DNA from: an uncultured Bacteroidia bacterium
Lineage (GTDB): Bacteria; Bacteroidota; Bacteroidia; Bacteroidales; UBA932
DNA: 64,000 nt
Assembly (NCBI GenBank): GCA_902768665.1
Contig: CACXMA010000013.1
Location: 1 to 64,000, forward strand
Direction: 5' to 3'
Shown here: positions 1 through 64,000 of the stretch, piece after piece
Layout of the letters: each line of letters opens with the position of its first letter
How positions within the stretch are numbered: the first letter of the stretch is position 1
Position numbers and translations under genes: made by a program
The notes under the pieces: generated by a model
Told to the model about the DNA's origin: nothing
Seen by the model: only the letters and a program-made list of their open reading frames with translations
Databases searched by the model: none

Positions 1-743
1 AGCAGCATCGCAGCTTTCTCCTCGACGGAAGGATATAGGTCCTTGCCGTCCCAGGTCTGGTAGATCTGTCCGATCGAGCTATGGAAGGACTGGTCTTTCT
101 CGTGAGCGAACAAGTCGCTGCCGCCGAATTTAGCCTTGAGGCTTCGGATGACTTCCATCGCATTGTCGTAAGTAGCATGGAAGTATTCTTTGCTTGTTGC
201 CCTTATTCGCAGGTTCTGGTAGTCATAACTATCCAAGGTGTCCAGGGCATAAGTATAGTCCTTGACCACATCGAATATGGACCGGATCTGGTCGTCGGCA
301 GGGGAGTCCAGGTATCCCATCGTGCGACCCATAACGTCCACAAGCGCCTTGAGGTCATCATACTTCTGCTGGACCAGGTCGTTCTTGACCGCATAGCCCT
401 TGATGAGATAGTCTTTGAGGACGGAGTTCGCCCAGATACGGAACTGGGTGCCGCGTTGGGATTTGACGCGGTAGCCTACGGAGATGATTACGTCGAGGTT
501 GAATAGCTCAGTGACATAGGTTTGGTCCCCATCTCTACCCATATGTGCAAATTTTGCACATGTGGTATCTCTTGTCAATTCACTTTCGTTGTATATGTTC
601 CTTATATGCCGTTGAATCACAGTCCTGTCTCTCTCGAAAAGCAAGGCCATCTGTTCTGAACTAAGCCAAACGGTCTCATTCTCAAGCTTAACATCGATAC
701 TGGTCCTGCCGTCGGCAGTCTGGTAGAGGATAATCTCCCCTTT
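1..743 (-). CDS. RhuM-family protein, incomplete (runs off the window; no canonical start codon)
   Basis: The reverse strand reads openly from about 764 to base 1 and gives a clear RhuM (virulence_RhuM) protein. It begins KGEIILYQTADGRTSIDV and later contains NLDVIISVGYRVKSQRG and TQFRIWANSVLKDYLIKGY, the family hallmarks. RhuM proteins are often near restriction systems and mobile DNA; their molecular role is unknown. The C-terminus lies outside the window. Oddity: the match to the family starts at the usual second or third residue (Lys at 743), but upstream in frame there is no ATG, GTG or TTG before a TAA at 765-767. The nearest canonical start, ATG at 648-650, would drop about 31 conserved residues. 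The gene is therefore either broken at its 5' end or uses a rare start such as ATT. Confidence 0.72.
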
Positions 744-757
744 GGAGGGAGGAAAGA

Positions 758-985
758 TTGAACGTTATAACGGTGCCCGCCACCGATCTGGATGGGAACT
801 ACCATACCGCTTTCACGGTATTCGATGACTTCTCCGAGGGCTTACGGTCCTCGGCCGGATGGACATTGCGTGACGCCATCGAGTACTACGCCCGCAGATA
901 CAGGGTAGATAAGGGCTCGATCAAGCTTATACGTCCTTTCATTCCACAGGAAAAACACCTGCGGGAGCGCGGAGAACGAGTATGA
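758..985 (+). CDS. Small hypothetical protein, doubtful
   Basis: A 75-codon frame starts at TTG 758, about nine bases after a purine-rich GGAGG (744-748), and ends with TGA at 985. The product has mixed composition with no membrane segment or signal peptide and reads like ordinary soluble protein (for example WTLRDAIEYYARRYRVDKG). I recognise no family. It starts within 15 bases of where the RhuM-like frame loses its N-terminus on the other strand, so the two genes are back to back without room for two promoters. It may be a fragment left by the rearrangement that removed the rhuM start, or an artefact of GC-rich DNA. Confidence 0.25.
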   Translation: MNVITVPATDLDGNYHTAFTVFDDFSEGLRSSAGWTLRDAIEYYARRYRVDKGSIKLIRPFIPQEKHLRERGERV

Positions 986-997
986 GGGTACGGGGTT

Positions 998-1113
998 GGA
1001 GCAACGGCTGATCTCAGGTCCAAGAGCCCGCACCACTTGATGGGTCGGGTATTTTGTCCACATAACACGTTATGTTGCTCCGTTTGATCGAGGACGGAAA
1101 ACCTGAGATTTTT
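998..1113 (-). ncRNA. Candidate structured RNA with pseudoknot topology
   Basis: This stretch lies in the gap between the small ORF and mnmE and has no convincing ORF. It contains two perfect crossing pairings: ATCTCAGGT (1011-1019) with ACCTGAGAT (1101-1109), and GGAGCAAC (998-1005) with GTTGCTCC (1074-1081). The order is a, b, a', b', which is the layout of an H-type pseudoknot. Inside are two further hairpins, CATAAC-AC-GTTATG (1061-1074) and a CCCG..ACC / GGT.CGGG stem (1027-1049). A reverse-strand promoter-like motif at 1120-1150 would start transcription almost exactly at the first helix. No T-run ends the reverse transcript; on the forward strand ACCTGAGAT is followed by five T. No known RNA class was recognised. 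Confidence 0.4.
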
Positions 1114-1119
1114 CACCAG

Positions 1120-1150
1120 CAAATATACGATTTGCTAGTGATTATTGCAA
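1120..1150 (-). promoter_or_regulatory. Bacteroidetes-type promoter motif before the candidate RNA
   Basis: On the reverse strand TATATTTG (1120-1127) is preceded by TTG (1148-1150) at 20 bases, matching the TTTG-N19/20-TAnnTTTG consensus. No start codon of a credible gene follows closely; the first thing downstream is the 5' arm of the structured element. Confidence 0.45.
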
Positions 1151-1297
1151 GGATAGATGTTTTCTTTACCGCAAAATCTTTCTCTCAGAATGCCTCATTT
1201 TTTTGTGAACGTGCGGGTTTGTCCACAGAAGACGTGGCAGACAACTTGGACGAAGTGGACAGAAATAACGCCCGCATCGAAATTTATTGATAATCAA

Positions 1298-2725
1298 TTA
1301 CTTTCCGATGCAGTGGTGGGCGAAGATGTGGCCGAGGATTTCGTCGGGGGTGATGAGGCCTTCGCCGGTGATGCGGCCGAGTTCGGAGATGGTCATGCGG
1401 AGGGGCTCGGCGACGAGATCGCCGGGGGTGCCGCGGAGGAGGGAAGTGCGCACTTCAGCGAGATAACGGGCAGCTGTGGAGAGCGCTTCGTAGTGGCGCT
1501 GATTTGTGATAAAGGTCGAATCGGCATTGGGGATAAGCCCCTTCTCCAGCTCGATCAGGCGTTCCTTGAGCTTTTCGAGTCCTTCGCCGCTCTTGGCGGA
1601 GATGTAGAATAAATCTTTCTCTACATCAATAGATGAAACTATTTTGTTAATAATGCTAACAAAAATGTTATCGCCTGTTGTTGCCCTCTTATCCTGTTTA
1701 TTAAGCAGCAAAAGTACCTTTTGCGAGGCAGAATCGACCTGCTGGCAGATCTCTCTGAGATTGTTCAAAAGGACGGATTCGCTCTCGCTGCCATCCAGGA
1801 GTACCAGGACGATTTCGGCCTCGGAAATTTTGCGGAAAGTGCGCGCGATGCCGAGCTTTTCGACGGTGTCGGAGCTCTCCCGGATGCCCGCCGTGTCGAT
1901 GAAGCGGAAGAGAATTCCGCCGAGGTTGAGCGTCTCCTCGATGGTGTCGCGCGTCGTCCCGGCGATGTCCGAAACGATGGCGCGGTCCTCGCCGAGAAGG
2001 GCGTTGAGGAGGGTCGATTTGCCGGCGTTCGCGGGGCCGGCGATGGCGACCGGAACGCCGTTTTTGATGGCGTTGCCGAGACGGTAGCTGTCGGTCAGGC
2101 TTTGGATGTGCGAAGCGACTTTGTCAAGTAGGGCGAGAAGGGCCTTGCGGTCTGCAAACTCAACCTCTTCCTCGCTGAAATCCAGCTCGAGCTCCAGCAG
2201 GGAAGTCATCTCCAGCAGTTCGCTGCGGAGCGTAGCGAGTTCGCGGGAAACGCCGCCCCTGAGCTGGTTCATGGCGATGCGGTGCGAAGCTGCCGTAGTA
2301 GATGAGATGACGTCTGCAACGGCCTCTGCCTGAGCGAGGTCCATGCGTCCGTTGATGAAGGCGCGCTGGGTGAATTCGCCCGGGCCGGCCATCCGGGCTC
2401 CGGCTTCGACCAGAAGGCGCGTAAGCTCGCCTAGAATATAGGCGGACGCGTGGCAGGAGATCTCGACGGAGTCTTCTCCCGTGTAAGAATGCGGAGCGCG
2501 GAAAACCGTCGCTACCACCTCGTCCAGGAGGGCGCCGTCGCGGCCCGTAACGGTTCCATAGTGGGCCGTATATCCTTTTGCATCAGCGAGCTTTCCCGAC
2601 TTTAACTGAAGTATCGCATCAGCTATGGGGAAGGCGTCCGGCCCGCTGATGCGTATAATGGAAATTGCTCCGGTACCCGGAAGGGTCGCCGGAGCAATGA
2701 TGGTGTCTTGTGTGTAAGAAGTCAT
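1298..2725 (-). CDS. mnmE: MnmE (TrmE), tRNA uridine-5-carboxymethylaminomethyl modification GTPase
   Basis: MnmE works with MnmG to place the cmnm5 group on U34 of several tRNAs. The 475-residue product has the usual length. It shows the N-terminal tetrahydrofolate-binding domain (about 1-120), the helical domain interrupted by the G domain, G1 motif GPANAGKS (230-237), the G2 region DIAGTTRDTIEE (253-264), DTAG (277-280), NKQD, and the catalytic C-terminal CIGK at the very end. ATG is at 2723-2725. It follows rho on the same strand after a 30-base spacer that consists of one palindromic repeat, so it is probably co-transcribed with rho. No independent promoter is seen. Confidence 0.97.
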   Translation of the reverse strand: MTSYTQDTIIAPATLPGTGAISIIRISGPDAFPIADAILQLKSGKLADAKGYTAHYGTVTGRDGALLDEVVATVFRAPHSYTGEDSVEISCHASAYILGELTRLLVEAGARMAGPGEFTQRAFINGRMDLAQAEAVADVISSTTAASHRIAMNQLRGGVSRELATLRSELLEMTSLLELELDFSEEEVEFADRKALLALLDKVASHIQSLTDSYRLGNAIKNGVPVAIAGPANAGKSTLLNALLGEDRAIVSDIAGTTRDTIEETLNLGGILFRFIDTAGIRESSDTVEKLGIARTFRKISEAEIVLVLLDGSESESVLLNNLREICQQVDSASQKVLLLLNKQDKRATTGDNIFVSIINKIVSSIDVEKDLFYISAKSGEGLEKLKERLIELEKGLIPNADSTFITNQRHYEALSTAARYLAEVRTSLLRGTPGDLVAEPLRMTISELGRITGEGLITPDEILGHIFAHHCIGK

Positions 2726-2755
2726 GAGATTTCTCGACTACGCTCGAAATGACAA
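2726..2755 (-). repeat. Palindromic repeat, CATTTCGAG family; fills the rho-mnmE spacer
   Basis: The whole spacer between the rho stop and the mnmE start is one repeat unit. In the direction of transcription it begins TTGTCATTTCGAGCG and ends GTCGAGAAATCTC, forming a stem of CATTTCGA-like arms around GCGTA. The same unit occurs at 17620-17646, 17981-18037 and, decayed, at 35247-35285. Confidence 0.85.
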
Positions 2756-4660
2756 TCAGTCATACCGGCCGAACTTGGACATGTTGTCGAGGAGGTCCTT
2801 GTTCGTCTTGAATTCGTCCATATGCTGCTGCATCCAGGTCATGGCCTCGACCGGATTCATGTCGGAGAGGAGCTTGCGGAGGATCCAGATGCGGTTCAGC
2901 GAGTAGGAGTCATAGAGAAGGTCGTCGCGGCGCGTCGAGGAGAGCGTGAGGTTCACGGACGGGAAGATGCGCTTATTGGACAGGTTGCGGTCCAGCTGGA
3001 GCTCCATGTTGCCGGTGCCCTTGAATTCCTCGAAGATGACGTCGTCCATCTTGGAGCCGGTCTCGGTCAGGGCCGTTGCGAGGATGGTCAGGGAACCGCC
3101 GTTCTCGATTTTGCGGGCGGCGCCGAAGAAGCGCTTCGGCCGCTGGAGGGCGTTGGCGTCCACACCGCCGGTCAGGACCTTGCCGGAAGCCGGCTGGACG
3201 GTGTTGTAGGCGCGGGCGAGGCGGGTGATGGAGTCGAGGAGGATCACCACGTCGTGGCCGCATTCGGCGAGGCGGCGGGCCTTGTCGAGGACCATGTTGG
3301 CGACCTTTACGTGGCGCTCGGCGGGCTCGTCGAAGGTGCTGGCGACGACCTCGGCCTTGACGCTGCGGCACATGTCGGTGACCTCTTCCGGGCGCTCGTC
3401 GATAAGGAGGACGATTTCGTAGACCTCCGGATGGTTGTCGGCGATGGCGTTGGCGATGGCCTTGAGGAGCATGGTCTTACCGGTCTTCGGCTGGGCGACG
3501 ATCAGGCCGCGCTGGCCCTTGCCGATCGGGGTGAACATGTCGACGATGCGGCAGCTCAGGTCCTTCTCGTGGCCGTGGCCGAGGAGATTGAACTTCTCGG
3601 ACGGGAAGAGGGGAGTCAGGAACTCGAACGGGATGCGGTCGCGGACAAATTCCGGAGTCCGGCCGTTGATGAACTTGATTTTCACCAGCGGGAAATACTT
3701 GTCGCCCTCGCGCGGAGGACGGATCTCGCCCGTGACGGTGTCGCCCGGCTTGAGGGAATTCTGCTTGATCTGCTGCTGGGAGACGTAGATGTCGTCCGGG
3801 GAGTTGAGATAGTTGTAGTCGGAGGAGCGGAGGAAACCGTAGCCGTCGGGCATGATCTCCAGCACGCCCGTGGCCTCGACGGAGCCTTCAAACTCGATCC
3901 GCGGCGGGCGCTGGGGACGCTGCTGGCCATTCTGGCCGTTCTGGCCATTCTGCGGCTGGTTCTGCTGCGGCTGCTGGCCCTTGTTGGGCTGGCCCTGCTG
4001 CTGGCGGTCCTTGTGCTGCTTTTTCTCTTCCTGCTGGGCGGCGTCCTTGTCGAGTTCATCGAAGACGGCGTGGATCAGGGCCTTGCCGTCCTGGGGCTTC
4101 GCGTCTTCGGCGGCAGCTGCGCCGTCACTGACGGCCTGCTCGGCCTTGGGCTTGCGGCCGCGACGGGGCTTTTCGGCGGGAGATTTCTCGGCTTCGCCCG
4201 AAACGACAGCTGCCTCGGCGGCTTTTTCCGCCTTGGGGGCTTCTGCCGGTGCATCGGCGGCCTTGGGCTTGCGGCCGCGGCGGGGCTTTTCGGCGGGAGA
4301 TTTTGTCACATTCGTGACATCTCTCGCGGGCTCAGTTCCTTTGCCGTCTCGGGTCTCGGCTTCGCTCGAATGGGCGACAGCATCGGCGGCTTTCTCTGCC
4401 TTGGGGGCACCGGCGGCCTTCTCTGCCTTGGCGGGCTTTTCCGCAGGCTTTTCGGCCTTCGGCTGCTCCTTCTTCGGGCGGCCCGGCTTGCGCTTTTTCT
4501 CAGCGACGGGCTTGAGGGATTCCCGCTTGGCTTCTTCGTCGAGGATGGCGTAGGCCATGGCTTCGACATCCATCTTGCGGGTATTGATATTCAGCGATTC
4601 GGCGAGCGTCCGCATTTCGGCTTCGCTCATCGCATTCAGCTCATAAAGAGTGTGAGGCAT
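2756..4660 (-). CDS. rho: Transcription termination factor Rho with long disordered insert
   Basis: Rho is the hexameric RNA helicase that ends transcription. I place the start at ATG 4658-4660 (MPHTLYELN), giving 634 residues; an in-frame ATG at 4723 is further upstream but overlaps the promoter. Order: short Rho N-terminal helical domain (about 1-45); a basic disordered region to about residue 250 with GRPKK and two RRGRKPK AT-hook-like blocks and then a Q/N/G-rich tract; the RNA-binding cold-shock domain ([15 protein letters not shown]); then the ATPase core with Walker A AQPKTGKT, the [15 protein letters not shown] segment and the Q and R loops. Long inserts of this kind are known in Bacteroidetes Rho. 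Parts of the insert seem to be built from palindromic repeat DNA (see 4181-4209). Confidence 0.96.
4181..4209 (-). repeat. CATTTCGAG-family repeat copy inside the rho coding sequence
   Basis: On the rho strand this reads CTGTCGTTTCGGGCGAAG then CCGAGAAATCT. It differs from the intergenic repeat by only a few substitutions and keeps the GTC...GAGAAATC frame. It encodes the [10 protein letters not shown] segment of the disordered region in frame. A weaker relative lies at about 4349-4379 (SSEAETRDG), and a GTCAC-ATTC-GTGAC hairpin at about 4308-4321. Confidence 0.55.
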
Positions 4661-4720
4661 ATTATAATAAGATGTATGTGATAATTCTATCAACGGACGA
4701 CCGTCCGTAAAAAGACAGCG

Positions 4721-4751
4721 CAAAGATAGTGATTTCTGTTGAGAAATCCAA
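4721..4751 (-). promoter_or_regulatory. rho promoter
   Basis: Reverse-strand TATCTTTG (4721-4728) with TTG (4749-4751) at 20 bases fits the Bacteroidetes consensus and lies about 60 bases before the chosen rho ATG. The -33 element sits inside the outer arm of the palindromic repeat at 4745-4787. Confidence 0.7.
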
Positions 4752-4819
4752 CAGATTCCACGGACAAGCCGTGGAATCTGTTGGATTGCCGCAGGCGCCG
4801 GACAAGCCGTGGAATGACG
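4745..4819 (-). repeat. Composite repeat: one 40-mer-type unit plus terminal palindrome, between lptD and rho
   Basis: Reading leftward from the lptD stop, a CGTCATTCCACGG-type unit (4819 to about 4780, containing GGCGCCTGCGGCAA) is followed by a perfect 19-bp inverted repeat around the 5-base loop 4764-4768 (arms 4745-4763 and 4769-4787). The same two-part design occurs at 17650-17717 and 42965-43072. It lies 3' of lptD in sense orientation and reaches into the rho promoter. Confidence 0.8.
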
Positions 4820-4827
4820 GGAGGGGG

Positions 4828-7623
4828 TTACTTGTCCCAGTAGCTGGAGCTCTTCTTGAAGCGGAGGAGATCGGCGAGGGCAGCGGCGTTCGCGGCGATG
4901 CGGAAGCTGTAGGACTGCCAGGTTCCGGTCGGGACCCAGGAGACGTAGATGTTGAAGCAGTGGAGGTCGTAGGACGCGGTAATCTGCGTCGTCGTCATGG
5001 CCATCGTCATGAGGTCAAAGCCTGTCGAGGCCTGGATGCTCATCTTCGGTGTGAGCTTGATGTTGCCGGAAATGCCGAGCGTCTGGGTGTAGCGCTTGTT
5101 CTCGATCAGCTGGTTGTTGGAGTACTGGTAGGTCTTGCTGTAGCTGAGCGAGTAGTTCAGGTTGACCGACCAGGGCACGTTCGGGTTGGTATAATAGACC
5201 CATCCGCCCGGGATGTATTCACCCGTAATCGGATGATAATAAATTCTTTGGTAGAAGTCCGCAGGGGAGCTGCTGCCGCCGGTCGTGCCGTCGTTGCCGT
5301 TCAGTGCGCCCTTGCCGGAGAGGGAATAGGAGAGGGATGCGCTGGCGTTGGTCAGGCGCAGCGGATGCCGCCAGCCTTCCTTGACGATGTTGAAGGTGTT
5401 GATCTTGCGGCCCCGTTCGTCGATGGCGTACGGGTCGAAGTTCATGTTGCCGCTGATGCCCAGCTTGCCGAAGACGGACGTGGACATGGACATGCCGATG
5501 TTGCTGAGTTTCAGGGAGTCGGCGAGGAAGTTATAGCTGCCGTTGAAGTTGAGCTGGTCGATGAGCTTGATCTTCTTGCTTCCGCTGCCGGTGGTGTCGC
5601 GCATGTCGCGGACTTTCGCCTCGAAGTTGTTGCCGAGGCTGAAGGACATGCTGGCGTTCTTGCCCTTTCCGGGCGGCGAATTGAGCTGGCCGGCATAGAT
5701 GTTATAGTCGACGGAATGGGCCACGCCGGAGGTGTCGGTATAGTTCAGCGTCCGCCAGCCGTTGGCATGGGTGCCCTTTTCCGGGCTGAGCGACAGGGAG
5801 ATGGACGGTGACACGACATGCCGGATCGCCTGGATGCGCCGGTGCTTGCCGAAATTGAACATGCCGTAGAGGCGGGTCGAAGCGCTCATGCTGCCCGAGT
5901 AGTTCTGCGTCACGCCGAAGGTCCCGAAGGCCTTCCCCTTGACGTCTTCGACCTTGTTGGTCTCGGGGTTGAACACTTTTTCCGTCTTCCGGAAGAACCA
6001 GTTCATGCCGTACTGCACGCTCGGGGTCACGTTGACGTACTTGAGTAGGGTGAAGTTCGGCAGACCGATCTGGAAGTTGTGGTTCATGCCGTTCTGGAAC
6101 TTGTCGAGGAAGCCCGGCTCGCCGAATTCGGAGGCCTTGAAGTTGATTTTGTTCTGCAGGGAGGTCGAGTAACCGAGGGAGAACTTCTCATAGAACTTCT
6201 CCTTGCCGACGCGGTTCTTCTGCTTGAACGGGTAGAAACGGCTCACCGTGAAAGTGATGTTCGGGAGCGTGAAGGCATAGGAGGAGTCGCGGGAATTCTG
6301 GCTGTGGAGGGCGTTCACCGAGAGGTTGAACTTGCCGTTCCAGTTCCGCGACCAGGAGATGGAGGAGGAAATCTGGTTCTGCAGGGCTTCGCTCACCGAG
6401 CGGGAGTTGTAGCGGCTGTTGGACGGGCTGGAGAAGTTGACCGAGGCGCTGAACGACGTTCCCGGGTGGGCCTTGGAATCCTGCTGGTGGGACCATCTGA
6501 CGCCGAAGTTCTTGGACTGGAAGAAGTCGGGGCTTCCTTTCTCGCCCGTCTGGTCCACGGAATAGGTCAGGGCGAAGTTGCCGTTGAACTTGTAGTTGAC
6601 CTTGTAGCGGGAGTTGACGTCCACGCTCCAGGAGCCGAGGGTATAGATGTCGCCGGTCAGCGAGAGGTCGAAGTAGTCGCCGAACACGAAGTACATACCT
6701 GCGTCGCGGGCGTAGAACCCGCGGGCCGTCTCCTCGCCGAAGGTCGGCATCAGCAGGCCCGTGGCCCGGTTCGGACGCTGGGGGATGAAGCCGTAGGGGA
6801 GCCCGAGGAAATAGAGCGGGACATCCTCGACGACGACATACGCGGGGCCGAAAACGGTCTTCTGCGAGGGCTTGGTGATGACCTTGGCGGCGGTCATGCT
6901 CATATAGTAATGCGGATGTTCAAGGTCGCAGACGGTGTATTTTCCGCTAGTGATGTTGATGGACTGGTCCGGCAGCATCATGATGTTCTTGCCGTGGAGG
7001 ATGCCGTCGGCCTCCTGCGTGATCATGTTGGAGATGCGGGCTTTTCGCGTCGTGAAGTTGTAGCGCAGCTCCTCCATGTTGTAGGTCTTGCCGGCCTCGG
7101 TCATCGTCGGCTGGCCCTTCCATTCGCCGGTGACCGGGTCCTGGGTGCCGCGGGCGAAGACGGTGCCCGTGTTCATGTCGTACTCCATGTAATCGGCGGT
7201 GAGCTGCATGCCCTGGTATTCGACGCTGACGTCACCATAATAATATATGATGCGGTGCCCGTCGGAGAAGACCTCGATGGTCGAGTCCTTGGCCGTGGAG
7301 AAGGCCGGGTGCTCGAGGGAACTCTTGCGGAGAAGGTCCAGGGAGTCCCTGCGTGCCTGCTGGAGCGAATCGCGGAGGCTGTAGCGAAGGGAATCCGCCT
7401 GGATCCCGGCGGAAAGCGTGTCCGCCTGGGGGGTGAAAAGGGAGTCGGGCCGGGGAATCTCACCGGAAAGAACCGAATCCGCAGCCGCGAGGCTGTCGCG
7501 CACTTCCACGGTGTCCCGGACAATGCGGTAGCTCCGCCACTCCGCCGGGTCTCGGTGCCGGGGAGCGGCAAGTACCGGCAAGGCTAGGAAGAACAAGCCG
7601 GCAAGCCATGGAGTCACACGCAT
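4828..7623 (-). CDS. lptD: LptD, LPS-assembly outer-membrane protein
   Basis: LptD is the outer-membrane barrel that inserts lipopolysaccharide at the cell surface. The 931-residue product starts with a signal peptide ([16 protein letters not shown]). It then has an OstA/LptA-like periplasmic jelly-roll domain (about residues 110-260: [22 protein letters not shown]) and a large beta-barrel that alternates aromatic and polar residues, with [21 protein letters not shown] at the start of the LptD barrel domain. The length suits Bacteroidetes homologues. The stop lies 167 bases before the rho ATG. A promoter fits at 7700-7730. Confidence is high for the family; the full set of LptD partners is not in the window. 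Confidence 0.9.
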
Positions 7624-7644
7624 CTGTTTTTTCTGTCCAAGTCC

Positions 7645-7675
7645 TTTGTGTATGCTGAAAAAAAGCGTACATTTG
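7645..7675 (+). promoter_or_regulatory. Promoter of the amidase gene
   Basis: Perfect consensus: TTTG (7645-7648), 19 bases, TACATTTG (7668-7675). The predicted start of transcription, near 7682, lies between the lptD coding region and the lptD promoter. Confidence 0.75.
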
Positions 7676-7699
7676 CATACATAAAGGTATATTATCCTG

Positions 7700-7730
7700 C
7701 AAAATTAGTATTAATTTCATAGATAAGCAA
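7700..7730 (-). promoter_or_regulatory. lptD promoter
   Basis: Reverse-strand TAATTTTG (7700-7707) with TTG (7728-7730) at 20 bases. It faces the amidase promoter so that the 5' ends of the two transcripts should overlap by about ten bases. Confidence 0.65.
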
Positions 7731-7746
7731 GAAACGAGCCGTGCCT

Positions 7747-8811
7747 ATGTCGCTGAAAAGACTCCTGACCGCCCTGCTTCTCCTGTTGTCGCTGCTGCCC
7801 CTCGGCGCGCAGCCGTCCCGCATTGAAACCGTCGTCGTCGACCCCGGTCACGGCGGCCATGACGCAGGCGCCATCGGTGAGGGCAAGGTCTATGAGAAGA
7901 ACCTCACGCTCGCTATCTCCAAAAAGTTCGTGGAGCAGCTCCGGAAGGCCTGTCCGGACCTCACCGTGAAGATGACCCGCGAGACGGACGTCTTCGTCGA
8001 GCTCGCCCAGCGCGCCCGCATCGCCAACAAGGCGAAGGCCCAGCTCTTCATTTCCATCCACATCAACTCTTCGAAGAGTTCCTCCGCCGCCGGTCCGCAG
8101 GTCTACAGCCTGACGCCGGACAAGATGGGCAGCAACATCACCTTTATCAACCGCAACAACGACGACACGGTCTTCCTGGAGGAGGACGCGGACGGCAATT
8201 ATAAGGAAATGTCCGCCGCGGACGCCAAGATTCTCCGCGAGCTGAACGCCTATTCCAATGTCTCCGAGGGCAATGAATTCGCCCGGTGCATCTATGACGC
8301 CCTGTCCCGCATCGGCATCAAGACGAACCGCACCGGGGACCAGCTGGTCCGCCAGGACAACTTCCAGGTGCTGCGCGAGGCCGTGATGCCGTCGGTCCTT
8401 GTCGAAGTCGGCTATATCAGCAATCCCTCCAACCTGCAGATCATGAAAACGCCCGAGGGCCAGGACAAGATCGCGGGGGCGCTTCTGGAGGCTTTCCTGG
8501 CCTATAAGAAGAGCCGCGAGGCAGACGCACCGAAGGAGGAAGCCGCCCCGAAGGACGAGCCGCAGGAGATCCTTTTCGGGATCCAGGTCGCCGCCGGAGC
8601 CAACAAACTCAGCGTCAAGGACAAGTTCTTCAGGGGCTACCAGCCCCTCATCCTCCGTGCGGAAGGGGAGAAACTCTACAAGTACGTCATCTGTCCGTCT
8701 GCTTCCCTCTCAGAGGTGAAGGCTTCGCTTGAGGAGCTGAAGAAGAAAAAGATTTTCGAAGGCTGTTATCTTGTCAAGGTCGAGGGAGAAAAAGTTTCCC
8801 GGGTCCGCTGA
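7747..8811 (+). CDS. N-acetylmuramoyl-L-alanine amidase with C-terminal SPOR-like domain
   Basis: A zinc amidase (Amidase_3) that cleaves the bond between MurNAc and L-Ala in peptidoglycan. I choose ATG 7747 over the GTG at 7741 because it begins a normal signal peptide (MSLKRLLTALLLLLSLLPLGAQ). The catalytic domain shows VVVDPGHGGHDAGA (first zinc His), KNLTLAISKKF, FISIHINSS (second His) and VLVEVGYISNP (catalytic Glu), ending near residue 260. An acidic linker follows and then a domain of about 75 residues (ILFGIQVAAGA...CYLVKVEGEKV) that looks like a SPOR fold, which binds denuded glycan at the division site. The gene is transcribed divergently from lptD. Confidence 0.92.
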   Translation: MSLKRLLTALLLLLSLLPLGAQPSRIETVVVDPGHGGHDAGAIGEGKVYEKNLTLAISKKFVEQLRKACPDLTVKMTRETDVFVELAQRARIANKAKAQLFISIHINSSKSSSAAGPQVYSLTPDKMGSNITFINRNNDDTVFLEEDADGNYKEMSAADAKILRELNAYSNVSEGNEFARCIYDALSRIGIKTNRTGDQLVRQDNFQVLREAVMPSVLVEVGYISNPSNLQIMKTPEGQDKIAGALLEAFLAYKKSREADAPKEEAAPKDEPQEILFGIQVAAGANKLSVKDKFFRGYQPLILRAEGEKLYKYVICPSASLSEVKASLEELKKKKIFEGCYLVKVEGEKVSRVR

Positions 8812-9148
8812 TTTTTTTGCAATATTTTTTCAGTAGAAAAGAAAGGAATCCGTGACGGCGATTTTTCTTATATTGAGTGTGCCGCAATTCGTGTTTAACG
8901 CGTTTTAGCTACTTTTGAAACTTTAAAAATTGGATTATTAGATGCAAACGTAATTATCGCAATTTTGCATTTATAAATAATTGATTTTTAAGCAAATAAT
9001 AAACTATTCCATTTCCGGATTTTGGAAACGGGTAAAGTAAAATAAAATTAATATGCAATAGGCTGAAAGTTTTTTTATCAAAAATTTTTCATCGACCTTT
9101 GCATTACGATTAGTAGCGTCCTGACCACTTAATCAGACCACTTTTTTA
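8812..9148 (+). other. AT-rich 337-base region upstream of dnaA
   Basis: This stretch is strikingly AT-rich against GC-rich neighbours and contains no credible ORF. I looked for DnaA boxes (TTATCCACA and close variants) and found none. A partial promoter-like ACCTTTG lies near 9095, about 50 bases before the dnaA ATG. It is probably the dnaA leader and control region; nothing marks it as an origin. Confidence 0.5.
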
Positions 9149-10576
9149 ATGATAAACGCGACAAGACATACCGATGTCTGGGATAACTGTCTCAAGATCA
9201 TTCAGCAGATCATTGAGCCGCAGAAGTTCGAGACCTGGTTCCGCCCGATCCGCCCCGTCTCCCTCGAGGAGTCGGTGCTGACCGTGGAGGTGCCTTCGGA
9301 TTTCTTCCGCGAGTATCTCGACAGCGCGTTTCTCGACGTGCTGAAGATGACGCTTCGCCGCGTCATCGGCACGGATGCGAAGCTGGTCTATATGGTCCGT
9401 CCGGTGCACAACGAGCCCGAGATGGTGTATCCCGCCTCCAGCGGCAACGCCCCGGTGAACCCGCCGGTCTCGGTCAGCTCCTTCCGCCCCGGCACGTCGC
9501 CCGGCCCGTTCGTCTATCCCGGCCTGCAGAAAGTCAACATCAACCCCCGGCTGAATCCCGCCTATTGCTTCGCGAACCTCATCGAGGGCGAGTGCAACAA
9601 GATGGGCGTCACCGCCGGCATCAACATCTCCGGCGCGCCCGGAAAGACCCCGTTCAATCCGCTGTTTATCTTCGGCGGTCCGGGGCTCGGCAAGACGCAC
9701 CTCGCGCAGGCTATCGGTATCGCCATCAAAGAGAAGTTCCCGGAGCTCCAGGTCCTCTACGTGACCGGCAACGAGTTCAAGACCCAGTATGTCGACGCCA
9801 CGACCGTCCGCAACAAGCTCACCGACTTCATGGCCTTCTACCAGAAGATCGACGTGCTGATCGTTGACGACATCCAGGACCTGATGGGCCAGGGCTCGCA
9901 GAATGCCTTCTTCAACATCTTCAACCACCTCCACCAGAGCGGCAAGCAGCTCGTGTTCACGTCCGACCGCAGCCCGGCCGACCTCCAGAACTTTGAGGAG
10001 CGGCTCCTGTCCCGCTTCAAATGGGGCCTCTCCGTCCAGCTGGACCGCCCGGACTACGAAACGCGTCTGACGATGCTCCGTGCCCGTGCCTTCCGCGAGG
10101 GCGTGCGGATTACCGAAGATGTGCTGGAGTTCCTCGCCACGCGGGTGGCCTCCAATTTCCGCGAGCTGGAAGGGACGCTGATCTCGCTCATCGCGCATGC
10201 GACGCTCGCGCACAAGGATATTACGGTGGAGCTCGCCGGCAGCATCGTCGGCAACATCGTAGGGGAGCAGCAGCAGGAAATCACCATCGACCGGGTCGAG
10301 GACGTGGTCTGCGACTACTTCAAGATCACCCGCGACATGCTCCTGTCCAAGAGCCGCAAGCGCCAGATTGTCCAGGCCCGCCAGATTGCCATGTACATGA
10401 GCCGCAACCTCATCCCGAGCTGCTCGCTCTCGACCATCGGCGCCGAGCTCGGCGGCAAGGACCACGCAACGGTCCTCCACGCCTGCACGACCGTGAGCGA
10501 CCTCGTGGCCACGGACAAGACCTTCAAGCAGTACGTCGCCGACATTAACGGCCTGCTGGTCCCCGTGATCCGCTAG
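9149..10576 (+). CDS. dnaA: DnaA, chromosomal replication initiator
   Basis: The 475-residue protein has the four DnaA domains: N-terminal interaction domain (1-80), a linker rich in Pro/Ser/Gly (90-130), the AAA+ ATPase with Walker A GGPGLGKT (176-183) and Walker B LIVDDIQ, and the C-terminal helix-turn-helix with the signature GGKDHATVLHACTTV. It binds DnaA boxes at oriC to open the origin. It stands alone: dnaN is not next to it, as is common in Bacteroidetes. Its stop is followed at once by three tandem palindromic repeats, the last of which resembles a terminator. Confidence 0.98.
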   Translation: MINATRHTDVWDNCLKIIQQIIEPQKFETWFRPIRPVSLEESVLTVEVPSDFFREYLDSAFLDVLKMTLRRVIGTDAKLVYMVRPVHNEPEMVYPASSGNAPVNPPVSVSSFRPGTSPGPFVYPGLQKVNINPRLNPAYCFANLIEGECNKMGVTAGINISGAPGKTPFNPLFIFGGPGLGKTHLAQAIGIAIKEKFPELQVLYVTGNEFKTQYVDATTVRNKLTDFMAFYQKIDVLIVDDIQDLMGQGSQNAFFNIFNHLHQSGKQLVFTSDRSPADLQNFEERLLSRFKWGLSVQLDRPDYETRLTMLRARAFREGVRITEDVLEFLATRVASNFRELEGTLISLIAHATLAHKDITVELAGSIVGNIVGEQQQEITIDRVEDVVCDYFKITRDMLLSKSRKRQIVQARQIAMYMSRNLIPSCSLSTIGAELGGKDHATVLHACTTVSDLVATDKTFKQYVADINGLLVPVIR

Positions 10577-10656
10577 CGTCATTCCACGGCCCCGTCCGTA
10601 ATCGTCATTCCACGGCTTGTCCGTAATCGTCATTCCACGGCTTGTCCGTGGAATCT
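10577..10656 (+). repeat. Three tandem CATTCCACGG repeats after dnaA
   Basis: Copies start at 10577, 10603 and 10628. The first two are clipped (both end CCGTAAT), while the third carries both arms ATTCCACGG (10632-10640) and CCGTGGAAT (10646-10654) around CTTGT. The copies follow each other with no unrelated bases between them. Confidence 0.85.
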
Positions 10657-10662
10657 TTTTTT
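10632..10662 (+). terminator. Terminator-like hairpin of dnaA formed by the third repeat
   Basis: A perfect 9-bp stem (10632-10640 with 10646-10654) with a 5-base loop is followed by C and a run of seven T (10656-10662). This is the shape of an intrinsic terminator, built from a mobile-looking repeat. Confidence 0.6.
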
Positions 10663-10721
10663 GTCTTTCCCCCAAAAAATGACTACATTTATTGGCCAAA
10701 TCCAGTAAATGTTTTTGTATC

Positions 10722-12152
10722 ATGACATCCGAATCCGTCCTTTCCTTCTTCAAAGAGATTACCCGCATACCCCGCGAATCCGGCCATGAAGGCCCGATGG
10801 GGGACTACCTGATGGCTTTCGCCGCCGCCCGTGGCCTGGAGTCCAAGCGCGACAAGGCCGGCAACGTCCTGATTGCCAAGCCGGCGAGCCCCGGCAAGGA
10901 AGACGTCCCGACCCTCGTGCTGCAGGCCCACCAGGACATGGTCTGCGAAAAGAACAGCGGCTGCGACTTCAATTTCCTGACGGATCCGATCCGCTACGAG
11001 ATCGAGGACGGCTGGATGATCGCCAAGGAGACGACCCTCGGCGCCGACGACGGCATCGGTGTGGCGGCCTGCCTCGCCCTTCTTGACAGCGACCTGCCGA
11101 TGGGCCGGCTCGAATGCCTCTTCACCATCTCCGAAGAGACCTCCATGGAGGGCGCCGAAGCCCTCGAAGAAGGCTTTTTCAGCGGCAAGACCCTCATCAA
11201 CCTCGACTCGGAGGACGAGGGCCAGCTGTTTATCGGCTGCGCCGGCGGCATGGACACGATCGCGACCTTCGAATATGAGACCGAGCCGCTCCGCAAGGGC
11301 TACAAGACCCTCCGACTGAGCGTTTTCGGCGGTCTCGGCGGGCACTCCGGCGACGAAATCAACAAGGAGCGGGCGAACGCCATCCAGCAGCTTGCGCGCT
11401 TTCTCTATACCGAGCTCCAGTACGACTGGCAGCTGCTCTGCTTCGAGGGCGGCAACCGTCCGAACGCCATCGCCCGCGAGGCCACAGCCGTCATCGCCGT
11501 TCCAGAGGACGAGGCCGGTGACATGCGCAGCGACGCCGCGGCGTTCAATGCCATCCTCAAGGCTGAATTCGCCGTCAGCGACCCCGGCATCGGCATCCGC
11601 TGCGAGGACGAAAAATGCGCCCTGGCGCCCTTCAGTGAGGAATTCACCGTCCGCCTCATCAGCACGCTGACCGCCTGCCCGCACGGCGTAGCCGCGATGT
11701 CGATGGACATTCCCGGCCTCGTCGAGACCTCGACGAACCTTGCCTGCGTGCGCATGGAAAAGGAGGGCACAGTCAAGGTCATCACGAGCCAGCGCAGCTC
11801 CGTCAAGAGCGCCCTCCACGCCATCGCCCAGCGGGTCGAGGCCTGCCTGCTGCTCGGCGGGGCCGATGTCGCCCATGAGACCGAGTATCCGGGCTGGAAG
11901 CCGAACCTCGATTCGCACCTGCTGAAGGTCAGCGTCGAGACCTACCGCCGCCTCTTCAACCAGGAGCCGAAGGTGCTGGCGATCCACGCCGGCCTCGAGT
12001 GCGGCCTCTTCCTCGAGAAGTTCCCCGGACTCGACATGATATCGTTCGGCCCGACCCTTCGCGGCGTCCATGCGCCCGGCGAGAAACTCGAGATCGCATC
12101 GCTTGACAAATTTGTCGCACTGCTCAACGATATCGTGCTGAATTATAAATAG
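10722..12152 (+). CDS. pepD: PepD, aminoacyl-histidine dipeptidase (M20C)
   Basis: A cytosolic zinc dipeptidase of the M20C (Xaa-His dipeptidase) group, 476 residues, the normal length. I choose ATG 10722 (MTSESVLSFFKEITRIPRES) over an upstream TTG at 10692. Metal and catalytic motifs are visible: LQAHQDMVCEKN (His and the catalytic Asp), TLGADDGIGVAA (bridging Asp), TISEETSMEGA (catalytic Glu-Glu) and LECGLF near the end. It is followed after nine bases by rpe on the same strand, so the two are likely co-transcribed. No metabolic link between them is obvious. Confidence 0.93.
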   Translation: MTSESVLSFFKEITRIPRESGHEGPMGDYLMAFAAARGLESKRDKAGNVLIAKPASPGKEDVPTLVLQAHQDMVCEKNSGCDFNFLTDPIRYEIEDGWMIAKETTLGADDGIGVAACLALLDSDLPMGRLECLFTISEETSMEGAEALEEGFFSGKTLINLDSEDEGQLFIGCAGGMDTIATFEYETEPLRKGYKTLRLSVFGGLGGHSGDEINKERANAIQQLARFLYTELQYDWQLLCFEGGNRPNAIAREATAVIAVPEDEAGDMRSDAAAFNAILKAEFAVSDPGIGIRCEDEKCALAPFSEEFTVRLISTLTACPHGVAAMSMDIPGLVETSTNLACVRMEKEGTVKVITSQRSSVKSALHAIAQRVEACLLLGGADVAHETEYPGWKPNLDSHLLKVSVETYRRLFNQEPKVLAIHAGLECGLFLEKFPGLDMISFGPTLRGVHAPGEKLEIASLDKFVALLNDIVLNYK

Positions 12153-12161
12153 TTCCGCCCT

Positions 12162-12806
12162 ATGATTTCCATCGCTCCTTCCATGCTGTCCGCGGACTTC
12201 CTCCACCTCGAGAAGGACGTGGAAATGGTCAACCGGCACGCCGATCTTTTCCATCTCGACGTGATGGACGGGACCTTCGTGCCGAACATCTCCTTCGGCT
12301 TTCCGGTCATCAACGCCATCGCGACGAAGGCGGCCCGGCCGCTGGACGTCCACCTGATGATCGTCCACCCCGAGAAGTACATCGAACGCTTCGCCAGGGA
12401 GACCGGCGCGGCCATGATCAGTTTCCACTACGAGGCGGCGAAGGAGCAGTCCGTCGACATCCTCCGGCAGATCCGCGATCTGGGCGTCAAGGCCGGCATC
12501 GTGATCAATCCCGACTGCCCCGTGGAGGTGCTCTTCCCGCTGCTGAAGGAATGCGATTTCGTGCTGATTATGAGCGTGTTCGCCGGATTCGGCGGCCAGG
12601 CCTTCATCGAGTCGACCTATGAACGGATCCGCGCGCTGAAGGCCGAGATCGACCGCCAGGGACTCCGCGTCCCCATCGAGGTCGACGGGGGAGTCAGCCC
12701 CGCCAACGCCCGGGCCCTCATCGAGGCCGGTGCGGAGATCCTTGTCGCCGGCAGCTCCATCTTCAAAGCGCCCGACCCCGCCGCCGCCATCGCCGCTATG
12801 CGCTAA
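12162..12806 (+). CDS. rpe: Ribulose-phosphate 3-epimerase
   Basis: Interconverts ribulose-5-phosphate and xylulose-5-phosphate in the pentose phosphate pathway. The 214-residue TIM barrel has the family motifs: IAPSMLSADF at the start, HLDVMDGTFVPNISFG (metal ligands and catalytic Asp), LMIVHPEKYI, VLIMSVFAGFGGQ (phosphate loop) and IEVDGGVSPANA. It ends at 12806, about ten bases before a long inverted repeat that separates it from the convergent birA. Confidence 0.97.
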   Translation: MISIAPSMLSADFLHLEKDVEMVNRHADLFHLDVMDGTFVPNISFGFPVINAIATKAARPLDVHLMIVHPEKYIERFARETGAAMISFHYEAAKEQSVDILRQIRDLGVKAGIVINPDCPVEVLFPLLKECDFVLIMSVFAGFGGQAFIESTYERIRALKAEIDRQGLRVPIEVDGGVSPANARALIEAGAEILVAGSSIFKAPDPAAAIAAMR

Positions 12807-12814
12807 TATCTGGC

Positions 12815-12905
12815 GGTGCTTCGGAGAAAGGGGTTAAAAAGCAAATCGCCTGACGGCGACCCTACTGACGGGCAAATGCTTTTTAACCCCTTTCTCCTTC
12901 GCACC
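12815..12905. repeat. Long inverted repeat between rpe and birA
   Basis: Arms of 29 bases (12815-12843 and 12877-12905) are identical when one is reversed, except for a three-base block (TTC against GAA). The 33-base centre contains a small CGCC-TGA-GGCG stem. The element occupies most of the gap between convergent genes and could end transcription on both strands, although no clean T-run follows either arm beyond the internal TTTTT. Confidence 0.8.
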
Positions 12906-12934
12906 TACGGAAGCAAATCTCGTTTTACGTGCTG

Positions 12935-13684
12935 CTAGAGAACGTATTGCACTTCTTTGAAGGCGAAGCGGCGGAGAATGCCGTCGTCGCAGAGGATTTC
13001 GAGGCGCCCGTCTTTGCGGACGCCTTTTATCGTGCCGTAGAAGATGCGGCCGAAGACATCGCTCCACGGATGGCGTTCGCCTGCGCGGTAGAGGCCGTCC
13101 GTGTAGTCCTGCCAGAGCGATTCTTCCGTGAGATCGGGGAGGCGTTCCTGCAGGCGGCCGAGAAAGCGCCGGAGCACCTCGTCGAGATCGTAGGACTGCC
13201 CGGTGACGCGGCGCATGGAGGTCGGATTGAGAAGGGACGGGTCCCATGCCGTCTGGTTGACATTGAGCCCGATGCCGAGGATGGAATGCGTGATCCAGTG
13301 CCCTGTGAGGCCGTTTTCGATGAGCATGCCGCAGATCTTGCGGTCCCGGACATAGATGTCGTTGGGCCACTTGATGACGGCCGGGATGCCGTAGTCTTCC
13401 CGAAGGCCGTCGCGGAGGGCTACGGTCGCAAGGGCGGTCAGACGCATCTGCCGGCGGGCTTCCAGCCGCTCCTCCGGCAGCTTCAGCAGGACGGAGAAGG
13501 TCAGGTTCTCCCCGGGCCCGGCGACCCATCGGTTGCCCCGCTGGCCGCGGCCTTCCGACTGACAGCGGGCCGTGACAACTGACAAATTGTCAAGCGCTTG
13601 GACCCGCTCCGACACGTAGGAATTCGTGGAAGGAACGCTTTCCAGGCGGAAAATCTGCCAAGGGCTGCCGTTAGCCGGTTTCAT
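12935..13684 (-). CDS. birA: Biotin-[acetyl-CoA-carboxylase] ligase (BirA, catalytic type)
   Basis: Attaches biotin to carrier proteins such as BCCP. The 249-residue protein lacks the N-terminal helix-turn-helix of E. coli BirA, so it is an enzyme only, not a repressor. The biotinyl-AMP site SEGRGQRGNRW is near residue 43, followed by KWPNDIYV (catalytic Lys), KICGMLIE and GIGLNVNQ. A short C-terminal SH3-like domain follows (GVRKDGRLEILCDDGILRRF). The gene is divergent from rsfS, whose promoter starts two bases upstream of this ATG. Confidence 0.94.
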   Translation of the reverse strand: MKPANGSPWQIFRLESVPSTNSYVSERVQALDNLSVVTARCQSEGRGQRGNRWVAGPGENLTFSVLLKLPEERLEARRQMRLTALATVALRDGLREDYGIPAVIKWPNDIYVRDRKICGMLIENGLTGHWITHSILGIGLNVNQTAWDPSLLNPTSMRRVTGQSYDLDEVLRRFLGRLQERLPDLTEESLWQDYTDGLYRAGERHPWSDVFGRIFYGTIKGVRKDGRLEILCDDGILRRFAFKEVQYVL

Positions 13685-13686
13685 GC

Positions 13687-13717
13687 TTTGATATGGTGCG
13701 GAAATTGATTATATTTG
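13687..13717 (+). promoter_or_regulatory. Promoter of the rsfS-ftsH-cdsA-psd operon
   Basis: Perfect consensus: TTTG (13687-13690), 19 bases, TATATTTG (13710-13717). Its position rules out the upstream GTG-type start at 13693 and supports the rsfS ATG at 13771. Confidence 0.8.
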
Positions 13718-13770
13718 CAATGCCTGTAAAAGGGCCCTGCAAAAATACGAATATTAATTTAGAAAGAAAC

Positions 13771-14151
13771 ATGATAACCCACGATTTGCGCCTGATCGCC
13801 GATGCGATGTATGACAAGAAAGCCAATAACGTAATATCCATCGACCTTCGGGACGTGGAGGGCGCGATTACCGATTATTTCGTCATCTGCGACGCTTCCA
13901 ATACGACACAGGTCGGCGCCGTCGCCGACAACGTCATCGAGAAGATGAAGGAGGAGGGGCACAAGCTTTACCGCAGCCAGGGCTCCGAGAACAATTTCTG
14001 GATCATCCAGGACTACGGCAACATCGTCGTCCACATCTTCATGAAGGAATACCGCGACTTCTACCGCCTGGAGGACCTCTGGGCCGACGCTCCCCGCAAG
14101 GAGATGAAGGAACGCCCCGCCTCCCGCAAATCCCCCAAGTCCGAGAAATAA
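13771..14151 (+). CDS. rsfS: Ribosomal silencing factor RsfS
   Basis: RsfS binds ribosomal protein L14 and blocks subunit joining when nutrients are short. The product (126 residues from ATG 13771) shows the family core: ADAMYDKKANNVISIDLRD, TDYFVICDASN, GSENNFWIIQDYGNIVVHIF and YRLEDLWADA. The C-terminal tail is basic. It is the first gene of an operon with ftsH, whose ATG is three bases after the rsfS stop. Confidence 0.95.
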   Translation: MITHDLRLIADAMYDKKANNVISIDLRDVEGAITDYFVICDASNTTQVGAVADNVIEKMKEEGHKLYRSQGSENNFWIIQDYGNIVVHIFMKEYRDFYRLEDLWADAPRKEMKERPASRKSPKSEK

Positions 14152-14154
14152 TCT

Positions 14155-16140
14155 ATGCCCGATAAGAATCCCCGCAAGCCCAGGGAAGTGCGGATCAACC
14201 TCCGCGGCTCCTGGTTCTATATCCTGCTCATCGGCCTGATCATCTGGATGGTCTGGCGCAATGCCAATGCCTCCGACCCGAAGGAAATCGAGTGGAAAAA
14301 GGTCGAGCAGATCGCTTCCGAAGGCGATATCCAGTCGATAACCTTCGTCCGCAACGAGTACCGCGGCGAGATCGCCCTCCGTCCGGAGAGCGTCGCTGCC
14401 TACAAGGAGGAGTTCGACGGCGGCCGCGTGCCGCGCCAGTCGCCGCATTTTACCTTCAAGGTATCCGACAAGTTCAATCCCGAGGAGTCCTTCGGCGCGC
14501 TGCAGGACAGCCTCTCCGTCCATGGATTCGAGCCTTTTTCCGTCACGATGACCGAAGAGGAGCACTTCTGGACGGGCATCCTGGAGTGGCTGCTCTTCCC
14601 GGTGATCCTGATCGTCATGTGGATCGTCATGTTCCGCGGCATCGGCCGGAATTCCGGCGGTGGCGGCGGTGGCATCGGCGGCGGTATGGGCAATCCCTTC
14701 AATGTGGGCAAGTCGACCGGCAAGCTCGCCGACAAGAACCAGATCAAGGTCACCTTCAAGGATGTCGCCGGCCTATACGGCGCCAAGGACGAGGTGATGG
14801 AAATCGTGGACTTCCTCAAGAACCCGGCGAAGTACACCGCCCTCGGCGGCAAGATCCCCAAGGGCGCCCTCCTTGTCGGCCCTCCCGGAACGGGTAAGAC
14901 CCTGCTGGCCAAGGCCGTAGCAGGGGAGGCGAACGTCCCGTTCTTCTCCATTTCTGGCTCCGATTTCGTGGAGATGTTCGTCGGTGTGGGCGCGAGTCGC
15001 GTGCGCGACCTCTTCCGCCAGGCTAAGGAAAAGGCCCCGTGCATCGTGTTCATCGACGAGATCGACGCCGTCGGCCGCGCCCGCGGCAAGAACGCCGGCT
15101 TCTCTTCCAACGACGAGCGCGAGAACACGCTGAACCAGCTCCTGACCGAGATGGACGGCTTCGGCTCCAACAGCGGCGTCATCATTCTCGCCGCGACAAA
15201 CCGCGCCGACATCCTCGACAAGGCCCTCATGCGCGCCGGCCGTTTCGACCGCCAGATCTATGTCGAGCTGCCCGAGGTCAACGAGCGTGAGGAGATCTTC
15301 AAGGTCCACATGCGCGGCCTCAAGGTCTCGAAGGATTTCGACGTCTCGCTGATGGCCAAGCATACCCCCGGGTTCTCCGGCGCCGATATCGCCAATGTCT
15401 GCAACGAAGCGGCCTTGACGGCTGCCCGCCGCAACAAGAAAGAGGTGGATACGCAGGACTTCATGGACGCGGTGGACCGCATCGTCGGCGGCCTGGAGCG
15501 CAAGGAGAACACCATCATGAGCCCGAAGGAAAAGCGGACGACCGCCTATCACGAGGCCGGTCACGCCGTGGTCGGCTGGCTCCTTCCCGAGGCGGATCCG
15601 GTGCTGAAGGTCAGCATCATCCCGCGCGGAAAGGCCCTGGGCCTGACCTGGAACCTCCCCGCCGAGCGCAAGAACTGGTCGAAGTCCTACATGATGGACG
15701 AGATGTGCACGCTCATGGCCGGCCGCGCCGCCGAGATGATCGTCAACGGCGAGCCTTCCACCGGCGCCCTGAGCGATTTCGAACGCCTGACCAACATGGC
15801 CTATTCGATGGTCCAGTACTACGGCATGAGCGAAAAGATCGGCCCCATGTCCTTCTACGACAGCACCGGCGCCCGCGGCTATGAGCTCGTGAAGCCGTAC
15901 AGCGAGAAGACGGCCGAAATGATGGACCAGGAAGTCCGCAGCATCGTGGCCGATGTCGAGGCCCGCACCCGCGCCATCCTCCTCGCCAACGACGCCGCCT
16001 TCCGCAAGGTCGCCGAACTCCTCCTCGAAAAGGAAGTCATCATGGCCACGGACCTCGAGGCCATCCTCGGCCCCAAGGTGAAACCCGTGGAATCTGAAAA
16101 CACCACAGAACCAACATCCAATGAAGAATCTCTGGGTTAG
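14155..16140 (+). CDS. ftsH: FtsH, membrane-bound ATP-dependent zinc protease
   Basis: A membrane AAA+ protease that degrades damaged membrane proteins and regulators. The 661 residues show a first membrane helix (20-34), a periplasmic domain, a second membrane helix (about 140-160), a Gly-rich linker, Walker A GPPGTGKT (242-249), Walker [10 protein letters not shown], the second region of homology with the arginine finger (RAGRFDRQ), and the zinc site HEAGH (466-470). The periplasmic segment is of normal size. The last 20 bases overlap the start of cdsA. Confidence 0.98.
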
Positions 16141-16951
16141 AACATTGTCCGGGATCTGTTTTCTCGGTGTCGTGCTGGGCTCGCTGCTGGTGAGTCCCTG
16201 GCTCTTCGGGGCCCTGCAGGTCTTCGTCCTCGTGGCGATGCTGCTGGAATTCTACCGCATGACCATGGGGACCCATTATCCGTTGTCCCGCAGTTTCGCC
16301 ATCCTGGCGGGCGTGACGCTCTTCGTGCTCACGTTCCTTGTCGCGATGTACCCGGACCGCCTGTCCGTCAAGCTGATCGGCGTGTCCATCCTGCCGCTGC
16401 TCGGGGTGATGGTCGGTTCGCTCTACACCCAGGACAAGACCGATTTCGGCCTGTTCTCCAACCTCTACACCGGCCTGCTGTACCTGGCCGTTCCGGTGTC
16501 GCTGTCCAACCTCATCGTCTTCAAGGGCGGTACGTTCGACGGCAGCCTGATGCTCTCGTTCTTCATCCTGATCTGGGCTTCCGACGTGGGAGCCTACACC
16601 TTCGGCATGCTCCTGGGGCGCAATGGCAAGAAACTTTTCCCGTCGATTTCCCCGAAGAAATCCTGGGCGGGTTTCTGGGGCGGCATGGTCATGGCCGTTG
16701 CCGCCGTACTGATCCTCCAGGCGACTCCGCTGCTGCCGATTCCCTGGTACCTCGCCGTGCCTATGGCCGTGCTGATGCACATTGCCGGCGTATGGGGCGA
16801 TCTCTTTGAGTCCCAGTGGAAAAGGGTCTGCGAGGTCAAGGATTCCGGTTCGATTATTCCCGGCCACGGCGGCATGATGGACCGCTTCGACAGCGCCATC
16901 TTCGCCATGCCCGTCGGCACTATTTACCTCATCGCGGTAGGACTGTTATGA
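16121..16951 (+). CDS. cdsA: CdsA, phosphatidate cytidylyltransferase
   Basis: Makes CDP-diacylglycerol from phosphatidate and CTP at the inner membrane, the branch point of phospholipid synthesis. The 276-residue protein has about seven membrane helices and ends with the CDP-tag signature, here SQWKRVCEVKDSG followed by SIIPGHGGMMDRFDS. The start ATG overlaps the end of ftsH by 20 bases, and the stop overlaps the psd start (ATGA), so translation is coupled. With psd it forms the phosphatidylethanolamine branch; pssA is not in the window. Confidence 0.96.
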   Translation: MKNLWVRTLSGICFLGVVLGSLLVSPWLFGALQVFVLVAMLLEFYRMTMGTHYPLSRSFAILAGVTLFVLTFLVAMYPDRLSVKLIGVSILPLLGVMVGSLYTQDKTDFGLFSNLYTGLLYLAVPVSLSNLIVFKGGTFDGSLMLSFFILIWASDVGAYTFGMLLGRNGKKLFPSISPKKSWAGFWGGMVMAVAAVLILQATPLLPIPWYLAVPMAVLMHIAGVWGDLFESQWKRVCEVKDSGSIIPGHGGMMDRFDSAIFAMPVGTIYLIAVGLL

Positions 16952-17613
16952 TTCGCATCGACAAAAACTCCCACGAGACCATCCTCTTCGCCTGGCTGGG
17001 CGGGGCGCTGGTCCTGACGCCGCTCTGGCTGCTGGTGCACAACCTCTGGATAACCGTTCCGATCACGGTGCTGGCGGTGGTGTTCATGTGCTTCGTGACC
17101 TGGTTCTTCCGGGTGCCGAAGCGGCAGGCGCCGGCGGGGGAGCGGCTCGTCACGAGCGTCTGCGACGGTAAGGTCGTCATCGTGGAGAAGGCTTTCGAGA
17201 AGGAGTACCTCAAGCGCGAATGCATCCAGGTATCCGTCTATATGAACTTCTTCGACGTCCACTGCAATTTCTGGCCGTGCGACGGGGAAGTGTCTTATTA
17301 TCAGTATCATCCCGGGAAGTATCTGCTGGCTTTCCTGCCGAAGTCGTCCGAGCTCAACGAGCACGCCTCAAGCGTCATCCGTACCGACGGCGGGGATGAA
17401 ATCTTCTTCAAGCAGATCGCCGGGACCTTCGCCCGCCGCATCGTCTGCTATTCCAAGCCCGGGCTCAGGACCGTCCGGGGCGAGCAGTGCGGTGTCATCA
17501 AGTTCGGCAGCCGGATCGACATGTTCCTGCCCCTGGACGCCGACATCAAGGTCAAGGTCGGCGACCTCGTCTCCGCCGTCACTTCCACCATCGCCGTTCT
17601 TCCCCGCCGATAG
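16948..17613 (+). CDS. psd: Phosphatidylserine decarboxylase (small, Psd-related)
   Basis: Converts phosphatidylserine to phosphatidylethanolamine. The 221-residue form (archaeal/Bacteroidetes type) has two membrane helices at the N-terminus and the motif IQVSVYMNFFDVHCNFWP, then the self-cleavage site FGSRID, where the Gly-Ser bond is cut to form the pyruvoyl cofactor (GSR rather than the E. coli GST). The start ATG at 16948 overlaps the cdsA stop. The gene is the last of the rsfS operon, and its stop is followed within ten bases by repeat elements. Confidence 0.93.
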   Translation: MIRIDKNSHETILFAWLGGALVLTPLWLLVHNLWITVPITVLAVVFMCFVTWFFRVPKRQAPAGERLVTSVCDGKVVIVEKAFEKEYLKRECIQVSVYMNFFDVHCNFWPCDGEVSYYQYHPGKYLLAFLPKSSELNEHASSVIRTDGGDEIFFKQIAGTFARRIVCYSKPGLRTVRGEQCGVIKFGSRIDMFLPLDADIKVKVGDLVSAVTSTIAVLPRR

Positions 17614-17619
17614 TCCTCT

Positions 17620-17717
17620 ATCATTTCGAGCGTAGTCGAGAATCTTTTCCGTCATTCCACGGCTTGTCCAGCGCCCGCGGCAATTGAACCGTCATTCCAC
17701 GGCTTGTCCGTGGAATC
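17620..17717 (+). repeat. Repeat array after psd: CATTTCGAG unit, one 40-mer, terminal CATTCCACGG palindrome
   Basis: Three units in a row: a CATTTCGAG-family copy (17620-17646); a 40-base unit (17650-17689) that starts CGTCATTCCACGG and continues GCGCCCGCGGCAATTGAA; and a complete CATTCCACGG palindrome (17690-17717). The 40-base period is exact. The same array, with one more 40-mer, is at 42965-43072. All units point in the direction of psd transcription. Confidence 0.85.
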
Positions 17718-17732
17718 TGTCCTCCGGTTTCC

Positions 17733-17826
17733 GGACAGTGGTCGTCAAAAGCCCGATCTCAGGGGGCTGCTTCGCATCCCCTCCTTCGGTCCTGGCGGAC
17801 GGCAGGGCTTTTGACGGCCACTGTCC
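17733..17826. repeat. Long inverted repeat between psd and dapF
   Basis: Arms of 22 bases (17733-17754 and 17805-17826) match with one mismatch around a 50-base GC-rich centre that itself holds short stems (AGCCC/GGGCT and GGGG/CCCC). It starts 16 bases after the repeat array and sits between the convergent psd and dapF genes. Confidence 0.75.
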
Positions 17827-17852
17827 TTCAACCTGCGGCCAGAAGATCGGGG

Positions 17853-18773
17853 CTAGATTTCGTAGGTGGCGAGGAGGACGACGGGGCCGGTAAGGTAGAC
17901 GGCGGTGAAGGTATCGGGGCCGACGGGGGTGAAGTCGACGCTGAGGTCGTCCTGACGGGCCCGGACGGGGGTGTGGACGCTGTCATTTCGACCAAGCGAA
18001 GCGTCCTTTTTGTCATTTCGAGCTTGTCGAGAAATCTCCCCGGCCGAGAACCAGGCGGCGATGGCGCTGGCGGTGATGCCGGTGCCGCAGGCGAGGGTCT
18101 CTCCTTCGACGCCTTTCTCGAAGGTGCGGACCTTGATGCCGCCGCCGGGCAGCCGCTGGACAAAGTTGGCGTTGGCGCCGATGGGCGCAAAGGTCGGATC
18201 GTGGCGGTAGCGCGGGCCTTCTTTCTCTATATCAAGGGCTTCCACGTCGTCGACAAAGCGGACATAATGCCGTGTCCCCGTGTCGAGGAAGTAGCCGCCC
18301 AGCACCGGCGTCACGCCGCTGACGTCCTTCATGCCGAGGCGGATGGTCCAGCCCTTCTCATCCTTGGCCAGCAACTCGGCCGTATGCGGCCCGTCTGGCG
18401 CCAGGAAGCGGAAAATGCGGCTGCCGTCGCCCGGCCGGATGCCGAGATAATCGGCGAAGGCCGCAATGCAGCGCCCTCCGTTGCCGCACATCATCCCGCC
18501 CGACCCGTCCGGATTGTAGAACTCCATCCGGAAGTCGCTGCGCCTAGGACCGCGGGGAGGCGCTTGCGCTGACCCAAGATTCGTCTTGCAGAACTCCTCT
18601 GCCCGGAGGCTGGAGGACGCTTCTCCTGCGCAGAGAATCATCAGGCCGTCGGTGTGGTACTGAGCGCAGAGGGCGACGATCCGCTCGGGGACTCGGAAGG
18701 GGGCCATGTCGGCGCCGCGGCCGTCCAGGACCACAAAATTGTTCCCGGCGCCGGAGAAATGGTATAGTTTCAT
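17853..18773 (-). CDS. dapF: DapF, diaminopimelate epimerase, with two in-frame insertions
   Basis: Converts LL- to meso-diaminopimelate for peptidoglycan and lysine. Both catalytic cysteines are present: C96 in NPDGSGGMMCGNGGRC and C229 in GVEGETLACGTG. The start FSGAGNNFVVLDGRG is typical. At 306 residues it is about 40-50 longer than usual homologues. The extra length lies in two blocks: residues about 50-79 (a GC-rich segment with small hairpins, 18537-18626) and residues about 245-265, which are encoded by two antisense copies of the CATTTCGAG repeat (17981-18037). The frame stays open through both. The ATG overlaps the stop of the aminotransferase gene, so the two are translationally coupled. 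Confidence 0.93.
   Translation of the reverse strand: MKLYHFSGAGNNFVVLDGRGADMAPFRVPERIVALCAQYHTDGLMILCAGEASSSLRAEEFCKTNLGSAQAPPRGPRRSDFRMEFYNPDGSGGMMCGNGGRCIAAFADYLGIRPGDGSRIFRFLAPDGPHTAELLAKDEKGWTIRLGMKDVSGVTPVLGGYFLDTGTRHYVRFVDDVEALDIEKEGPRYRHDPTFAPIGANANFVQRLPGGGIKVRTFEKGVEGETLACGTGITASAIAAWFSAGEISRQARNDKKDASLGRNDSVHTPVRARQDDLSVDFTPVGPDTFTAVYLTGPVVLLATYEI
17981..18037 (+). repeat. Two tandem CATTTCGAG repeats inside dapF
   Basis: Copy one (17981-18010) reads TGTCATTTCGACCAAGCG and onward; copy two (18011-18037) reads TGTCATTTCGAGCTTGTC then GAGAAATCTC. They are antisense to dapF and are translated there as GEISRQARNDKKDASLGRND. Their length does not break the frame. Confidence 0.85.
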
Positions 18774-19918
18774 CTTGCTTTCGAGATAAGGTCGGCGAGA
18801 AGGCGGATGCCCGGCTCCATCTTCGCCTCGTCGATGAAGGAGAAATTGAGCCGCATCGTGTTGCGGTGCGAGCCGTCGGTATAGAAGAACGATCCGGCGA
18901 CGTAAGCCACCCCGGCGCTCAGCGCCTCGTCGTAGAGGGCGACGGTGTCGATGCCCTCCGGGAGGGTCAGGAAGAGGAACAGGCCGCCTTCGGGGCGGGT
19001 CCAGAAAGTGCCTTCAGGCATGTACCGCTCCAGCAGGCCGAGCATCCTGTCCCTGCGCCGGCGGTATTCGGCGATGGTCTTTACGAGGTTGCGGTCCAGC
19101 TCGCCGGAGCTGATATACTCAGCGGCGATGTACTGGTCGAACACGGGCGGACAGAGGTCCAGCGCCTGCTTGCAGATATAGATCTTCTCCAGCAGCGCTT
19201 CCGGTCCGATGATCCAGCCGAGACGGAAGCCCGGCGCCAGGATCTTGGAGAAGGACCCCAGATGCAGCGTCCGCTCCGGAGCCATGCTGTAGAGGGTCGG
19301 AACGGCCTCGCCGCTGTAGCGCAGCTCGCGGTAGGGACTGTCCTCCACGATCAGCAGGTCCTGCTCCCGGGCAAAGGAGACGAGCTCCTCCCGCTCCGAG
19401 AGCGTCATCGTCTCGCCCGAGGGATTGTTGAAATCCGGAATGACGTAGATGAACTTCGCCCGGAGGCCGGAGGCGGCAGCAGGGATGCTGGAGGCGGCGA
19501 TGGGCCGGACCTCGGCCCTGTAGGACCGGAAGGACTGCAGCGCGCCGAGGTAGACGGGATTCTTTGCAAGGACGATGTCGCCGGGGTCGAGCATCACGCG
19601 CGAGCAGACGTCGATGCCCTGCTGGGAGGATGTCGTGATCTGCACCCGCGAAACGGGCACGCCGTAGCGGTCGGCGATGGCCTGGCGAAGCTCCGGAACG
19701 CCCTGTGTGGCGCCGTACTGGAGGGCCTTGGGTCCGTATTTGTCGAGGACGTCGCTGCTCAGCCGCTTGATGGCCTCCGTGGGGAAGGTCACCGCGGCGG
19801 GGTAGCCGCCGGCGAAGGAGCAGATGGCGGAAAGGTCCACCTTGGCGAATATGTCGCGGACGGGCGAACGCAGGAAGGAGGGAACGTCCCCGGAAAAGAA
19901 TGCGGAATAGTCTCTCAT
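18770..19918 (-). CDS. PLP-dependent aminotransferase, 2-aminoadipate/MocR-like class I fold
   Basis: A fold-type I aminotransferase of 382 residues without a DNA-binding domain. Visible motifs: QYGATQGVPELRQAIADRYG, DFNNPSGETMT (substrate and PLP contacts), IVEDSPYRELRY (Asp and Tyr of the cofactor site) and HLGSFSKILAPGFRLGW with the Schiff-base Lys. The closest named group is the 2-aminoadipate transaminase (LysN-like) family. Its ATG overlaps the upstream DUF2490 stop by one base and its stop overlaps the dapF start by four. The coupling to dapF suggests, as inference, a role in amino-acid or lysine metabolism; the substrate cannot be read from sequence. Confidence 0.85.
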   Translation of the reverse strand: MRDYSAFFSGDVPSFLRSPVRDIFAKVDLSAICSFAGGYPAAVTFPTEAIKRLSSDVLDKYGPKALQYGATQGVPELRQAIADRYGVPVSRVQITTSSQQGIDVCSRVMLDPGDIVLAKNPVYLGALQSFRSYRAEVRPIAASSIPAAASGLRAKFIYVIPDFNNPSGETMTLSEREELVSFAREQDLLIVEDSPYRELRYSGEAVPTLYSMAPERTLHLGSFSKILAPGFRLGWIIGPEALLEKIYICKQALDLCPPVFDQYIAAEYISSGELDRNLVKTIAEYRRRRDRMLGLLERYMPEGTFWTRPEGGLFLFLTLPEGIDTVALYDEALSAGVAYVAGSFFYTDGSHRNTMRLNFSFIDEAKMEPGIRLLADLISKAR

Positions 19919-20742
19919 CAGAAGGAATAGGTATATCCGACGCCGAGAATGAAGTTCAGCGAGTGGTCGAGGGTATAGCTCTTGAGCTTGGTGCCTTCCT
20001 TGTTGGCGTCGACGGACTTGTCCGTGCAGTATTCCGTCAGGACATAGACGTCGATGCCGTGGCTCTTGCTCAGCTCGAAATCACAGCCGAGACAGCCGCG
20101 GAGGCGGTTGACGTACATGTTGCTCCAGCTGTCGATGAACCAGCCGGCGTCGGAGGAACCGTCCGCGGAGTAGTAGGGCGGATCCAGGGCGGCGTTGTAG
20201 TTCGCCTTGATCGCGGGGGCGTTCAGCGTGTTGCGGACTTCGGCGTAGGCATAGGGCTTCCCGAAGGAGAAACCGCGGTACTTGGCGGAGATGCGGCTCT
20301 TGAGGACCATGGCGTTCGTGGCCGACTGGTAGGCATTGAACGAGCCCGTCCGGTGCGTGATCTGGAAGCGCTCCTTGATGCCGAAGGTCCACAGGCCGGT
20401 CTTCCAGGTGCCGCCCAGCTCGAAACTGAAGCGGTGGCGCGGGTAGGTGAAGGCGGACTGGCTCTTCTTGTAGGGATTGAGCAGGGAATAGGTGAATCCC
20501 GCTTTCAGGAAGTCGCTGATCTTGTAGCTGACGCCCAGGCTCGTCTGGAAACGGTCGATGGCCGAGGAACCGTCCTCGAAGCGGAATTGCTCCTCCGCGG
20601 TGATATGGAATCCTTTGCTGATTTTCTTGTCCAGGCCGATGGAAAGGCGGGTCTGGAAATCCGTTTCGTCCGTCCCTTCCGTCTGGGCGGAAGCGGCCAG
20701 GGGCAGCAGGACGAGCAGCAGGGGAAGAAGGGTCTTTTTCAT
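19918..20742 (-). CDS. DUF2490 outer-membrane beta-barrel protein
   Basis: 274 residues: a signal peptide (MKKTLLPLLLVLLPLAASAQ) and then alternating hydrophobic/polar strands with many aromatic residues, ending in ...LGVGYTYSF with the terminal Phe expected for insertion by BamA. The start ...FQTRLSIGLDKKISKGFHITAEEQFRFED resembles the DUF2490 family of Bacteroidetes. The function is unknown. It begins two bases after DUF4956 on the same strand, inside the VTC operon, so it may be the outer-membrane part of that system. Confidence 0.8.
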   Translation of the reverse strand: MKKTLLPLLLVLLPLAASAQTEGTDETDFQTRLSIGLDKKISKGFHITAEEQFRFEDGSSAIDRFQTSLGVSYKISDFLKAGFTYSLLNPYKKSQSAFTYPRHRFSFELGGTWKTGLWTFGIKERFQITHRTGSFNAYQSATNAMVLKSRISAKYRGFSFGKPYAYAEVRNTLNAPAIKANYNAALDPPYYSADGSSDAGWFIDSWSNMYVNRLRGCLGCDFELSKSHGIDVYVLTEYCTDKSVDANKEGTKLKSYTLDHSLNFILGVGYTYSF

Positions 20743-20744
20743 GC

Positions 20745-21632
20745 TTATCCGATGTAATCCTTTTCGCGGGTGATGGTATTGACGGTGTTGCTTTCGCCCT
20801 TTCCGAGCTCGTAGAACACCTTGATGAAGGCGGCGTCCTTGAGGAAGTCGACATGGCCGATTTCCACATCCTTGACCTTCACGCCGAGGCGCTTGTCAAG
20901 GTCGGCGATGAGCTCCGCCCGGCGCTCCGGAACGATGTTCTCGATGCGGTCGTAGAGGACGAGCTTGGTCGTCATGTGGTGGACGATATGGCCGTTCTCA
21001 AGGACGGCGACAACCCCGATGATCAGCAGGTTGGCGAGAACGATGATCAGGAGGTTGCCTTCCAGCAGGGCGTAATGCTGCGCCTCTCCGAAGCTGCCCT
21101 TGATGTCAAACAGCGGGGCGAGGCCGTTCATGGCCGCGACGGCGATGATGACAAAGAGATAGGTCATTTCGCGGATCGGGACGGTCTCCGTGCGGTAGCG
21201 GATCACGCCGAAGATGGCGAACAGGCCGAGGGTCAGACCGACGCCCACGGAGACGCTGCCCATCACGTACAGCAGCATCTGCATGGCGACCGAGAACACC
21301 AGGAAGGTGAAATAGTAGTCGCGGCGGCGGGCCTTGCGGTAATAGAACAACCCGACGATGACCCAACAGGCGAGAAGGTTCAGCAGGAAGCGGATCGCCA
21401 GTTCCTCGAGCTTCTGCCCGGTGGTCATCTGCGGGTCGTTGATGGCGGCTGCGGCATCGAGGGCCTCTCCGCCGTCTTCCTGGACGCTTGCCCAGGGATC
21501 GGCGGTGAGCAGCGTGCCGTCCGAGGCCTCGTCGGCGGTATAGACGAAAGGATCGTCATCGGGCGCCGCGAATGCGACGGCGCCTCCAATCAGCAGGGCG
21601 GTGGCTGCGGCGAGGATGGGTTTCAGATTCAT
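20745..21632 (-). CDS. DUF4956 membrane protein
   Basis: 295 residues: a possible signal peptide (to about 23), an acidic linker of about 50 residues, then four membrane helices from about residue 80 (RFLLNLLACWVIVGLFYYR; FLVFSVAMQMLLYVMGS; VGLTLGLFAIFGVIRYRT; NLLIIVLANLLIIGVVAVLE), and a cytoplasmic C-terminal domain. The GLFAIFGVIRYRTETVPIREMTY stretch is characteristic of DUF4956. The family is repeatedly found next to VTC polyphosphate polymerases, as here: its ATG overlaps the VTC stop by four bases. Confidence 0.86.
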   Translation of the reverse strand: MNLKPILAAATALLIGGAVAFAAPDDDPFVYTADEASDGTLLTADPWASVQEDGGEALDAAAAINDPQMTTGQKLEELAIRFLLNLLACWVIVGLFYYRKARRRDYYFTFLVFSVAMQMLLYVMGSVSVGVGLTLGLFAIFGVIRYRTETVPIREMTYLFVIIAVAAMNGLAPLFDIKGSFGEAQHYALLEGNLLIIVLANLLIIGVVAVLENGHIVHHMTTKLVLYDRIENIVPERRAELIADLDKRLGVKVKDVEIGHVDFLKDAAFIKVFYELGKGESNTVNTITREKDYIG

Positions 21633-22423
21633 ATCGTTGCAATTTTTTCGTTGATTACTTTTTCGATGCGGCGGACCTTCGGCTTGAAGCGGCCGGCGGG
21701 GACGCTGCGGTTGGTGATGGCCGTGCCGATGCAGTATTTGCTGACACGGATGGGCTTGACGCGATGCCCCAGCAGGATGTCCTTCATCTCGCTCCGGGCG
21801 CGGCCGTCCTGCTTGAGCTCGATGATGACGGCGCTGCCGAGTCCGGCGTCGACACCCGTGTCGTGGTTGACGAAACGCAGGGACGTGTCGATGGTCAGGC
21901 GCTCCGTCATGGCGGCATTGATGAGGGTGATGCGGTCGAAGATGGTCTCGAGCCGCGGCTTCAGGTCCTCGGGCCGGTAGCCGGAAATCTGCGTCAGGAA
22001 GGCGTCGGCACCGGTGTCCGGCCGGAAGTCGGCGAATTCGGCGGGGGGAATCTCCATGCGCTTTTTCTTCGTGCGGCCCTTGTTGTTCTTGCGCTTGATT
22101 TCGAGGAAGGTCTGTCCGGAGGAAACATAGACCCGCGTTCGGACCTTCTGGCGGTTCAGGCGGCGGTTGTGGTGGTCCCGGAACATGCCGAGGCCGTCGG
22201 TGTCGTAATAGAGGGAATTGTAGGGGCAGAGCCGGTATCCGTCGACCTCGAGCACACGGTAGCCGTGGCGGTCGGCGTCCCGGAGAACCTCCCGGAGCGT
22301 AGCCATGTCGGTGCAGTATTTCGTGTCGATGCGGTTCATCAGCCGGATCGATTCCATCTCGTCCAGCCGGATCGGGCGCATCGCCGCGAGCTGCTCCAGG
22401 AGCTCTGTCCGTCTACTGTCCAT
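21629..22423 (-). CDS. VTC-domain polyphosphate polymerase-like protein
   Basis: 264 residues from ATG 22421-22423. The VTC tunnel-domain signatures are present: LMNRIDTKYC near residue 30, YNSLYYDTDGLGMFRDHHN, KVRTRVYVSSG, FLEIKRKNNKG and, near the end, VKPIRVSKYCIG. In yeast the VTC4 domain makes polyphosphate from ATP; bacterial members are mostly untested. It has no membrane segment and probably acts on the cytoplasmic side with DUF4956. Its start overlaps the previous gene by 11 bases and its stop overlaps DUF4956 by four. Confidence 0.85.
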   Translation of the reverse strand: MDSRRTELLEQLAAMRPIRLDEMESIRLMNRIDTKYCTDMATLREVLRDADRHGYRVLEVDGYRLCPYNSLYYDTDGLGMFRDHHNRRLNRQKVRTRVYVSSGQTFLEIKRKNNKGRTKKKRMEIPPAEFADFRPDTGADAFLTQISGYRPEDLKPRLETIFDRITLINAAMTERLTIDTSLRFVNHDTGVDAGLGSAVIIELKQDGRARSEMKDILLGHRVKPIRVSKYCIGTAITNRSVPAGRFKPKVRRIEKVINEKIATI

Positions 22424-22844
22424 CCGAAACGATATACTCGTAATGCTTGATGGAGACGACTTTTCCCTTGGGAGTATAGGTCGTCTGGGTTTTCTTCCTG
22501 CCGAACTCGTTGTACTCGAACTTCTTGACCGAATTGAGGCGGTTGCGCTCGTCGTAGATGTCCTCTTGGATGCACTTGCCGGCTTCGTTGTATTTGAAGC
22601 GCTTGCGCCATTTCTGGCCCGTGGAGCCGTACTCGATTTCCTCGAGCTTCTTGCCGTCGGGGGAGAAGGTCGTGACGTGGTCGAGCGTCCGGTTGTTGGA
22701 CCGGGCGTCGGTGTTCCATTCCTTGATGACAAGGTTGCGCTTGTCGATCTTCTGGGTTGCGGTATTGTCCTGGGCCGCGGCTCCGATGCCGGAGGCGAGA
22801 AGCAGGACAAGGGCGGTGCCGAGGAGGAAGCCAAATCGTTTCAT
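22413..22844 (-). CDS. Small secreted protein with toxin_15/MORN-like YD-type strands, unknown function
   Basis: 143 residues: a signal peptide (MKRFGFLLGTALVLLLASGIGAAAQ), then short repeated strand units, each with a charged or aromatic turn (EEIEYGSTGQKWRKRFKYNEAG, KKFEYNEFGRKKTQTTYTPKG). This looks like an antiparallel repeat such as those in YD or MORN-like proteins. I recognise no named family. It lies between trmO (four-base overlap) and the VTC gene (11-base overlap), so it belongs to the same operon and probably to the envelope part of that system. Confidence 0.7.
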   Translation of the reverse strand: MKRFGFLLGTALVLLLASGIGAAAQDNTATQKIDKRNLVIKEWNTDARSNNRTLDHVTTFSPDGKKLEEIEYGSTGQKWRKRFKYNEAGKCIQEDIYDERNRLNSVKKFEYNEFGRKKTQTTYTPKGKVVSIKHYEYIVSDGQ

Positions 22845-23518
22845 ATCTTTTTTCCTATCGTTTTAATCGTGAGTGTGCCATCCGCCACCGTGAAGGCGAC
22901 GTCGTAGGCTCCGAACGCCATGCCGTAGCGCTTGCCGGGCTCGTCCTGGTAGGCCGGGCGCGGGTCGAGGGCGAGAATCTCCTCGAGCGCGGCCGTATCC
23001 TCCGGAGAGAGGGGACTGGCGGTTTCCCATTCGACCTTCAGGCGCGGCTGCGGGGCTCCGGCGGCAAATCCCGTCGCGGCCTCGGGGAAACAGTCGGCGT
23101 AGACCACATAGGGTTTGATGTCGTAGACGGGCGTACCGTCCATGAGGTCGGCGCCGGCGACCCGGATCTCGCTGCCGTCGGGCGCGACGGACAGAATCTT
23201 CACGCAGGAGAGCCCGAGGCGGTTCGGCCGGAAGGGGGAGCGGGTCGCGAAAACGCCCATGCGGACGTTCCCGCCAAGCCGCGGCGGCCGGACCGTCGGC
23301 TGCCAGGCCTTGCTCTCCGGCACTTCGGAGAAGCCCCAGATCAGCCAGATGCGGTCGAAGCCGTCTTCCCCCGAAAGGCCGCGAAGGGCATCCGGGTTGC
23401 GGAATTCGGGGCGGAAAACAATGCGCCCGTCGAGACTTCCGGCCAGCCCGCTCTGGCGGGGGAGGCCGAACTTGGCGGTCAGGGGACCGTGGTAGTCTGC
23501 GATGGGCGTAATGTTCAT
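22841..23518 (-). CDS. trmO: TrmO (TsaA), tRNA N6-threonylcarbamoyladenosine methyltransferase
   Basis: TrmO methylates the N6 of t6A37 in some tRNAs using S-adenosylmethionine. I choose ATG 23516-23518 (MNITPIADYHGPL), giving 225 residues. The conserved blocks are visible: FGLPRQSG, IVFRPEFRNPDALRGL, FDRIWLIWGF, RMGVFATRSPFRPNRLGLS and DLMDGTPVYDIKPYV. The C-terminal part (about 150-225) is the usual family extension. A promoter motif, TATTTTTG on the reverse strand, lies eight bases upstream. It is the first gene of a run of overlapping genes that reaches dapF. Confidence 0.92.
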   Translation of the reverse strand: MNITPIADYHGPLTAKFGLPRQSGLAGSLDGRIVFRPEFRNPDALRGLSGEDGFDRIWLIWGFSEVPESKAWQPTVRPPRLGGNVRMGVFATRSPFRPNRLGLSCVKILSVAPDGSEIRVAGADLMDGTPVYDIKPYVVYADCFPEAATGFAAGAPQPRLKVEWETASPLSPEDTAALEEILALDPRPAYQDEPGKRYGMAFGAYDVAFTVADGTLTIKTIGKKI

Positions 23519-23525
23519 AATCTTA

Positions 23526-23533
23526 CAAAAATA
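23526..23533 (-). promoter_or_regulatory. -7 element upstream of trmO
   Basis: Reverse-strand TATTTTTG within the 31-base gap after the Cthe_2159-like gene. No good -33 element is visible, so this is either a weak promoter or readthrough from the upstream gene dominates. Confidence 0.4.
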
Positions 23534-23549
23534 ACAATTATTTCCGGAT

Positions 23550-24467
23550 TTACCAGCGGCCGCCGCCACCTCCTCCCGGACCGCCACCGCCGGGGCCGCC
23601 CTGGCCGCCGCTGTAGGTGCTCAGCGATACGGCCGTGCCGCCGGAGATGCCGGAAGTGGCCCAGATACCGTTGCAGAAGGTCGTTCCGCCAACGCTCACG
23701 CCCTTGTATCCGCCGCTCAGCTGGACATAGTCGTTGCCGCGGATGCCGTGGCCGGCGGAGCTGCCGGCGCTGACCGTCACGGACGGGGCGTTGAGGAAGC
23801 GGACATAGTCGTCGGAGGCGATGCAGGACTTCGCCTGCTTGTTATTGGCGGTAACAGTCAAGTCGCCGCTGCCTGAGAAGACGAGCTGTCCTTCCGAGAA
23901 GAAGACGGCCTTCATGTCTTCGTCGCCGGAAGCCGAGTAGGCGGCGGAACTGCCGTCGGCGAGGGTATTCGTTCCCTCGACGACGACATAGCAACGCTTT
24001 TCGCTCTGGATATTGATGGCGGCGCCGCTGGCGCTGGAAAGGGACAGGTCGCTCAGAACGAGGGCCATCTTCTTGGCGCTGTAGAGCTTGAAGCAGCCGT
24101 CGGCGGCCGATCCCGTAAGCTTGTAGATGATGTTCTCGTCGCCGGTGCTGTTGATGGTGACGCTGTTGCCGCTGACGGAGACGCTGAGGGTGGAGGATGT
24201 TGCATAACCGCTGACCGTTGCGCCGGCGTTCGCATAGGTAACAGTCACCATGCGGGTGAAGGTCGTCGTGGAAATGTCGTCGTCGGAGGAAGGATCACCG
24301 CTGGAAGGATAGGTCCAGGATCCCGTCCCGTCGCTTGCGCCGTCATTTACGGTCGGCGTGACGGGGATGGACTCCTCCGCGTCTTCTGTCGTGATTTCGT
24401 CCTTGACGCAGCCGGTCAGAAGCAGGGCGGCAGACGCAATCAGAATCGGGGTAATCAAGCGTTTCAT
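23550..24467 (-). CDS. Cthe_2159-like carbohydrate-binding lipoprotein
   Basis: 305 residues from ATG 24465-24467. A lipoprotein signal (ILIASAALLLTGC) is followed by an acidic Ser/Thr-rich linker, then a beta-helix-like domain with the typical strings ADGCFKLYSAKKMALVLSDLS, VVVEGTNTLADGSS, EDMKAVFFSEGQLVFSGSG and SDDYVRF. These match the Cthe_2159 / DUF4353 family, whose founder binds cellulose and acidic sugars. It ends in a Gly-Pro-rich tail (GGQGGPGGGGPGGGG). It is shorter than many relatives. It lies 31 bases before trmO and may open the operon; members of this family often occur with VTC and DUF4956 genes. Confidence 0.8.
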   Translation of the reverse strand: MKRLITPILIASAALLLTGCVKDEITTEDAEESIPVTPTVNDGASDGTGSWTYPSSGDPSSDDDISTTTFTRMVTVTYANAGATVSGYATSSTLSVSVSGNSVTINSTGDENIIYKLTGSAADGCFKLYSAKKMALVLSDLSLSSASGAAINIQSEKRCYVVVEGTNTLADGSSAAYSASGDEDMKAVFFSEGQLVFSGSGDLTVTANNKQAKSCIASDDYVRFLNAPSVTVSAGSSAGHGIRGNDYVQLSGGYKGVSVGGTTFCNGIWATSGISGGTAVSLSTYSGGQGGPGGGGPGGGGGGRW

Positions 24468-24568
24468 AAGGCTGGCTTTAGGTTTTTCTTGTTTTATTGC
24501 TGATTTTTCAAATATCGGGCCAAAATGACAAATCGTTTTAACACACCCTTCCTTTCCGCTCGGTTTTC

Positions 24569-24599
24569 TTGCTTCATCGGGAAAACTTCCGTATTTTTG
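24569..24599 (+). promoter_or_regulatory. Promoter of the 24625 membrane-protein gene
   Basis: TTG (24569-24571), 20 bases, TATTTTTG (24592-24599), about 25 bases before the ATG. Confidence 0.65.
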
Positions 24600-24624
24600 T
24601 GGAATCAAGCATCAAAATCTGATT

Positions 24625-25266
24625 ATGGCCGGTAAGAAAAAATCAAGCAAGAAGCACCGTCCCGCTCCGTCGCTTCCGCCGACCCATCTGCTGGTGGTCG
24701 GCGCCTTTGCGGCACTTGTTTGCCTGCTGCCTTGGCCGGGCGGATGGGGGAGCAGCGCATTCTGGATCCGCGCCGGTATCGGTCTGGCGGCTTCCCTCCT
24801 GTTCTATCTTCTCGTCCGCTGGATCCTCCGGGATTCCTATCCGGCTTTCCTTGCCGCCCTGATGCTGCTCTGCGCGACGGCCGTATGGATGCCTTTCGGA
24901 GCCGGCTGGCGTCCTTGGGTGCTCCTATTCCTGCTGTCCTTTGCGCTGGGAGCCCTGTTCGGCTACTGGGACCGTAAGCTCGGCGGCAGGAAGGTCGGAT
25001 TCCAGCACCTTCTCTTTGCCGCTGTCGCAGGGGGTATCGCCCTTGCGGCGGTGGGCCTTTCCCTGCTGGTTCTCCTGCGCCCGATGCGCTACGGGGCCGT
25101 CCCGATGCTTTCCGCCCTGCTGATGGCGGCCGTGGCGGTCGGAGTGGTCCTGATGGCCGTCTCCGCCTTTTCCCGCAGAAGGCCCTGGGACATCGTGCTC
25201 GGCGCCCTGCTGTATGCCGTCGTCTGGAAACTCCTGTCCTTTCCGGGATTCGAATCTTTTTTGTAA
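24625..25266 (+). CDS. Hypothetical multi-pass membrane protein
   Basis: 213 residues with a short basic N-terminus (MAGKKKSSKKHRP) and about six hydrophobic helices (for example LLVVGAFAALVCLLPW, LLFYLLVRWIL, WVLLFLLSFALGALFG, GGIALAAVGLSLLVLL). No family was recognised. The basic start and short loops fit an inner-membrane protein with its N-terminus in the cytoplasm. Its stop codon overlaps the -7 element of the gpmA promoter, so the two genes may be co-transcribed as well as separately driven. Confidence 0.75.
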   Translation: MAGKKKSSKKHRPAPSLPPTHLLVVGAFAALVCLLPWPGGWGSSAFWIRAGIGLAASLLFYLLVRWILRDSYPAFLAALMLLCATAVWMPFGAGWRPWVLLFLLSFALGALFGYWDRKLGGRKVGFQHLLFAAVAGGIALAAVGLSLLVLLRPMRYGAVPMLSALLMAAVAVGVVLMAVSAFSRRRPWDIVLGALLYAVVWKLLSFPGFESFL

Positions 25267-25271
25267 ATTTG
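25264..25271 (+). promoter_or_regulatory. -7 element of gpmA
   Basis: TAAATTTG overlaps the stop codon of the preceding gene and lies 32 bases before the gpmA ATG. A degenerate -33 (TTTC at 25240-25243) is at 20 bases. Confidence 0.45.
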
Positions 25272-25303
25272 TGCCGCTGAAAACTTAATACTATCCAATA
25301 AAT

Positions 25304-26053
25304 ATGAAAAGAATCGTACTCGTACGCCATGGCGAAAGCGCCTGGAACCTCGAAAACCGTTTTACCGGCTGGACCGACGTGGACCTGACCCCGAAGGGGG
25401 AGAATGAGGCCAAGGAAGCCGGCAAACTCCTGAAGGCCGAAGGTTTTGCCTTCACGAAGGCTTATACCTCCTACCTCAAGAGAGCCGTCAAGACCCTCAA
25501 CAACATCCTCGACAACATGGACCTCGACTGGATCCCCGTGGAGAAGAGCTGGCGCCTCAATGAGAAGCACTACGGCAACCTCCAGGGCCTCAACAAGGCC
25601 GAGACCGCCGAGAAATACGGTGACGCCCAGGTCAAGATCTGGCGCCGCAGCTACGATGTCGCTCCGCTTCCGCTCGCCGAAGACGATCCCCGCAACGCCA
25701 AACTCGACCCCCGCTACGCCGGTGTCGCCGACAGCGACATTCCCCGTACCGAGAGCCTGAAGGACGCGATCGCCCGTGCCGTCCCGTACTGGAAGGAGGT
25801 CATCTTCCCGGACCGCCTCAACCACGACAACATCATCGTCGTCGCCCACGGCAATTCCCTCCGCGGTATCATCAAGTACCTCAAGGGCATCTCCGATGAG
25901 GACATCGTTTCCCTGAACCTCCCGACCGCCGTTCCGTACGTCTTCGAGTTCGACGACAACGGCAAGCTCGTCAAGGACTACTTCCTCGGCGACCAGGAGG
26001 CCATCGCCGCCAAGATGAACGCCGTCGCGAACCAGGGCAAGGCCGCGAAGTAA
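25304..26053 (+). CDS. gpmA: GpmA, 2,3-bisphosphoglycerate-dependent phosphoglycerate mutase
   Basis: Interconverts 3- and 2-phosphoglycerate in glycolysis. The 249-residue protein has the phosphohistidine motif [18 protein letters not shown] at the start, the substrate segment [27 protein letters not shown], and the second active-site His in [15 protein letters not shown]. Length and order match the dPGM family. It is followed by a strong bidirectional hairpin. Confidence 0.97.
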
Positions 26054-26069
26054 GCGTCGCTCCGCATAC

Positions 26070-26106
26070 AAAGAAAGGGACAGGCAAGCGCCTGTCCCTT
26101 TCTTTT
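26070..26106. terminator. Bidirectional terminator between gpmA and the SIMPL gene
   Basis: A perfect 15-bp inverted repeat (26070-26084 with 26091-26105) with a 6-base loop. The outer ends are A-rich on one side and T-rich on the other, so it can work on both strands for the convergent genes. Confidence 0.8.
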
Positions 26107-26121
26107 GCCCGGTGCCGGAGA

Positions 26122-26817
26122 TTAGTCGTCCAGCCGGTAGGTGATGGTCACGACGTCGCGGACCTCCATCATGCGGGGATTGTCATCCGAGCTGTAGATG
26201 TTGAACTGGCCCTGGTCTGCCGTGATGACCTTTCCGAGCTCGCTGCCGACACAGCCGGCGATTTGCTCGGCCGTCTCGCGGGCGTGGCCGAAGGCTTCGT
26301 CCAGCATCTCGGACTTGAGGCTCTGGAATTCGGTGTACTTGTAGTTGAAGTAGCCGTCCAGGGAGATGCCCTTGCTGATCAGCTCGCCCTGCTTGTTGAT
26401 GAGCTCGTGGACCTGGTCGATCTTGCTCGTCGTGACCGTGAAGCGGGTCGTGAGCTTATAATAATAAGGAAGGCGGTCGTCGGACCAGCGGTTGTTGAGG
26501 CGGTCGTCCACCTCCGGCGGAAGCTTCTTGATGTCTTCTTCCGTGAGGCCGTTCTGGGTCAGGAACCCGTAGACGGTGTCTTCCCGCTGCTGCATCTCGC
26601 GGTAGAGGCCCGGCAGGTCGTTGCCTGTCGCGGAGATGGTAAAGGACCATTTGATGACGTTGGCCTCCACTTTCCTTTCGGAAAGGCCCTTGACCGTGAC
26701 CTGGCGGCCCTTGTTGATGTTGCTTGTCACCGCCGACTTGAGGATGAAGCCGAAGGCGATGAGGCTGGCGCCGAGGATGACGGCGGCCCAGAGTTTCTTG
26801 TCACATTTGCATTCCAT
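26122..26817 (-). CDS. SIMPL-domain (DUF541) membrane-anchored protein
   Basis: 231 residues: a short cytoplasmic start (MECKCDKK), one membrane helix (LWAAVILGASLIAFGFILK) and a periplasmic SIMPL domain (about 35-230) with the family start GRQVTVKGLSERKVEANVIKWSF. Members of this family are poorly understood; some are linked to oxidative or membrane stress. The gene is 13 bases downstream of kbl on the same strand and probably shares its transcript. Confidence 0.85.
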   Translation of the reverse strand: MECKCDKKLWAAVILGASLIAFGFILKSAVTSNINKGRQVTVKGLSERKVEANVIKWSFTISATGNDLPGLYREMQQREDTVYGFLTQNGLTEEDIKKLPPEVDDRLNNRWSDDRLPYYYKLTTRFTVTTSKIDQVHELINKQGELISKGISLDGYFNYKYTEFQSLKSEMLDEAFGHARETAEQIAGCVGSELGKVITADQGQFNIYSSDDNPRMMEVRDVVTITYRLDD

Positions 26818-26829
26818 GGTAGAAGGATT

Positions 26830-28020
26830 TTACTTAATCACTCCAAGTTCCTTGCCAACCTTGATGAAGGCGGCGATGGCTTTGTCGAGGTGCTCTTTCC
26901 TGTGGGCGGCGGAGAGCTGGACACGGATGCGGGCCTGGCCCTTCGGGACAACGGGATAGTAGAAACCGGTGACGAAGATGCCTTCCTTTGCCATCGCGGC
27001 GGCGAACTTCTGGGACAGCGGGGCGTCATAGAGCATGACGGCGCAGATGGCGGACTGCGTGGGCTTGATGTCGAAACCGGCGGCCATCATCTTCTCGCGG
27101 AAGTAGACGACGTTTTCCTGCTGACGGTCGTGCAGCTCGTTGGATTCCTCGAGCATCTTGAACATCTCGAGGCCGGCGCCGACGATCATCGGGGGCAGGG
27201 AATTGGAGAAGAGATACGGGCGGGAACGCTGGCGGAGGAGGTCGATGATCTCCTGACGGCCGGTCGTGAATCCGCCGACGGCGCCGCCGAAGGCCTTGCC
27301 GAGGGTGCCCGTGAAGATGTCGATGCGGCCGTAGCAGTTGAACTGCTCGGCGACGCCGTGGCCCGTCTTGCCGACAACGCCGGCGCTGTGGCTCTCGTCG
27401 ACCATCACGAGGGCGTCGTATTTCTCGGCGAGGTCGCAGATCTTGTCCATCGGGGCGACGTTGCCGTCCATGGAGAAGACGCCGTCCGTCGCGATGATGC
27501 GGAAGCGGCAGGACTGGGCTTCCTGGAGCTTGGCCTCGAGGTCGGCCATGTCGGCATTGGCGTAGCGGAAGCGCTGAGCCTTGCACAGGCGGACGCCGTC
27601 GATGATGGAGGCGTGGTTCAGCGAGTCGGAGATGATGGCGTCCTCCGCCGTGAGAAGCGGCTCGAAGACACCGCCGTTGGCGTCGAAGCAGGCGGCGTAG
27701 AGGATGGCGTCATCGGTGTGGAAATACTTGGCGATGGCCTTTTCCAGCTCGCGGTGGCGGTCCTGCGTGCCGCAGATGAAGCGGACGGAGGACATGCCGT
27801 AGCCGCGCTCGTCCATGGCCTTTTTCGCCGCCTCAATCAGGCGGGGGCTGTCGGCGAGGCCGAGGTAGTTGTTGGCGCAGAAGTTGAGGGCCTTGCTGCC
27901 GTCCTGGAGGGTGATTTCGGCGCCCTGGGCGGAAACGATGTTGCGCTCTCTCTTGTAAAGACCGGCTTCCTCGATTTCGGCGAGGGTGTCCTGGAGGTAC
28001 TTTTGGAATTTTCCGTACAT
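26830..28020 (-). CDS. kbl: Kbl, 2-amino-3-ketobutyrate CoA ligase (glycine C-acetyltransferase)
   Basis: A PLP enzyme of the alpha-oxoamine synthase family that splits 2-amino-3-ketobutyrate with CoA into glycine and acetyl-CoA. The 396 residues show NFCANNYLGLADSP, GYGMSSVRFICGTQDRHRELE, SDSLNHASIIDG, VMVDESHSAG (PLP Asp) and GTLGKAFGGAVGG with the PLP Lys. The divergent gene is a threonine 3-dehydrogenase-like SDR, which makes the substrate, so the assignment as Kbl rather than another alpha-oxoamine synthase is well supported by context. Confidence 0.95.
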   Translation of the reverse strand: MYGKFQKYLQDTLAEIEEAGLYKRERNIVSAQGAEITLQDGSKALNFCANNYLGLADSPRLIEAAKKAMDERGYGMSSVRFICGTQDRHRELEKAIAKYFHTDDAILYAACFDANGGVFEPLLTAEDAIISDSLNHASIIDGVRLCKAQRFRYANADMADLEAKLQEAQSCRFRIIATDGVFSMDGNVAPMDKICDLAEKYDALVMVDESHSAGVVGKTGHGVAEQFNCYGRIDIFTGTLGKAFGGAVGGFTTGRQEIIDLLRQRSRPYLFSNSLPPMIVGAGLEMFKMLEESNELHDRQQENVVYFREKMMAAGFDIKPTQSAICAVMLYDAPLSQKFAAAMAKEGIFVTGFYYPVVPKGQARIRVQLSAAHRKEHLDKAIAAFIKVGKELGVIK

Positions 28021-28058
28021 ATCTATAATAATTATGTGTTAGATTTCGTTTGACATTT

Positions 28059-28066
28059 CAAATTTA
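28059..28066 (-). promoter_or_regulatory. -7 element of kbl
   Basis: Reverse-strand TAAATTTG about 39 bases before the kbl ATG. No convincing -33 element. Confidence 0.4.
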
Positions 28067-28120
28067 CCGTTTTTTTTGAACAAATCCCTCGAAATGTATG
28101 GAAAAGTTGAATAAATCTGC

Positions 28121-28128
28121 TAATTTTG
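28121..28128 (+). promoter_or_regulatory. -7 element of the threonine dehydrogenase gene
   Basis: TAATTTTG, 27 bases before the ATG at 28155. No convincing -33 element. Confidence 0.4.
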
Positions 28129-28154
28129 TATGCTAAAAAGTGATAACCACATAT

Positions 28155-29114
28155 ATGAAAAATGTCCTTGTGATTGGCTCCACCGGCCAGATCGGCTCCG
28201 AGCTCACCATGAAAATCCGCCGCGAGATCGCAGGCAGTCAAGTAGTTGCCGGCTATATTCCGGGTGCAGAGCCGAAGGGAATCCTTCTCGAAAGCGGTCC
28301 CGCAGAGATTGCGGACGTCCGCGACGCGCAGGGCCTGGCCGCCATCGTCGACAAATACAAGATCGACACGATCTACAACCTCGCCGCCCTGCTGTCCGCC
28401 GTCGCCGAGCGCAAGCCGCTCCTTGCCTGGGACATCCAGATGAACGGCCTCATCAACATCCTCGAAATCGCCCGCGAGAAGGGCTGCGCCGTCTTTACGC
28501 CTTCCTCCATCGGCTCTTTCGGCCCCGAGACCCCGCATGTCGGCACGCCGCAGGATACCATCCAGCGTCCCCGTTCCATGTACGGCGTGACGAAGGTCGC
28601 CACCGAGCTTCTCAGCGACTACTATTTCCATAAATATGGCGTCGACACCCGTTCGGTCCGCTTCCCGGGCCTGATCTCCAACGTCACGCTGCCCGGCGGC
28701 GGCACGACCGACTACGCCGTCGAGGTCTACTACAGCGCCGTCAAGGGGGAGGAGTTTGTCTGCCCGATAGGCCCCGGCACCTATATGGACATGATGTACA
28801 TGCCCGACGCCCTCAAGGCCGCCATCGACATCATGATCGCCGACCCGACCCGCCTGATCCACCGCAATTCCTTCAACATCGCCTCCATGAGCTTCGAGCC
28901 GGAGCAGCTCTTCGCCAAGATCCGCGAATATATCCCGTCGCTCAAGGTCCGCTATGAGGTGGATCCCGTCCGCCAGGCCATCGCCAACTCCTGGCCGGAC
29001 AGCATGGACGACAGCTGCGCCCGCGCCGAATGGGACTGGAAACCGTCCTTCGACATGGATTCCATGACCCGCGACATGATCGACGCCCTGCGTAAGAAAT
29101 TTGCGATTTCTTAA
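28155..29114 (+). CDS. L-threonine 3-dehydrogenase, NAD-dependent epimerase/SDR type
   Basis: 319 residues from ATG 28155 (MKNVLVIGSTGQIGSELTMKIR). It has the Rossmann motif GSTGQIG (8-14), INLAAL-like segment YNLAALLSAVAE, the catalytic Ser in TPSSIGSFGPETP and the YGVTK Tyr-Lys pair in RSMYGVTKVATELLSDYY. This matches the short-chain dehydrogenase form of threonine dehydrogenase found in Bacteroidetes. It oxidises threonine to 2-amino-3-ketobutyrate, which Kbl, encoded divergently, converts to glycine. A strong terminator follows 44 bases after the stop. Confidence 0.92.
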   Translation: MKNVLVIGSTGQIGSELTMKIRREIAGSQVVAGYIPGAEPKGILLESGPAEIADVRDAQGLAAIVDKYKIDTIYNLAALLSAVAERKPLLAWDIQMNGLINILEIAREKGCAVFTPSSIGSFGPETPHVGTPQDTIQRPRSMYGVTKVATELLSDYYFHKYGVDTRSVRFPGLISNVTLPGGGTTDYAVEVYYSAVKGEEFVCPIGPGTYMDMMYMPDALKAAIDIMIADPTRLIHRNSFNIASMSFEPEQLFAKIREYIPSLKVRYEVDPVRQAIANSWPDSMDDSCARAEWDWKPSFDMDSMTRDMIDALRKKFAIS

Positions 29115-29157
29115 AAATCGTAAGCGCGGAAAGATAGTTTGCTTATAATTTATAACC

Positions 29158-29193
29158 AATCCGGTTTTCTGAAGTTGAAAACCGGATTTTTTT
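29158..29193 (+). terminator. Intrinsic terminator of the threonine dehydrogenase gene
   Basis: Perfect 12-bp stem (29158-29169 with 29177-29188), 7-base loop, then a run of T to 29193. Confidence 0.9.
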
Positions 29194-29320
29194 GTCGCTT
29201 TCTTGAGGGGGTGTTTCAGGTGTTTCGAATTATGAAAAATTTTTATAGCGCGCTAAATGCTTGAAAAACAATGAATTAGCAATAATATTAAATATTTTTC
29301 AAAATTTTTTCGCAAAAAAA

Positions 29321-29351
29321 TTTGCAGAAATAAAAAAAAGCCGTACCTTTG
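29321..29351 (+). promoter_or_regulatory. Strong promoter of the sRNA-like unit
   Basis: Perfect consensus: TTTG (29321-29324), 19 bases, TACCTTTG (29344-29351). Confidence 0.8.
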
Positions 29352-29356
29352 TATCC

Positions 29357-29474
29357 GGGTTGAGCCAGTAAGGTTCTCTTGATTGACTCAATCTATTGGT
29401 TATTAGTTTTAGTGTTATTAATTATGTGGTTAGTAAGAGTGGTCCGCCTGTGAAGGCCGACGCTCTTTTTTTTT
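29357..29474 (+). ncRNA. Candidate small RNA (about 118 nt) or dtd leader
   Basis: A perfect promoter and a terminator-like hairpin enclose about 110 bases without any ORF worth the name. The 5' part folds into GGTTGAG/CTCAATC (29358-29392). The 3' part is a stem of GTCCGCCT/AGGCCGAC extended by AGAG/CTCT (29436-29466) followed by nine T (29466-29474). dtd has its own -7 element at 29489-29496, after the terminator, which favours a free-standing RNA over an attenuator. I do not recognise a known RNA class. Confidence 0.6.
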
Positions 29475-29488
29475 AACCGCAAATTCCC

Positions 29489-29496
29489 TAATTTTG
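29489..29496 (+). promoter_or_regulatory. -7 element of dtd, four bases from the start codon
   Basis: TAATTTTG ends four bases before the dtd ATG, so a transcript from it would have almost no leader. Confidence 0.45.
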
Positions 29497-29500
29497 CAGT

Positions 29501-29953
29501 ATGCGTGCCGTTATCCAGAGAGTGAGCTGCGCTTCCGTCACCATCGGCGGGAGCTACCGGTCGTCTATCGGCTCCGGCCTGCTGATCCTTCTCGGTGTCG
29601 GCCATGAGGATACGCCGGAGGACCTGGACTGGCTCGTCCGCAAAATCGCCGCCCTTCGCATCTTCGACGACGGGGAGGGCGTGATGAACCGTAGCGTCGT
29701 CGATGTCGGGGGTGAGGCCCTTGTCGTCAGCCAGTTTACGCTGATGGCCTCGACGAAAAAGGGCAATCGTCCGTCTTATATCCACGCTGCCGGGCACGAG
29801 CTGGCCGTCCCCCTGTACGAGCAGTTCTGTGCGGCCCTCTCCGCCGCCATCGGCCGTCCTGTCGGCACGGGCGAGTTCGGCGCCGACATGCAGGTCGCCC
29901 TCGTCAACGACGGCCCGGTGACCATTTGTATCGATACGAAAAACAAAGAATGA
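29501..29953 (+). CDS. dtd: D-aminoacyl-tRNA deacylase
   Basis: Removes D-amino acids wrongly attached to tRNA. The 150-residue protein begins [17 protein letters not shown] and carries the two catalytic motifs of the family, SQFTLMAST (SQxTL) and [10 protein letters not shown] (NxGPVT), together with [11 protein letters not shown]. Length and order are standard. The stop overlaps the next start (ATGA), so it is coupled to the nudix gene; both remove damaged or wrong building blocks. Confidence 0.96.
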
Positions 29954-30348
29954 AACAGATAGAAGTTGCAGCCGCCATCATCCGAAGCGGCGACAGGATT
30001 TTCGCCACCCAGCGCGGTTATGGCCAGTGGAAGGACTGGTGGGAGTTCCCGGGTGGGAAGCTGGAGCCGTGGGAATCGCCCCAGGAGGCCCTGCTGCGGG
30101 AAATCCGCGAGGAACTCTCTACGGAGATCGCCATCGACAAGTTCCTCTATACCGTGGACTGGGACTATCCCGAGTTCCACCTGACGATGCACTGTTTCAT
30201 CTGTTCGCTCCGTGGCGAGGCGCCGCATCTCAACGAGCACGAGGCCGCCCGCTGGCTACGCGCGGACGACCTCGACACTGTTCAGTGGCTACCTGCCGAC
30301 TATATCCTGCTTCCCCTGATCGCGGACGAGCTGAAACGCTATCAGTAG
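29950..30348 (+). CDS. NUDIX hydrolase, MutT-like (8-oxo-dGTP diphosphatase type)
   Basis: 132 residues with a complete Nudix box [22 protein letters not shown] (about residues 37-58). It starts [38 protein letters not shown], which is close to MutT proteins that clean oxidised dGTP from the nucleotide pool. The substrate is inferred from similarity only. The start overlaps the dtd stop by four bases. Confidence 0.88.
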
Positions 30349-30376
30349 CCGGCCGGCACGGAATCTCTTTTCAACT

Positions 30377-31387
30377 TTATTTTCGCTTGTAGGCGGTGAA
30401 ACGCCAGGTAAGGCCGATGTCGAAATTGTGGACCTTGTCGTGGTTGTCGCCGAAGTAAGCGGCATGCAGGCGAAGCTTCTCATTGCCGAGCGGGAAGAAC
30501 TCCACTCCGCCGCCGTAATAGAAGTAATCGTTGCCGGCGGGCAGTACCAGATCGTAGGAACGGCCCAGCTCGCCCTCCGCATAGTCCGGGTCCACGTTTG
30601 CGGCGTCGTTCCGTTCGTATCCTACCTTGGAGCAGAGATTCCATTTGCCCAGCGAGAGGATGGGCTTGACGATGCAGCTCCAGTCCGACAGGGGATTCTT
30701 CTGGCCGATGGCGAAACGGTCGATGAAGTCGACGTCCACCGTGAGCGCGCCGAGGTGGAACTGGTTGCCGAGAACAATCCAGTTCATCTTGCGGTGCAGT
30801 TCATCCTCGACGAGGTTGTAGCTCCAGATGGTCTTCCAGCGGGGGAGGATGGAACCGTTCCAGTAGAGGTTATAGGAATAGGAATTCTGCGTGACGGGAG
30901 AGATCGGCGACGGGATGAACTGCAGGGAGATCGCCTGGCCGGGAACGGGCTCATAGGTCGCGCTGACGCCGAAAGCGTAGTATTGGTAGAGGCGGTTGGT
31001 GAAGGCGCCGTAGTAGTAGACGTCGATCGGGGCGGAGTCCACCTCGTAGCCGCCCACCTTGATCGGGTGCTTGCCGGCCGTGAAGGACCACTTCGGCGTG
31101 GCCTGCCAGTGGAGCCAGAGGAAGTCCGTGGCATTGAACGGGTTGGCGTCCTCGATCTTCTTGTTGAGCCGCTGGCGGACCCGGAAGGAGAGGCTCCCGG
31201 TAAGATGTCCGTATACCTGCAGGTTGAAATAGTCGCCCTGGAAACGGGAATCATAGTCCCCTTCGGTGGTCTGCTGGTGGAAGGTCGTCCGCGTTTCGAA
31301 GCCGATCTCGTCCACATGGGTTTCCTGTGCGTGGGCGCAGAAAGGCAGAAGGGCGAATGCAAGGAGAAGTAGAGCAGTCTTTTTCAT
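30377..31387 (-). CDS. Porin-like outer-membrane beta-barrel protein
   Basis: 336 residues: a signal peptide (MKKTALLLLAFALLPFCAHAQ) and a barrel made of alternating strands rich in Tyr/Trp (YFNLQVYGHLTGSLSFRVRQRLNKK; FLWLHWQATPKWSFTAGKHPIKVGGYE; YYYGAFTNRLYQYYAFGVSATYE). It resembles the phosphate-selective porin O/P group of Bacteroidetes, although the last strand ends WRFTAYKRK, not in Phe. It follows the GH3 lipoprotein gene after a single base, so it is probably co-transcribed and may pass sugars or other small solutes. Confidence 0.78.
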   Translation of the reverse strand: MKKTALLLLAFALLPFCAHAQETHVDEIGFETRTTFHQQTTEGDYDSRFQGDYFNLQVYGHLTGSLSFRVRQRLNKKIEDANPFNATDFLWLHWQATPKWSFTAGKHPIKVGGYEVDSAPIDVYYYGAFTNRLYQYYAFGVSATYEPVPGQAISLQFIPSPISPVTQNSYSYNLYWNGSILPRWKTIWSYNLVEDELHRKMNWIVLGNQFHLGALTVDVDFIDRFAIGQKNPLSDWSCIVKPILSLGKWNLCSKVGYERNDAANVDPDYAEGELGRSYDLVLPAGNDYFYYGGGVEFFPLGNEKLRLHAAYFGDNHDKVHNFDIGLTWRFTAYKRK

Positions 31388-31388
31388 A

Positions 31389-33629
31389 CTATAGGTTGAA
31401 GCTTAAGTCAGCACGGATATCGCGGGAGGACAGGCCGATGAGGGCGTGGAATTCGCCGGGCTCGGCTTTCCAGTCATGGGCCTCGGCGTCGAAGAAGCTC
31501 AGGGCACGGCGGTCCAGCGGGAAACGGACCGTGGCGCTCTCGCCGGGCTCCAGGAAGACTTTCTCGAAGCCCTTCAGCTCCTTCTCGGGACGCTCGACGG
31601 TGGCCTCCGTGTCGGAAACATAGAGCTGGACGACTTCTGCGCCGGCCACCTTGCCGCTGTTGGTCAGCGTGGCCGTGACCTCGAATCCCTCTCCGGCGGC
31701 CTTCACGGACGCATCGGAAATCTCGAAGGTCGTATAGCTCAGGCCGTGGCCGAAAGGATACTGGACGGCGAGCTTCTGCGTGTCATACCAGCGGTAGCCG
31801 ATGAAGACGCCTTCGTCGTAGTACTCCTGCCACCACTCCTTTCCCTCCTCGCGGATGCCCGGGTACTGCCGCTCGGTCTTGAGCGGGCCGTCGGCGAGGG
31901 CGAGGGGCATCGTGAAGGGCAGCTTGCCGGAAGGATTGACGGCGCCGGTCAGCACGTCCACGAGGGCGTGGCCGCTCTCGGAACCGCCGTACCAGGCCTG
32001 GACGATGGCGTCGGCCTGCTCCGACCAGGGCATCGCGACCGGAGAGCCGGAGATGTTGACGACGATCAGGTTCTCAGACACTTCCGCCAGCGCTTCGATG
32101 AGCTTGTCCTGGCCGTAGGGGAGGACGATGTCGAGGCGGTCCGTGCCTTCGTTGTCCTGGTGGTCGCTCTTGTTGAGGCCGCCGATGAAGATGACGTATT
32201 CGGCCTCGCGGGCTGCGGCGACGGCATCCGCGACAAGGCGGGCGGCGCTGCGGGATTCGCTGAGGTCCTGGCCGGTGACGACCTTGTTGTAGTCGGTGGT
32301 CGTGTCGCCGACATAGCCGCGCTCCCACTTCACCTCGGCCTTGCCGTCGAAGGCTTCCCGGATGGCGTCGAGCGGAATGACCTCATATTTGGTCTTGAGG
32401 TTGGAACTGCCGCCGCCGACGACCATCATCTTGTAGGCGTTCTCGCCGACGACGAGGATCTTGGCGCCCTCGGCGGGCTGCAGCGGCAGGATGCCGTCAT
32501 TCTTGAGCAGGACGATGCCCTCGGCGGCAATTTTTCTGGCCGCGGCGAAATGCTCGGGGCTCGTAAAGCTGCCGTAGTGCGTTTCGGGGGACATGCCGGT
32601 GCGGAAAATGGTCCGCAGCACGCGGCGGGCCTTGTCGTTGAGCTCATCCTCGGTGGCACGGCCGTCGCGGAGGCGCTCAATGAACGGGCGGGCGAGGTGG
32701 TAGTTCTGATAGCCGTCGGAGGCGTCGCTGTGGAGGCCGTCCGTCCAGGTGCCCATCTCGATGTCGAGGCCGTTGTGGACCGCCTCGTCATCGTCGCGGC
32801 AGCCGCCCCAGTCGCTGACGACCACGCCGTCGAAGCCCCATTCGCCCTTGAGGATGTCGCAGAGCAGGCGCTTGTTGTGGCAGTTGAACTGGCCGTTCCA
32901 GAGGTTGTACGAGCCCATGACGGCCCAGGCGCCGCCTTCCTTGACGGCCGCCTCGAAGGCCGGGAGGTAGATCTCGTAGAGGGTGCGGTCATCGACGATG
33001 GAATTGGTCGCGGTACGGCGCGTTTCCTGGTTGTTGACGGCGAAATGCTTGACGCAGGCCGCTACGCCCTCTCCCTGGACGCCCTGGATGTACGGAACGA
33101 CCAGCTGACCGGCCAGGTAAGGATCCTCGCCCATGTATTCGAAGGTGCGCCCGTTCAGCGGGGTGCGGCCCATGTTGATGCCGGGGCCGAGGAGGATGTC
33201 CTTTTTGCGGTAGCGGGCTTCCTCGCCGATGCTCTTGCCGTAGAGGCGCGCCAGATCGCGGTCCCATGTCGCCGCGAGGTTCACCAGGGCCGGGAAGGCC
33301 GTGCAGGAGTCGTTGGTCCATCCTGCCTGGTCCCACTCATCCCAGAGCACTTCCGGGCGGATGCCGTGGGGCCCGTCCGTATGCCAGAGCTCGGGAATGC
33401 CGAGCCGGGGCACGCCGGCGGAGGAGAACTTCGACTGGGCGTGGGTCAGGGCGACCTTTTCCTCCAGCGTCATGCGCGCGAGGGCGTCCTCGACACGTTC
33501 CTCCAGCGGGGCGGCGGGATTGAGATAGGCAGGGCCGTCAAAGGGCTTTTCTGCGGGGGTGTTGCTGCGGCAGGCTGCCGTCATGACGATGGCGGCGGCA
33601 AGGCTTAGGTAGGCGAAGATTCGTTTCAT
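31389..33629 (-). CDS. GH3 beta-glucosidase-like lipoprotein
   Basis: 746 residues. A lipoprotein signal ends at Cys20 (IVMTAACRSN). The GH3 N-terminal barrel follows with LWHTDGPHGIR, CVKHFAVNNQ (194-196 KHF) and the nucleophile Asp273 in GVVVSDWGG; then the GH3 C-terminal domain and a fibronectin-like domain (VYVSDTEATVERPEKELKGF) at the end. This order fits the beta-glucosidase/xylosidase branch. It probably works at the cell surface or in the periplasm. It lies between fprA (21 bases) and the porin gene (one base). Confidence 0.94.
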   Translation of the reverse strand: MKRIFAYLSLAAAIVMTAACRSNTPAEKPFDGPAYLNPAAPLEERVEDALARMTLEEKVALTHAQSKFSSAGVPRLGIPELWHTDGPHGIRPEVLWDEWDQAGWTNDSCTAFPALVNLAATWDRDLARLYGKSIGEEARYRKKDILLGPGINMGRTPLNGRTFEYMGEDPYLAGQLVVPYIQGVQGEGVAACVKHFAVNNQETRRTATNSIVDDRTLYEIYLPAFEAAVKEGGAWAVMGSYNLWNGQFNCHNKRLLCDILKGEWGFDGVVVSDWGGCRDDDEAVHNGLDIEMGTWTDGLHSDASDGYQNYHLARPFIERLRDGRATEDELNDKARRVLRTIFRTGMSPETHYGSFTSPEHFAAARKIAAEGIVLLKNDGILPLQPAEGAKILVVGENAYKMMVVGGGSSNLKTKYEVIPLDAIREAFDGKAEVKWERGYVGDTTTDYNKVVTGQDLSESRSAARLVADAVAAAREAEYVIFIGGLNKSDHQDNEGTDRLDIVLPYGQDKLIEALAEVSENLIVVNISGSPVAMPWSEQADAIVQAWYGGSESGHALVDVLTGAVNPSGKLPFTMPLALADGPLKTERQYPGIREEGKEWWQEYYDEGVFIGYRWYDTQKLAVQYPFGHGLSYTTFEISDASVKAAGEGFEVTATLTNSGKVAGAEVVQLYVSDTEATVERPEKELKGFEKVFLEPGESATVRFPLDRRALSFFDAEAHDWKAEPGEFHALIGLSSRDIRADLSFNL

Positions 33630-33650
33630 GCGGAAAAAGGGTTCTGTCGG

Positions 33651-34835
33651 CTATGCAAGGAGGGCGTCCGCCAGCGCCTCGAGGGCCGGCAGATCGGTGG
33701 ATTTCAGGGTACTGAGGAGCGTGACGGCCGGCTCGATGACCGTGATGCCCTTCATGGCGGCGAAGGCTTCCTTCATGATGCGGCCGGATGCCGGGGCCCA
33801 GGAGCCGTTTTCGATGAGGCCGACGCGCTTTTGCTGCCAGGCCTTGGCGGAGAGCAGGTGGAGGAAGTTCGCGGCCGGGGTAAAGAGTCCGCCGTCATAG
33901 GTCGGTGCGGCGAGGACCATCTTTCCGTAGCGGAAGGCATCCTCGACGGCCTCGGCCATGTCGTCACGGCACAGATCGGCCGTCGCGACCTTCGGACAGC
34001 CTTTCTCCCGGAGGATTTCCGCCAGCTTCAGCGCCGCTGCGGCCGTGCCGCCGTGCATGGAGGCATAGGCGACGAAAACGCCCTCGGTCTCCACGCCATA
34101 GCTGCTCCACGTCCGGTAAAGGTCGAGGTACTGCGAAAGGTCCTTGCGGAGGATGGGACCGTGCAGCGGGCAGATGACGGCGGGGGAGAGCGGCGCCACT
34201 TTCCTGAGGAGCGTCTGTACGGGCATGCCGTATTTGCCGCAGATATTGAAGTAGTAGCGGCGGGCTTCACAGGCCCAGTCGGTGTCTTCCTCGCCGAAGT
34301 AGCCGCACTTTGACAGGGCGCCGAACTTGCCGAAAGCATCGGCGCTGAAAAGCACTTTCCCGGCCGTCTCGAAGGAAACGAGCACTTCCGGCCAGTGCAC
34401 CATCGGCGCGGCGAAAAAGCGAAGCGTACGGCCGCCGAGAACGAGTTCATCCCCCTCTTTCACGACCCTGGCGCGCGAAGCGAAATCCACGCCTTCATGG
34501 AACTGGCCGAGCAGCTGGACGGCCTTCGCGGAGGTGACGAGGGTCAGGGTGGGCCACTGCCCCAGCGCCCAGACAATGAGGCCGGCATGGTCCGGCTCCA
34601 CGTGATGGGCCACGAGATAGTCCGGAGCCTTACCCGCGAGCGCTTCCAGAAGATTCTCCTTCCAGGCCTCGCCGGCCGTAGCGTCTGCGGTGTCGAGAAC
34701 GGCCGTCTTTTCGTCTTCGATGATATAGGAATTGTAGGCCATTCCTTCCGGAACGGCGTATTGGCCTTCAAAGAGATCCAGCGCGAGGTCGTCGACGCCG
34801 ATATAGCGGATCCCCGGGATGATTGTTTTTGTCAT
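33651..34835 (-). CDS. Flavodiiron protein (FprA-like)
   Basis: 394 residues from ATG 34833-34835. An N-terminal metallo-beta-lactamase domain holds the diiron ligands: HHVEPDHAG (HxExDH), APMVHWPEVL, FSADAFGKFG and CPLHGPIL. A C-terminal flavodoxin domain (about 245-394) binds FMN (VAYASMHGGTAAAALKLAEIL). Such proteins reduce oxygen or nitric oxide to harmless products in anaerobes. No rubredoxin domain or adjacent rubredoxin gene is visible. The promoter -7 element is at 34861-34868. Confidence 0.92.
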   Translation of the reverse strand: MTKTIIPGIRYIGVDDLALDLFEGQYAVPEGMAYNSYIIEDEKTAVLDTADATAGEAWKENLLEALAGKAPDYLVAHHVEPDHAGLIVWALGQWPTLTLVTSAKAVQLLGQFHEGVDFASRARVVKEGDELVLGGRTLRFFAAPMVHWPEVLVSFETAGKVLFSADAFGKFGALSKCGYFGEEDTDWACEARRYYFNICGKYGMPVQTLLRKVAPLSPAVICPLHGPILRKDLSQYLDLYRTWSSYGVETEGVFVAYASMHGGTAAAALKLAEILREKGCPKVATADLCRDDMAEAVEDAFRYGKMVLAAPTYDGGLFTPAANFLHLLSAKAWQQKRVGLIENGSWAPASGRIMKEAFAAMKGITVIEPAVTLLSTLKSTDLPALEALADALLA

Positions 34836-34860
34836 GGTCAAGAATTCATAAAAGTAACTA

Positions 34861-34890
34861 CAAATATAACAAAAAAACTGATTATCTTTG
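34861..34890. promoter_or_regulatory. Divergent -7 elements for fprA and the DUF3467 gene
   Basis: Reverse-strand TATATTTG (34861-34868) drives fprA; forward TATCTTTG (34883-34890) drives the DUF3467 gene 27 bases later. Neither has a clear -33 element. Confidence 0.5.
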
Positions 34891-34916
34891 TCAGTCAAAA
34901 CAGAAACACAATTATT

Positions 34917-35246
34917 ATGGATAACAATAAGCCCCAGCCGCAGCAGCTCAGCATCGAGATCAACCCCCAGGTCACCAAGACCGCCTACTCGAACCTCGCC
35001 ATTATCTCCCACTCCCACAGCGAGTTCGTCCTCGATTTCGCCTCCAACCTGCCCGGCATGCCGAAGGCCCTCGTCGAGAGCCGCATCGTGATGACGCCCG
35101 AGCACGCCAAGCGCCTTCTCAACGCCCTGAACGACAACATCATGAAGTATGAGAACCAGTTCGGCCCGATCCAGCTCAGCGGCGCGCCGCGTCCCGGTTC
35201 CACCTTCAACCTCAACGACTTCAACCCCGGCGGCAGCAAATCATAA
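34917..35246 (+). CDS. DUF3467 protein
   Basis: 109 residues from ATG 34917 (MDNNKPQPQQLSIEINPQ). The core SNLAIISHSHSEFVLDFASNLPGMPKALVESRIVMTPEHAKRLLNALNDNIMKYE is the DUF3467 signature. These are small cytosolic proteins common in Bacteroidetes and of unknown function. An upstream TTG-type extension would run into fprA and is not credible. The stop is followed directly by a decayed palindromic repeat and then kdsC. Confidence 0.9.
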   Translation: MDNNKPQPQQLSIEINPQVTKTAYSNLAIISHSHSEFVLDFASNLPGMPKALVESRIVMTPEHAKRLLNALNDNIMKYENQFGPIQLSGAPRPGSTFNLNDFNPGGSKS

Positions 35247-35285
35247 TTGTCATTTCGACCGAGCAAAGCGAGTGGAGAAAGCTCT
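35247..35285 (+). repeat. Decayed CATTTCGAG repeat filling the DUF3467-kdsC spacer
   Basis: The whole 39-base gap from stop codon to start codon consists of TTGTCATTTCGACCGAGC and a degenerate second half ending GGAGAAAGCTCT. It has the same skeleton as the copy at 2726-2755 and points in the direction of transcription. Confidence 0.7.
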
Positions 35286-35810
35286 ATGACTGACTGGAAA
35301 GACATCCGCGCCTTCGCCTTCGACGTCGACGGTGTCGCCACCGAGGGCGGGGTTTTCTGCAATGAGGAAGGACAGCTTCTCCGGACGTACGACGCCAAGG
35401 ACGGCTTCGCCATCCGCATGGCCAGAATGAACGGCTATCCTGTCGCTGTCATCACTGGCGGCTCTTCCGTCAGCATCCTCAAGCGTTTCCGCACCAGCGG
35501 CATCGCCGACGAGGATGTGTTCCTGCATTCCCGTAGCAAGATGGACGACTTCCGGAAGTTTCTGGACCGGCACGGCCTGGAGGCCCGCGAGGTGATGTAT
35601 TTCGGTGACGACGTGCCCGACCTCGAGGTCATGCTCGCCGCCGGTATCGGTGTCGCCCCCGCGGATGCCGTCGACGATGTGCTCGCCGCGGCGGACTATG
35701 TCTCGCCGAAGCCGGGCGGCCGCGGCTGCCTTCGCGAAGCCATTGAAAAGACGCTCAAGATCCAGGGCCGATGGACCTTCGACGCGCCGCTTTACAAACA
35801 GCTTTTCTAA
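35286..35810 (+). CDS. kdsC: KdsC-like 3-deoxy-D-manno-octulosonate 8-phosphate phosphatase
   Basis: 174 residues from ATG 35286 (MTDWKDIRAFAFDVDGVATEGG). A TTG start at 35247 would put the repeat into the protein and is rejected. HAD motifs are clear: FDVDGVATEG (nucleophile Asp), VITGGSS, and FGDDVPDLEVM; there is no cap domain, as in KdsC. The enzyme makes KDO for lipopolysaccharide. It is followed after three bases by maf. Confidence 0.9.
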   Translation: MTDWKDIRAFAFDVDGVATEGGVFCNEEGQLLRTYDAKDGFAIRMARMNGYPVAVITGGSSVSILKRFRTSGIADEDVFLHSRSKMDDFRKFLDRHGLEAREVMYFGDDVPDLEVMLAAGIGVAPADAVDDVLAAADYVSPKPGGRGCLREAIEKTLKIQGRWTFDAPLYKQLF

Positions 35811-35813
35811 GCC

Positions 35814-36401
35814 ATGCTGCAGCTCAGCGGAAAGCGCCTGATTCTCGCCAGCGGCTCCCCGAGACGCCGCGAGCTGCTTGCGGGTTTAGACCTTGATTTC
35901 GAGGTTGATACGCGCAATGACTTCAACGAATGCTTCGACCCGTCGACGCCCTTTGACGAAGTGCCGATGCTGATGGCCCGTGGCAAGTCCCACGGCTTCC
36001 ACCGGCCCCTCGAAAAGGACGAAATCCTCATCACCGCGGACACCATGGTCATCCTTCCCGGAAAGGAAATCCTCGGAAAGCCGAAGGACCGCGCCGACGC
36101 CTTCCGGATGCTTCGCGACCTCTCCGGAAAGGACCATCTCGTCATCACCGCCGTCGTGCTCCGCTCGACGGAGAAGGAAGACGCCTTCTCCGCCACGACC
36201 ACCGTTTCCTTTAAGGAACTCTCTGACGAGGAAATCGCTTATTACATAGATACTTACAAACCCTACGACAAAGCCGGCGCCTATGCCATCCAGGAGTGGA
36301 TCGGCCACATCGGCATCTCCGGCATCAACGGCTCCTACTTCAATGTCGTCGGATTCCCCGTCCAGCGCCTCTACGCCGCCCTGGAACGCTTTGTCGGTTA
36401 G
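35814..36401 (+). CDS. maf: Maf family nucleotide pyrophosphatase
   Basis: 195 residues. The family start LILASGSPRRRELLAGL is present, as are the catalytic-site segments ITADTMVILPGKEILGKPKD and YKPYDKAGAYAIQEWIG. Maf proteins hydrolyse non-canonical or modified NTPs such as dTTP or UTP variants; the exact substrate cannot be read here. The promoter of valS begins within its last codons. Confidence 0.93.
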   Translation: MLQLSGKRLILASGSPRRRELLAGLDLDFEVDTRNDFNECFDPSTPFDEVPMLMARGKSHGFHRPLEKDEILITADTMVILPGKEILGKPKDRADAFRMLRDLSGKDHLVITAVVLRSTEKEDAFSATTTVSFKELSDEEIAYYIDTYKPYDKAGAYAIQEWIGHIGISGINGSYFNVVGFPVQRLYAALERFVG

Positions 36402-36420
36402 CAAAAATTCCTTATATTTG
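36390..36420 (+). promoter_or_regulatory. valS promoter
   Basis: Perfect consensus: TTTG (36390-36393, inside the end of maf), 19 bases, TATATTTG (36413-36420). Confidence 0.8.
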
Positions 36421-36453
36421 TAAGTTTTATTGGAAATAACAACTTACAATACA

Positions 36454-39174
36454 ATGGAATTATCCGCAAAGTACAATCCCGCAGAGGTGGAAGACAAGTG
36501 GTACGCCGACTGGACGGCCAAGAAGTACTTCCACAGTGAGCCGAACGAAAAAGATCCCTATACCATCGTGATCCCCCCGCCGAACGTGACGGGCGTGCTT
36601 CACATGGGCCATATGTTGAACAATACGCTGCAGGACGTGCTGGTGCGCCGCGCACGCATGATGGGCAAGAACGCCATCTGGGTGCCGGGTACGGACCACG
36701 CCTCCATCGCCACGGAAGCCAAGGTCGTCGGCCGTCTCGCCGAGCAGGGCATCCGCAAGCGCGACCTTACCCGCGAGCAGTTCCTCGAGCATGCCTGGAA
36801 CTGGACCCATGAGCACGGCGGCATCATCCTCAAGCAGCTCCGCCGCCTCGGCGCCAGCTGCGACTGGGACCGCACGGCCTTCACGATGGACGAGATCCGC
36901 AGCGAGAGCGTACTCCGCGTCTTCTGCGACCTTTTCGACAAGGGGTATATCTACCGCGGCCTCCGCATGGTCAACTGGGACCCCAAGGCCCAGACGGTGC
37001 TTTCCACGGAGGAAGTGGTCTACCGTGATGAGAAGTCGCACCTTTTCCACCTCAGGTACTATGTCGCCGATGCCGACACGAATCCCGTGAGGCCGACCGG
37101 CGAAGAGGGCGAGGTGCTGCATCAAGATGCGCAGGGACGCTACTATGCCGTCGTCGCGACGACCCGTCCGGAGACCATCATGGGCGATACCGCCATGTGT
37201 ATCAACCCGAAGGACCCGAAGAACCAGTGGCTCCGCGGGCACAAGGTCGTGGTGCCGCTCGTCGGCCGCGTGATCCCCGTGATCGAGGACCGCTATGTCG
37301 ACATCGAGTTCGGTACCGGCTGCCTCAAGGTGACCCCGGCCCATGACATCAACGACTACAACCTCGGAAAAACCCACAATCTCGAAACCATCGACATCTT
37401 CAATCCCGACGGCACCATCAGCGACCAGTCGCCGCTGTATGTCGGTCTCGACCGCATGGTGGTCCGCAGACAGATCGTCAAGGACCTGGAAGCCGCCGGC
37501 CTGATGGAGAAGGTGGAGGACTACGACAACAAGGTTGGTTACTCGGAGCGCAACCCCGATACGGCCGTGGAGCCGCGCCTTTGCAAGCAGTGGTTCCTCA
37601 ATATGAAGCATTTCGCCGAGATCGCGCTGAAGCCGGTGCTGGACGGCGAGATCAAGTTCCATCCCGAGAAATACATCTCCTCCTACCGCCAGTGGCTCGA
37701 GAACATCCAGGACTGGTGCATCAGCCGCCAGCTCTGGTGGGGCCACCGCATCCCGGCCTACTATCTGCCGACGGACAGTCCGGAGGAGGAGCGCTATGTC
37801 GTGGCCATGACCGCGGAAGAGGCGCTCGAAAAGGCGCACCGGCTGCCCGGCTATGAGAATCTGAAGCCGGAGGACCTGCGTCACGACGAAGACGCCCTCG
37901 ACACCTGGTTCTCCAGCTGGCTGTGGCCGATTTCCCTCTTTGACGGCATCCGCAACCCCGGCAACCCCGAGATCAAGTACTATTATCCGACGAGCGACCT
38001 CGTGACCGCCCCGGACATCATCTTCTTCTGGGTGGCCCGCATGATCATGGCCGGCGAGGAGTACATGGGCGACGTGCCGTTCCGCAATGTCTATTTCACG
38101 GGCCTCGTCCGCGACAAGCTGGGCCGCAAGATGTCCAAGCAGCTCGGCAATTCCCCGGATCCGATCGGCCTCATCGAGAAATATGGCGCCGACGCCGTCC
38201 GTATCGGCATGCTCCTTTGCACCTCCGCCGGCAACGACATTCTCTTCGACGAGTCCCAGATCGAGCAGGGCCGCAACTTCTGCAACAAGATCTGGAACAG
38301 CTACCGCCTCATCCAGGGCTTCGCCGTCGACCCTGCCGCGAAGCAGTCCGAGGCCCAGAAGGTCGCCATCCGCTGGATGCGCGGCCGGCTGAGCCAGGTC
38401 GTCGCCGAGGTGAACGACAACTTTGCGAAATTCCGCATCTCGGATGCCCTGATGGCCACTTACCGCCTGTTCTGGGACGATTTCTGCGCCTGGTATCTCG
38501 AGGCGATCAAGACCCCGTTCGTGGACGGAAAGCCCACGCCGATGGACCCTCAGACCCATGCCGCGACGCTCGGTTTCTTCGACGAGCTTCTGCGCATGAT
38601 CCACCCGGTCATGCCTTTCATCACTGAGGAACTCTGGCAGAACCTCGCCCCCCGCGGGGAGAACGAGACCATCATGTTCGCCCCGATGCCGAAGGGCGGC
38701 GACACCGACAAGGCCTTTACCGATGCTTTCGCCATGGCCGCCGACGCCATCATGAACGTCCGCGCCATCCGTCAGCAGAAGAACCTCTCCCCAAGGGAGC
38801 CGCTGCGGCTGCGCATCAAGGGCGCCTTCGATCCAGAGATGACCGCCATCGTCTGCAAGCTCGGCAACGTCTCCGGTGTGGAGCTGGTCGACGGTACCCT
38901 GGCCGACGGCGAAGGCGTGGGCTTCCTCGTCGGGACCACGGAAATGTTCGTGCCCCTGAAGGGCCTCGTGAACGCCGAGGAGGAGATCGCCAAGGCCGAG
39001 AAGGACCTCGAGTACCAGCAGCGTTTCCTCGCCAGCGTGCGCGCCAAGCTCGCCAACGAAAAGTTCGTCGCCCACGCCCCCGAGGCCGTCATCGCCAACG
39101 AGCGCAAGAAGGAGGCGGACGCCCTGTCCCGCATCGAGAGCCTCGAGAAGCAGCTGAAAGCCCTTAAAGGATAG
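36454..39174 (+). CDS. valS: Valyl-tRNA synthetase
   Basis: 906 residues from ATG 36454 (MELSAKYNPAEVEDKWYADW); a TTG at 36430 lies upstream but is less likely. Class I motifs: PPPNVTGVLHMGH (HIGH-type, 41-53) and GRKMSKQLGNSPDP (KMSKS-type). The editing (CP1) domain with TTRPETIMGDTAMCINPKD, the anticodon-binding domain and the C-terminal coiled-coil arm (about 840-906) are all present. Length fits the Bacteroidetes form. It attaches valine to tRNA-Val and edits mischarged threonine. Confidence 0.98.
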   Translation: MELSAKYNPAEVEDKWYADWTAKKYFHSEPNEKDPYTIVIPPPNVTGVLHMGHMLNNTLQDVLVRRARMMGKNAIWVPGTDHASIATEAKVVGRLAEQGIRKRDLTREQFLEHAWNWTHEHGGIILKQLRRLGASCDWDRTAFTMDEIRSESVLRVFCDLFDKGYIYRGLRMVNWDPKAQTVLSTEEVVYRDEKSHLFHLRYYVADADTNPVRPTGEEGEVLHQDAQGRYYAVVATTRPETIMGDTAMCINPKDPKNQWLRGHKVVVPLVGRVIPVIEDRYVDIEFGTGCLKVTPAHDINDYNLGKTHNLETIDIFNPDGTISDQSPLYVGLDRMVVRRQIVKDLEAAGLMEKVEDYDNKVGYSERNPDTAVEPRLCKQWFLNMKHFAEIALKPVLDGEIKFHPEKYISSYRQWLENIQDWCISRQLWWGHRIPAYYLPTDSPEEERYVVAMTAEEALEKAHRLPGYENLKPEDLRHDEDALDTWFSSWLWPISLFDGIRNPGNPEIKYYYPTSDLVTAPDIIFFWVARMIMAGEEYMGDVPFRNVYFTGLVRDKLGRKMSKQLGNSPDPIGLIEKYGADAVRIGMLLCTSAGNDILFDESQIEQGRNFCNKIWNSYRLIQGFAVDPAAKQSEAQKVAIRWMRGRLSQVVAEVNDNFAKFRISDALMATYRLFWDDFCAWYLEAIKTPFVDGKPTPMDPQTHAATLGFFDELLRMIHPVMPFITEELWQNLAPRGENETIMFAPMPKGGDTDKAFTDAFAMAADAIMNVRAIRQQKNLSPREPLRLRIKGAFDPEMTAIVCKLGNVSGVELVDGTLADGEGVGFLVGTTEMFVPLKGLVNAEEEIAKAEKDLEYQQRFLASVRAKLANEKFVAHAPEAVIANERKKEADALSRIESLEKQLKALKG

Positions 39175-39180
39175 ACGCTT

Positions 39181-39597
39181 ATGATGTACTACGAGGAGGA
39201 GTTCCCGGTCCGCTACTATGAGACCGACCAGATGGGCGTCGTCCATCACTCCAACTATATCCGTTTCTTTGAGCTGGCCCGCAACCAGATGATGGCGGCG
39301 GTCGGATTCCCGATCTGGGTGTGCGAGCGGGATTATCACGTGATGATCCCGATCGTGAGCGTCACCTGCCATTTCAAGCACCCGGCCCGGATGGGGGACA
39401 CCCTCCGCGCCGTCGCCATGATCGACAAGGTGCCCCAGGCGAAGCTCACGATCCGCCAGCAGGTCTGGAACCAGAACGGGGAGCTGTGCGCGGAAGGAGA
39501 GGTCCTGCTCGGATTCATCGATTCCGCGACGTTCCGTCCGTGCCGCTGCCCCGAGCCGCTCGCGACCATCATTGAAAACCACCTCGGCGACAGATGA
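39181..39597 (+). CDS. YbgC-like acyl-CoA thioesterase
   Basis: 138 residues with a hot-dog fold. VRYYETDQMGVVHHSNYIRFFELAR carries the active-site Asp of the 4-hydroxybenzoyl-CoA thioesterase/YbgC group. It hydrolyses short acyl-CoA or acyl-ACP. It lies six bases after valS and its stop overlaps the start of the ABC-F gene (ATGA). Confidence 0.9.
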   Translation: MMYYEEEFPVRYYETDQMGVVHHSNYIRFFELARNQMMAAVGFPIWVCERDYHVMIPIVSVTCHFKHPARMGDTLRAVAMIDKVPQAKLTIRQQVWNQNGELCAEGEVLLGFIDSATFRPCRCPEPLATIIENHLGDR

Positions 39598-41519
39598 TAT
39601 CGATCAGCGACTTGACGGTGGCCTACGGCAGCTTCACGCTGCTCGACCATATCGGCTTCCATATCAGCGAGAACGACCGCATCGGTCTCGTTGGGAAGAA
39701 CGGTGCCGGCAAGTCGACGGTCATGAAACTCATCTGCGGCCTCGAGAGCCCGACTTCGGGACGGATCGACAAGCCGCAGCACGTGCGCATCGGCTACCTG
39801 CCGCAGCTGATGGAATATGCCAAGGGGCGCACGGTCATCGAGGAGACCCTGACGGTCTTCGACGAGATCAAACAGCTCGAGAAGGAACTCGAAACGATCA
39901 ATGATGAGCTGGCACAGCGGACTGATTATGAATCCGATTCCTATGCCGGCCTCATCGAACGCTTGAACACGATCAACGACCTGCTGGCGCTGGAGGCAGG
40001 GGAGTCTCCCCGGGTCCAGGCCGAGCGGACGCTGATCGGTCTCGGCTTCAGGGACGAGGATTTCGACCGTCCCCGTGAAACCTTCAGCCAGGGCTGGAAC
40101 ATGCGCATCGAGCTGGCGAAGATTCTCCTTGCCCGTCCGGACGTGCTGCTTCTCGACGAGCCGACGAACCACCTCGACATCGAGTCGATCGCCTGGTTCG
40201 AGGAGTACCTTAAAAAGAGCTTCCGGGGCTCGCTGCTGCTGGTTTCCCACGACCGGCGCTTCCTCGACAACGTCACGACCCGCACGGTGGAGATCCTCCT
40301 CGGCAAGGTCCACGATTATAAGGTTCCCTACAGCCAGTATGTGGCCCTTCGCAAGGAGCGCATGACCCAGCAGCTGGCGGCATACGAGAACCAGCAGCGG
40401 ATGATCGAGAAGACGGAGGATTTCATCAACCGCTTCCGCTACAAGCCGACCAAGTCCAACCAGGTCCAGTCCCGCATCAAGGCCCTCGAAAAACTCGAGC
40501 GCATCGAGGTCGAGGACGAGGACCGCGCGATGCTGACCGTCAAGTTTCCGCCGGCCGTGCGCTGCGGGGATGTGGCCTACAGCGCGAAGGACCTGACGGC
40601 CGCCTACCCGCAGAAGGTCGTATTCCGCCATGCCGACATCGAGATCCGCCGCGGCGAGAAAGTCGCTTTCGTCGGCCGCAACGGCGAGGGCAAGACTACG
40701 CTCATGCGCATCATCTGCGGCGAGCTGGAGCCGGCGGAAGGGGAGTCGAAACTCGGCCACAACGTGTCGCTGGGCTATTTCGCACAAAACCAGGAAGATG
40801 TGCTCGACAAAAGCGAGACCGTCTTCGGCACGCTGGACCGCATCGCCGTGGGGGAGATCCGGACAAAACTCCGCGACATCCTCGGCGCTTTCCTTTTCAA
40901 AGGCGAGGACATCGACAAGAAGGTGTCGGTCCTCAGCGGCGGCGAAAGAGCCCGGCTCGGCATGGCGAAGCTCATGCTCCAGCCCTATAACCTGCTGGCG
41001 CTGGACGAACCGACGAACCATATGGACATCCGCTCCAAGGATATCCTGAAACAGGCCCTCAAGGCCTTCGACGGCACGCTCGTGATCGTATCCCACGACC
41101 GCGATTTCCTCGACGGTCTCGTGGACAAGCTCTATGAATTCCGGGACGGCAGGGTGCGGGAGCACCTCGGCACCGTCTCCGAGTTCCTCGAAAAACGCAA
41201 GCTGGAGAACCTCCAGGAGCTGGAGCGCCGTTTCGGCGCCACGCCGCAGCCCAAGACCGAGGAGAAGCGCGAGTCGCAGGCGGCGTTCGTCCAGAAGAGG
41301 ACGGAGAGCAAGGAGGAACGGAAATTGCGCAGCCGCATTGCCCGGCTCGAGGAGGAGATCTCCTCGCTGGAGCAGCAGCTCGCTGGCATCGAGACGGAGC
41401 TTTCCGGCACGACGGACCACGCCCGCGTGATGGAGCTTTCCGGCGAATACCTCCGCGTCAAGGACCAGCTCGACGCCCATACGGCCGAGTGGGAGCGGAA
41501 AATGGAAGAATTGGGATAA
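39594..41519 (+). CDS. ABC-F family ATPase (Uup/EttA-like)
   Basis: 641 residues with two ABC domains and no membrane helices. Domain one has GKNGAGKST and FSQGWNMRIELAKIL with LLLDEPTNHLD; domain two has GRNGEGKTT and LSGGERARLGMAKLM with LALDEPTNHMD. The linker between them (about 245-310) and the charged coiled-coil C-terminus are typical. ABC-F proteins act on the ribosome, not as transporters. The subgroup (Uup, EttA or an antibiotic-resistance type) cannot be settled here; the C-terminal coiled coil and the housekeeping context favour Uup. Confidence 0.93.
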   Translation: MISISDLTVAYGSFTLLDHIGFHISENDRIGLVGKNGAGKSTVMKLICGLESPTSGRIDKPQHVRIGYLPQLMEYAKGRTVIEETLTVFDEIKQLEKELETINDELAQRTDYESDSYAGLIERLNTINDLLALEAGESPRVQAERTLIGLGFRDEDFDRPRETFSQGWNMRIELAKILLARPDVLLLDEPTNHLDIESIAWFEEYLKKSFRGSLLLVSHDRRFLDNVTTRTVEILLGKVHDYKVPYSQYVALRKERMTQQLAAYENQQRMIEKTEDFINRFRYKPTKSNQVQSRIKALEKLERIEVEDEDRAMLTVKFPPAVRCGDVAYSAKDLTAAYPQKVVFRHADIEIRRGEKVAFVGRNGEGKTTLMRIICGELEPAEGESKLGHNVSLGYFAQNQEDVLDKSETVFGTLDRIAVGEIRTKLRDILGAFLFKGEDIDKKVSVLSGGERARLGMAKLMLQPYNLLALDEPTNHMDIRSKDILKQALKAFDGTLVIVSHDRDFLDGLVDKLYEFRDGRVREHLGTVSEFLEKRKLENLQELERRFGATPQPKTEEKRESQAAFVQKRTESKEERKLRSRIARLEEEISSLEQQLAGIETELSGTTDHARVMELSGEYLRVKDQLDAHTAEWERKMEELG

Positions 41520-41548
41520 CTACAACAATAACAATAACACGCACGATT

Positions 41549-42457
41549 ATGAAACGGTATCTGATTACGGCGGTTGCCATCCTCGCGGCGGGAGTGCTTT
41601 CCCTGACGCAGGCGACGGCCCAGACTGCGCAGAAGCAGCAGACTTACGAATCCTTCACGGGCATTTCCGTGTCCGGCGACTTCCAGGTCACCCTCACGCC
41701 CGGGACGGAGTATTCCGCGACCCTTACGGTCGACGAGGCGGTCATGCCTTATGTCCAGTGCTTTGTGACGAGCCAGGTCCTGACGGTTTCCGTCGGCAAG
41801 CTGCCGAAGGAGGTCAAGAAGCTCTTCAAGGGCAAGAACAAGCCGACCTACATCCTCGTTGTGACGGCTCCCCAGCTTGGCAACATCACGCTGAAGGACA
41901 ACGTCACCCTGCTGACGACCAATAATTTCACGGCCGGGCAGTTCCGCATCGACCTCAGCGGCAAGAGCCAGATCCGCCATCTCGCCGTGGAGGACGCCGC
42001 TTCCGCCGACATCATCATGAGCAAGAACGCCATTGCCGACATCACCATCGATGCCGATCAGGTCAATACCGAGCTTTCCGGTTCCGCCCAGCTGCGGCTT
42101 GCCTACAATGTCGAGTCCATCAAGTTCCAGGCCCGCAACAGCGCCCTGATTGCCGCGAACGGCGAGGCCGGCCAGACGGCCATTGCCGCGGAAGGGTCTG
42201 CGAAAGTGTCTGTGAGCGGTTTGTCCGATGACGGCTTGGAAGTCAAGGGAGCCGGTTCCGCCAACATCGACTGCCTCAAGCTCGAGACCCGCAAGGCCGA
42301 CATCGTCCTTACCGGTGCAACCCTCGTGGAGGCCGCTTCCGACGAGATTTCCGTGGATCTTTCCGGCAGGAGCACGCTCGTCTTCGACGGCGATCCGCTC
42401 GTAAAGATCGTCTCCGTCAAGACGTCCACCATCACCCGTCACGGCGCCGCGAAGTAA
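41549..42457 (+). CDS. DUF2807 (head GIN domain) secreted protein
   Basis: 302 residues from ATG 41549. A signal peptide (MKRYLITAVAILAAGVLSLTQATAQ) is followed by a right-handed beta-helix-like domain with the DUF2807 start YESFTGISVSGDFQVTLTPGTEYS and repeated segments such as IDLSGKSQIRHLAVEDAASADIIMS and VNTELSGSAQLRL. Members are described as putative autotransporter adhesin heads; the function in Bacteroidetes is unknown. It lies 29 bases after the ABC-F gene and 11 before the next secreted protein. Confidence 0.85.
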   Translation: MKRYLITAVAILAAGVLSLTQATAQTAQKQQTYESFTGISVSGDFQVTLTPGTEYSATLTVDEAVMPYVQCFVTSQVLTVSVGKLPKEVKKLFKGKNKPTYILVVTAPQLGNITLKDNVTLLTTNNFTAGQFRIDLSGKSQIRHLAVEDAASADIIMSKNAIADITIDADQVNTELSGSAQLRLAYNVESIKFQARNSALIAANGEAGQTAIAAEGSAKVSVSGLSDDGLEVKGAGSANIDCLKLETRKADIVLTGATLVEAASDEISVDLSGRSTLVFDGDPLVKIVSVKTSTITRHGAAK

Positions 42458-42468
42458 TCCCTTGCCTT

Positions 42469-42927
42469 ATGAAACGAATCCTGATCCTTTCCGCGCTGTG
42501 CGCGCTTTTCCTGCTGCCTTCGTTTGCCGCGGCGGCAACGCCCGTCTGCACGTCTCCCGCCGGCATCTCCGTCAGTGGCAATGATCCCATCGACCAGATC
42601 CTGGCTGTCTTGAAGGAGGTCGTCGATATCAAGAAGGAAGCGACCGCCACGAAAGGTGAGACGAAAGGCGGCATTAACAGGAAAGCCTTGGATGACGCTA
42701 CCAAGGTCCTGATCGTCCTCGAGAAGCTCGATGCCATTGACAAAGAATACGGAGAGCTTTCGATCAACGATCGCGACCGCACAGCCATCACCGACTTCAT
42801 CGTCCAGAACCACTCGGTCCTATACGGAAAACCGGCCACCAACGAGTCCGCCAAGGCCGTCTTCAAGAAGTTGCAGGGCTACAAAACCATCTCCCAGCTT
42901 CTCACCGGCATCATCCGGGACCTTTAA
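42469..42927 (+). CDS. Small secreted protein, member of a four-gene local family
   Basis: 152 residues: a signal peptide (MKRILILSALCALFLLPSFAAAA) and a helical, charged mature part. It shares three patches with the genes at 54857, 55266 and 56428: DPIDQILAVL (P-[IV]-D-x-[IL]-[LI]), YGELSINDRDRTAI (Y-x-L-[ST]-x-x-D-[RK]) and YKTISQL near the C-terminus. No known family was recognised. It is probably periplasmic. The stop is followed by a repeat array. Confidence 0.75.
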   Translation: MKRILILSALCALFLLPSFAAAATPVCTSPAGISVSGNDPIDQILAVLKEVVDIKKEATATKGETKGGINRKALDDATKVLIVLEKLDAIDKEYGELSINDRDRTAITDFIVQNHSVLYGKPATNESAKAVFKKLQGYKTISQLLTGIIRDL

Positions 42928-42930
42928 CCT

Positions 42931-42957
42931 GCGTCATGCCCGGCTCTTGATCGGGCA
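42931..42957 (+). repeat. CATGCCCG-family palindromic repeat, copy 1
   Basis: GTCATGCCCGGCTCTTGATC followed by GGGCATC: arms ATGCCCG and CGGGCAT. Same GTCAT...ATC skeleton as the other two families. Confidence 0.7.
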
Positions 42958-42964
42958 TCCCTTT

Positions 42965-43072
42965 CGTCATTCCACGGCTTGTCCAGTGCCCGCGGCAATT
43001 GAATCGTCATTCCACGGCTTGTCCAGCGCCCGCGGCAGTTGAACCGTCATTCCACGGCTTGTCCGTGGAATC
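42965..43072 (+). repeat. Repeat array: two 40-mers and a terminal CATTCCACGG palindrome
   Basis: Units start at 42965, 43005 and 43045, an exact 40-base period. The first two begin CGTCATTCCACGG and continue with GCCCGCGGCA.TTGAA; the last is the complete palindrome ending GTGGAATC. Nearly identical to 17650-17717, 25 kb away. There are no variable spacers, so it is not a CRISPR. Confidence 0.88.
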
Positions 43073-43099
43073 TGTTCTTCGGTGCTGCGGGAGCCTATT

Positions 43100-43298
43100 G
43101 TTGCTACTGCAGTGCAGGCTCGAAAGTGCGGAAACGGAGCGGCACCGGGGGCTTGACGAGCCAACTTCTCCTTATACGAGCCGTGCGGCTCGTAACGTCG
43201 TCGGACAATGCTCGTCATGCCGCTTCGCGTCACCGCCCCCTGCACGTGGCCCCCGCACAATTCCGTTTCCGCACACGAGCCCGCACCGCAGCAGCAAC
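43100..43298. repeat. Long imperfect inverted repeat upstream of the FKBP gene
   Basis: Arms 43100-43137 and 43263-43298 match over 36-38 bases with three A/G differences and a short indel. The 125-base centre contains a perfect TACGAGCC-GTGC-GGCTCGTA hairpin (43175-43194) and GGGGGC/GCCCCC pairs. The element follows a repeat array, as the one at 17733 does. Confidence 0.75.
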
Positions 43299-43330
43299 CG
43301 GCCTCCTCCGCCCCTGCGGCCACCCACTCC

Positions 43331-43356
43331 CCGTCATGCCCGACCCGATCGGGCAT
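43331..43356 (+). repeat. CATGCCCG-family palindromic repeat, copy 2
   Basis: CGTCATGCCCGACCCGATC followed by GGGCATC; arms ATGCCCGA/TCGGGCAT. Confidence 0.7.
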
Positions 43357-43364
43357 CGGTGGCG

Positions 43365-43395
43365 CTTGACTAACTGGGTAAAAGTGCTATATTTG
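43365..43395 (+). promoter_or_regulatory. Promoter of the FKBP gene
   Basis: CTTG (43365-43368), 19 bases, TATATTTG (43388-43395). Confidence 0.65.
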
Positions 43396-43423
43396 CCGGA
43401 GTATTATAAAAGCCTCAATTTCT

Positions 43424-43843
43424 ATGTCTCGCAGCAAGCACAGAAAGCCCAATCTTTATAAGGAGGCCAATGAGGCCTTCCTGCTGGCGAAGGCGCAGGA
43501 GGAAGGTGTCGTCGTGCTGGAGAGCGGCGTCATGTACCGTGTCCTGGAGAGGGGAGGCGGCAGCCGGCGCACTTCCGTCAGCGGCATCGTCTATGTCCGT
43601 TATACCGGGAAACTTATTGACGGGACGGTATTTGACTCAAATCTGGAGCAGCCGCTGCCGGCGCTTTTTTATATAAAGGATCTGATTGTCGGCTGGCAGA
43701 TTGTCCTGACCCGGATGCATGAGGGCGACCGGTGGGAAGTGTACATCCCCGCGAAATGGGGCTACGGCGCGATGAAGGCCGGAGAGATTCCGGCCCACAG
43801 CACGCTGGTTTTCGAGATCGAACTTGTGAAGATTGAGCGGTAG
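43424..43843 (+). CDS. FKBP-type peptidyl-prolyl cis-trans isomerase
   Basis: 139 residues with a short basic N-terminus (MSRSKHRKPNLYKEAN) and an FKBP domain from about residue 30: GIVYVRYTGKLIDGTVFDSNLEQPLPALF, VGWQIVLTRMHEGDRWEVYIPAKWGYG and PAHSTLVFEIELVKIER. No signal peptide, so it probably acts in the cytoplasm. The domain is complete. It converges with the repeat-protein gene 20 bases downstream. Confidence 0.93.
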   Translation: MSRSKHRKPNLYKEANEAFLLAKAQEEGVVVLESGVMYRVLERGGGSRRTSVSGIVYVRYTGKLIDGTVFDSNLEQPLPALFYIKDLIVGWQIVLTRMHEGDRWEVYIPAKWGYGAMKAGEIPAHSTLVFEIELVKIER

Positions 43844-43862
43844 GCCTCCCGGGACGGCAGGA

Positions 43863-44360
43863 TTACCGCAGACGGCTGCGGCGGCTGATGAGGACGGCGT
43901 ACCAGACGGCGACGAATTCCTCGGTGGTGAGGGCGCCGTCAAAGGAGAAGTCGATGTCGCTGTAATAGGTGGAGGTTCCTTCGTAGACGCGGTCGCCTCG
44001 GACGGTGGCGATGATGTCGGAACGGTAGGAGGAGCGGCCCTTGTAGAGCTGTCCGTCGCGGATGGTCAGGAGAATGTCGGAGAAATAAGAACTGGTTCCG
44101 AGGTAGACGGTATTGCCGCGGACCGTATAGAGGATATCCGAATGATAGCTGCTGTTGCCGTCGTAGATGCGGCCTTCCCGTATCGTGCAGATGACATCTG
44201 AGTAGTAGGAGGAGTGGCCTTTGTAGACTTTCCCGTCACGTACGGTGCAGAGAATGTCCCTGTAGTAACGGCTGCTGCCGTCATATACCTTGACTTCGCC
44301 GCCGGCAAAGGCCGTCAGCGGAAGCAGGAGGGCAAACAGAAGGAGCAAGCGTTTCAACAT
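43863..44360 (-). CDS. Secreted protein made of six 20-residue repeats
   Basis: 165 residues: a signal peptide (MLKRLLLLFALLLPLTAFAG) followed by six tandem units of 20 residues with the pattern [VI]Y-x-G-x-S-[ST]-Y-x-S-D-I-x-x-T-[VI]-R-x-G (for example KVYKGHSSYYSDVICTIREG and TVYLGTSSYFSDILLTIRDG). A short non-repeat tail ends it. The regular alternation suggests a beta-solenoid or the 4-fold beta-flower type of repeat. The function is unknown. It is 16 bases downstream of the acyltransferase gene on the same strand. Confidence 0.8.
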   Translation of the reverse strand: MLKRLLLLFALLLPLTAFAGGEVKVYDGSSRYYRDILCTVRDGKVYKGHSSYYSDVICTIREGRIYDGNSSYHSDILYTVRGNTVYLGTSSYFSDILLTIRDGQLYKGRSSYRSDIIATVRGDRVYEGTSTYYSDIDFSFDGALTTEEFVAVWYAVLISRRSRLR

Positions 44361-44376
44361 GGGGTGTATTGTCGGA

Positions 44377-45507
44377 TTATTCTTTCACCGGGCCGGCGTA
44401 GATGCGGAGGAAGCGGTCGCGAAGGGCTTCCGGGTCGAGGCCCTGGGCTTCGGGGCGGACCGAGGCGATCTGCTGCTCCATATAGGCGAGGAAGCGGGCC
44501 TTGGTCTCGGGGGTGTAATGCGCGGCGTGGGCTTCCGTACCGTCGAGAAGGTCCCGGGCGATGTAGTTCGTATCCCAGAGGCGGTAGCCGGCGTCGATGC
44601 GCTCGTCAAGAAGGGTGCATAGCGCCCTGGCCCGTTCGGGACGCGGGAGGGCGGCGATGGCGTCTATTTCGGCGTCCGTCAGGGCCTTGTCGAACTGGAG
44701 GTGGACGCGGCCCTTGGGCTGGCGGATGCCGGTCAGGATGCTGTGGAGGTCCTCGCCGGGCTGCTTCACGTATTTGACGCCGCTTTCCCTGATCAGCGTT
44801 TCACGGGCCTTGAGGATGTCGCAGGGCTCGAGCTCATAGGAAATGCTCAGCGGTACGATCTTCAGGGCCTTGTAGGTCTCGGCGAAGTCGGCGGTCCCGC
44901 TCATGCCGAGCATCTTGATGAGCGCCTCTTCGGTGCCGTCCCGGCCGTCCTTGGTGCGTCCCTGGCGCTGGGCGAGCCAGACGGAGCTGCGGCCGGTGGT
45001 GATGCTTTCCCGGATATAGGTCGACAAGGTTGCGAGGGCGTCGTAGAGCTCGCGGCCGGAAATGCCGCGCTTGACCTTCACCATGCGGTTCGATCGGATC
45101 AGGTCCTCGACGAGGGGATTGCTGAGGAGATTGTCGCCGACACAGATCTCGGTCGTCGGCAGGTCGCACTGCACAAGCACTTCCTGCGTAATAGCCGGGT
45201 CCAGAACGATGTCTCGGTGGTCCGAGAGATAGAGGTGGCAGCCCTCGGGCAGATCCTCCGCGCCGGCGAAGGAAAAGGCCGTTGTCGTCGTTGCGAGAAT
45301 GCGGCGGACGGCGGGGTCCATGACCTTGTGCTGGAAGTCGTCCACGCCCGTGACCCCGTTCAGGATGTCGCTGAGGGCCGTTTCCGGCAGCTCGGGGAAG
45401 AGATAGCGGGAAATCTGTGCCGCCACGGGATGGGCCGCCACGCGCCGGAGCGCGGCGACGGCTTCGGGATCGTTGTAGGGGCGGATGTCGTCAAATGCAG
45501 GGTTCAT
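44377..45507 (-). CDS. 1-acyl-sn-glycerol-3-phosphate acyltransferase-like protein
   Basis: 376 residues. The PlsC-type motifs are recognisable but variant: LYLSDHRDIVLDP for the catalytic HX4-5D box, and SSVWLAQRQGRTKDGRD for the glycerol-phosphate binding block. There is no clear membrane helix at the N-terminus. It probably transfers fatty acyl chains in phospholipid or other envelope lipid synthesis. It lies seven bases after queA and 16 before the repeat protein on the same strand. Confidence 0.75.
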   Translation of the reverse strand: MNPAFDDIRPYNDPEAVAALRRVAAHPVAAQISRYLFPELPETALSDILNGVTGVDDFQHKVMDPAVRRILATTTTAFSFAGAEDLPEGCHLYLSDHRDIVLDPAITQEVLVQCDLPTTEICVGDNLLSNPLVEDLIRSNRMVKVKRGISGRELYDALATLSTYIRESITTGRSSVWLAQRQGRTKDGRDGTEEALIKMLGMSGTADFAETYKALKIVPLSISYELEPCDILKARETLIRESGVKYVKQPGEDLHSILTGIRQPKGRVHLQFDKALTDAEIDAIAALPRPERARALCTLLDERIDAGYRLWDTNYIARDLLDGTEAHAAHYTPETKARFLAYMEQQIASVRPEAQGLDPEALRDRFLRIYAGPVKE

Positions 45508-45514
45508 AGCGGGA

Positions 45515-46732
45515 TTATTGAAGGCCGGCGCGCACCAGCAGGGAGCTGTCGCCGTAGCTGAGGAAGCGGAAGGAATGTGAGAGAGCGTAGTCGTAGATGC
45601 GGTGCCAGTCGTCGCCGACGAAGGCCGCGATCAGCAGCAGGAGCGTGCTCTCGCTTTGGTGGAAATTCGTGACCATATAGTCGACGAGCCGGAAGCGGAA
45701 GCCCGGTACGATGATGATGCGTGTGCCGATGCGGAGCTCGCCGGCGCCGTGGGCCTCCAGATAGGCGATAATGGCGTCGAGGGCCTCTTCGGTGCTGCAG
45801 GTAAAGCCGCCCTCGTAAGGGTCCCACTGCGCTACGTCGGAAGGCTCGCCGTCGCGGAGGATGCGGGCGCCGGCGTAGTAGAGGGACTCGAGTGTACGGA
45901 CGGAGGTCGTGCCGACGGCAATCAGGCGGCCCTTACGGCTGCGGATCGCCTTCAGGAGCTCCAGGCTCACGGAAAACGGCTCGCGGTGCATCGTATGGCC
46001 GGCGATTTCGGACGATTTGACGGGCAGGAAGGTGCCTGCACCGACATGGAGACAGACGTTGCGGATGTCGACCCCGCGGCTGCGGATGCCGTCCAGGACC
46101 GCATCGGTGAAGTGCAGGCCGGCTGTCGGGGCGGCCACAGACCCGCGGATGCGGGCGTAGAGCGTCTGATAGCGTTCGCTGTCGATGGCTTCGGATTCGC
46201 GGTTGAGATACGGGGGAATTGGGATGGTCCCGCAAATCTCCAGTACCCGGGAGAAAGGATCGGGGGAGTCCCAGCTGAAGCGGACCGTACCGGTGCGTTC
46301 GTTGCGGCCAAGGAGTTCGGCGCGCAGGTTCATCCCGCTGACGGTCGGATCATTTTCGGGGTTACAAAGCGTCAGACGGTCGTTTTTCCAGCGCTTGGCA
46401 TTGCCGATGACGCATTTCCAGGCGCAGCTGCCGACGGCGGCGAAATTGAGGTTGTAATCCGTCGGATCGGCCGGCTCGAGACAGAAGATCTCGATATGAG
46501 CGCCGGACTCGCGCTGGAAGTGCAGACGGGCGGGAACGACACGGGTTTCGTTGAAAATCATCAGCGAACCCTCCGGCAGCAGGCCGGGAAGCTGGCGGAA
46601 AACGTTTTCCCGGATTTCGCCGTTATGATAGAAAAGGAGTTTGGAAGCATCCCTTTCGGCCAGCGGATATTTGGCGATCCGTTCGTCGGTCAGGGGATAG
46701 CGGTAATCCTCCATGTGGATTTCAGGAATCAT
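45515..46732 (-). CDS. queA: QueA, S-adenosylmethionine:tRNA ribosyltransferase-isomerase
   Basis: Makes epoxyqueuosine in tRNA from preQ1 and SAM. The 405 residues include the family blocks YRYPLTDERIAKYPLAERDASKLL, FNETRVVPARL, PPYLNRESEAIDSERYQT, GSVAAPTAGLHFTD, HVGAGTFLPVK and MVTNFHQSESTLLLLIAAF. This is in the longer range of the family, with some inserted residues in the middle. The promoter fits at 46754-46785. Confidence 0.95.
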   Translation of the reverse strand: MIPEIHMEDYRYPLTDERIAKYPLAERDASKLLFYHNGEIRENVFRQLPGLLPEGSLMIFNETRVVPARLHFQRESGAHIEIFCLEPADPTDYNLNFAAVGSCAWKCVIGNAKRWKNDRLTLCNPENDPTVSGMNLRAELLGRNERTGTVRFSWDSPDPFSRVLEICGTIPIPPYLNRESEAIDSERYQTLYARIRGSVAAPTAGLHFTDAVLDGIRSRGVDIRNVCLHVGAGTFLPVKSSEIAGHTMHREPFSVSLELLKAIRSRKGRLIAVGTTSVRTLESLYYAGARILRDGEPSDVAQWDPYEGGFTCSTEEALDAIIAYLEAHGAGELRIGTRIIIVPGFRFRLVDYMVTNFHQSESTLLLLIAAFVGDDWHRIYDYALSHSFRFLSYGDSSLLVRAGLQ

Positions 46733-46753
46733 GCTCTCTTAAAAAATCTATTG

Positions 46754-46785
46754 CGAAATTACACAATCTCGCGCAATTATTCAAG
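46754..46785 (-). promoter_or_regulatory. Probable queA promoter
   Basis: Reverse-strand TAATTTCG (one base off consensus, 46754-46761), with CTTG (46782-46785) at 20 bases. Confidence 0.5.
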
Positions 46786-47155
46786 CGCCGGCGGTCCGTT
46801 CAATTATCGAAACTCCGAAACGCGCAAAATATACCAGAAATGTTAACGGTTTAATTATTTGATTTCATTTTTTAAAACCGCCATAAATTTTTCAATAAGG
46901 ATTTTTTATGTCGATTTTTGCGAAATTCTAATTCACACAAGATCAGTGATTTATATAAATTTACCTTTAATTTTGCTAAAGACGCTTTTTGAGAAATCAA
47001 ACGCATTGTGGCGGAAAACCCGAAGAAACAATATATTTTAAAGCTACTAATTGGTTTATTATCAGTTGTATTAATACTTTTTTCTAATAATTTACTTTAT
47101 GTGTTGATATCGGTTATTTGCACGTATACGGGCATTCCGTCTCTTTGGGACACGC
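46786..47155. other. AT-rich gap between queA and the HTH gene
   Basis: About 370 bases, much richer in A/T than the neighbours. A forward frame opens at GTG 47008 and would give hydrophobic residues fused to the HTH protein, but the promoter at 47156-47186 lies inside it. Nothing else is recognised. Confidence 0.5.
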
Positions 47156-47186
47156 TTGTTTTTCTCCCTCTTTCTTTTTATTTTTG
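47156..47186 (+). promoter_or_regulatory. Promoter of the HTH gene
   Basis: TTG (47156-47158), 20 bases, TATTTTTG (47179-47186), 19 bases before the ATG at 47206. Confidence 0.65.
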
Positions 47187-47205
47187 TAAAAATTTGTTTT
47201 CAAAA

Positions 47206-47580
47206 ATGAACAAGCGTTTGCTGCAGTTTTTAGCGGCTGAAAACATTACACAGACCCAGCTGGCCGAGACGCTCGATGTCGCGAAGGCCTCGGTTTCCAA
47301 CATTTTGGCCGGCAGGAACCGTCCAGGCTATGATTTTATCGAATCCCTTATGCTCCACTACCCCTCGCTGAACATCGAGTGGCTGATCACCGGAAAGGGC
47401 CGTATGTACCGCTCAGAGGCCGATTCTGCCCTACAGGAGGACGGTTCGGTGCCGCTTCCTGCTTCCTCAGTTGAAGCGTACACTATAGATAAGATAGGTA
47501 AAGTAGTTGTAAATCAGCGAAAAATTTCATCTATTTGTGTCTTTTTCGATGACGGAACCTTCCAGGAGATCCGTCTGTGA
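47206..47580 (+). CDS. Helix-turn-helix transcriptional regulator
   Basis: 124 residues from ATG 47206. The N-terminal half (about 5-65) is a Xre-type helix-turn-helix: LLQFLAAENITQTQLAETLDVAKASVSNILAGRNRPGYDFIESLMLHYPSLNIEWLITGKG, typical of phage-repressor-like regulators in Bacteroidetes. The C-terminal part (about 75-124) is short, with a strand-rich end (VVVNQRKISSICVFFDDGTFQEI). An alternative GTG start at 47008 would add two membrane-like helices; the internal promoter argues against it. Its targets are unknown. Confidence 0.85.
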   Translation: MNKRLLQFLAAENITQTQLAETLDVAKASVSNILAGRNRPGYDFIESLMLHYPSLNIEWLITGKGRMYRSEADSALQEDGSVPLPASSVEAYTIDKIGKVVVNQRKISSICVFFDDGTFQEIRL

Positions 47581-47626
47581 ATGCGCAGTTTTCCCGGGAT
47601 GACTATGAATTCCACGGGATTTTGCG

Positions 47627-47634
47627 TATTTTTG
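47627..47634 (+). promoter_or_regulatory. -7 element of the pyrD-like gene
   Basis: TATTTTTG four bases before the ATG at 47639; -33 is one base off (TATG 47604-47607, 19 bases). The transcript would have almost no leader. Confidence 0.45.
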
Positions 47635-47638
47635 TCTT

Positions 47639-48694
47639 ATGTTATACAAGTTGCTGGTCAAGCCGCTCCTGTCCCTCTTTCCTCCGGAGTCTTCGACAGG
47701 CGTTCTGCTGCGGATGCTGAAAGGCGCCCGCCGGATTCCGCTTGTGGCTCCGCTGATCCGTGCCGGACATTCCGTCAAGGGCAAAAGCCTCGAGCGGGAG
47801 GTCTTCGGCGTGCGTTTCTCGGGTCCTGTCGGCGTGGCAGCCGGCCTCGACCGTTCTGGGGAATTCGCGGACCTCTTCTCGGATTTCGGCTTCTCCTTCA
47901 TCGAAATCGGTTCCCTGACGCCCCTGCCGCAGGACGGCGAAGCGCGTCCCCGCGTGTTCACGCTTCCGCGGGATACGGCCCTCGTCAGCCGGACCGGGAA
48001 CCCCAACAAGGGCGTCCAGCAGGCCATTTCCGAGCTTTCCCGGCGCGACCGGAGCCGCTCCCGGATCCGCATCGGCGTCAACATAACCGCCGGCATCCGC
48101 AGCGTCACGGAAGAGGCCATCATATCCGATTACCGTACGGCCTTCGCCCAGATGTATGATTTCGCCGACTATTTCGTTGTCAATCTGACGGATACGCGGC
48201 ATCCGGATCAGGGCCTGCAGGCCGATTCCAGCCTCATGTCCGACGTGCTGGACGAGCTTCTTGAGATGCGTCTTGTCTATGACGGCTACAAGCCCGTGCT
48301 GCTGAAAGTCTCGTCCGACCTCAATCCGGGGCTGCTGGACTCGGTCCTCGACTATGCGCTCCTGTCCGGCATCGACGGCATCGTCGCCGGCGGACCGGCC
48401 GGCCGCAGCGTCACGCTGAATACATCCGCCCAGCGCCTCTATGAAATAGGGGAAGGCGGCATTTCCGGCGCTCCGGCCTTCCAGGGCATGCTGGAGACCG
48501 TCCGCCATATCGCCGCCCGCAGCAAGGGCCGTCTGCCCATCGTCGCCTGCGGCGGCATCCTGAGCCCGAAAGACGCCCAGATGGCCCTCGAGGCCGGTGC
48601 ATCGCTGGTGGAGATGTACTCCGCCATCTGGTACAAGGGCCCGAAAATCGCCAAAAAAACCTATGACCACATCCTCCATCTGCACGATCGGTGA
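47639..48694 (+). CDS. Dihydroorotate dehydrogenase family protein, divergent
   Basis: 351 residues aligning along their whole length with class 2 (quinone) PyrD: the N-terminal membrane-associating helices (MLYKLLVKPLLSLFP), LEREVFGVRFSGPVGVAAGL, FGFSFIEIGSLTP, the FMN part VACGGILSPKDAQMALEAGASLVEMYSAIWYKGP. However, several key positions differ from active enzymes: GFDKN is GLDRS (70-73), and NxSSPNT is NLTDTRHP (182-189), so the catalytic Ser becomes Asp and the FMN-contacting Lys becomes Arg. Either this is a divergent PyrD or a flavoprotein with another substrate. The stop overlaps cinA by 32 bases. Confidence 0.8.
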   Translation: MLYKLLVKPLLSLFPPESSTGVLLRMLKGARRIPLVAPLIRAGHSVKGKSLEREVFGVRFSGPVGVAAGLDRSGEFADLFSDFGFSFIEIGSLTPLPQDGEARPRVFTLPRDTALVSRTGNPNKGVQQAISELSRRDRSRSRIRIGVNITAGIRSVTEEAIISDYRTAFAQMYDFADYFVVNLTDTRHPDQGLQADSSLMSDVLDELLEMRLVYDGYKPVLLKVSSDLNPGLLDSVLDYALLSGIDGIVAGGPAGRSVTLNTSAQRLYEIGEGGISGAPAFQGMLETVRHIAARSKGRLPIVACGGILSPKDAQMALEAGASLVEMYSAIWYKGPKIAKKTYDHILHLHDR

Positions 48695-49922
48695 TGAGAT
48701 CCTCATCGGCCAGGTCGTCGACACCAATTCATCCCGGATATCCCGCGCCCTCGGCGAAATCGGCATCCGGACTTCCCGTATGCTTTCTATCGGCGACTGC
48801 CGGGAAGACATTCTTTCGAATCTACGCAATGAGCTGTCCCTCAGTGACATTGTCATCGTTACCGGCGGCCTCGGCCCCACAAAGGACGACATCACGAAAG
48901 ACGCTCTCCGCGAGCTCTCCGGCAGCGCGGGTTACTATGAGCATCCCGGCCAGCTCGAGAAGGTCCATGAAATCCTCCGCAGCCGCGGCCTGGACGTGCT
49001 GGACATCAACCGTGCCCAGGCGTCGGTTCCCGACAAGGCAGAGGTCATCGTGAACCGCCTTGGGACCGCTCCGATCATGGTTTTCCGTCTCGGCGGCGGC
49101 AAGACCCTCTACGCCCTTCCCGGCGTGCCTTTCGAGGCGGAAGGAGCCCTTCCGGACATCCTGGAGGACATCCGGGCCCATTATCCGCTGGAGAAGATCC
49201 GCCACCGCAACATCATGGTCTACGGCATCGCCGAATCGGCCCTTTCCAAAAAGATCGAGGCCTGGGAAACCGCTTTGCCAGGGGGGATGCACCTTGCCTA
49301 CCTTCCGGACCCGCTGACGGGCATCCGCCTGCGCCTTTCGCTGTATGGTGGGGGAGAGGACGGGGATCAGGCCCTGGAGGCCCAAATCGAGGCGCTGAAG
49401 GCCCTTCTGGGGGAGATGGTGTACTCCGACAGGGACGACCGGCTCGAATGCGTCGTAGGCCGCCATCTGAAAGCCTCCGGGCAGACCCTTTCCGCCGCGG
49501 AATCCTGCACGGGTGGGGAGATCGCCCACATGCTGACCGGCGTCCCCGGCAGCTCCGCCTATTTCCTGGGCTCCGTGACCTCCTATGCCGTCGCCGTCAA
49601 GGAGCGCGTTCTCGGCGTTCCGGCTGACACGATCGAGCGCTTCGGCGTGGTCAGCAGCGAAGTCGCCGCCGCCATGGCAGAGGGCGTCCGCCGCCTTACC
49701 GGCAGCGACTGGTCCGTCGCGACGACCGGGCTCGCCGGACCCGACGGAGACGGGGTCAATCCGGTCGGTACGGTATGGATCGGCGTGGCTTCCGCGGCCG
49801 GGACGGTCACGGTAAAGCGTCAATACAAAAACGACCGAAAGCACAATATCGAGCGTTTTGCAGCCTCGGCTCTCGACTTTTTGCGTTTGGAAATTGAAAA
49901 GAGCCTAAATAGCAGAAAATGA
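48663..49922 (+). CDS. cinA: CinA, nicotinamide-nucleotide amidohydrolase family
   Basis: 419 residues from ATG 48663 (MTTSSICTIGDEILIGQVVDTNSSRI), overlapping pyrD by 32 bases. The MoCF-like N-terminal domain shows VIVTGGLGPTKDDITKDAL. The C-terminal PncC domain (about 255-410) has LSAAESCTGGEIAHMLTGVPGSSAYF, ATTGLAGPDGDG and PVGTVWIGV. Together they recycle NMN to NaMN in NAD metabolism and possibly clean ADP-ribose. A terminator hairpin follows. Confidence 0.95.
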   Translation: MTTSSICTIGDEILIGQVVDTNSSRISRALGEIGIRTSRMLSIGDCREDILSNLRNELSLSDIVIVTGGLGPTKDDITKDALRELSGSAGYYEHPGQLEKVHEILRSRGLDVLDINRAQASVPDKAEVIVNRLGTAPIMVFRLGGGKTLYALPGVPFEAEGALPDILEDIRAHYPLEKIRHRNIMVYGIAESALSKKIEAWETALPGGMHLAYLPDPLTGIRLRLSLYGGGEDGDQALEAQIEALKALLGEMVYSDRDDRLECVVGRHLKASGQTLSAAESCTGGEIAHMLTGVPGSSAYFLGSVTSYAVAVKERVLGVPADTIERFGVVSSEVAAAMAEGVRRLTGSDWSVATTGLAGPDGDGVNPVGTVWIGVASAAGTVTVKRQYKNDRKHNIERFAASALDFLRLEIEKSLNSRK

Positions 49923-50004
49923 GAGATTGAAACATAATTGTTAAATCAAATAACAAAGTTGTTTCAAAATCTGTTCAAATTGATTATCAACATATTATAA
50001 AAAC

Positions 50005-50045
50005 AATCCCGGCCCTCTTTTGGAAGGTCGGGATTCATCTTTTTG
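50005..50045 (+). terminator. Terminator of cinA
   Basis: A 10-bp stem with one G-T pair (50005-50014 with 50026-50035), 11-base loop, followed by a T-rich end (to 50045). mscS converges from the other side. Confidence 0.7.
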
Positions 50046-50054
50046 AAGAATTCT

Positions 50055-50993
50055 CTAGCTTTGCTTGATGTGGACGTCGAGCTGCTGGAAGGGGAAGGTG
50101 ACGCCCTTTTTGGGCAGTTCGGTGTAGAGCGTCTCGTTCAGGAAGAAGAAGACCTCCCAGTAGTTTTCGGCACGGGTCCAGACGCGGATGACATAGTTGA
50201 CGCTGGATTGGCTCAGCTCGATGACGGCTACGAACGGATCCGCGGCCCCCTCGGTCTTCGCGTCCAGGATTTTCGGATTCGAAGCGATGACCTCGCGGAT
50301 TGCGGCCTTGGCTTTTTCGGCGTCGACGCCGTAGGAGATGCTGATCGTCCGGTCGACGCGGCGGAGATCCTTGGCGGAGTAGTTCATGATGTTGCCGCCG
50401 GAAAGGGCGCCGTTGGGCAGGATGACGATCCGGTTGTCGAGGGTCAGGAGTTTGGTGGAGACCATGGAGACTTCCTGGACGATACCGGCGAAACCTAAAG
50501 CTTCGATATAATCGCCAGCCTTGAAAGGCTTGAATGCCAGAATCATAATACCGCCGGCAAAGTTCTGGACCGTTCCGCCCAGGGCCATGCCGATGGCCAT
50601 GCCGCCGGCTGCCAGCAGAGCGGCCAGGGAGCTTGTGTTCACGCCGAGGGAACCGACCGTGAGGATGATGACGATCACCCAGAGGGCGATGGTGACGACG
50701 CTGACCGTGAAGGTGGCGATGGTCGCATCGGTGCCCTTGCGCTCGAAACCGCGCTTAAGCAGCTTCTTGATGCGGCGGATAATCCAGCCGCCGATGATGT
50801 AGATGGCGAGGGCCGCAAGGACCTTGAGGCCGAAGTTGATCGCCTCCTGAGCCAGAGAGCTGACAATGTCCTGCGCGGAACTGGTGGTGATCGTCTCATG
50901 GATGTTGGAGATCACCGCCTTGGTGGAGTCGGCGCTGGCCAGCGTATTCTGCAGCTTATCTGCAGCTTCTGCTTGAAGGAAAGGGAAGAACAT
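50055..50993 (-). CDS. Small-conductance mechanosensitive channel (MscS family)
   Basis: 312 residues. After an N-terminal non-conserved segment, three membrane helices follow: FGLKVLAALAIYIIGGWIIRR, VVTIALWVIVIILTVGSLG and the pore-lining LLAAGGMAIGMALGGTVQNFAGGIMIL. The family block GDYIEALGFAGIVQEVSMVSTKLLTLDNRIVILPNGALSGGNIMNYS follows, with the beta domain after it. The channel opens on hypo-osmotic shock. It is 21 bases after the cysteate synthase on the same strand. Confidence 0.93.
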   Translation of the reverse strand: MFFPFLQAEAADKLQNTLASADSTKAVISNIHETITTSSAQDIVSSLAQEAINFGLKVLAALAIYIIGGWIIRRIKKLLKRGFERKGTDATIATFTVSVVTIALWVIVIILTVGSLGVNTSSLAALLAAGGMAIGMALGGTVQNFAGGIMILAFKPFKAGDYIEALGFAGIVQEVSMVSTKLLTLDNRIVILPNGALSGGNIMNYSAKDLRRVDRTISISYGVDAEKAKAAIREVIASNPKILDAKTEGAADPFVAVIELSQSSVNYVIRVWTRAENYWEVFFFLNETLYTELPKKGVTFPFQQLDVHIKQS

Positions 50994-51014
50994 ATATGTG
51001 TAAATAAAGAGTTA

Positions 51015-52304
51015 TCAGTCAAACAGGCGGCAGACCTGATCGATGATCTGGTCCTCCGGGAGGTCGGGACTGAGCACGAGGTCCGGTACGGCCATGAAAT
51101 AGCCGCCCGCCTTGGCGCTTTCCTCTCCACCACCGGTGCAGTTGAGCATCACGATTTCATTCTTTTTGACGCTGCCGTCCTTGACGGCCATGGACAGCGA
51201 AGCCACGGCACAGGCCGCTGCGGAATAGATGTCGATGTGCTCGAGGGCGTTGAACTTGCGTTTCCAGAAATTGATCTCCTCGTTGGTGACCTTGTACATG
51301 TCGCCCTTGGAGTCTTCCAGCGCGTCGAACAGGCCGCCGGCGAGGCTGTAGGGCGGTTTGCGGTTGGAAAGGACCTTGGCGTCGATCTCGGCGGCTTTCA
51401 GGCGGCCTTCTTCGGCGGTCATGGGCACGAGGGCGCGCTGGTGGGCTTTCCAGCTGTCGTACATCAGCGTGAAGGGAGCGTTCTGGGCGGCATAGAGGCG
51501 GGTCTTCTTCTTGCCGAAGCGGCCGTCCTCAATCAGGCGGAGGTTGTTCTCCCAGACGGCGATGGTGCCGGTACCGGAACCGACGGCCTGGAAGTAGGCG
51601 TCGGGCAGCTCTCCGATGGCTTCGACGGCGCTCAGCAGGGTCGTGCCCATACCGTCGCGGCGCGCCACGTTCTTGGCGCCGCCCTCGGCGAGGAAGCGCT
51701 CGCTGCGGCAGAGTTTGTCACCGAGCTGGATCGCGTCGAAATAGTCCGAGCCGCGGGGGCTGGAGATGATCTTGACGCAGGAGCGGAGGCGTTTGTGGAA
51801 CCACAGCGCATCGATATTGTCTCTCGGAATGCAGATGACGATGGGGATGTTGTTGTCCGAGCAGACCTGGGCGAAGGCGCGGGCGGTGTTGCCGGCGCTT
51901 TGGACGACGAGGATCTTGTCGGTCTTTTTCGGCAGGCGCGCGCAGACGGAGTAGGCTTCCGTGGCCTTGAACGAACAGGTGGCGACCTCCGCACCGATCT
52001 CCGGGGCATAGCCGGTGAAGGTGATGAAGAGGTTCTTCAGGCCGAGTTCGCGGGCGAGGCCCTTGCTCTGGTAGGTGACGGGGCCCTGGGCGTTTTTGAG
52101 GATGCGGCGGATGGGCAGCCAGGAGGCATAGCGGTAGATGCCCTCCAGATCTTCCCTGGGCGTGAAGAGTTTCTCGCCGTAAACGGCCCTGACAAGGGAC
52201 GGAGCGGGGGATTCGGGATCTGCGAGGGTCCAGCCCTTGTCCTTGAATACGCGGCCGTCGGCCACGTTCATCAGTTCGTACTGAGTGGGGGTAAATCTAG
52301 GCAT
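51015..52304 (-). CDS. Cysteate synthase (threonine synthase-like PLP enzyme)
   Basis: 429 residues. It matches the Bacteroidetes cysteate synthases far better than threonine synthases: PTQYELMNVADGRVFKDKGWTL, SPSLVRAVYGEKLF, APEIGAEVATCSFKATEAYSVCARLPKKTDKILVVQSAGNTARAFA and YFQAVGSGTGTIAVWENNLRLIEDGRFGKKK. Lys113 in CSFKATEA is the PLP lysine. The enzyme replaces the phosphate of phosphoserine with sulfite to give cysteate, the head group of sulfonolipids (capnine type). The next steps (cysteate fatty acyltransferase and the reductase) are not next to it. It lies six bases after the antiporter gene. Confidence 0.9.
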   Translation of the reverse strand: MPRFTPTQYELMNVADGRVFKDKGWTLADPESPAPSLVRAVYGEKLFTPREDLEGIYRYASWLPIRRILKNAQGPVTYQSKGLARELGLKNLFITFTGYAPEIGAEVATCSFKATEAYSVCARLPKKTDKILVVQSAGNTARAFAQVCSDNNIPIVICIPRDNIDALWFHKRLRSCVKIISSPRGSDYFDAIQLGDKLCRSERFLAEGGAKNVARRDGMGTTLLSAVEAIGELPDAYFQAVGSGTGTIAVWENNLRLIEDGRFGKKKTRLYAAQNAPFTLMYDSWKAHQRALVPMTAEEGRLKAAEIDAKVLSNRKPPYSLAGGLFDALEDSKGDMYKVTNEEINFWKRKFNALEHIDIYSAAACAVASLSMAVKDGSVKKNEIVMLNCTGGGEESAKAGGYFMAVPDLVLSPDLPEDQIIDQVCRLFD

Positions 52305-52310
52305 ATAGTA

Positions 52311-53276
52311 CTATAAATTATATATCAACCAGGCCATGTAGCCGAGCCAGTTCAGCAGGAGCAGCGCTCCGTCGAAGCGGTCGAGCTTGTTGTTGCGTCC
52401 GGTCCACGAGGCCGTTACCAGCAGGATGCCGGCAACCAGCAGCACCAGCGCGTCGGCCCTGTCCATGCCGCTGAAGGACAGCGGGGTCAGCAGGCCGGAG
52501 ATGCCGAGGATCAGCAGGAGATTGAAGATGTTCGAGCCGATGATGTTGCCGAGGGCGAGCTGGCCTCTCTTTTTCGCCGCCGCGACGATGCAGGTGGCGA
52601 GCTCGGGAAGGGAAGTGCCGATGGCGAGGACCGTGATGGCGATGAATTTGTCCGATGCGCCGAGCATCCGGGCCATGCGGGTTGCGTTGTCGACAAAGAG
52701 GCGGCCGCCGAAGATGAGGGCGAGGATACCGAGGACCATCATTAGGACGGCGATCCAGTTCCGATAGACCACGCCGCCGGCTTCTGCCTCTTCCGCAGAG
52801 ACTTTGCCGTGGCTGAGGTGGTACCAGATGTAGCCGGTGAAGGCAAGCAGAAGGATGCCCGCGTCGATGCGGCTGAGCGTATTGTCGCCGAATCCCAGCA
52901 GGGCGCCGGTCATGCCGAGCCCGAAAACGAGGGCCGTGAAGCCGAGGTGCATCGGGATGTCGATGCGGCGGTTCCCGCGGGTAATCAGCATCGGGAAGAT
53001 GAGGGCGGTCGCGCCGAGGCCGAAGAGGGTGTTGATGATGTTGGAACCGACGACATTGCCGACGGCGATGTCGGCATTGCCTTCGACGGCACCTACGAGA
53101 CTCACGACCAGCTCCGGGGCGGACGTGCCGATGCCGACGATGGTCATGCCGATGACGAATTCGCTGATGCGGAAGCGTCGGGCGATGCTGGAGGCACCGT
53201 CGACGAGCTTGTCGGCGCCGATGACGATCAGTGCCAGGCCCAGCAGCAGAAAGAGGATAACTTGTATTGTTTCCAT
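52311..53276 (-). CDS. YrbG-like Ca2+/Na+ antiporter
   Basis: 321 residues from ATG 53274-53276 with about ten membrane helices in two halves. Each half carries a CaCA alpha repeat: GIGTSAPELVVSLVGAVEGN with VGNVVGSNIINTLFGLG, and AIGTSLPELATCIVAAAKKRGQ with LGNIIGSNIFNLLLILG. This is the K+-dependent Na/Ca exchanger-related YrbG group. It removes calcium across the inner membrane. A perfect promoter is at 53295-53325. Confidence 0.95.
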   Translation of the reverse strand: METIQVILFLLLGLALIVIGADKLVDGASSIARRFRISEFVIGMTIVGIGTSAPELVVSLVGAVEGNADIAVGNVVGSNIINTLFGLGATALIFPMLITRGNRRIDIPMHLGFTALVFGLGMTGALLGFGDNTLSRIDAGILLLAFTGYIWYHLSHGKVSAEEAEAGGVVYRNWIAVLMMVLGILALIFGGRLFVDNATRMARMLGASDKFIAITVLAIGTSLPELATCIVAAAKKRGQLALGNIIGSNIFNLLLILGISGLLTPLSFSGMDRADALVLLVAGILLVTASWTGRNNKLDRFDGALLLLNWLGYMAWLIYNL

Positions 53277-53294
53277 CGCTATAAATACAAGAAA

Positions 53295-53325
53295 CAAAAA
53301 TACAAAAAATTGCCGACACGGCAAA
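53295..53325 (-). promoter_or_regulatory. Promoter of the antiporter gene
   Basis: Perfect consensus on the reverse strand: TTTG (53322-53325), 19 bases, TATTTTTG (53295-53302). Confidence 0.75.
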
Positions 53326-53340
53326 AAATACCTATATTTG
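53310..53340 (+). promoter_or_regulatory. Promoter of the amylase gene, interleaved with the antiporter promoter
   Basis: TTG (53310-53312), 20 bases, TATATTTG (53333-53340), seven bases before the ATG. Its -33 lies between the -33 and -7 elements of the divergent promoter. Confidence 0.65.
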
Positions 53341-53346
53341 TATATC

Positions 53347-54852
53347 ATGAAAAACCTGATTTACCAGATGCTGCCGCGGCTCTGGGGGAACGGAAAGTTC
53401 TCCGCCGTCGACGCTGCGTTTCTTGCCTATCTCCGGGAAGAACTCCGGGTCGATACCGTGTGGTACACCGGTGTCATCCGCCACGCAACGCGGAAGGCCG
53501 ACGAGGGCTGCACCCCAGCCAAGGTCGTCAAAGGCGAGGCCGGATCTCCCTATGCCATAGCGGATTACTATGATGTCAATCCTTATCTCGCCGACGATCC
53601 GTCGCAGCGGATGGCCGAGTTCGAGGCCCTTGTCGCGCGGACCCATGCCGCCGGGCTGAAGGTGCTGATCGACTTTATCCCGAACCATGTCGCCCGTGAG
53701 TACGACGGGGCCATGACCCCGGCGGGGGAGACCCGTCTCGGCGCCGCGGACAACCCTTCCGTCCATTGGAGCCCCGAGAACGATTTTTATTACTACCCGG
53801 GTGCTGCGCTGCGCCTTCCCGTGGATTGCGGCGGTTACAGCGAGTATCCAGCCCGCGCATCCGGCAACAGTTTCACGCCTTCGCCGGACGTGAACGACTG
53901 GTATGAGACCGTGAAAATCAACTATGGCGACAGCCATACGCCGACCTGGGACCGGATGCGCAGTATCGTTCGTTTCTGGGCCGCCAAAGGCGTGGACGGC
54001 TTCCGCTGCGATATGGTCGAGCTGGTGCCGCCGGCGTTCATGCAGTGGCTGATCGCTTCGGTCAAGGCCGAGTTCCCGCACGTGCGCTTTGTCGCCGAGG
54101 TCTATGAAACCGAAAAATACCCTCTCTATGTGAACGAGGTCGGATTTGACCTGCTGTATGACAAATCCGGCCTGTACGACCGTCTGCGGGCAGTGACCTG
54201 CGACGGAGCATCTGCGCGCAGCCTGACGGGGAACTGGCAGATGCTGGGAGAACTGCAGGGCCGGATGCTGAATTTCCTCGAGAACCACGACGAGCAGCGC
54301 GTGGCGTCGGTTTTTTTCGCCGGCACGGCCGAAAAGGGCTATGCCGCCCTGGCCGTTTCCCTGCTGCAGAACGATGCCTCCTTCATGCTCTATTTCGGGC
54401 AGGAGATCGGCGAACGGGGTATGGACGACGAGCCCTTCAGCGGCGTCAACGGCCGGACTTCCATCTTCGACTGGTGGACGGTCGCCTCGCTGGAGCGGCT
54501 GCGGAAATGGATCGGCAATCACCGCGGCGGACTGACCCGGGCGGAAAGGGATGTCCTCGCACATTACCGCGAACTGCTTTCCCTGTCCCGCCGGCCGGCC
54601 TTTGCGAGCGGGAATAGTTTCGACCTTTGCTACTGCCAGGGAGAGGGGTTCGACGCCGACCGGAATTATGCCTTCCTCCGCAGCGACGGGAAGGAGTGCT
54701 GGCTGGTGGCGGCCCATTTCGGCGATGAACCCGCAGGGCTGACGCTCCGGATCCCGCCGGAAGCAGGGGACTATTTCGGTATGCAGCTGCCCGCGGGCGT
54801 GCCGGTGGAAGTGCCGGCCTGGAATGCTGTAACACTTAAAATCGCAGAATAA
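53347..54852 (+). CDS. GH13 alpha-amylase family protein, cytoplasmic
   Basis: 501 residues without a signal peptide. The four GH13 regions are present: LIDFIPNHVA (region I), GFRCDMVEL with the nucleophile Asp (II), FVAEVYETEKY with the acid Glu (III), and LENHDEQR (IV). A small C-terminal beta domain follows (about 425-501). It probably acts on internal glycogen or maltodextrins. An upstream extension to 52837 reads the antiporter in antisense and is not real. The next gene starts four bases after the stop. Confidence 0.92.
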   Translation: MKNLIYQMLPRLWGNGKFSAVDAAFLAYLREELRVDTVWYTGVIRHATRKADEGCTPAKVVKGEAGSPYAIADYYDVNPYLADDPSQRMAEFEALVARTHAAGLKVLIDFIPNHVAREYDGAMTPAGETRLGAADNPSVHWSPENDFYYYPGAALRLPVDCGGYSEYPARASGNSFTPSPDVNDWYETVKINYGDSHTPTWDRMRSIVRFWAAKGVDGFRCDMVELVPPAFMQWLIASVKAEFPHVRFVAEVYETEKYPLYVNEVGFDLLYDKSGLYDRLRAVTCDGASARSLTGNWQMLGELQGRMLNFLENHDEQRVASVFFAGTAEKGYAALAVSLLQNDASFMLYFGQEIGERGMDDEPFSGVNGRTSIFDWWTVASLERLRKWIGNHRGGLTRAERDVLAHYRELLSLSRRPAFASGNSFDLCYCQGEGFDADRNYAFLRSDGKECWLVAAHFGDEPAGLTLRIPPEAGDYFGMQLPAGVPVEVPAWNAVTLKIAE

Positions 54853-54856
54853 TAGT

Positions 54857-55210
54857 ATGATCAGATGGTTTTATTTGACGGCCCTTTCTCTTGCCGTCAT
54901 GGCCTGCACCAGCAGCGCCGGTCGTTCCCAGGAAGCGGCGGTTCCGCCCGTCAATCCGGTGGATTCCCTCCTGGCAGTCTTTGGCGGGCAGGAAGCCGCT
55001 CCCCGGCAGAAGGTGGCGGAACTGGCCCGCTCCTATGGCGAATACCGCCTGAGCGATGAAGACAAGACCCGCCTGGCGGAAGGCTTCGCCGGCATCTCCG
55101 CCGCCAAGGGCGAGATCCGGGACTACCTCGTCCCGGCGCTGGAAGAGGAACTCCGTCCGTGTGAGACCTTTGCGGATGTCTGTGGGCGCCTGCAGCTGCC
55201 CGGAGAATGA
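54857..55210 (+). CDS. Small lipoprotein, member of the four-gene local family
   Basis: 117 residues with a lipoprotein signal (LSLAVMACTSS, Cys17). The mature part carries the three family patches: NPVDSLLAVF, YGEYRLSDEDKTRL and CETFADVCGRL. It is four bases after the amylase gene. No known domain. Compared with its neighbour at 55266 it lacks about 25 residues in the middle. Confidence 0.7.
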   Translation: MIRWFYLTALSLAVMACTSSAGRSQEAAVPPVNPVDSLLAVFGGQEAAPRQKVAELARSYGEYRLSDEDKTRLAEGFAGISAAKGEIRDYLVPALEEELRPCETFADVCGRLQLPGE

Positions 55211-55242
55211 TTTGGCCGTATCGGAAAGAATTCCTACATTTG
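55211..55242 (+). promoter_or_regulatory. Promoter of the 55266 gene
   Basis: TTTG (55211-55214, directly after the upstream stop codon), 20 bases, TACATTTG (55235-55242). Confidence 0.75.
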
Positions 55243-55265
55243 TAAGCAACACAAAACGATTTGCT

Positions 55266-55691
55266 ATGAAAAAGATTCTTCTTACACTTGCTGTCGTCCT
55301 CGTGGCGGCCCCGGGTATGCTTCGCGCCGAAGCGGTGACCGCTCCCGTTTCCGCGACGGCTACGGCCGTTACGCCGGTGGACGAGCTGATCAAGCAGATG
55401 AACAAACTCTTCACCCTTGTCGGCAACAAGGAATTGGAAGACCTGACGGAAGCGCAGCTCAACCAGTTCCTCCAGATTGCGACCGAGATTGAGAACCTGA
55501 AGGCCAAATACAGTTCCTACAAGCTCACGCCGGCCGACAGGGAGAACCTCGTCCGCTGGGCCCGTTCGACCAACGAGAAACTCAACGGCGAAAAGATGAC
55601 CGCGGCGGATGTCGCGGAACTCCGCGAAGAGCTGAACGCCTATACGACCTTCGGCGATCTCACGGAAGAGCTCGATATGAACGAGTGGTAA
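55266..55691 (+). CDS. Small secreted protein, member of the four-gene local family
   Basis: 141 residues: a signal peptide (MKKILLTLAVVLVAAPGMLRAEA) and a helical mature part with TPVDELIKQMNKLF, YSSYKLTPADRENLVRWA and YTTFGDLTEEL. These are the same patches as in the genes at 42469, 54857 and 56428. It is probably periplasmic. No known family was recognised. The stop overlaps the start of the rRNA methyltransferase by seven bases. Confidence 0.75.
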   Translation: MKKILLTLAVVLVAAPGMLRAEAVTAPVSATATAVTPVDELIKQMNKLFTLVGNKELEDLTEAQLNQFLQIATEIENLKAKYSSYKLTPADRENLVRWARSTNEKLNGEKMTAADVAELREELNAYTTFGDLTEELDMNEW

Positions 55692-56416
55692 CAGCCGCTC
55701 AAATCAAACTGATCCGCAGCCTCGCGCAGAAAAAGGAGCGTGAGGCTTGCGGTTTATTTGTCGTGGAGGGAGAGAAGATGGTCGCTGAGGCGCAGCGTTC
55801 CGGCTGGGCGATTGAGGCCGTCTACCGGCGCGAAGAAGTAGGGGAGAAGGCGATGGAACGCATGTCCCTCCTCTCTTCGCCGTCCCCGGTGCTGGCGCTG
55901 GTCCATATTCCGGACGCCGTTCGGGTAGCGCCTGCGCCCGGTCCGGGCCTTCACCTGGCCCTCGACGGCATCCGCGACCCCGGCAATCTCGGCACCATCG
56001 TCCGCATCGCCGACTGGTTCGGCATCGACCGCATCTACGCTTCGCCTGACACGGCCGACCTTTTCAACCCCAAGGTCGTGCAGGCTACCATGGGCGCGCT
56101 TTTCCGCGTCCGTTTCCACTATGAGGACATCCCGGAGCTCTGCCGCAGGTCGCTCAGTGCCGGCGGCCACGTCTACGGCACCTTCCTCGACGGGGAGAAT
56201 CTTTACGGGAAGAAGGCCCTCTCCTTCGGGGAGGAAACGCCTTCCGTCATCGTCATCGGCAACGAGGCCCACGGCATATCAGCCGAGACGGCCGCTGTTG
56301 TCAGCGACCGTCTCTATATTCCGCCGTTCCCGGCGGATGATCCCGGATCGGAATCCCTCAATGCTGCCGTCGCAACGGCTGTTACCGTGGCGGAATTCCG
56401 TCGCCGGCAGCAATAG
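55685..56416 (+). CDS. SpoU-family RNA 2'-O-methyltransferase
   Basis: 243 residues from GTG 55685 (MVTAAQIKLIRSLAQKKEREACGLFVVEGEKMVAEA); no ATG in frame is better placed. The N-terminal substrate-binding domain (1-75) is followed by the SPOUT methylase with its three knot motifs: LDGIRDPGNLGTIVRIADWFG, VIVIGNEAHGIS and IPPFPADDPGSESLNAAVATAV. It methylates a ribose in rRNA or tRNA; the target is unknown. Confidence 0.92.
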   Translation: MVTAAQIKLIRSLAQKKEREACGLFVVEGEKMVAEAQRSGWAIEAVYRREEVGEKAMERMSLLSSPSPVLALVHIPDAVRVAPAPGPGLHLALDGIRDPGNLGTIVRIADWFGIDRIYASPDTADLFNPKVVQATMGALFRVRFHYEDIPELCRRSLSAGGHVYGTFLDGENLYGKKALSFGEETPSVIVIGNEAHGISAETAAVVSDRLYIPPFPADDPGSESLNAAVATAVTVAEFRRRQQ

Positions 56417-56427
56417 GAACGGGATCC

Positions 56428-56811
56428 CTAGAAGCTCACCTTGCTAAAGTCTTCAAAGGTTTTGATTTTCTTAAGCATTGTCTTGACCATCTCCTCTTCT
56501 TCAGGAGTGACGGTGTGATTCTCTGCGGCAGCGCTCTTTTTGGCCATCTCAAAAATCTTGTCGCGATCTGCATCCGTCAGTTCGTAGTCCTTGTTTTCCT
56601 CAAGGAACTTCTGGGCTTTGGCCTCCAGTTCCTGGGCCTGAGCCTCGTATTCTTCCCAGCTGATCTGATCGGCATCTAACTTCTGTGAAAGGGCGGTTTG
56701 CTGATCCATCAGGCTGATCAATTCGTCAACGGGGGTTTTCTTGCTGCCGCAGGAGACGGCGATGAAAAGCGCGCAGAAAGATACTGCAAGTAAGGTAAGA
56801 ATGCGTTTCAT
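56428..56811 (-). CDS. Small lipoprotein, member of the four-gene local family
   Basis: 127 residues with a lipoprotein signal (FIAVSCGSKK, Cys21). The mature part is very acidic and helical and holds TPVDELISLMDQ, YELTDADRDKIFEMAKK and IKTFEDFSKV, the clearest version of the three family patches. It is convergent with the SpoU gene (11 bases) and divergent from tamL. A promoter with both boxes lies at 56842-56873. Confidence 0.75.
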   Translation of the reverse strand: MKRILTLLAVSFCALFIAVSCGSKKTPVDELISLMDQQTALSQKLDADQISWEEYEAQAQELEAKAQKFLEENKDYELTDADRDKIFEMAKKSAAAENHTVTPEEEEMVKTMLKKIKTFEDFSKVSF

Positions 56812-56841
56812 GAGTGTGTTTTGTTAATGGTTTTGGATATA

Positions 56842-56873
56842 CAAATATAGGAATCCTCCTGGAAATAAGCAAA
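56842..56873 (-). promoter_or_regulatory. Promoter of the 56428 lipoprotein gene
   Basis: Reverse-strand TTTG (56870-56873), 20 bases, TATATTTG (56842-56849). Confidence 0.7.
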
Positions 56874-56884
56874 TTATATTCGGA

Positions 56885-56916
56885 TTTGGCGATATGCGAG
56901 AATTTGGCTATTTTTG
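56885..56916 (+). promoter_or_regulatory. tamL promoter
   Basis: TTTG (56885-56888), 20 bases, TATTTTTG (56909-56916), 11 bases before the ATG. Confidence 0.7.
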
Positions 56917-56927
56917 TTAGTTGAACT

Positions 56928-59153
56928 ATGTCCCGAAAGCCGCTCATACTATTACGGAAGTCCCTCCTCATGCTTGCCGCCGCCCTTGTCGCGGAGGCCT
57001 GCAGTACGACGCGTCTTCTCGAGCAGGGACAGTACCGGCTGGAGAGCAATATCATCGACGTTCGGGATGCGCCCGATTTCCGGGATCCGGATCTCGAGAA
57101 CTATATCCGCCAGCAGCCCAATTCCAGCATTGTCTTCGGCTGGAGCCCGCTTCTGAACATCTACAACTGGTCCGGCCGCGACGCTGACAAATGGATCAAC
57201 AAAACCATCCGCAGCCTCGGCGAGGCGCCGGTCGTGTATGATCCCGACCTTGTGCAGGTGTCTGTGGACAACATCCGGAATCATCTTGAGTATATCGGGT
57301 ATTACGGCTCCGAGGTGGACGGCCACCCCGACGAGCCGAAGGGAAAGCGGGTGAGCGTCCGCTATGAAATCCGCCCTGGCCGCCGCTATCCGATCCGCGA
57401 TATCCTCTTCGACGTCCCTGCCAGGGGAGATATCGCCGCCGACTTTTATGCCGACACGGCGAACCTGACGATCCGCCGCGGCTCCTATCTGTCGGAGGCT
57501 GACCTGGCTGCGGAAAGCAGCCGTTCGGCGTCGTGGCTGCGCAACCGCGGCTATTTCGACCTGACGCAGAACAATTACGTTTTCATCGCCGATACCCTGA
57601 CCCATCCCGGCGAGGCCGTCCTGACGATGCGGATCCAGGAATACCCCCGGAATGAGTCGGAAGAAAGCGCCCGGGAGCTTGTCCGGTACCGCTTCGGGAA
57701 AGTCTCCATTTCCCACCCGGAGACGATGCCCTTCCGGGAAAAGTTCCTCCGGAAGATCAACGGCATCGTGCCGGGGCGTCCCTTTGGCGAGGAAGTCGTC
57801 TCGAATACCTACAACCGCCTGTCGGCCATCCGTTACTTCAACAGCGTCAATGTCCAGCTGACCCCCGGGGATTCCGCCCGGGTGGACTGCGCCATCCGCA
57901 TCCTGCCGTCGAACCCCCACGGTCTTAGGTTCAACATCGAGGCCTCGACGAACTCCAACGGCCTGGTCGGTCTGTCGCCGCAGATCGGATACTACCACAA
58001 GAACATCTTCCACGGCGGAGAGTGGCTCAACGTCGGTCTCATGGGCAATTTCCAGATGAAGGTCGGCAAAAACTTCAAGGTCGACAAGTCCGTGCGCTCG
58101 ACGGAATTCGGTGTCTCGACAAGCCTCAGCTTCCCCAAGCTGCTGGGCTTCCCGGTGGCGCGTTTCCGCGGCCGTTCCATCCCGAGAACGGACATTTCGC
58201 TGTCCTACAACTTCCAGGACCGGCCCGAATACACCCGCAACATTCTCTCTACCTCCTTCAGCTATATCGGCAATCTCCGCAGCCGCCTCTGGTATCAGGT
58301 TTCGCCCCTGCAGCTGAGCGTCGTCCGGCTCTATGACCTCAAGGACACCTTCCGCGAGTCGATGGCGGCGAATCCCTTCCTGGCGAATGCCTATATGGAC
58401 CACTTCGACGCCGGCGCGAGCATGACCCTGTACAACACGACCAACGCCGATGCCAATCCGACGACGGCTTACCGCTACTGGCGCCTCCAGGTCGATGCTT
58501 CCGGCAATATCCTAGCCCTTGCCAAGGGACTCATGAAAAAGGATGCAAACGGCGCCGGGATGATCTGGGATACGCCGTTTGCCCAGTATGTGCGTTTCGA
58601 GGGCTCGGTCGGCCGGACATGGACCTTCGGCGAGGAGGAGAAGCATTCCCTGGCGACGCGCCTGCTGGCCGGTATCGGCTATGCTTACGGCAACTCCGAG
58701 GCGCTGCCTTTCGAGAAGCAGCTCTATGCCGGCGGCGCGGGGAGTCTCCGCGGCTGGCAGGCCCGCAGCGTCGGTCCGGGCCGTTCCGCCCTGAACAAGA
58801 CCTTCGTCATTCCGAACCAGACGGGCGATATCCGGCTGGAGGCGAACGTCGAGTACCGTTTCCCGCTGTTCTGGCGCCTCAAAGGGGCCGCCTTCCTGGA
58901 TGTGGGCAATGTGTGGAACAACGCCAAAACGGCCACCGAAGAGTGTGCGGTGCTGAAAATGGAGACCTTCGCGGAGAGCCTTGCCGCCTCCTGGGGAGCC
59001 GGCATCCGGGTGGACCTTTCCTACATCCTGCTTCGTATCGACCTCGGTATCCGCCTGCACGATCCCGCCCGGACGCAGCCCTGGTGCCGTCCGAACCAGT
59101 GGTTCGACGCCAACGGCTATGCAGTCCACTTCGGAGTGGGGTATCCGTTCTGA
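56928..59153 (+). CDS. TamL-like outer-membrane lipoprotein (BamA/TamA superfamily)
   Basis: 741 residues. A lipoprotein-type signal ends at Cys25 (ALVAEACSTTRLL), which distinguishes the Bacteroidetes TamL from TamA. POTRA-like domains follow (about 30-330: RYEIRPGRRYPIRDILFD, YRFGKVSISHPETMPFREKFLRKING), then a 16-strand type barrel with the superfamily motif GSLRGWQARSVGPG near residue 600, and the last strand VHFGVGYPF. It helps insert outer-membrane proteins. No tamB gene lies next to it. The stop codon abuts the rarA stop on the other strand with no gap. Confidence 0.9.
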   Translation: MSRKPLILLRKSLLMLAAALVAEACSTTRLLEQGQYRLESNIIDVRDAPDFRDPDLENYIRQQPNSSIVFGWSPLLNIYNWSGRDADKWINKTIRSLGEAPVVYDPDLVQVSVDNIRNHLEYIGYYGSEVDGHPDEPKGKRVSVRYEIRPGRRYPIRDILFDVPARGDIAADFYADTANLTIRRGSYLSEADLAAESSRSASWLRNRGYFDLTQNNYVFIADTLTHPGEAVLTMRIQEYPRNESEESARELVRYRFGKVSISHPETMPFREKFLRKINGIVPGRPFGEEVVSNTYNRLSAIRYFNSVNVQLTPGDSARVDCAIRILPSNPHGLRFNIEASTNSNGLVGLSPQIGYYHKNIFHGGEWLNVGLMGNFQMKVGKNFKVDKSVRSTEFGVSTSLSFPKLLGFPVARFRGRSIPRTDISLSYNFQDRPEYTRNILSTSFSYIGNLRSRLWYQVSPLQLSVVRLYDLKDTFRESMAANPFLANAYMDHFDAGASMTLYNTTNADANPTTAYRYWRLQVDASGNILALAKGLMKKDANGAGMIWDTPFAQYVRFEGSVGRTWTFGEEEKHSLATRLLAGIGYAYGNSEALPFEKQLYAGGAGSLRGWQARSVGPGRSALNKTFVIPNQTGDIRLEANVEYRFPLFWRLKGAAFLDVGNVWNNAKTATEECAVLKMETFAESLAASWGAGIRVDLSYILLRIDLGIRLHDPARTQPWCRPNQWFDANGYAVHFGVGYPF

Positions 59154-60461
59154 TTATTTCTTATAGTATTTGGGCCAGCACCATGTGAGATAGTCTCGCA
59201 AGGTGTTCTCGCGGGCGTTGGGGGCCGGCTCGTAGAAGACGTGGCCGCGAAGGGCGTCGGGCATGAATTCGAGGTCGACGAAGTGCCCGGGGAAGTCGTG
59301 GGCGTACTTGTAGCCGTCGCTGTAACCGAGTTCCTCCATGAGGGAAGTCGGGGCGTTGCGAAGATGCAGCGGGACGCTGAGATTGCCGGACTGCTTCACC
59401 TCGGCGAGGGCGGCGTCGATGGCGAGGTAAGAGGCGTTGCTCTTAGGGGAGGATGCCAGGTAGACGGTCGCTTCGGCCAGCGGAATCCGCCCCTCGGGCA
59501 TGCCGATCTTGCTGACGATGTCGAAGACGGCATTGGCGAGGAAAACGGCATTGGGGTTCGCCAGGCCAATGTCTTCGGCGGCGCTGATGCAAAGGCGGCG
59601 GGCGATGAAAAGGGGATCTTCTCCGCCGTCGATCATGCGGGCCAGCCAGTAGATGGCGGCATTGGGATCTGAGCCGCGGATGCTTTTGATGAAGGCGGAG
59701 ATGATGTCGTAGTGCATCTCGCCGTCCTTGTCGTAGATGGCGATGTTTTCCTGGATGCAGGCGGCAACGGTGGCATTGTCGATGACGATGGGGCCGCTCT
59801 TTCCGGCGAAGGAGTCCACGACGATTTCCAGCACGTTCAGGAGCTTGCGGCCGTCGCCGCCGCTGAAGCGGAAGAGCGCCTCGGTCTCGCGGAGCTCAAT
59901 CGGCTTCTCGCGAAGGATGACGTCCTCCTTTAAGGCTTTGTCCAGCAGCTGCTTAAGGTCGGCTACCTCGAGGGATTTGAGGACGAATACCTGGCAGCGG
60001 GACAGAAGGGGAGTGATGACCTCGAAGGAGGGGTTCTCGGTCGTCGCGCCGATCAGGATGACCGTTCCGGCCTCGACGGCGCCGAGCAGGGCGTCCTGCT
60101 GGGCCTTGTTGAAGCGGTGGATCTCGTCGATAAAGAGGATGGGCGCACCCTTGGCCGATGCGAAAACGCTGCCGCTGCGGGCCCGGTCGATGACGTCGCG
60201 GACATCCTTGACGCCGGCGGAAACCGCCGAGAGCGTATAGAATTCGCGGTCGAGCGTCTTGGCGAGAATCTGTGCCAGCGTCGTTTTTCCCACGCCCGGA
60301 GGCCCCCAGAGGATAAAAGAAGAAAGGTTCCCGCTCTCGATCATGTTGCGGAGGATGCAGCCTTCGCCGACAAGGTGGCGCTGGCCGACATAGCCCTCCA
60401 GCGTGGAGGGGCGCATCCGCTCCGGGAGGGGAGGAAGCAGTCTACTGGAGGTTTTTTCCAT
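59154..60461 (-). CDS. rarA: RarA (MgsA), replication-associated recombination AAA+ ATPase
   Basis: 435 residues from ATG 60459-60461 ([31 protein letters not shown]). AAA+ motifs: [10 protein letters not shown] (Walker A), [25 protein letters not shown] (Walker B), [10 protein letters not shown] (sensor 1). The C-terminal MgsA tetramer domain has [30 protein letters not shown] and [15 protein letters not shown]. It acts at stalled replication forks. Its start overlaps the upstream gene by 20 bases. Confidence 0.96.
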
Positions 60462-61581
60462 AGATTCTGCGGCGTTTGTTTTGGATGGTCTCGAAATTCT
60501 CCCACGGGGCCTGGACCTTGGTGTTGGTCTCGAGCTCGGCATTGGTCTCGGCCCACTGGAAGCCATATTTGAGGTAGATCGGCACGAGGTCGTCGAAGAT
60601 GACGGCATTCAGGCCGCGGCCGGTCCATTCCGGATCCACGGCGATGAGCAGCAGCTCCACGGACGGTTCGTGCTTCCACCAAAGGGACTTCAGCAGGTAC
60701 CACCAGCCGAAGGGGAAGATGTGGCCGTTCGCTTTCTGCATGGCGCGGACGATGGAGGGCATCGACACGCCGACGGCGATGAGTTTGCCGTCCATGTCCT
60801 CGATCAGGGTCACGAGCTTGAGGTCCAGGAAGGGGAAATACGACTTGACATAGGCGTCGATCATTTCCGGCGTGAGGACCGTGAAGTCGTAGAGCTGGCA
60901 GTAGGTGCGGTTGATCAGGTCGAAGATCTTGTGGGCGAGATGCTCCCGCTTGAGTTCCCGCTTGGTAATTTTGCGGACGCGGATGTCATAGCGGGCGCGG
61001 ACGAACTTGGCGATGCGGATCACCCGCTCGGGAATGCCCTCCGGCGGCACGGTGACGCGGTATTCCAGCCAGTCGATCTCCTTGGTGTACCCCAGCGCCT
61101 CCATGTGCTCCATATAATAAGGATGGTTGTAGGGGAGGGTGAAGGTGCTGATCTGGTCGAAGCCTTCTACAAGCATGCCCTCGGGGTCGAAGTCGGCGAA
61201 TCCGAGCGGTCCCACGACCTTGTCGACGCCCATTTCGCGTCCATATTCCTCGACTTTCGCCATCAGGGCGGCGGAGACTTCCCGGTCGTCGATGAAGTCC
61301 AGCCAGCCGTAGCGGAGCTCATGGTGCTTCCAGTATTCGTTCGCGCGGCGGTTGTAGATCGCGGCGACGCGGCCGACAACCTTTCCCTTTTCGTCAAGGG
61401 CGAGGAAGATGCGGCTGTCGCAGAATGCATATGCCGGATTCTTCTGCTCGTCGAGGGTATCGACGACATCGGAAATCAGCTGCGGAACAAAATAGGGATT
61501 CTTATGGTAGAGCTGGTTCGGGAAGGCGGCAAAGCGTTTGAGATCCTTCCGGGACTTGATCTGGATAATCTGTACGGACAT
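60442..61581 (-). CDS. Acyl-CoA N-acyltransferase-fold protein, unknown substrate
   Basis: 379 residues from ATG 61579-61581 (MSVQIIQIKSRKDLKRFAAFPNQLY). Two GNAT-like halves can be traced: KGKVVGRVAAIYNRRANEY in the first and ELLLIAVDPEWTGRGLNAVIFDDLVPIYLKYGF (acetyl-CoA-binding-type loop WTGRGLN) in the second. It resembles the large conserved Bacteroidetes family usually annotated only as acetyltransferase or hypothetical. It overlaps rarA by 20 bases, so translation is probably coupled. An upstream extension to 61770 is unlikely because the promoter -7 element is at 61608-61615. Confidence 0.78.
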   Translation of the reverse strand: MSVQIIQIKSRKDLKRFAAFPNQLYHKNPYFVPQLISDVVDTLDEQKNPAYAFCDSRIFLALDEKGKVVGRVAAIYNRRANEYWKHHELRYGWLDFIDDREVSAALMAKVEEYGREMGVDKVVGPLGFADFDPEGMLVEGFDQISTFTLPYNHPYYMEHMEALGYTKEIDWLEYRVTVPPEGIPERVIRIAKFVRARYDIRVRKITKRELKREHLAHKIFDLINRTYCQLYDFTVLTPEMIDAYVKSYFPFLDLKLVTLIEDMDGKLIAVGVSMPSIVRAMQKANGHIFPFGWWYLLKSLWWKHEPSVELLLIAVDPEWTGRGLNAVIFDDLVPIYLKYGFQWAETNAELETNTKVQAPWENFETIQNKRRRIYGKNLQ

Positions 61582-61607
61582 GGGGTCAGGTTTGGTTTCG
61601 TAAGTGA

Positions 61608-61667
61608 CAAATATACGGATTTTTGGTCGATTTTTGAGACGCGTTCGCGAAATAATGACTAATTTTG
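61608..61667. promoter_or_regulatory. Divergent -7 elements
   Basis: Reverse-strand TATATTTG (61608-61615) for the acyltransferase-fold gene and forward TAATTTTG (61660-61667) for the 61689 gene. Neither has a clear -33. Confidence 0.45.
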
Positions 61668-61688
61668 TGAAAACGTGTACCAAGCCCG

Positions 61689-62240
61689 ATGACTCCCGTT
61701 CCCTTCCTCCGGAGAAAAGTCCTGGTCTGTCTCTCCGTCTTTCTGTGTTGCTTCTTACCCGGGGCGGCACAGGAGCAGTATGTAGGTACGGTGCAGTCGC
61801 CCAAAGGCATCGGCGTTTTCTATGAGAGCGGTTCTGCGGAGCAGGTGTCCCATCTCTCCTTTACCCTCGATTTCGACGGCATTCTCGGCGGCCATACGAG
61901 GCGTCCCGGCTTCCGCATCGGTTTCCAGAAGCATTTCTTCGTGCCCGTTTACCGCCTGGCGGACGGCACGGACCTGGACTTTTTCTACGGCCCGGGCCTT
62001 GTCGCCGGCGCCGTCCGGGACGGGGGAGACTTTCAAGGTCCCATGGCGGCGCTCAGGGGCATCGCCGGCCTGCGTTTTGTCTTCCCGGAAAGGCCTTTCG
62101 CCCTCGGCTTTGCTTTCAGTGCCGACCTCGGCGTCCATATGCAGCGCGTGGCGGGGCAGAACTCCAATATCCTCCGGCTCTACCGGGGCGGCCTTCGCCG
62201 CGTCTGGCTGCCGGAAATCCACCTCAGCTACCGTTTCTGA
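61689..62240 (+). CDS. Secreted outer-membrane-barrel-like protein, unknown
   Basis: 183 residues: a signal peptide (to about residue 28, ...CCFLPGAAQ), then alternating strands with turns (LSFTLDFDGILGGHTRRPGFRIGFQKHFF; FYGPGLVAGAVRD; FALGFAFSADLGVHMQ) and the terminal LPEIHLSYRF. The final Phe and the pattern suggest a small eight-strand barrel. No family was recognised. Its stop overlaps the next start by one base (TGATG), so the two form a unit. Confidence 0.7.
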   Translation: MTPVPFLRRKVLVCLSVFLCCFLPGAAQEQYVGTVQSPKGIGVFYESGSAEQVSHLSFTLDFDGILGGHTRRPGFRIGFQKHFFVPVYRLADGTDLDFFYGPGLVAGAVRDGGDFQGPMAALRGIAGLRFVFPERPFALGFAFSADLGVHMQRVAGQNSNILRLYRGGLRRVWLPEIHLSYRF

Positions 62241-62851
62241 TGCGTCGTGCTATCCGTCATATCGTCCTGGCCGTCCTGCTGGCCTTTCCGACGCTTCTTC
62301 GCGCCCAGGAGAAGCTGGGCATCGGCGTGGAGTGGGGACTTGGTTATCTGCCGATGCATTATATCGAAGAGAGTTTTCGTACGGACGCCCTGTATCGCAT
62401 CGACCGCCAGGGCTGGAAGGGGAGTCAGCACATCAACGGCTTTGCCTCCTTTGCCCTGGAATATGACCTTTCGAAGCGCCAGACCCTTTCCCTGACCCTC
62501 GGCAAGAGGGGAGTGGGGAGCGGGGACCGCATCTATCCCCTGGGGCTTCGCTATGCCCGCTTCCATAACGGCCATGCCGCCGATACGGGCTGGTTTTTCG
62601 CCGAGGCGGGTGTCGCGTACAACCGCGATGCTGCGGTGCACAAGGCGGCGCAGGGGCTTCTCGGATACGGCTGGCGGTATCGTCTCGGCGGGCATTCTTT
62701 TGTCGACGGCGGGATCCGTCTGGCGGCCGTTGTTTACCATCCCGATCTCATCGATCCGGACACGGAAGCCATTGTTCCTCAGCGCCATGTCTTTACGAAC
62801 AGCCGTGTAGACACTTTTCTCGAACTGTTCATCGCCATCCGCCTCCGCTAA
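62240..62851 (+). CDS. Secreted outer-membrane-barrel-like protein, unknown
   Basis: 203 residues: a signal peptide (MRRAIRHIVLAVLLAFPTLLRAQ) and barrel-like strands (GIGVEWGLGYLPMHYIEE; NGFASFALEYDLSKRQTLSLTLGKRG; WFFAEAGVAYNRDA; FLELFIAIRLR). It is coupled to the gene before it. No family was recognised; it is probably an outer-membrane protein. A hairpin follows five bases after the stop. Confidence 0.68.
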   Translation: MRRAIRHIVLAVLLAFPTLLRAQEKLGIGVEWGLGYLPMHYIEESFRTDALYRIDRQGWKGSQHINGFASFALEYDLSKRQTLSLTLGKRGVGSGDRIYPLGLRYARFHNGHAADTGWFFAEAGVAYNRDAAVHKAAQGLLGYGWRYRLGGHSFVDGGIRLAAVVYHPDLIDPDTEAIVPQRHVFTNSRVDTFLELFIAIRLR

Positions 62852-62856
62852 CAAAA

Positions 62857-62879
62857 ACGGCTCCCGGAAGGGGAGCCGT
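62857..62879 (-). terminator. Terminator of the 62904 lipoprotein gene
   Basis: Perfect 9-bp stem (62857-62865 with 62871-62879) and 5-base loop. On the reverse strand it is followed by TTTTTG, so it mainly serves the leftward gene. Confidence 0.7.
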
Positions 62880-62903
62880 CGATGTGTTGTGGCCGGAAGG
62901 GGA

Positions 62904-63749
62904 TTACTTCACTTCCTTGAGGCGGAACTCGAGCACCACGTTGTACTGCTTGGTTTCACCCTTGATGGTGCCGTTCAGCGTGAGGACGCAGATGTCCTTG
63001 ACGTAGCTGATGGAACCGTCGCCCTTGGCGTTGATGAGGTTGGAACCGCCGGTACCGACCGTGAAGTCGTAGGAGAAGCTGGCGCTGGAGACATTGCTGG
63101 AACCGACATAGGCTTCGGCGCCCGTAAATTCGACGATGAAGCCGCCGCAGCCGGAAACGGTGATGGTCTTGATGTTGTAGCCTTTGTACTCTTCGGCGTC
63201 GAAGTTGACGCCGTTGTCCTTGAGGTACTGGGCGATTTCATCGAGGTCGGCGCCTTTCTTGGTGGTGTAGGAAACACCCGCGGCGTCGAGATCGCCACCG
63301 GATACTTTGATGCGGAGGTTGTCGATGGACCAGGTACGGAAAACGGTGTCGTCGGATGTCGGTTCTTCTGCTTCCGCAGAGACGGTGACGGCGGCCTGGC
63401 CGTCCTCGGAGACGGTTACGGAGACATTGGCTCCGGTGCCGGAAACCTCGACGGTGCCCTTGAAGTCACCGGAGAGGGTATAGGTCGTGCCGTTTACCGT
63501 AAAGGTACCGGTGAAGAAGACGGATTCCTCAGCCTTGGTGACGACCTTTTCCATAATGTAGCGGCCGGACTCGGTGAACTCGATGTACTTGATGTCACCG
63601 TCCTTGAGCGTGAGCTTCTGGGCGGATTTCTGGAACTTCGGGGCCTCGAATTTGGCGGCGTTCTCATCCTTGCTGTCGTCCTTGTTACAGGCGATGAAAG
63701 CCGGAATCATCAGCGCGGAAAGCGCGAGAAGAATAAGGGATTTTTTCAT
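62904..63749 (-). CDS. Hypothetical surface lipoprotein
   Basis: 281 residues with a lipoprotein signal (LMIPAFIACNKDD, Cys21) followed by acidic residues, a pattern that in Bacteroidetes often leads to export to the cell surface. The mature part is beta-rich with many Thr/Val/Gly (FTGTFTVNGTTYTLSGDFKGTVEVSGTG; EYKGYNIKTITVSGCGGFIVEF). No family was recognised. It lies 32 bases after the partial gene at the window end and is probably co-transcribed with it. Confidence 0.72.
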   Translation of the reverse strand: MKKSLILLALSALMIPAFIACNKDDSKDENAAKFEAPKFQKSAQKLTLKDGDIKYIEFTESGRYIMEKVVTKAEESVFFTGTFTVNGTTYTLSGDFKGTVEVSGTGANVSVTVSEDGQAAVTVSAEAEEPTSDDTVFRTWSIDNLRIKVSGGDLDAAGVSYTTKKGADLDEIAQYLKDNGVNFDAEEYKGYNIKTITVSGCGGFIVEFTGAEAYVGSSNVSSASFSYDFTVGTGGSNLINAKGDGSISYVKDICVLTLNGTIKGETKQYNVVLEFRLKEVK

Positions 63750-63781
63750 AGTTAATTATATGATTATTAATTATTTAGAAT

Positions 63782-64000
63782 CTAAAAGAGGCGAACGTTG
63801 ATGGAGAGTTTCATCACCGGGAAGAAGGGATACTTGCCGATGATGTCGTCGATGACGCCGTCGTCCTCGTTTTCGAGGCCTGCCGAGGTAATCTGGACGT
63901 CGGCCTTGCCGCCGGCGGCCGCGTAGTCATAGGAGTAGACTTCCGCCTTGCCGAGATAGACGATGCCGAGGTCGAAATTGACGCTGACGCGGTGGCGCAT
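63782..64000 (-). CDS. C-terminal end of an outer-membrane barrel protein, cut by the window edge
   Basis: Seventy-two codons are visible, from the window end to the stop at 63782-63784. They show barrel-like strands (HRVSVNFDLGIVYLGKAEVYSYDY; FFPVMKLSINVRLF) and the terminal Phe. The 5' part is outside the window, so the first ATG at the edge is not necessarily the start. The family cannot be named from this fragment. Confidence 0.65.
   Translation of the reverse strand: MRHRVSVNFDLGIVYLGKAEVYSYDYAAAGGKADVQITSAGLENEDDGVIDDIIGKYPFFPVMKLSINVRLF

Follow-up and report, generated by a model that had tools for sequence, protein, structure and literature searches.

A probable REP-type palindromic repeat array in frame within dapF of a Bacteroidales genome

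Introduction

Palindromic DNA repeats that lie in frame within proteins are best known from Rickettsia.

Di Nocera et al. (2013; PMC3733652) likewise give Rickettsia as the best-known case of such in-frame insertions, and equate the elements RPE-6 and RPE-4 with CGTC-1 and CGTC-4 of R. conorii. In that source, REPs of the CGTC super-family are defined by a CGTC tag (or TGTC or CCTC), a stem of 8-9 bp, a loop of 4-5 nt and a 3-nt tail that is mostly CCA; their dimers are mainly inverted, direct ones being negligible. They occur in Bacteroidetes, and intragenic units are found in several species, with DNA polymerase I among the targets. Other REPs accompany RAYT transposases, and PMC6006769 describes RAYT subclass 2.4, in which REPs are located inside the transposase gene, as abundant in Bacteroidetes. 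Among the matches listed, no paper title concerns in-frame REPs in Bacteroidales.

The window, which is the whole stretch of 64,000 nucleotides analysed here, comes from a 2.03-Mb Bacteroidales metagenome-assembled genome (MAG) of 26 contigs that is 88% complete. Its repeats resemble the CGTC REPs of PMC3733652 in being short palindromes of many copies with AT pairs opening the stem and a CGTC tag that is often TGTC, and also in their Bacteroidetes hosts, their intragenic units and the presence of DNA polymerase I among the targets. RPE-6 and RPE-4 are similar in that short palindromes sit in frame in diverse proteins, with grouped or dimeric inserts of 20-30 amino acids; they belong, however, to another phylum, and the likeness is one of description. 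The REPs with RAYT transposases (PMC6006769) share with the present case dispersed palindromes in genomes with Y1 transposase-like genes, but the host genome lacks a detectable RAYT gene flanked by the dapF repeat. The case is a Bacteroidales variant akin to Rickettsia RPE-4/6 and to intragenic CGTC REPs, and the data agree with the comparison to Rickettsia palindromic elements in housekeeping proteins that an earlier, sequence-only reading of this DNA had drawn. The remark in that reading that such insertions are rarely reported in Bacteroidetes has to be set beside PMC3733652, with its CGTC REPs from that phylum and its intragenic REPs from several species.

The repeat array within dapF

The dapF product matches TIGR00652 with 131.1 bits (cut-off 114.65), the residues aligned in the profile search being 1-242, up to the insert. 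It is also recognised by PF01678 of Pfam, and the top four PDB fold matches of its model are all DapF entries, one of them a mutant. On the minus strand, window positions 17979-18041 read GEISRQARNDKKDASLGRNDS and encode residues 245-265, just as the sequence-only reading had placed them, in coordinates and in frame. Conserved residues flank the insert on both sides. Both catalytic cysteines, C96 and C229, are retained and are invariant across 46 aligned DapFs, and after the insert L277, V279, F281, L294, G296 and P297 are invariant in the same alignment; since conserved residues stand past the insert, the frame is kept, and the earlier reading was right on both counts. Its description of the segment as two tandem antisense copies is correct for the antisense repeat but not for two full copies: one truncated head and one whole unit, running in the same direction, make up an array of 59 nt in total (Table 1). 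The frame used in dapF is an antisense frame of the repeat, and several of the other frames in use read V-I-S-S-E-x-E-K-S or near.

As DNA the array by itself folds no better than its shuffles, with z of -0.32 and 0.18 for the two strands, whereas a comparable array at G000:C2 folds better than its own (z -2.48). No known RNA of Rfam matches positions 17500-18900 at the gathering score.

Table 1. Coordinates of the repeats and genes; positions are those of the window unless a contig is named
Feature	Position	Strand	Evidence or remark
dapF, diaminopimelate epimerase, 306 aa	17853..18773	-	TIGR00652, PF01678; PDB fold matches
REP family 1, truncated copy (head only, TGTCATTTCGACCAAGCGAAGCG), antisense to dapF	17981..18003	+	
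7-nt linker joining the two copies	18004..18010	.	Head-to-head spacing 30 nt
Whole 29-nt unit of REP family 1, antisense to dapF, same direction as head	18011..18039	+	R1 E=1.8e-4; copy part of R1
Second insertion in DapF, residues 51-75	18549..18623	-	<30% column occupancy in 45 other rows; loop A 33 aa vs median 7
21-nt segment CCTCCAGCCTCCGGGCAGAGG	18596..18616	-	Exact match at three other genome places, where it opens a ~100-nt in-frame insert
Intergenic REP family 1 copy, neighbours dapF and a psd-like gene (name by eye)	17619..17648	+	R1 E=0.004; copy part of R1
REP family 2 copy, intergenic	17691..17718	+	
REP family 1 copy, start of mnmE-like ORF (name by eye)	2725..2754	-	R1 match
Degenerate REP family 1 copy in frame in rho	4179..4208	-	R1 E=0.008; NF006886 match covers protein residues 26-648
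Long-form REP family 1 copy, start of KdsC-like ORF (name by eye)	35248..35285	+	R1 match
~100-nt element sites	G000:C18:17420, C7:94322, C6:66689 (L158, L159, L160)		In IspG, RlmB-like methyltransferase, third small protein
RAYT-like gene	G000:C5:20607-21476 (L056 2108-2977)		NF047646 33.9 bits, below cut-off 80

Repeat family 1 in the genome

The repeat of dapF, family 1, was modelled by a covariance model, R1, from an alignment of 20 rows that includes the dapF unit and has one copy entered twice; because the model was built with it, the R1 score of the dapF unit is partly circular. The rows agree in TGTCAT(T/C)TCGA at one end, apart from a single row with TATCAT, and most have GAGAAATCT at the opposite end; the units come in two forms of about 30 and about 38 nt. 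The tag, TGTC in 19 of the 20 rows and TATC in one, is unpaired in the consensus, and the stem has nine predicted pairs and is interrupted. Columns 12-27 hold C-G in 10 rows and G-C in the other 10, a paired change in which one copy is counted twice. The far end is mostly ATCT followed by variable bases, with CCA there in none of the 20 rows.

With 150 candidates scored in each R1 search, from 1309 first-look candidates in the host genome, at least 74 matches were obtained at E<=1 and at least 69 at E<=0.01. Twelve places in the genome match the pattern GTCATTTCGAN{14,24}GAGAAATC, and none matches its reversed control; the unit in dapF falls short of the length that this pattern requires. The bare 9-mer CATTTCGAG, found four times in the window against 0.89 expected, is weaker evidence; the occurrence at 28088 stands without the 3' half of the repeat. 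A direct neighbour lies within 80 nt of 16 of the 74 copies and an inverted neighbour near 7 of the 74, and the layout of a head followed by a unit is recurrent. Direct neighbours thus outnumber inverted ones, the end is of a CT type instead of CCA, and there are two unit lengths, all unlike the CGTC REPs; family 1 is not filed as a member of that super-family because its tail and the orientation of its neighbours depart.

Copies of the repeat are scattered over the genome; the array in dapF runs antisense to the gene and preserves its frame, and most of the relatives examined lack the repeat in its full form. It could be argued that the segment is an ordinary low-complexity expansion of a loop whose likeness to the repeat is convergent, given that this loop varies in length within the genus (37-126 residues from CGTG to LTGP) and that some relatives, such as L019, have simple-sequence expansions in it. 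Convergence is nevertheless very improbable, for the match between the 29-nt unit and the dispersed repeat extends over the unit's whole length, and other places in the genome show the same succession of head and unit.

A second repeat family and a longer element

Family 2, in its commonest form CGTC ATTCCACGG CTTGT CCGTGGAAT CT, has 73 exact-core copies against none in the control. This form can be read as a 9-bp stem around CTTGT, which would agree with a 9-bp stem and 5-nt loop as in the CGTC REPs; the CGTC tag is present in all 30 copies, of the 73, in which the upstream base was read. Copies in the window lie at 4750-4777, 10629-10656, 17691-17718 and 43046-43073, some adjoining truncated heads. 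The 30 of 73 copies with loci were examined for in-frame position. Family 2 is in frame, with a family match spanning the repeat, in RsmE, a Gph-like protein and a galactarate-dehydratase-like protein, the last two spanning matches being below the cut-off; from matches on one side it is probably in frame in MiaA, AroB and Ogt too. None of the 110 DapFs of the genus carries family 2.

An element of about 100 nt, ASSLRAEAPKSPIDLPGQIGPRRTAGLLGTSAT or nearly so, is in frame in IspG, in an RlmB-like methyltransferase and in a third small protein that is FecR-like by eye. TIGR00612 runs across the IspG insert, while the RlmB match is on one side only. The intergenic inverted repeat adjoining dapF, at 17716-17843, by eye shares the core of this element (AAAAGCCCGATC ... 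GGCGGACGGCAGGGCTTTTG).

In-frame repeats in other genes

All 74 R1 matches were placed in loci, the open frames running through them were listed, and a selection of the ORFs was searched against NCBIfam and Pfam. Fifteen of the 74 are in frame within 13 recognised genes in which family evidence lies to either side of the repeat, a lower bound because only selected ORFs were scanned. The genes encode MnmG, PolA (two copies), YidC, PatB, an ECF sigma factor, a Gfo/Idh protein, HolB, AlkD, a GH2 protein, a GH43 protein (two copies), RsmE, Rho and DapF, the last by alignment. The repeat-spanning matches of YidC, Gfo/Idh and HolB fall under the curated cut-offs, and the YidC repeat itself is weak (R1 E=0.05). 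Outside the 15, matches on one side only were obtained for ORFs of U32 (three copies), AtpB (two), a transglutaminase-like protein and a solute-binding protein, while a ParC-like and an OadG-like ORF had no family match in the profile search. YggS looked like a repeat-bearing gene and was rejected, as its repeat sits just upstream of the start. The spacing between heads is divisible by three in 5 of 5 arrays in ORFs and in 4 of 10 others (p=0.04), a weak result with ORF status and counts taken by eye and the family comparison made for three of the five ORFs. Separately, a dihydropteroate synthase-like protein (L056 3227-4111) contains low-complexity sequence (GPNASGVGVSGTDVSGTNASAAGA) within the part matched by Pterin_bind.

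The present repeat and others are thus in frame inside further recognised genes of the host genome. The insertion that the sequence-only reading had reported in DapF is real, although not peculiar to that site, since other genes hold an in-frame repeat and DapF itself has a second insertion.

Loops and predicted structure of DapF

The AlphaFold model of DapF has a mean pLDDT of 89.9, with 247 of 306 residues at 90 or above. The means of 10-residue blocks are 62, 50 and 69 at residues 51-80 and 78, 54 and 82 at residues 241-270, and all other blocks are at least 90. In this model, then, the repeat falls in a low-confidence loop of an enzyme whose core has high confidence, and a helix is predicted within the insert at residues 245-254. 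The stretch from CGTG to LTGP has 61 residues in the window, against a median of 51.5 in the 110 DapFs of the genus. A surface loop had been suggested as a check on the insert, and the pLDDT of 54 at residues 251-260 is in its favour. The loop exceeds the genus median by only about 10 residues, and it is at least as long in 30 of the 110 DapFs, the window included. Because the excess is about 10 and not 21 residues, the array seems to have partly replaced or trimmed an older loop.

The second insertion (Table 1), at residues 51-75, is unrelated to the family-1 repeat; the median for its loop A comes from the 108 DapFs in which that loop can be delimited. The DapFs of relatives L003 and L019 show simple-sequence loop expansions (Cys-rich CEKSECECGCQDGEP repeats; ATPDGSTAASPNVSS repeats).

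Distribution among relatives

The best 80 named DapF relatives are from Bacteroidales or Bacteroidia MAGs, many of them from ruminants, and one is Candidatus Cryptobacteroides aphodequi; the genus of the window was deduced from these named relatives. When 110 DapFs of this genus were scanned for the family-1 pattern, with one mismatch permitted per half, the full repeat was found in six, the window included, which bears out the expectation that the segment should be absent from most relatives. It sits in loop D in the window, L005 and L195, in loop C in L020, in loop A in L100 and in loops A and B in L104. On a quick tree from which poorly filled columns were removed, the six repeat-bearing DapFs need six changes, at least five of them forced by well-supported branches. 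The full repeat is also present in 6 of the 80 named relatives' loci, a set that overlaps the 110; by peptide, four of these six (L260, L261, L273 and L276) are further cases, and L273 has antisense and sense units in one DapF loop. No empty site was found at strain level, the closest of the other 109 DapFs being 65% identical. R1 copy numbers run from 0 to 102 in 23 genomes of the same genus; the 14 genomes taken from elsewhere in the order have 0 to 3.

An error of assembly or binning, by which the repeat was wrongly joined into dapF, would have in its favour the 26 contigs and 88% completeness of the MAG. It is exceedingly improbable here, because the frame and the downstream conserved DapF residues are intact, frame-keeping copies occur in 12 other genes, separately assembled genomes also show dapF repeats, and the array is short.

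A repeat adapted to coding was considered and rejected: the units have a mean of 4.72 open frames, against 4.82 for random stretches of the fetched loci, and since they are not unusually frame-open, nothing shows adaptation to coding. The same result speaks against selection of the repeat-encoded peptides, whether for a function in the proteins or through insertion directed at particular loops, for example in DapF, as do the scatter of hits over unrelated proteins, whose peptides differ, and the lack of the full family-1 pattern in 104 of the 110 DapFs of the genus. DapF has nevertheless been hit more than once and in few loops, a count for DapF alone; a similar antisense array (EISPRASLGRNDSSALGRND) occurs in another DapF loop of L273, and polA is again a target, as in PMC3733652. 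On balance such selection or targeting is improbable.

Candidate transposases

Two Y1-transposase genes were found in the host genome, and on the sequence at hand neither is flanked by the dapF repeat. The RAYT-like gene on C5, which has no Pfam match at 1e-4, has a third repeat, GTGGCTACCCTCC...GGGAGGGTAG, on either side of it, and that repeat has six further match places among the fetched loci. The Y1 gene on C11 lies at a contig end with one flank missing, and the nearest family-1 repeat is 441 nt off, within alkD. Among the 23 same-genus genomes, a Y1_Tnp hit (E<=0.001) occurs in all 8 that contain at least three R1 copies; the number of R1 copies is 0 or 1 in the 7 genomes that lack such a hit and in 8 others that have one. 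The co-occurrence has a one-sided Fisher p of 0.026 with kinship ignored, and the hits are not cognate assignments. A RAYT as the mover of family 1 was set aside: Y1_Tnp co-occurs across genomes, but the gene with both flanks has a different repeat beside it.

Origin and meaning of the insertion

The dapF segment is very probably a REP-type array, a head and a full TGTC-tagged unit, that is now part of dapF, where the repeat is tolerated as a near-neutral insertion in a surface loop. The repeats, judging by their dispersal, would have multiplied through transposition or copying. An insertion that disrupted the frame or the core would be purged, so that the survivors would be close to neutral in-frame loop insertions, their survival depending on selection for frame and surface-loop position. 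In DapF the array may have partly replaced or trimmed the older loop, and the repeat peptide would have no specific job.

A broader proposal is possible though doubtful: several short palindromic families could time and again supply essential enzymes of this large gut and rumen genus with new peptide loops, through independent in-frame insertions, in different species, into the same permissive loops (four in DapF), some of them under selection. If this were true, enzyme surfaces would be partly written by mobile DNA. The Bacteroidales genus, with 400 searchable species genomes, three repeat types and recurrent hits to the loops of one enzyme, offers many independent events for asking whether peptides from mobile DNA are neutral or shape proteins. 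The case is also a warning that segments of this kind, when they turn up in annotated core proteins, are repeats and not domains.
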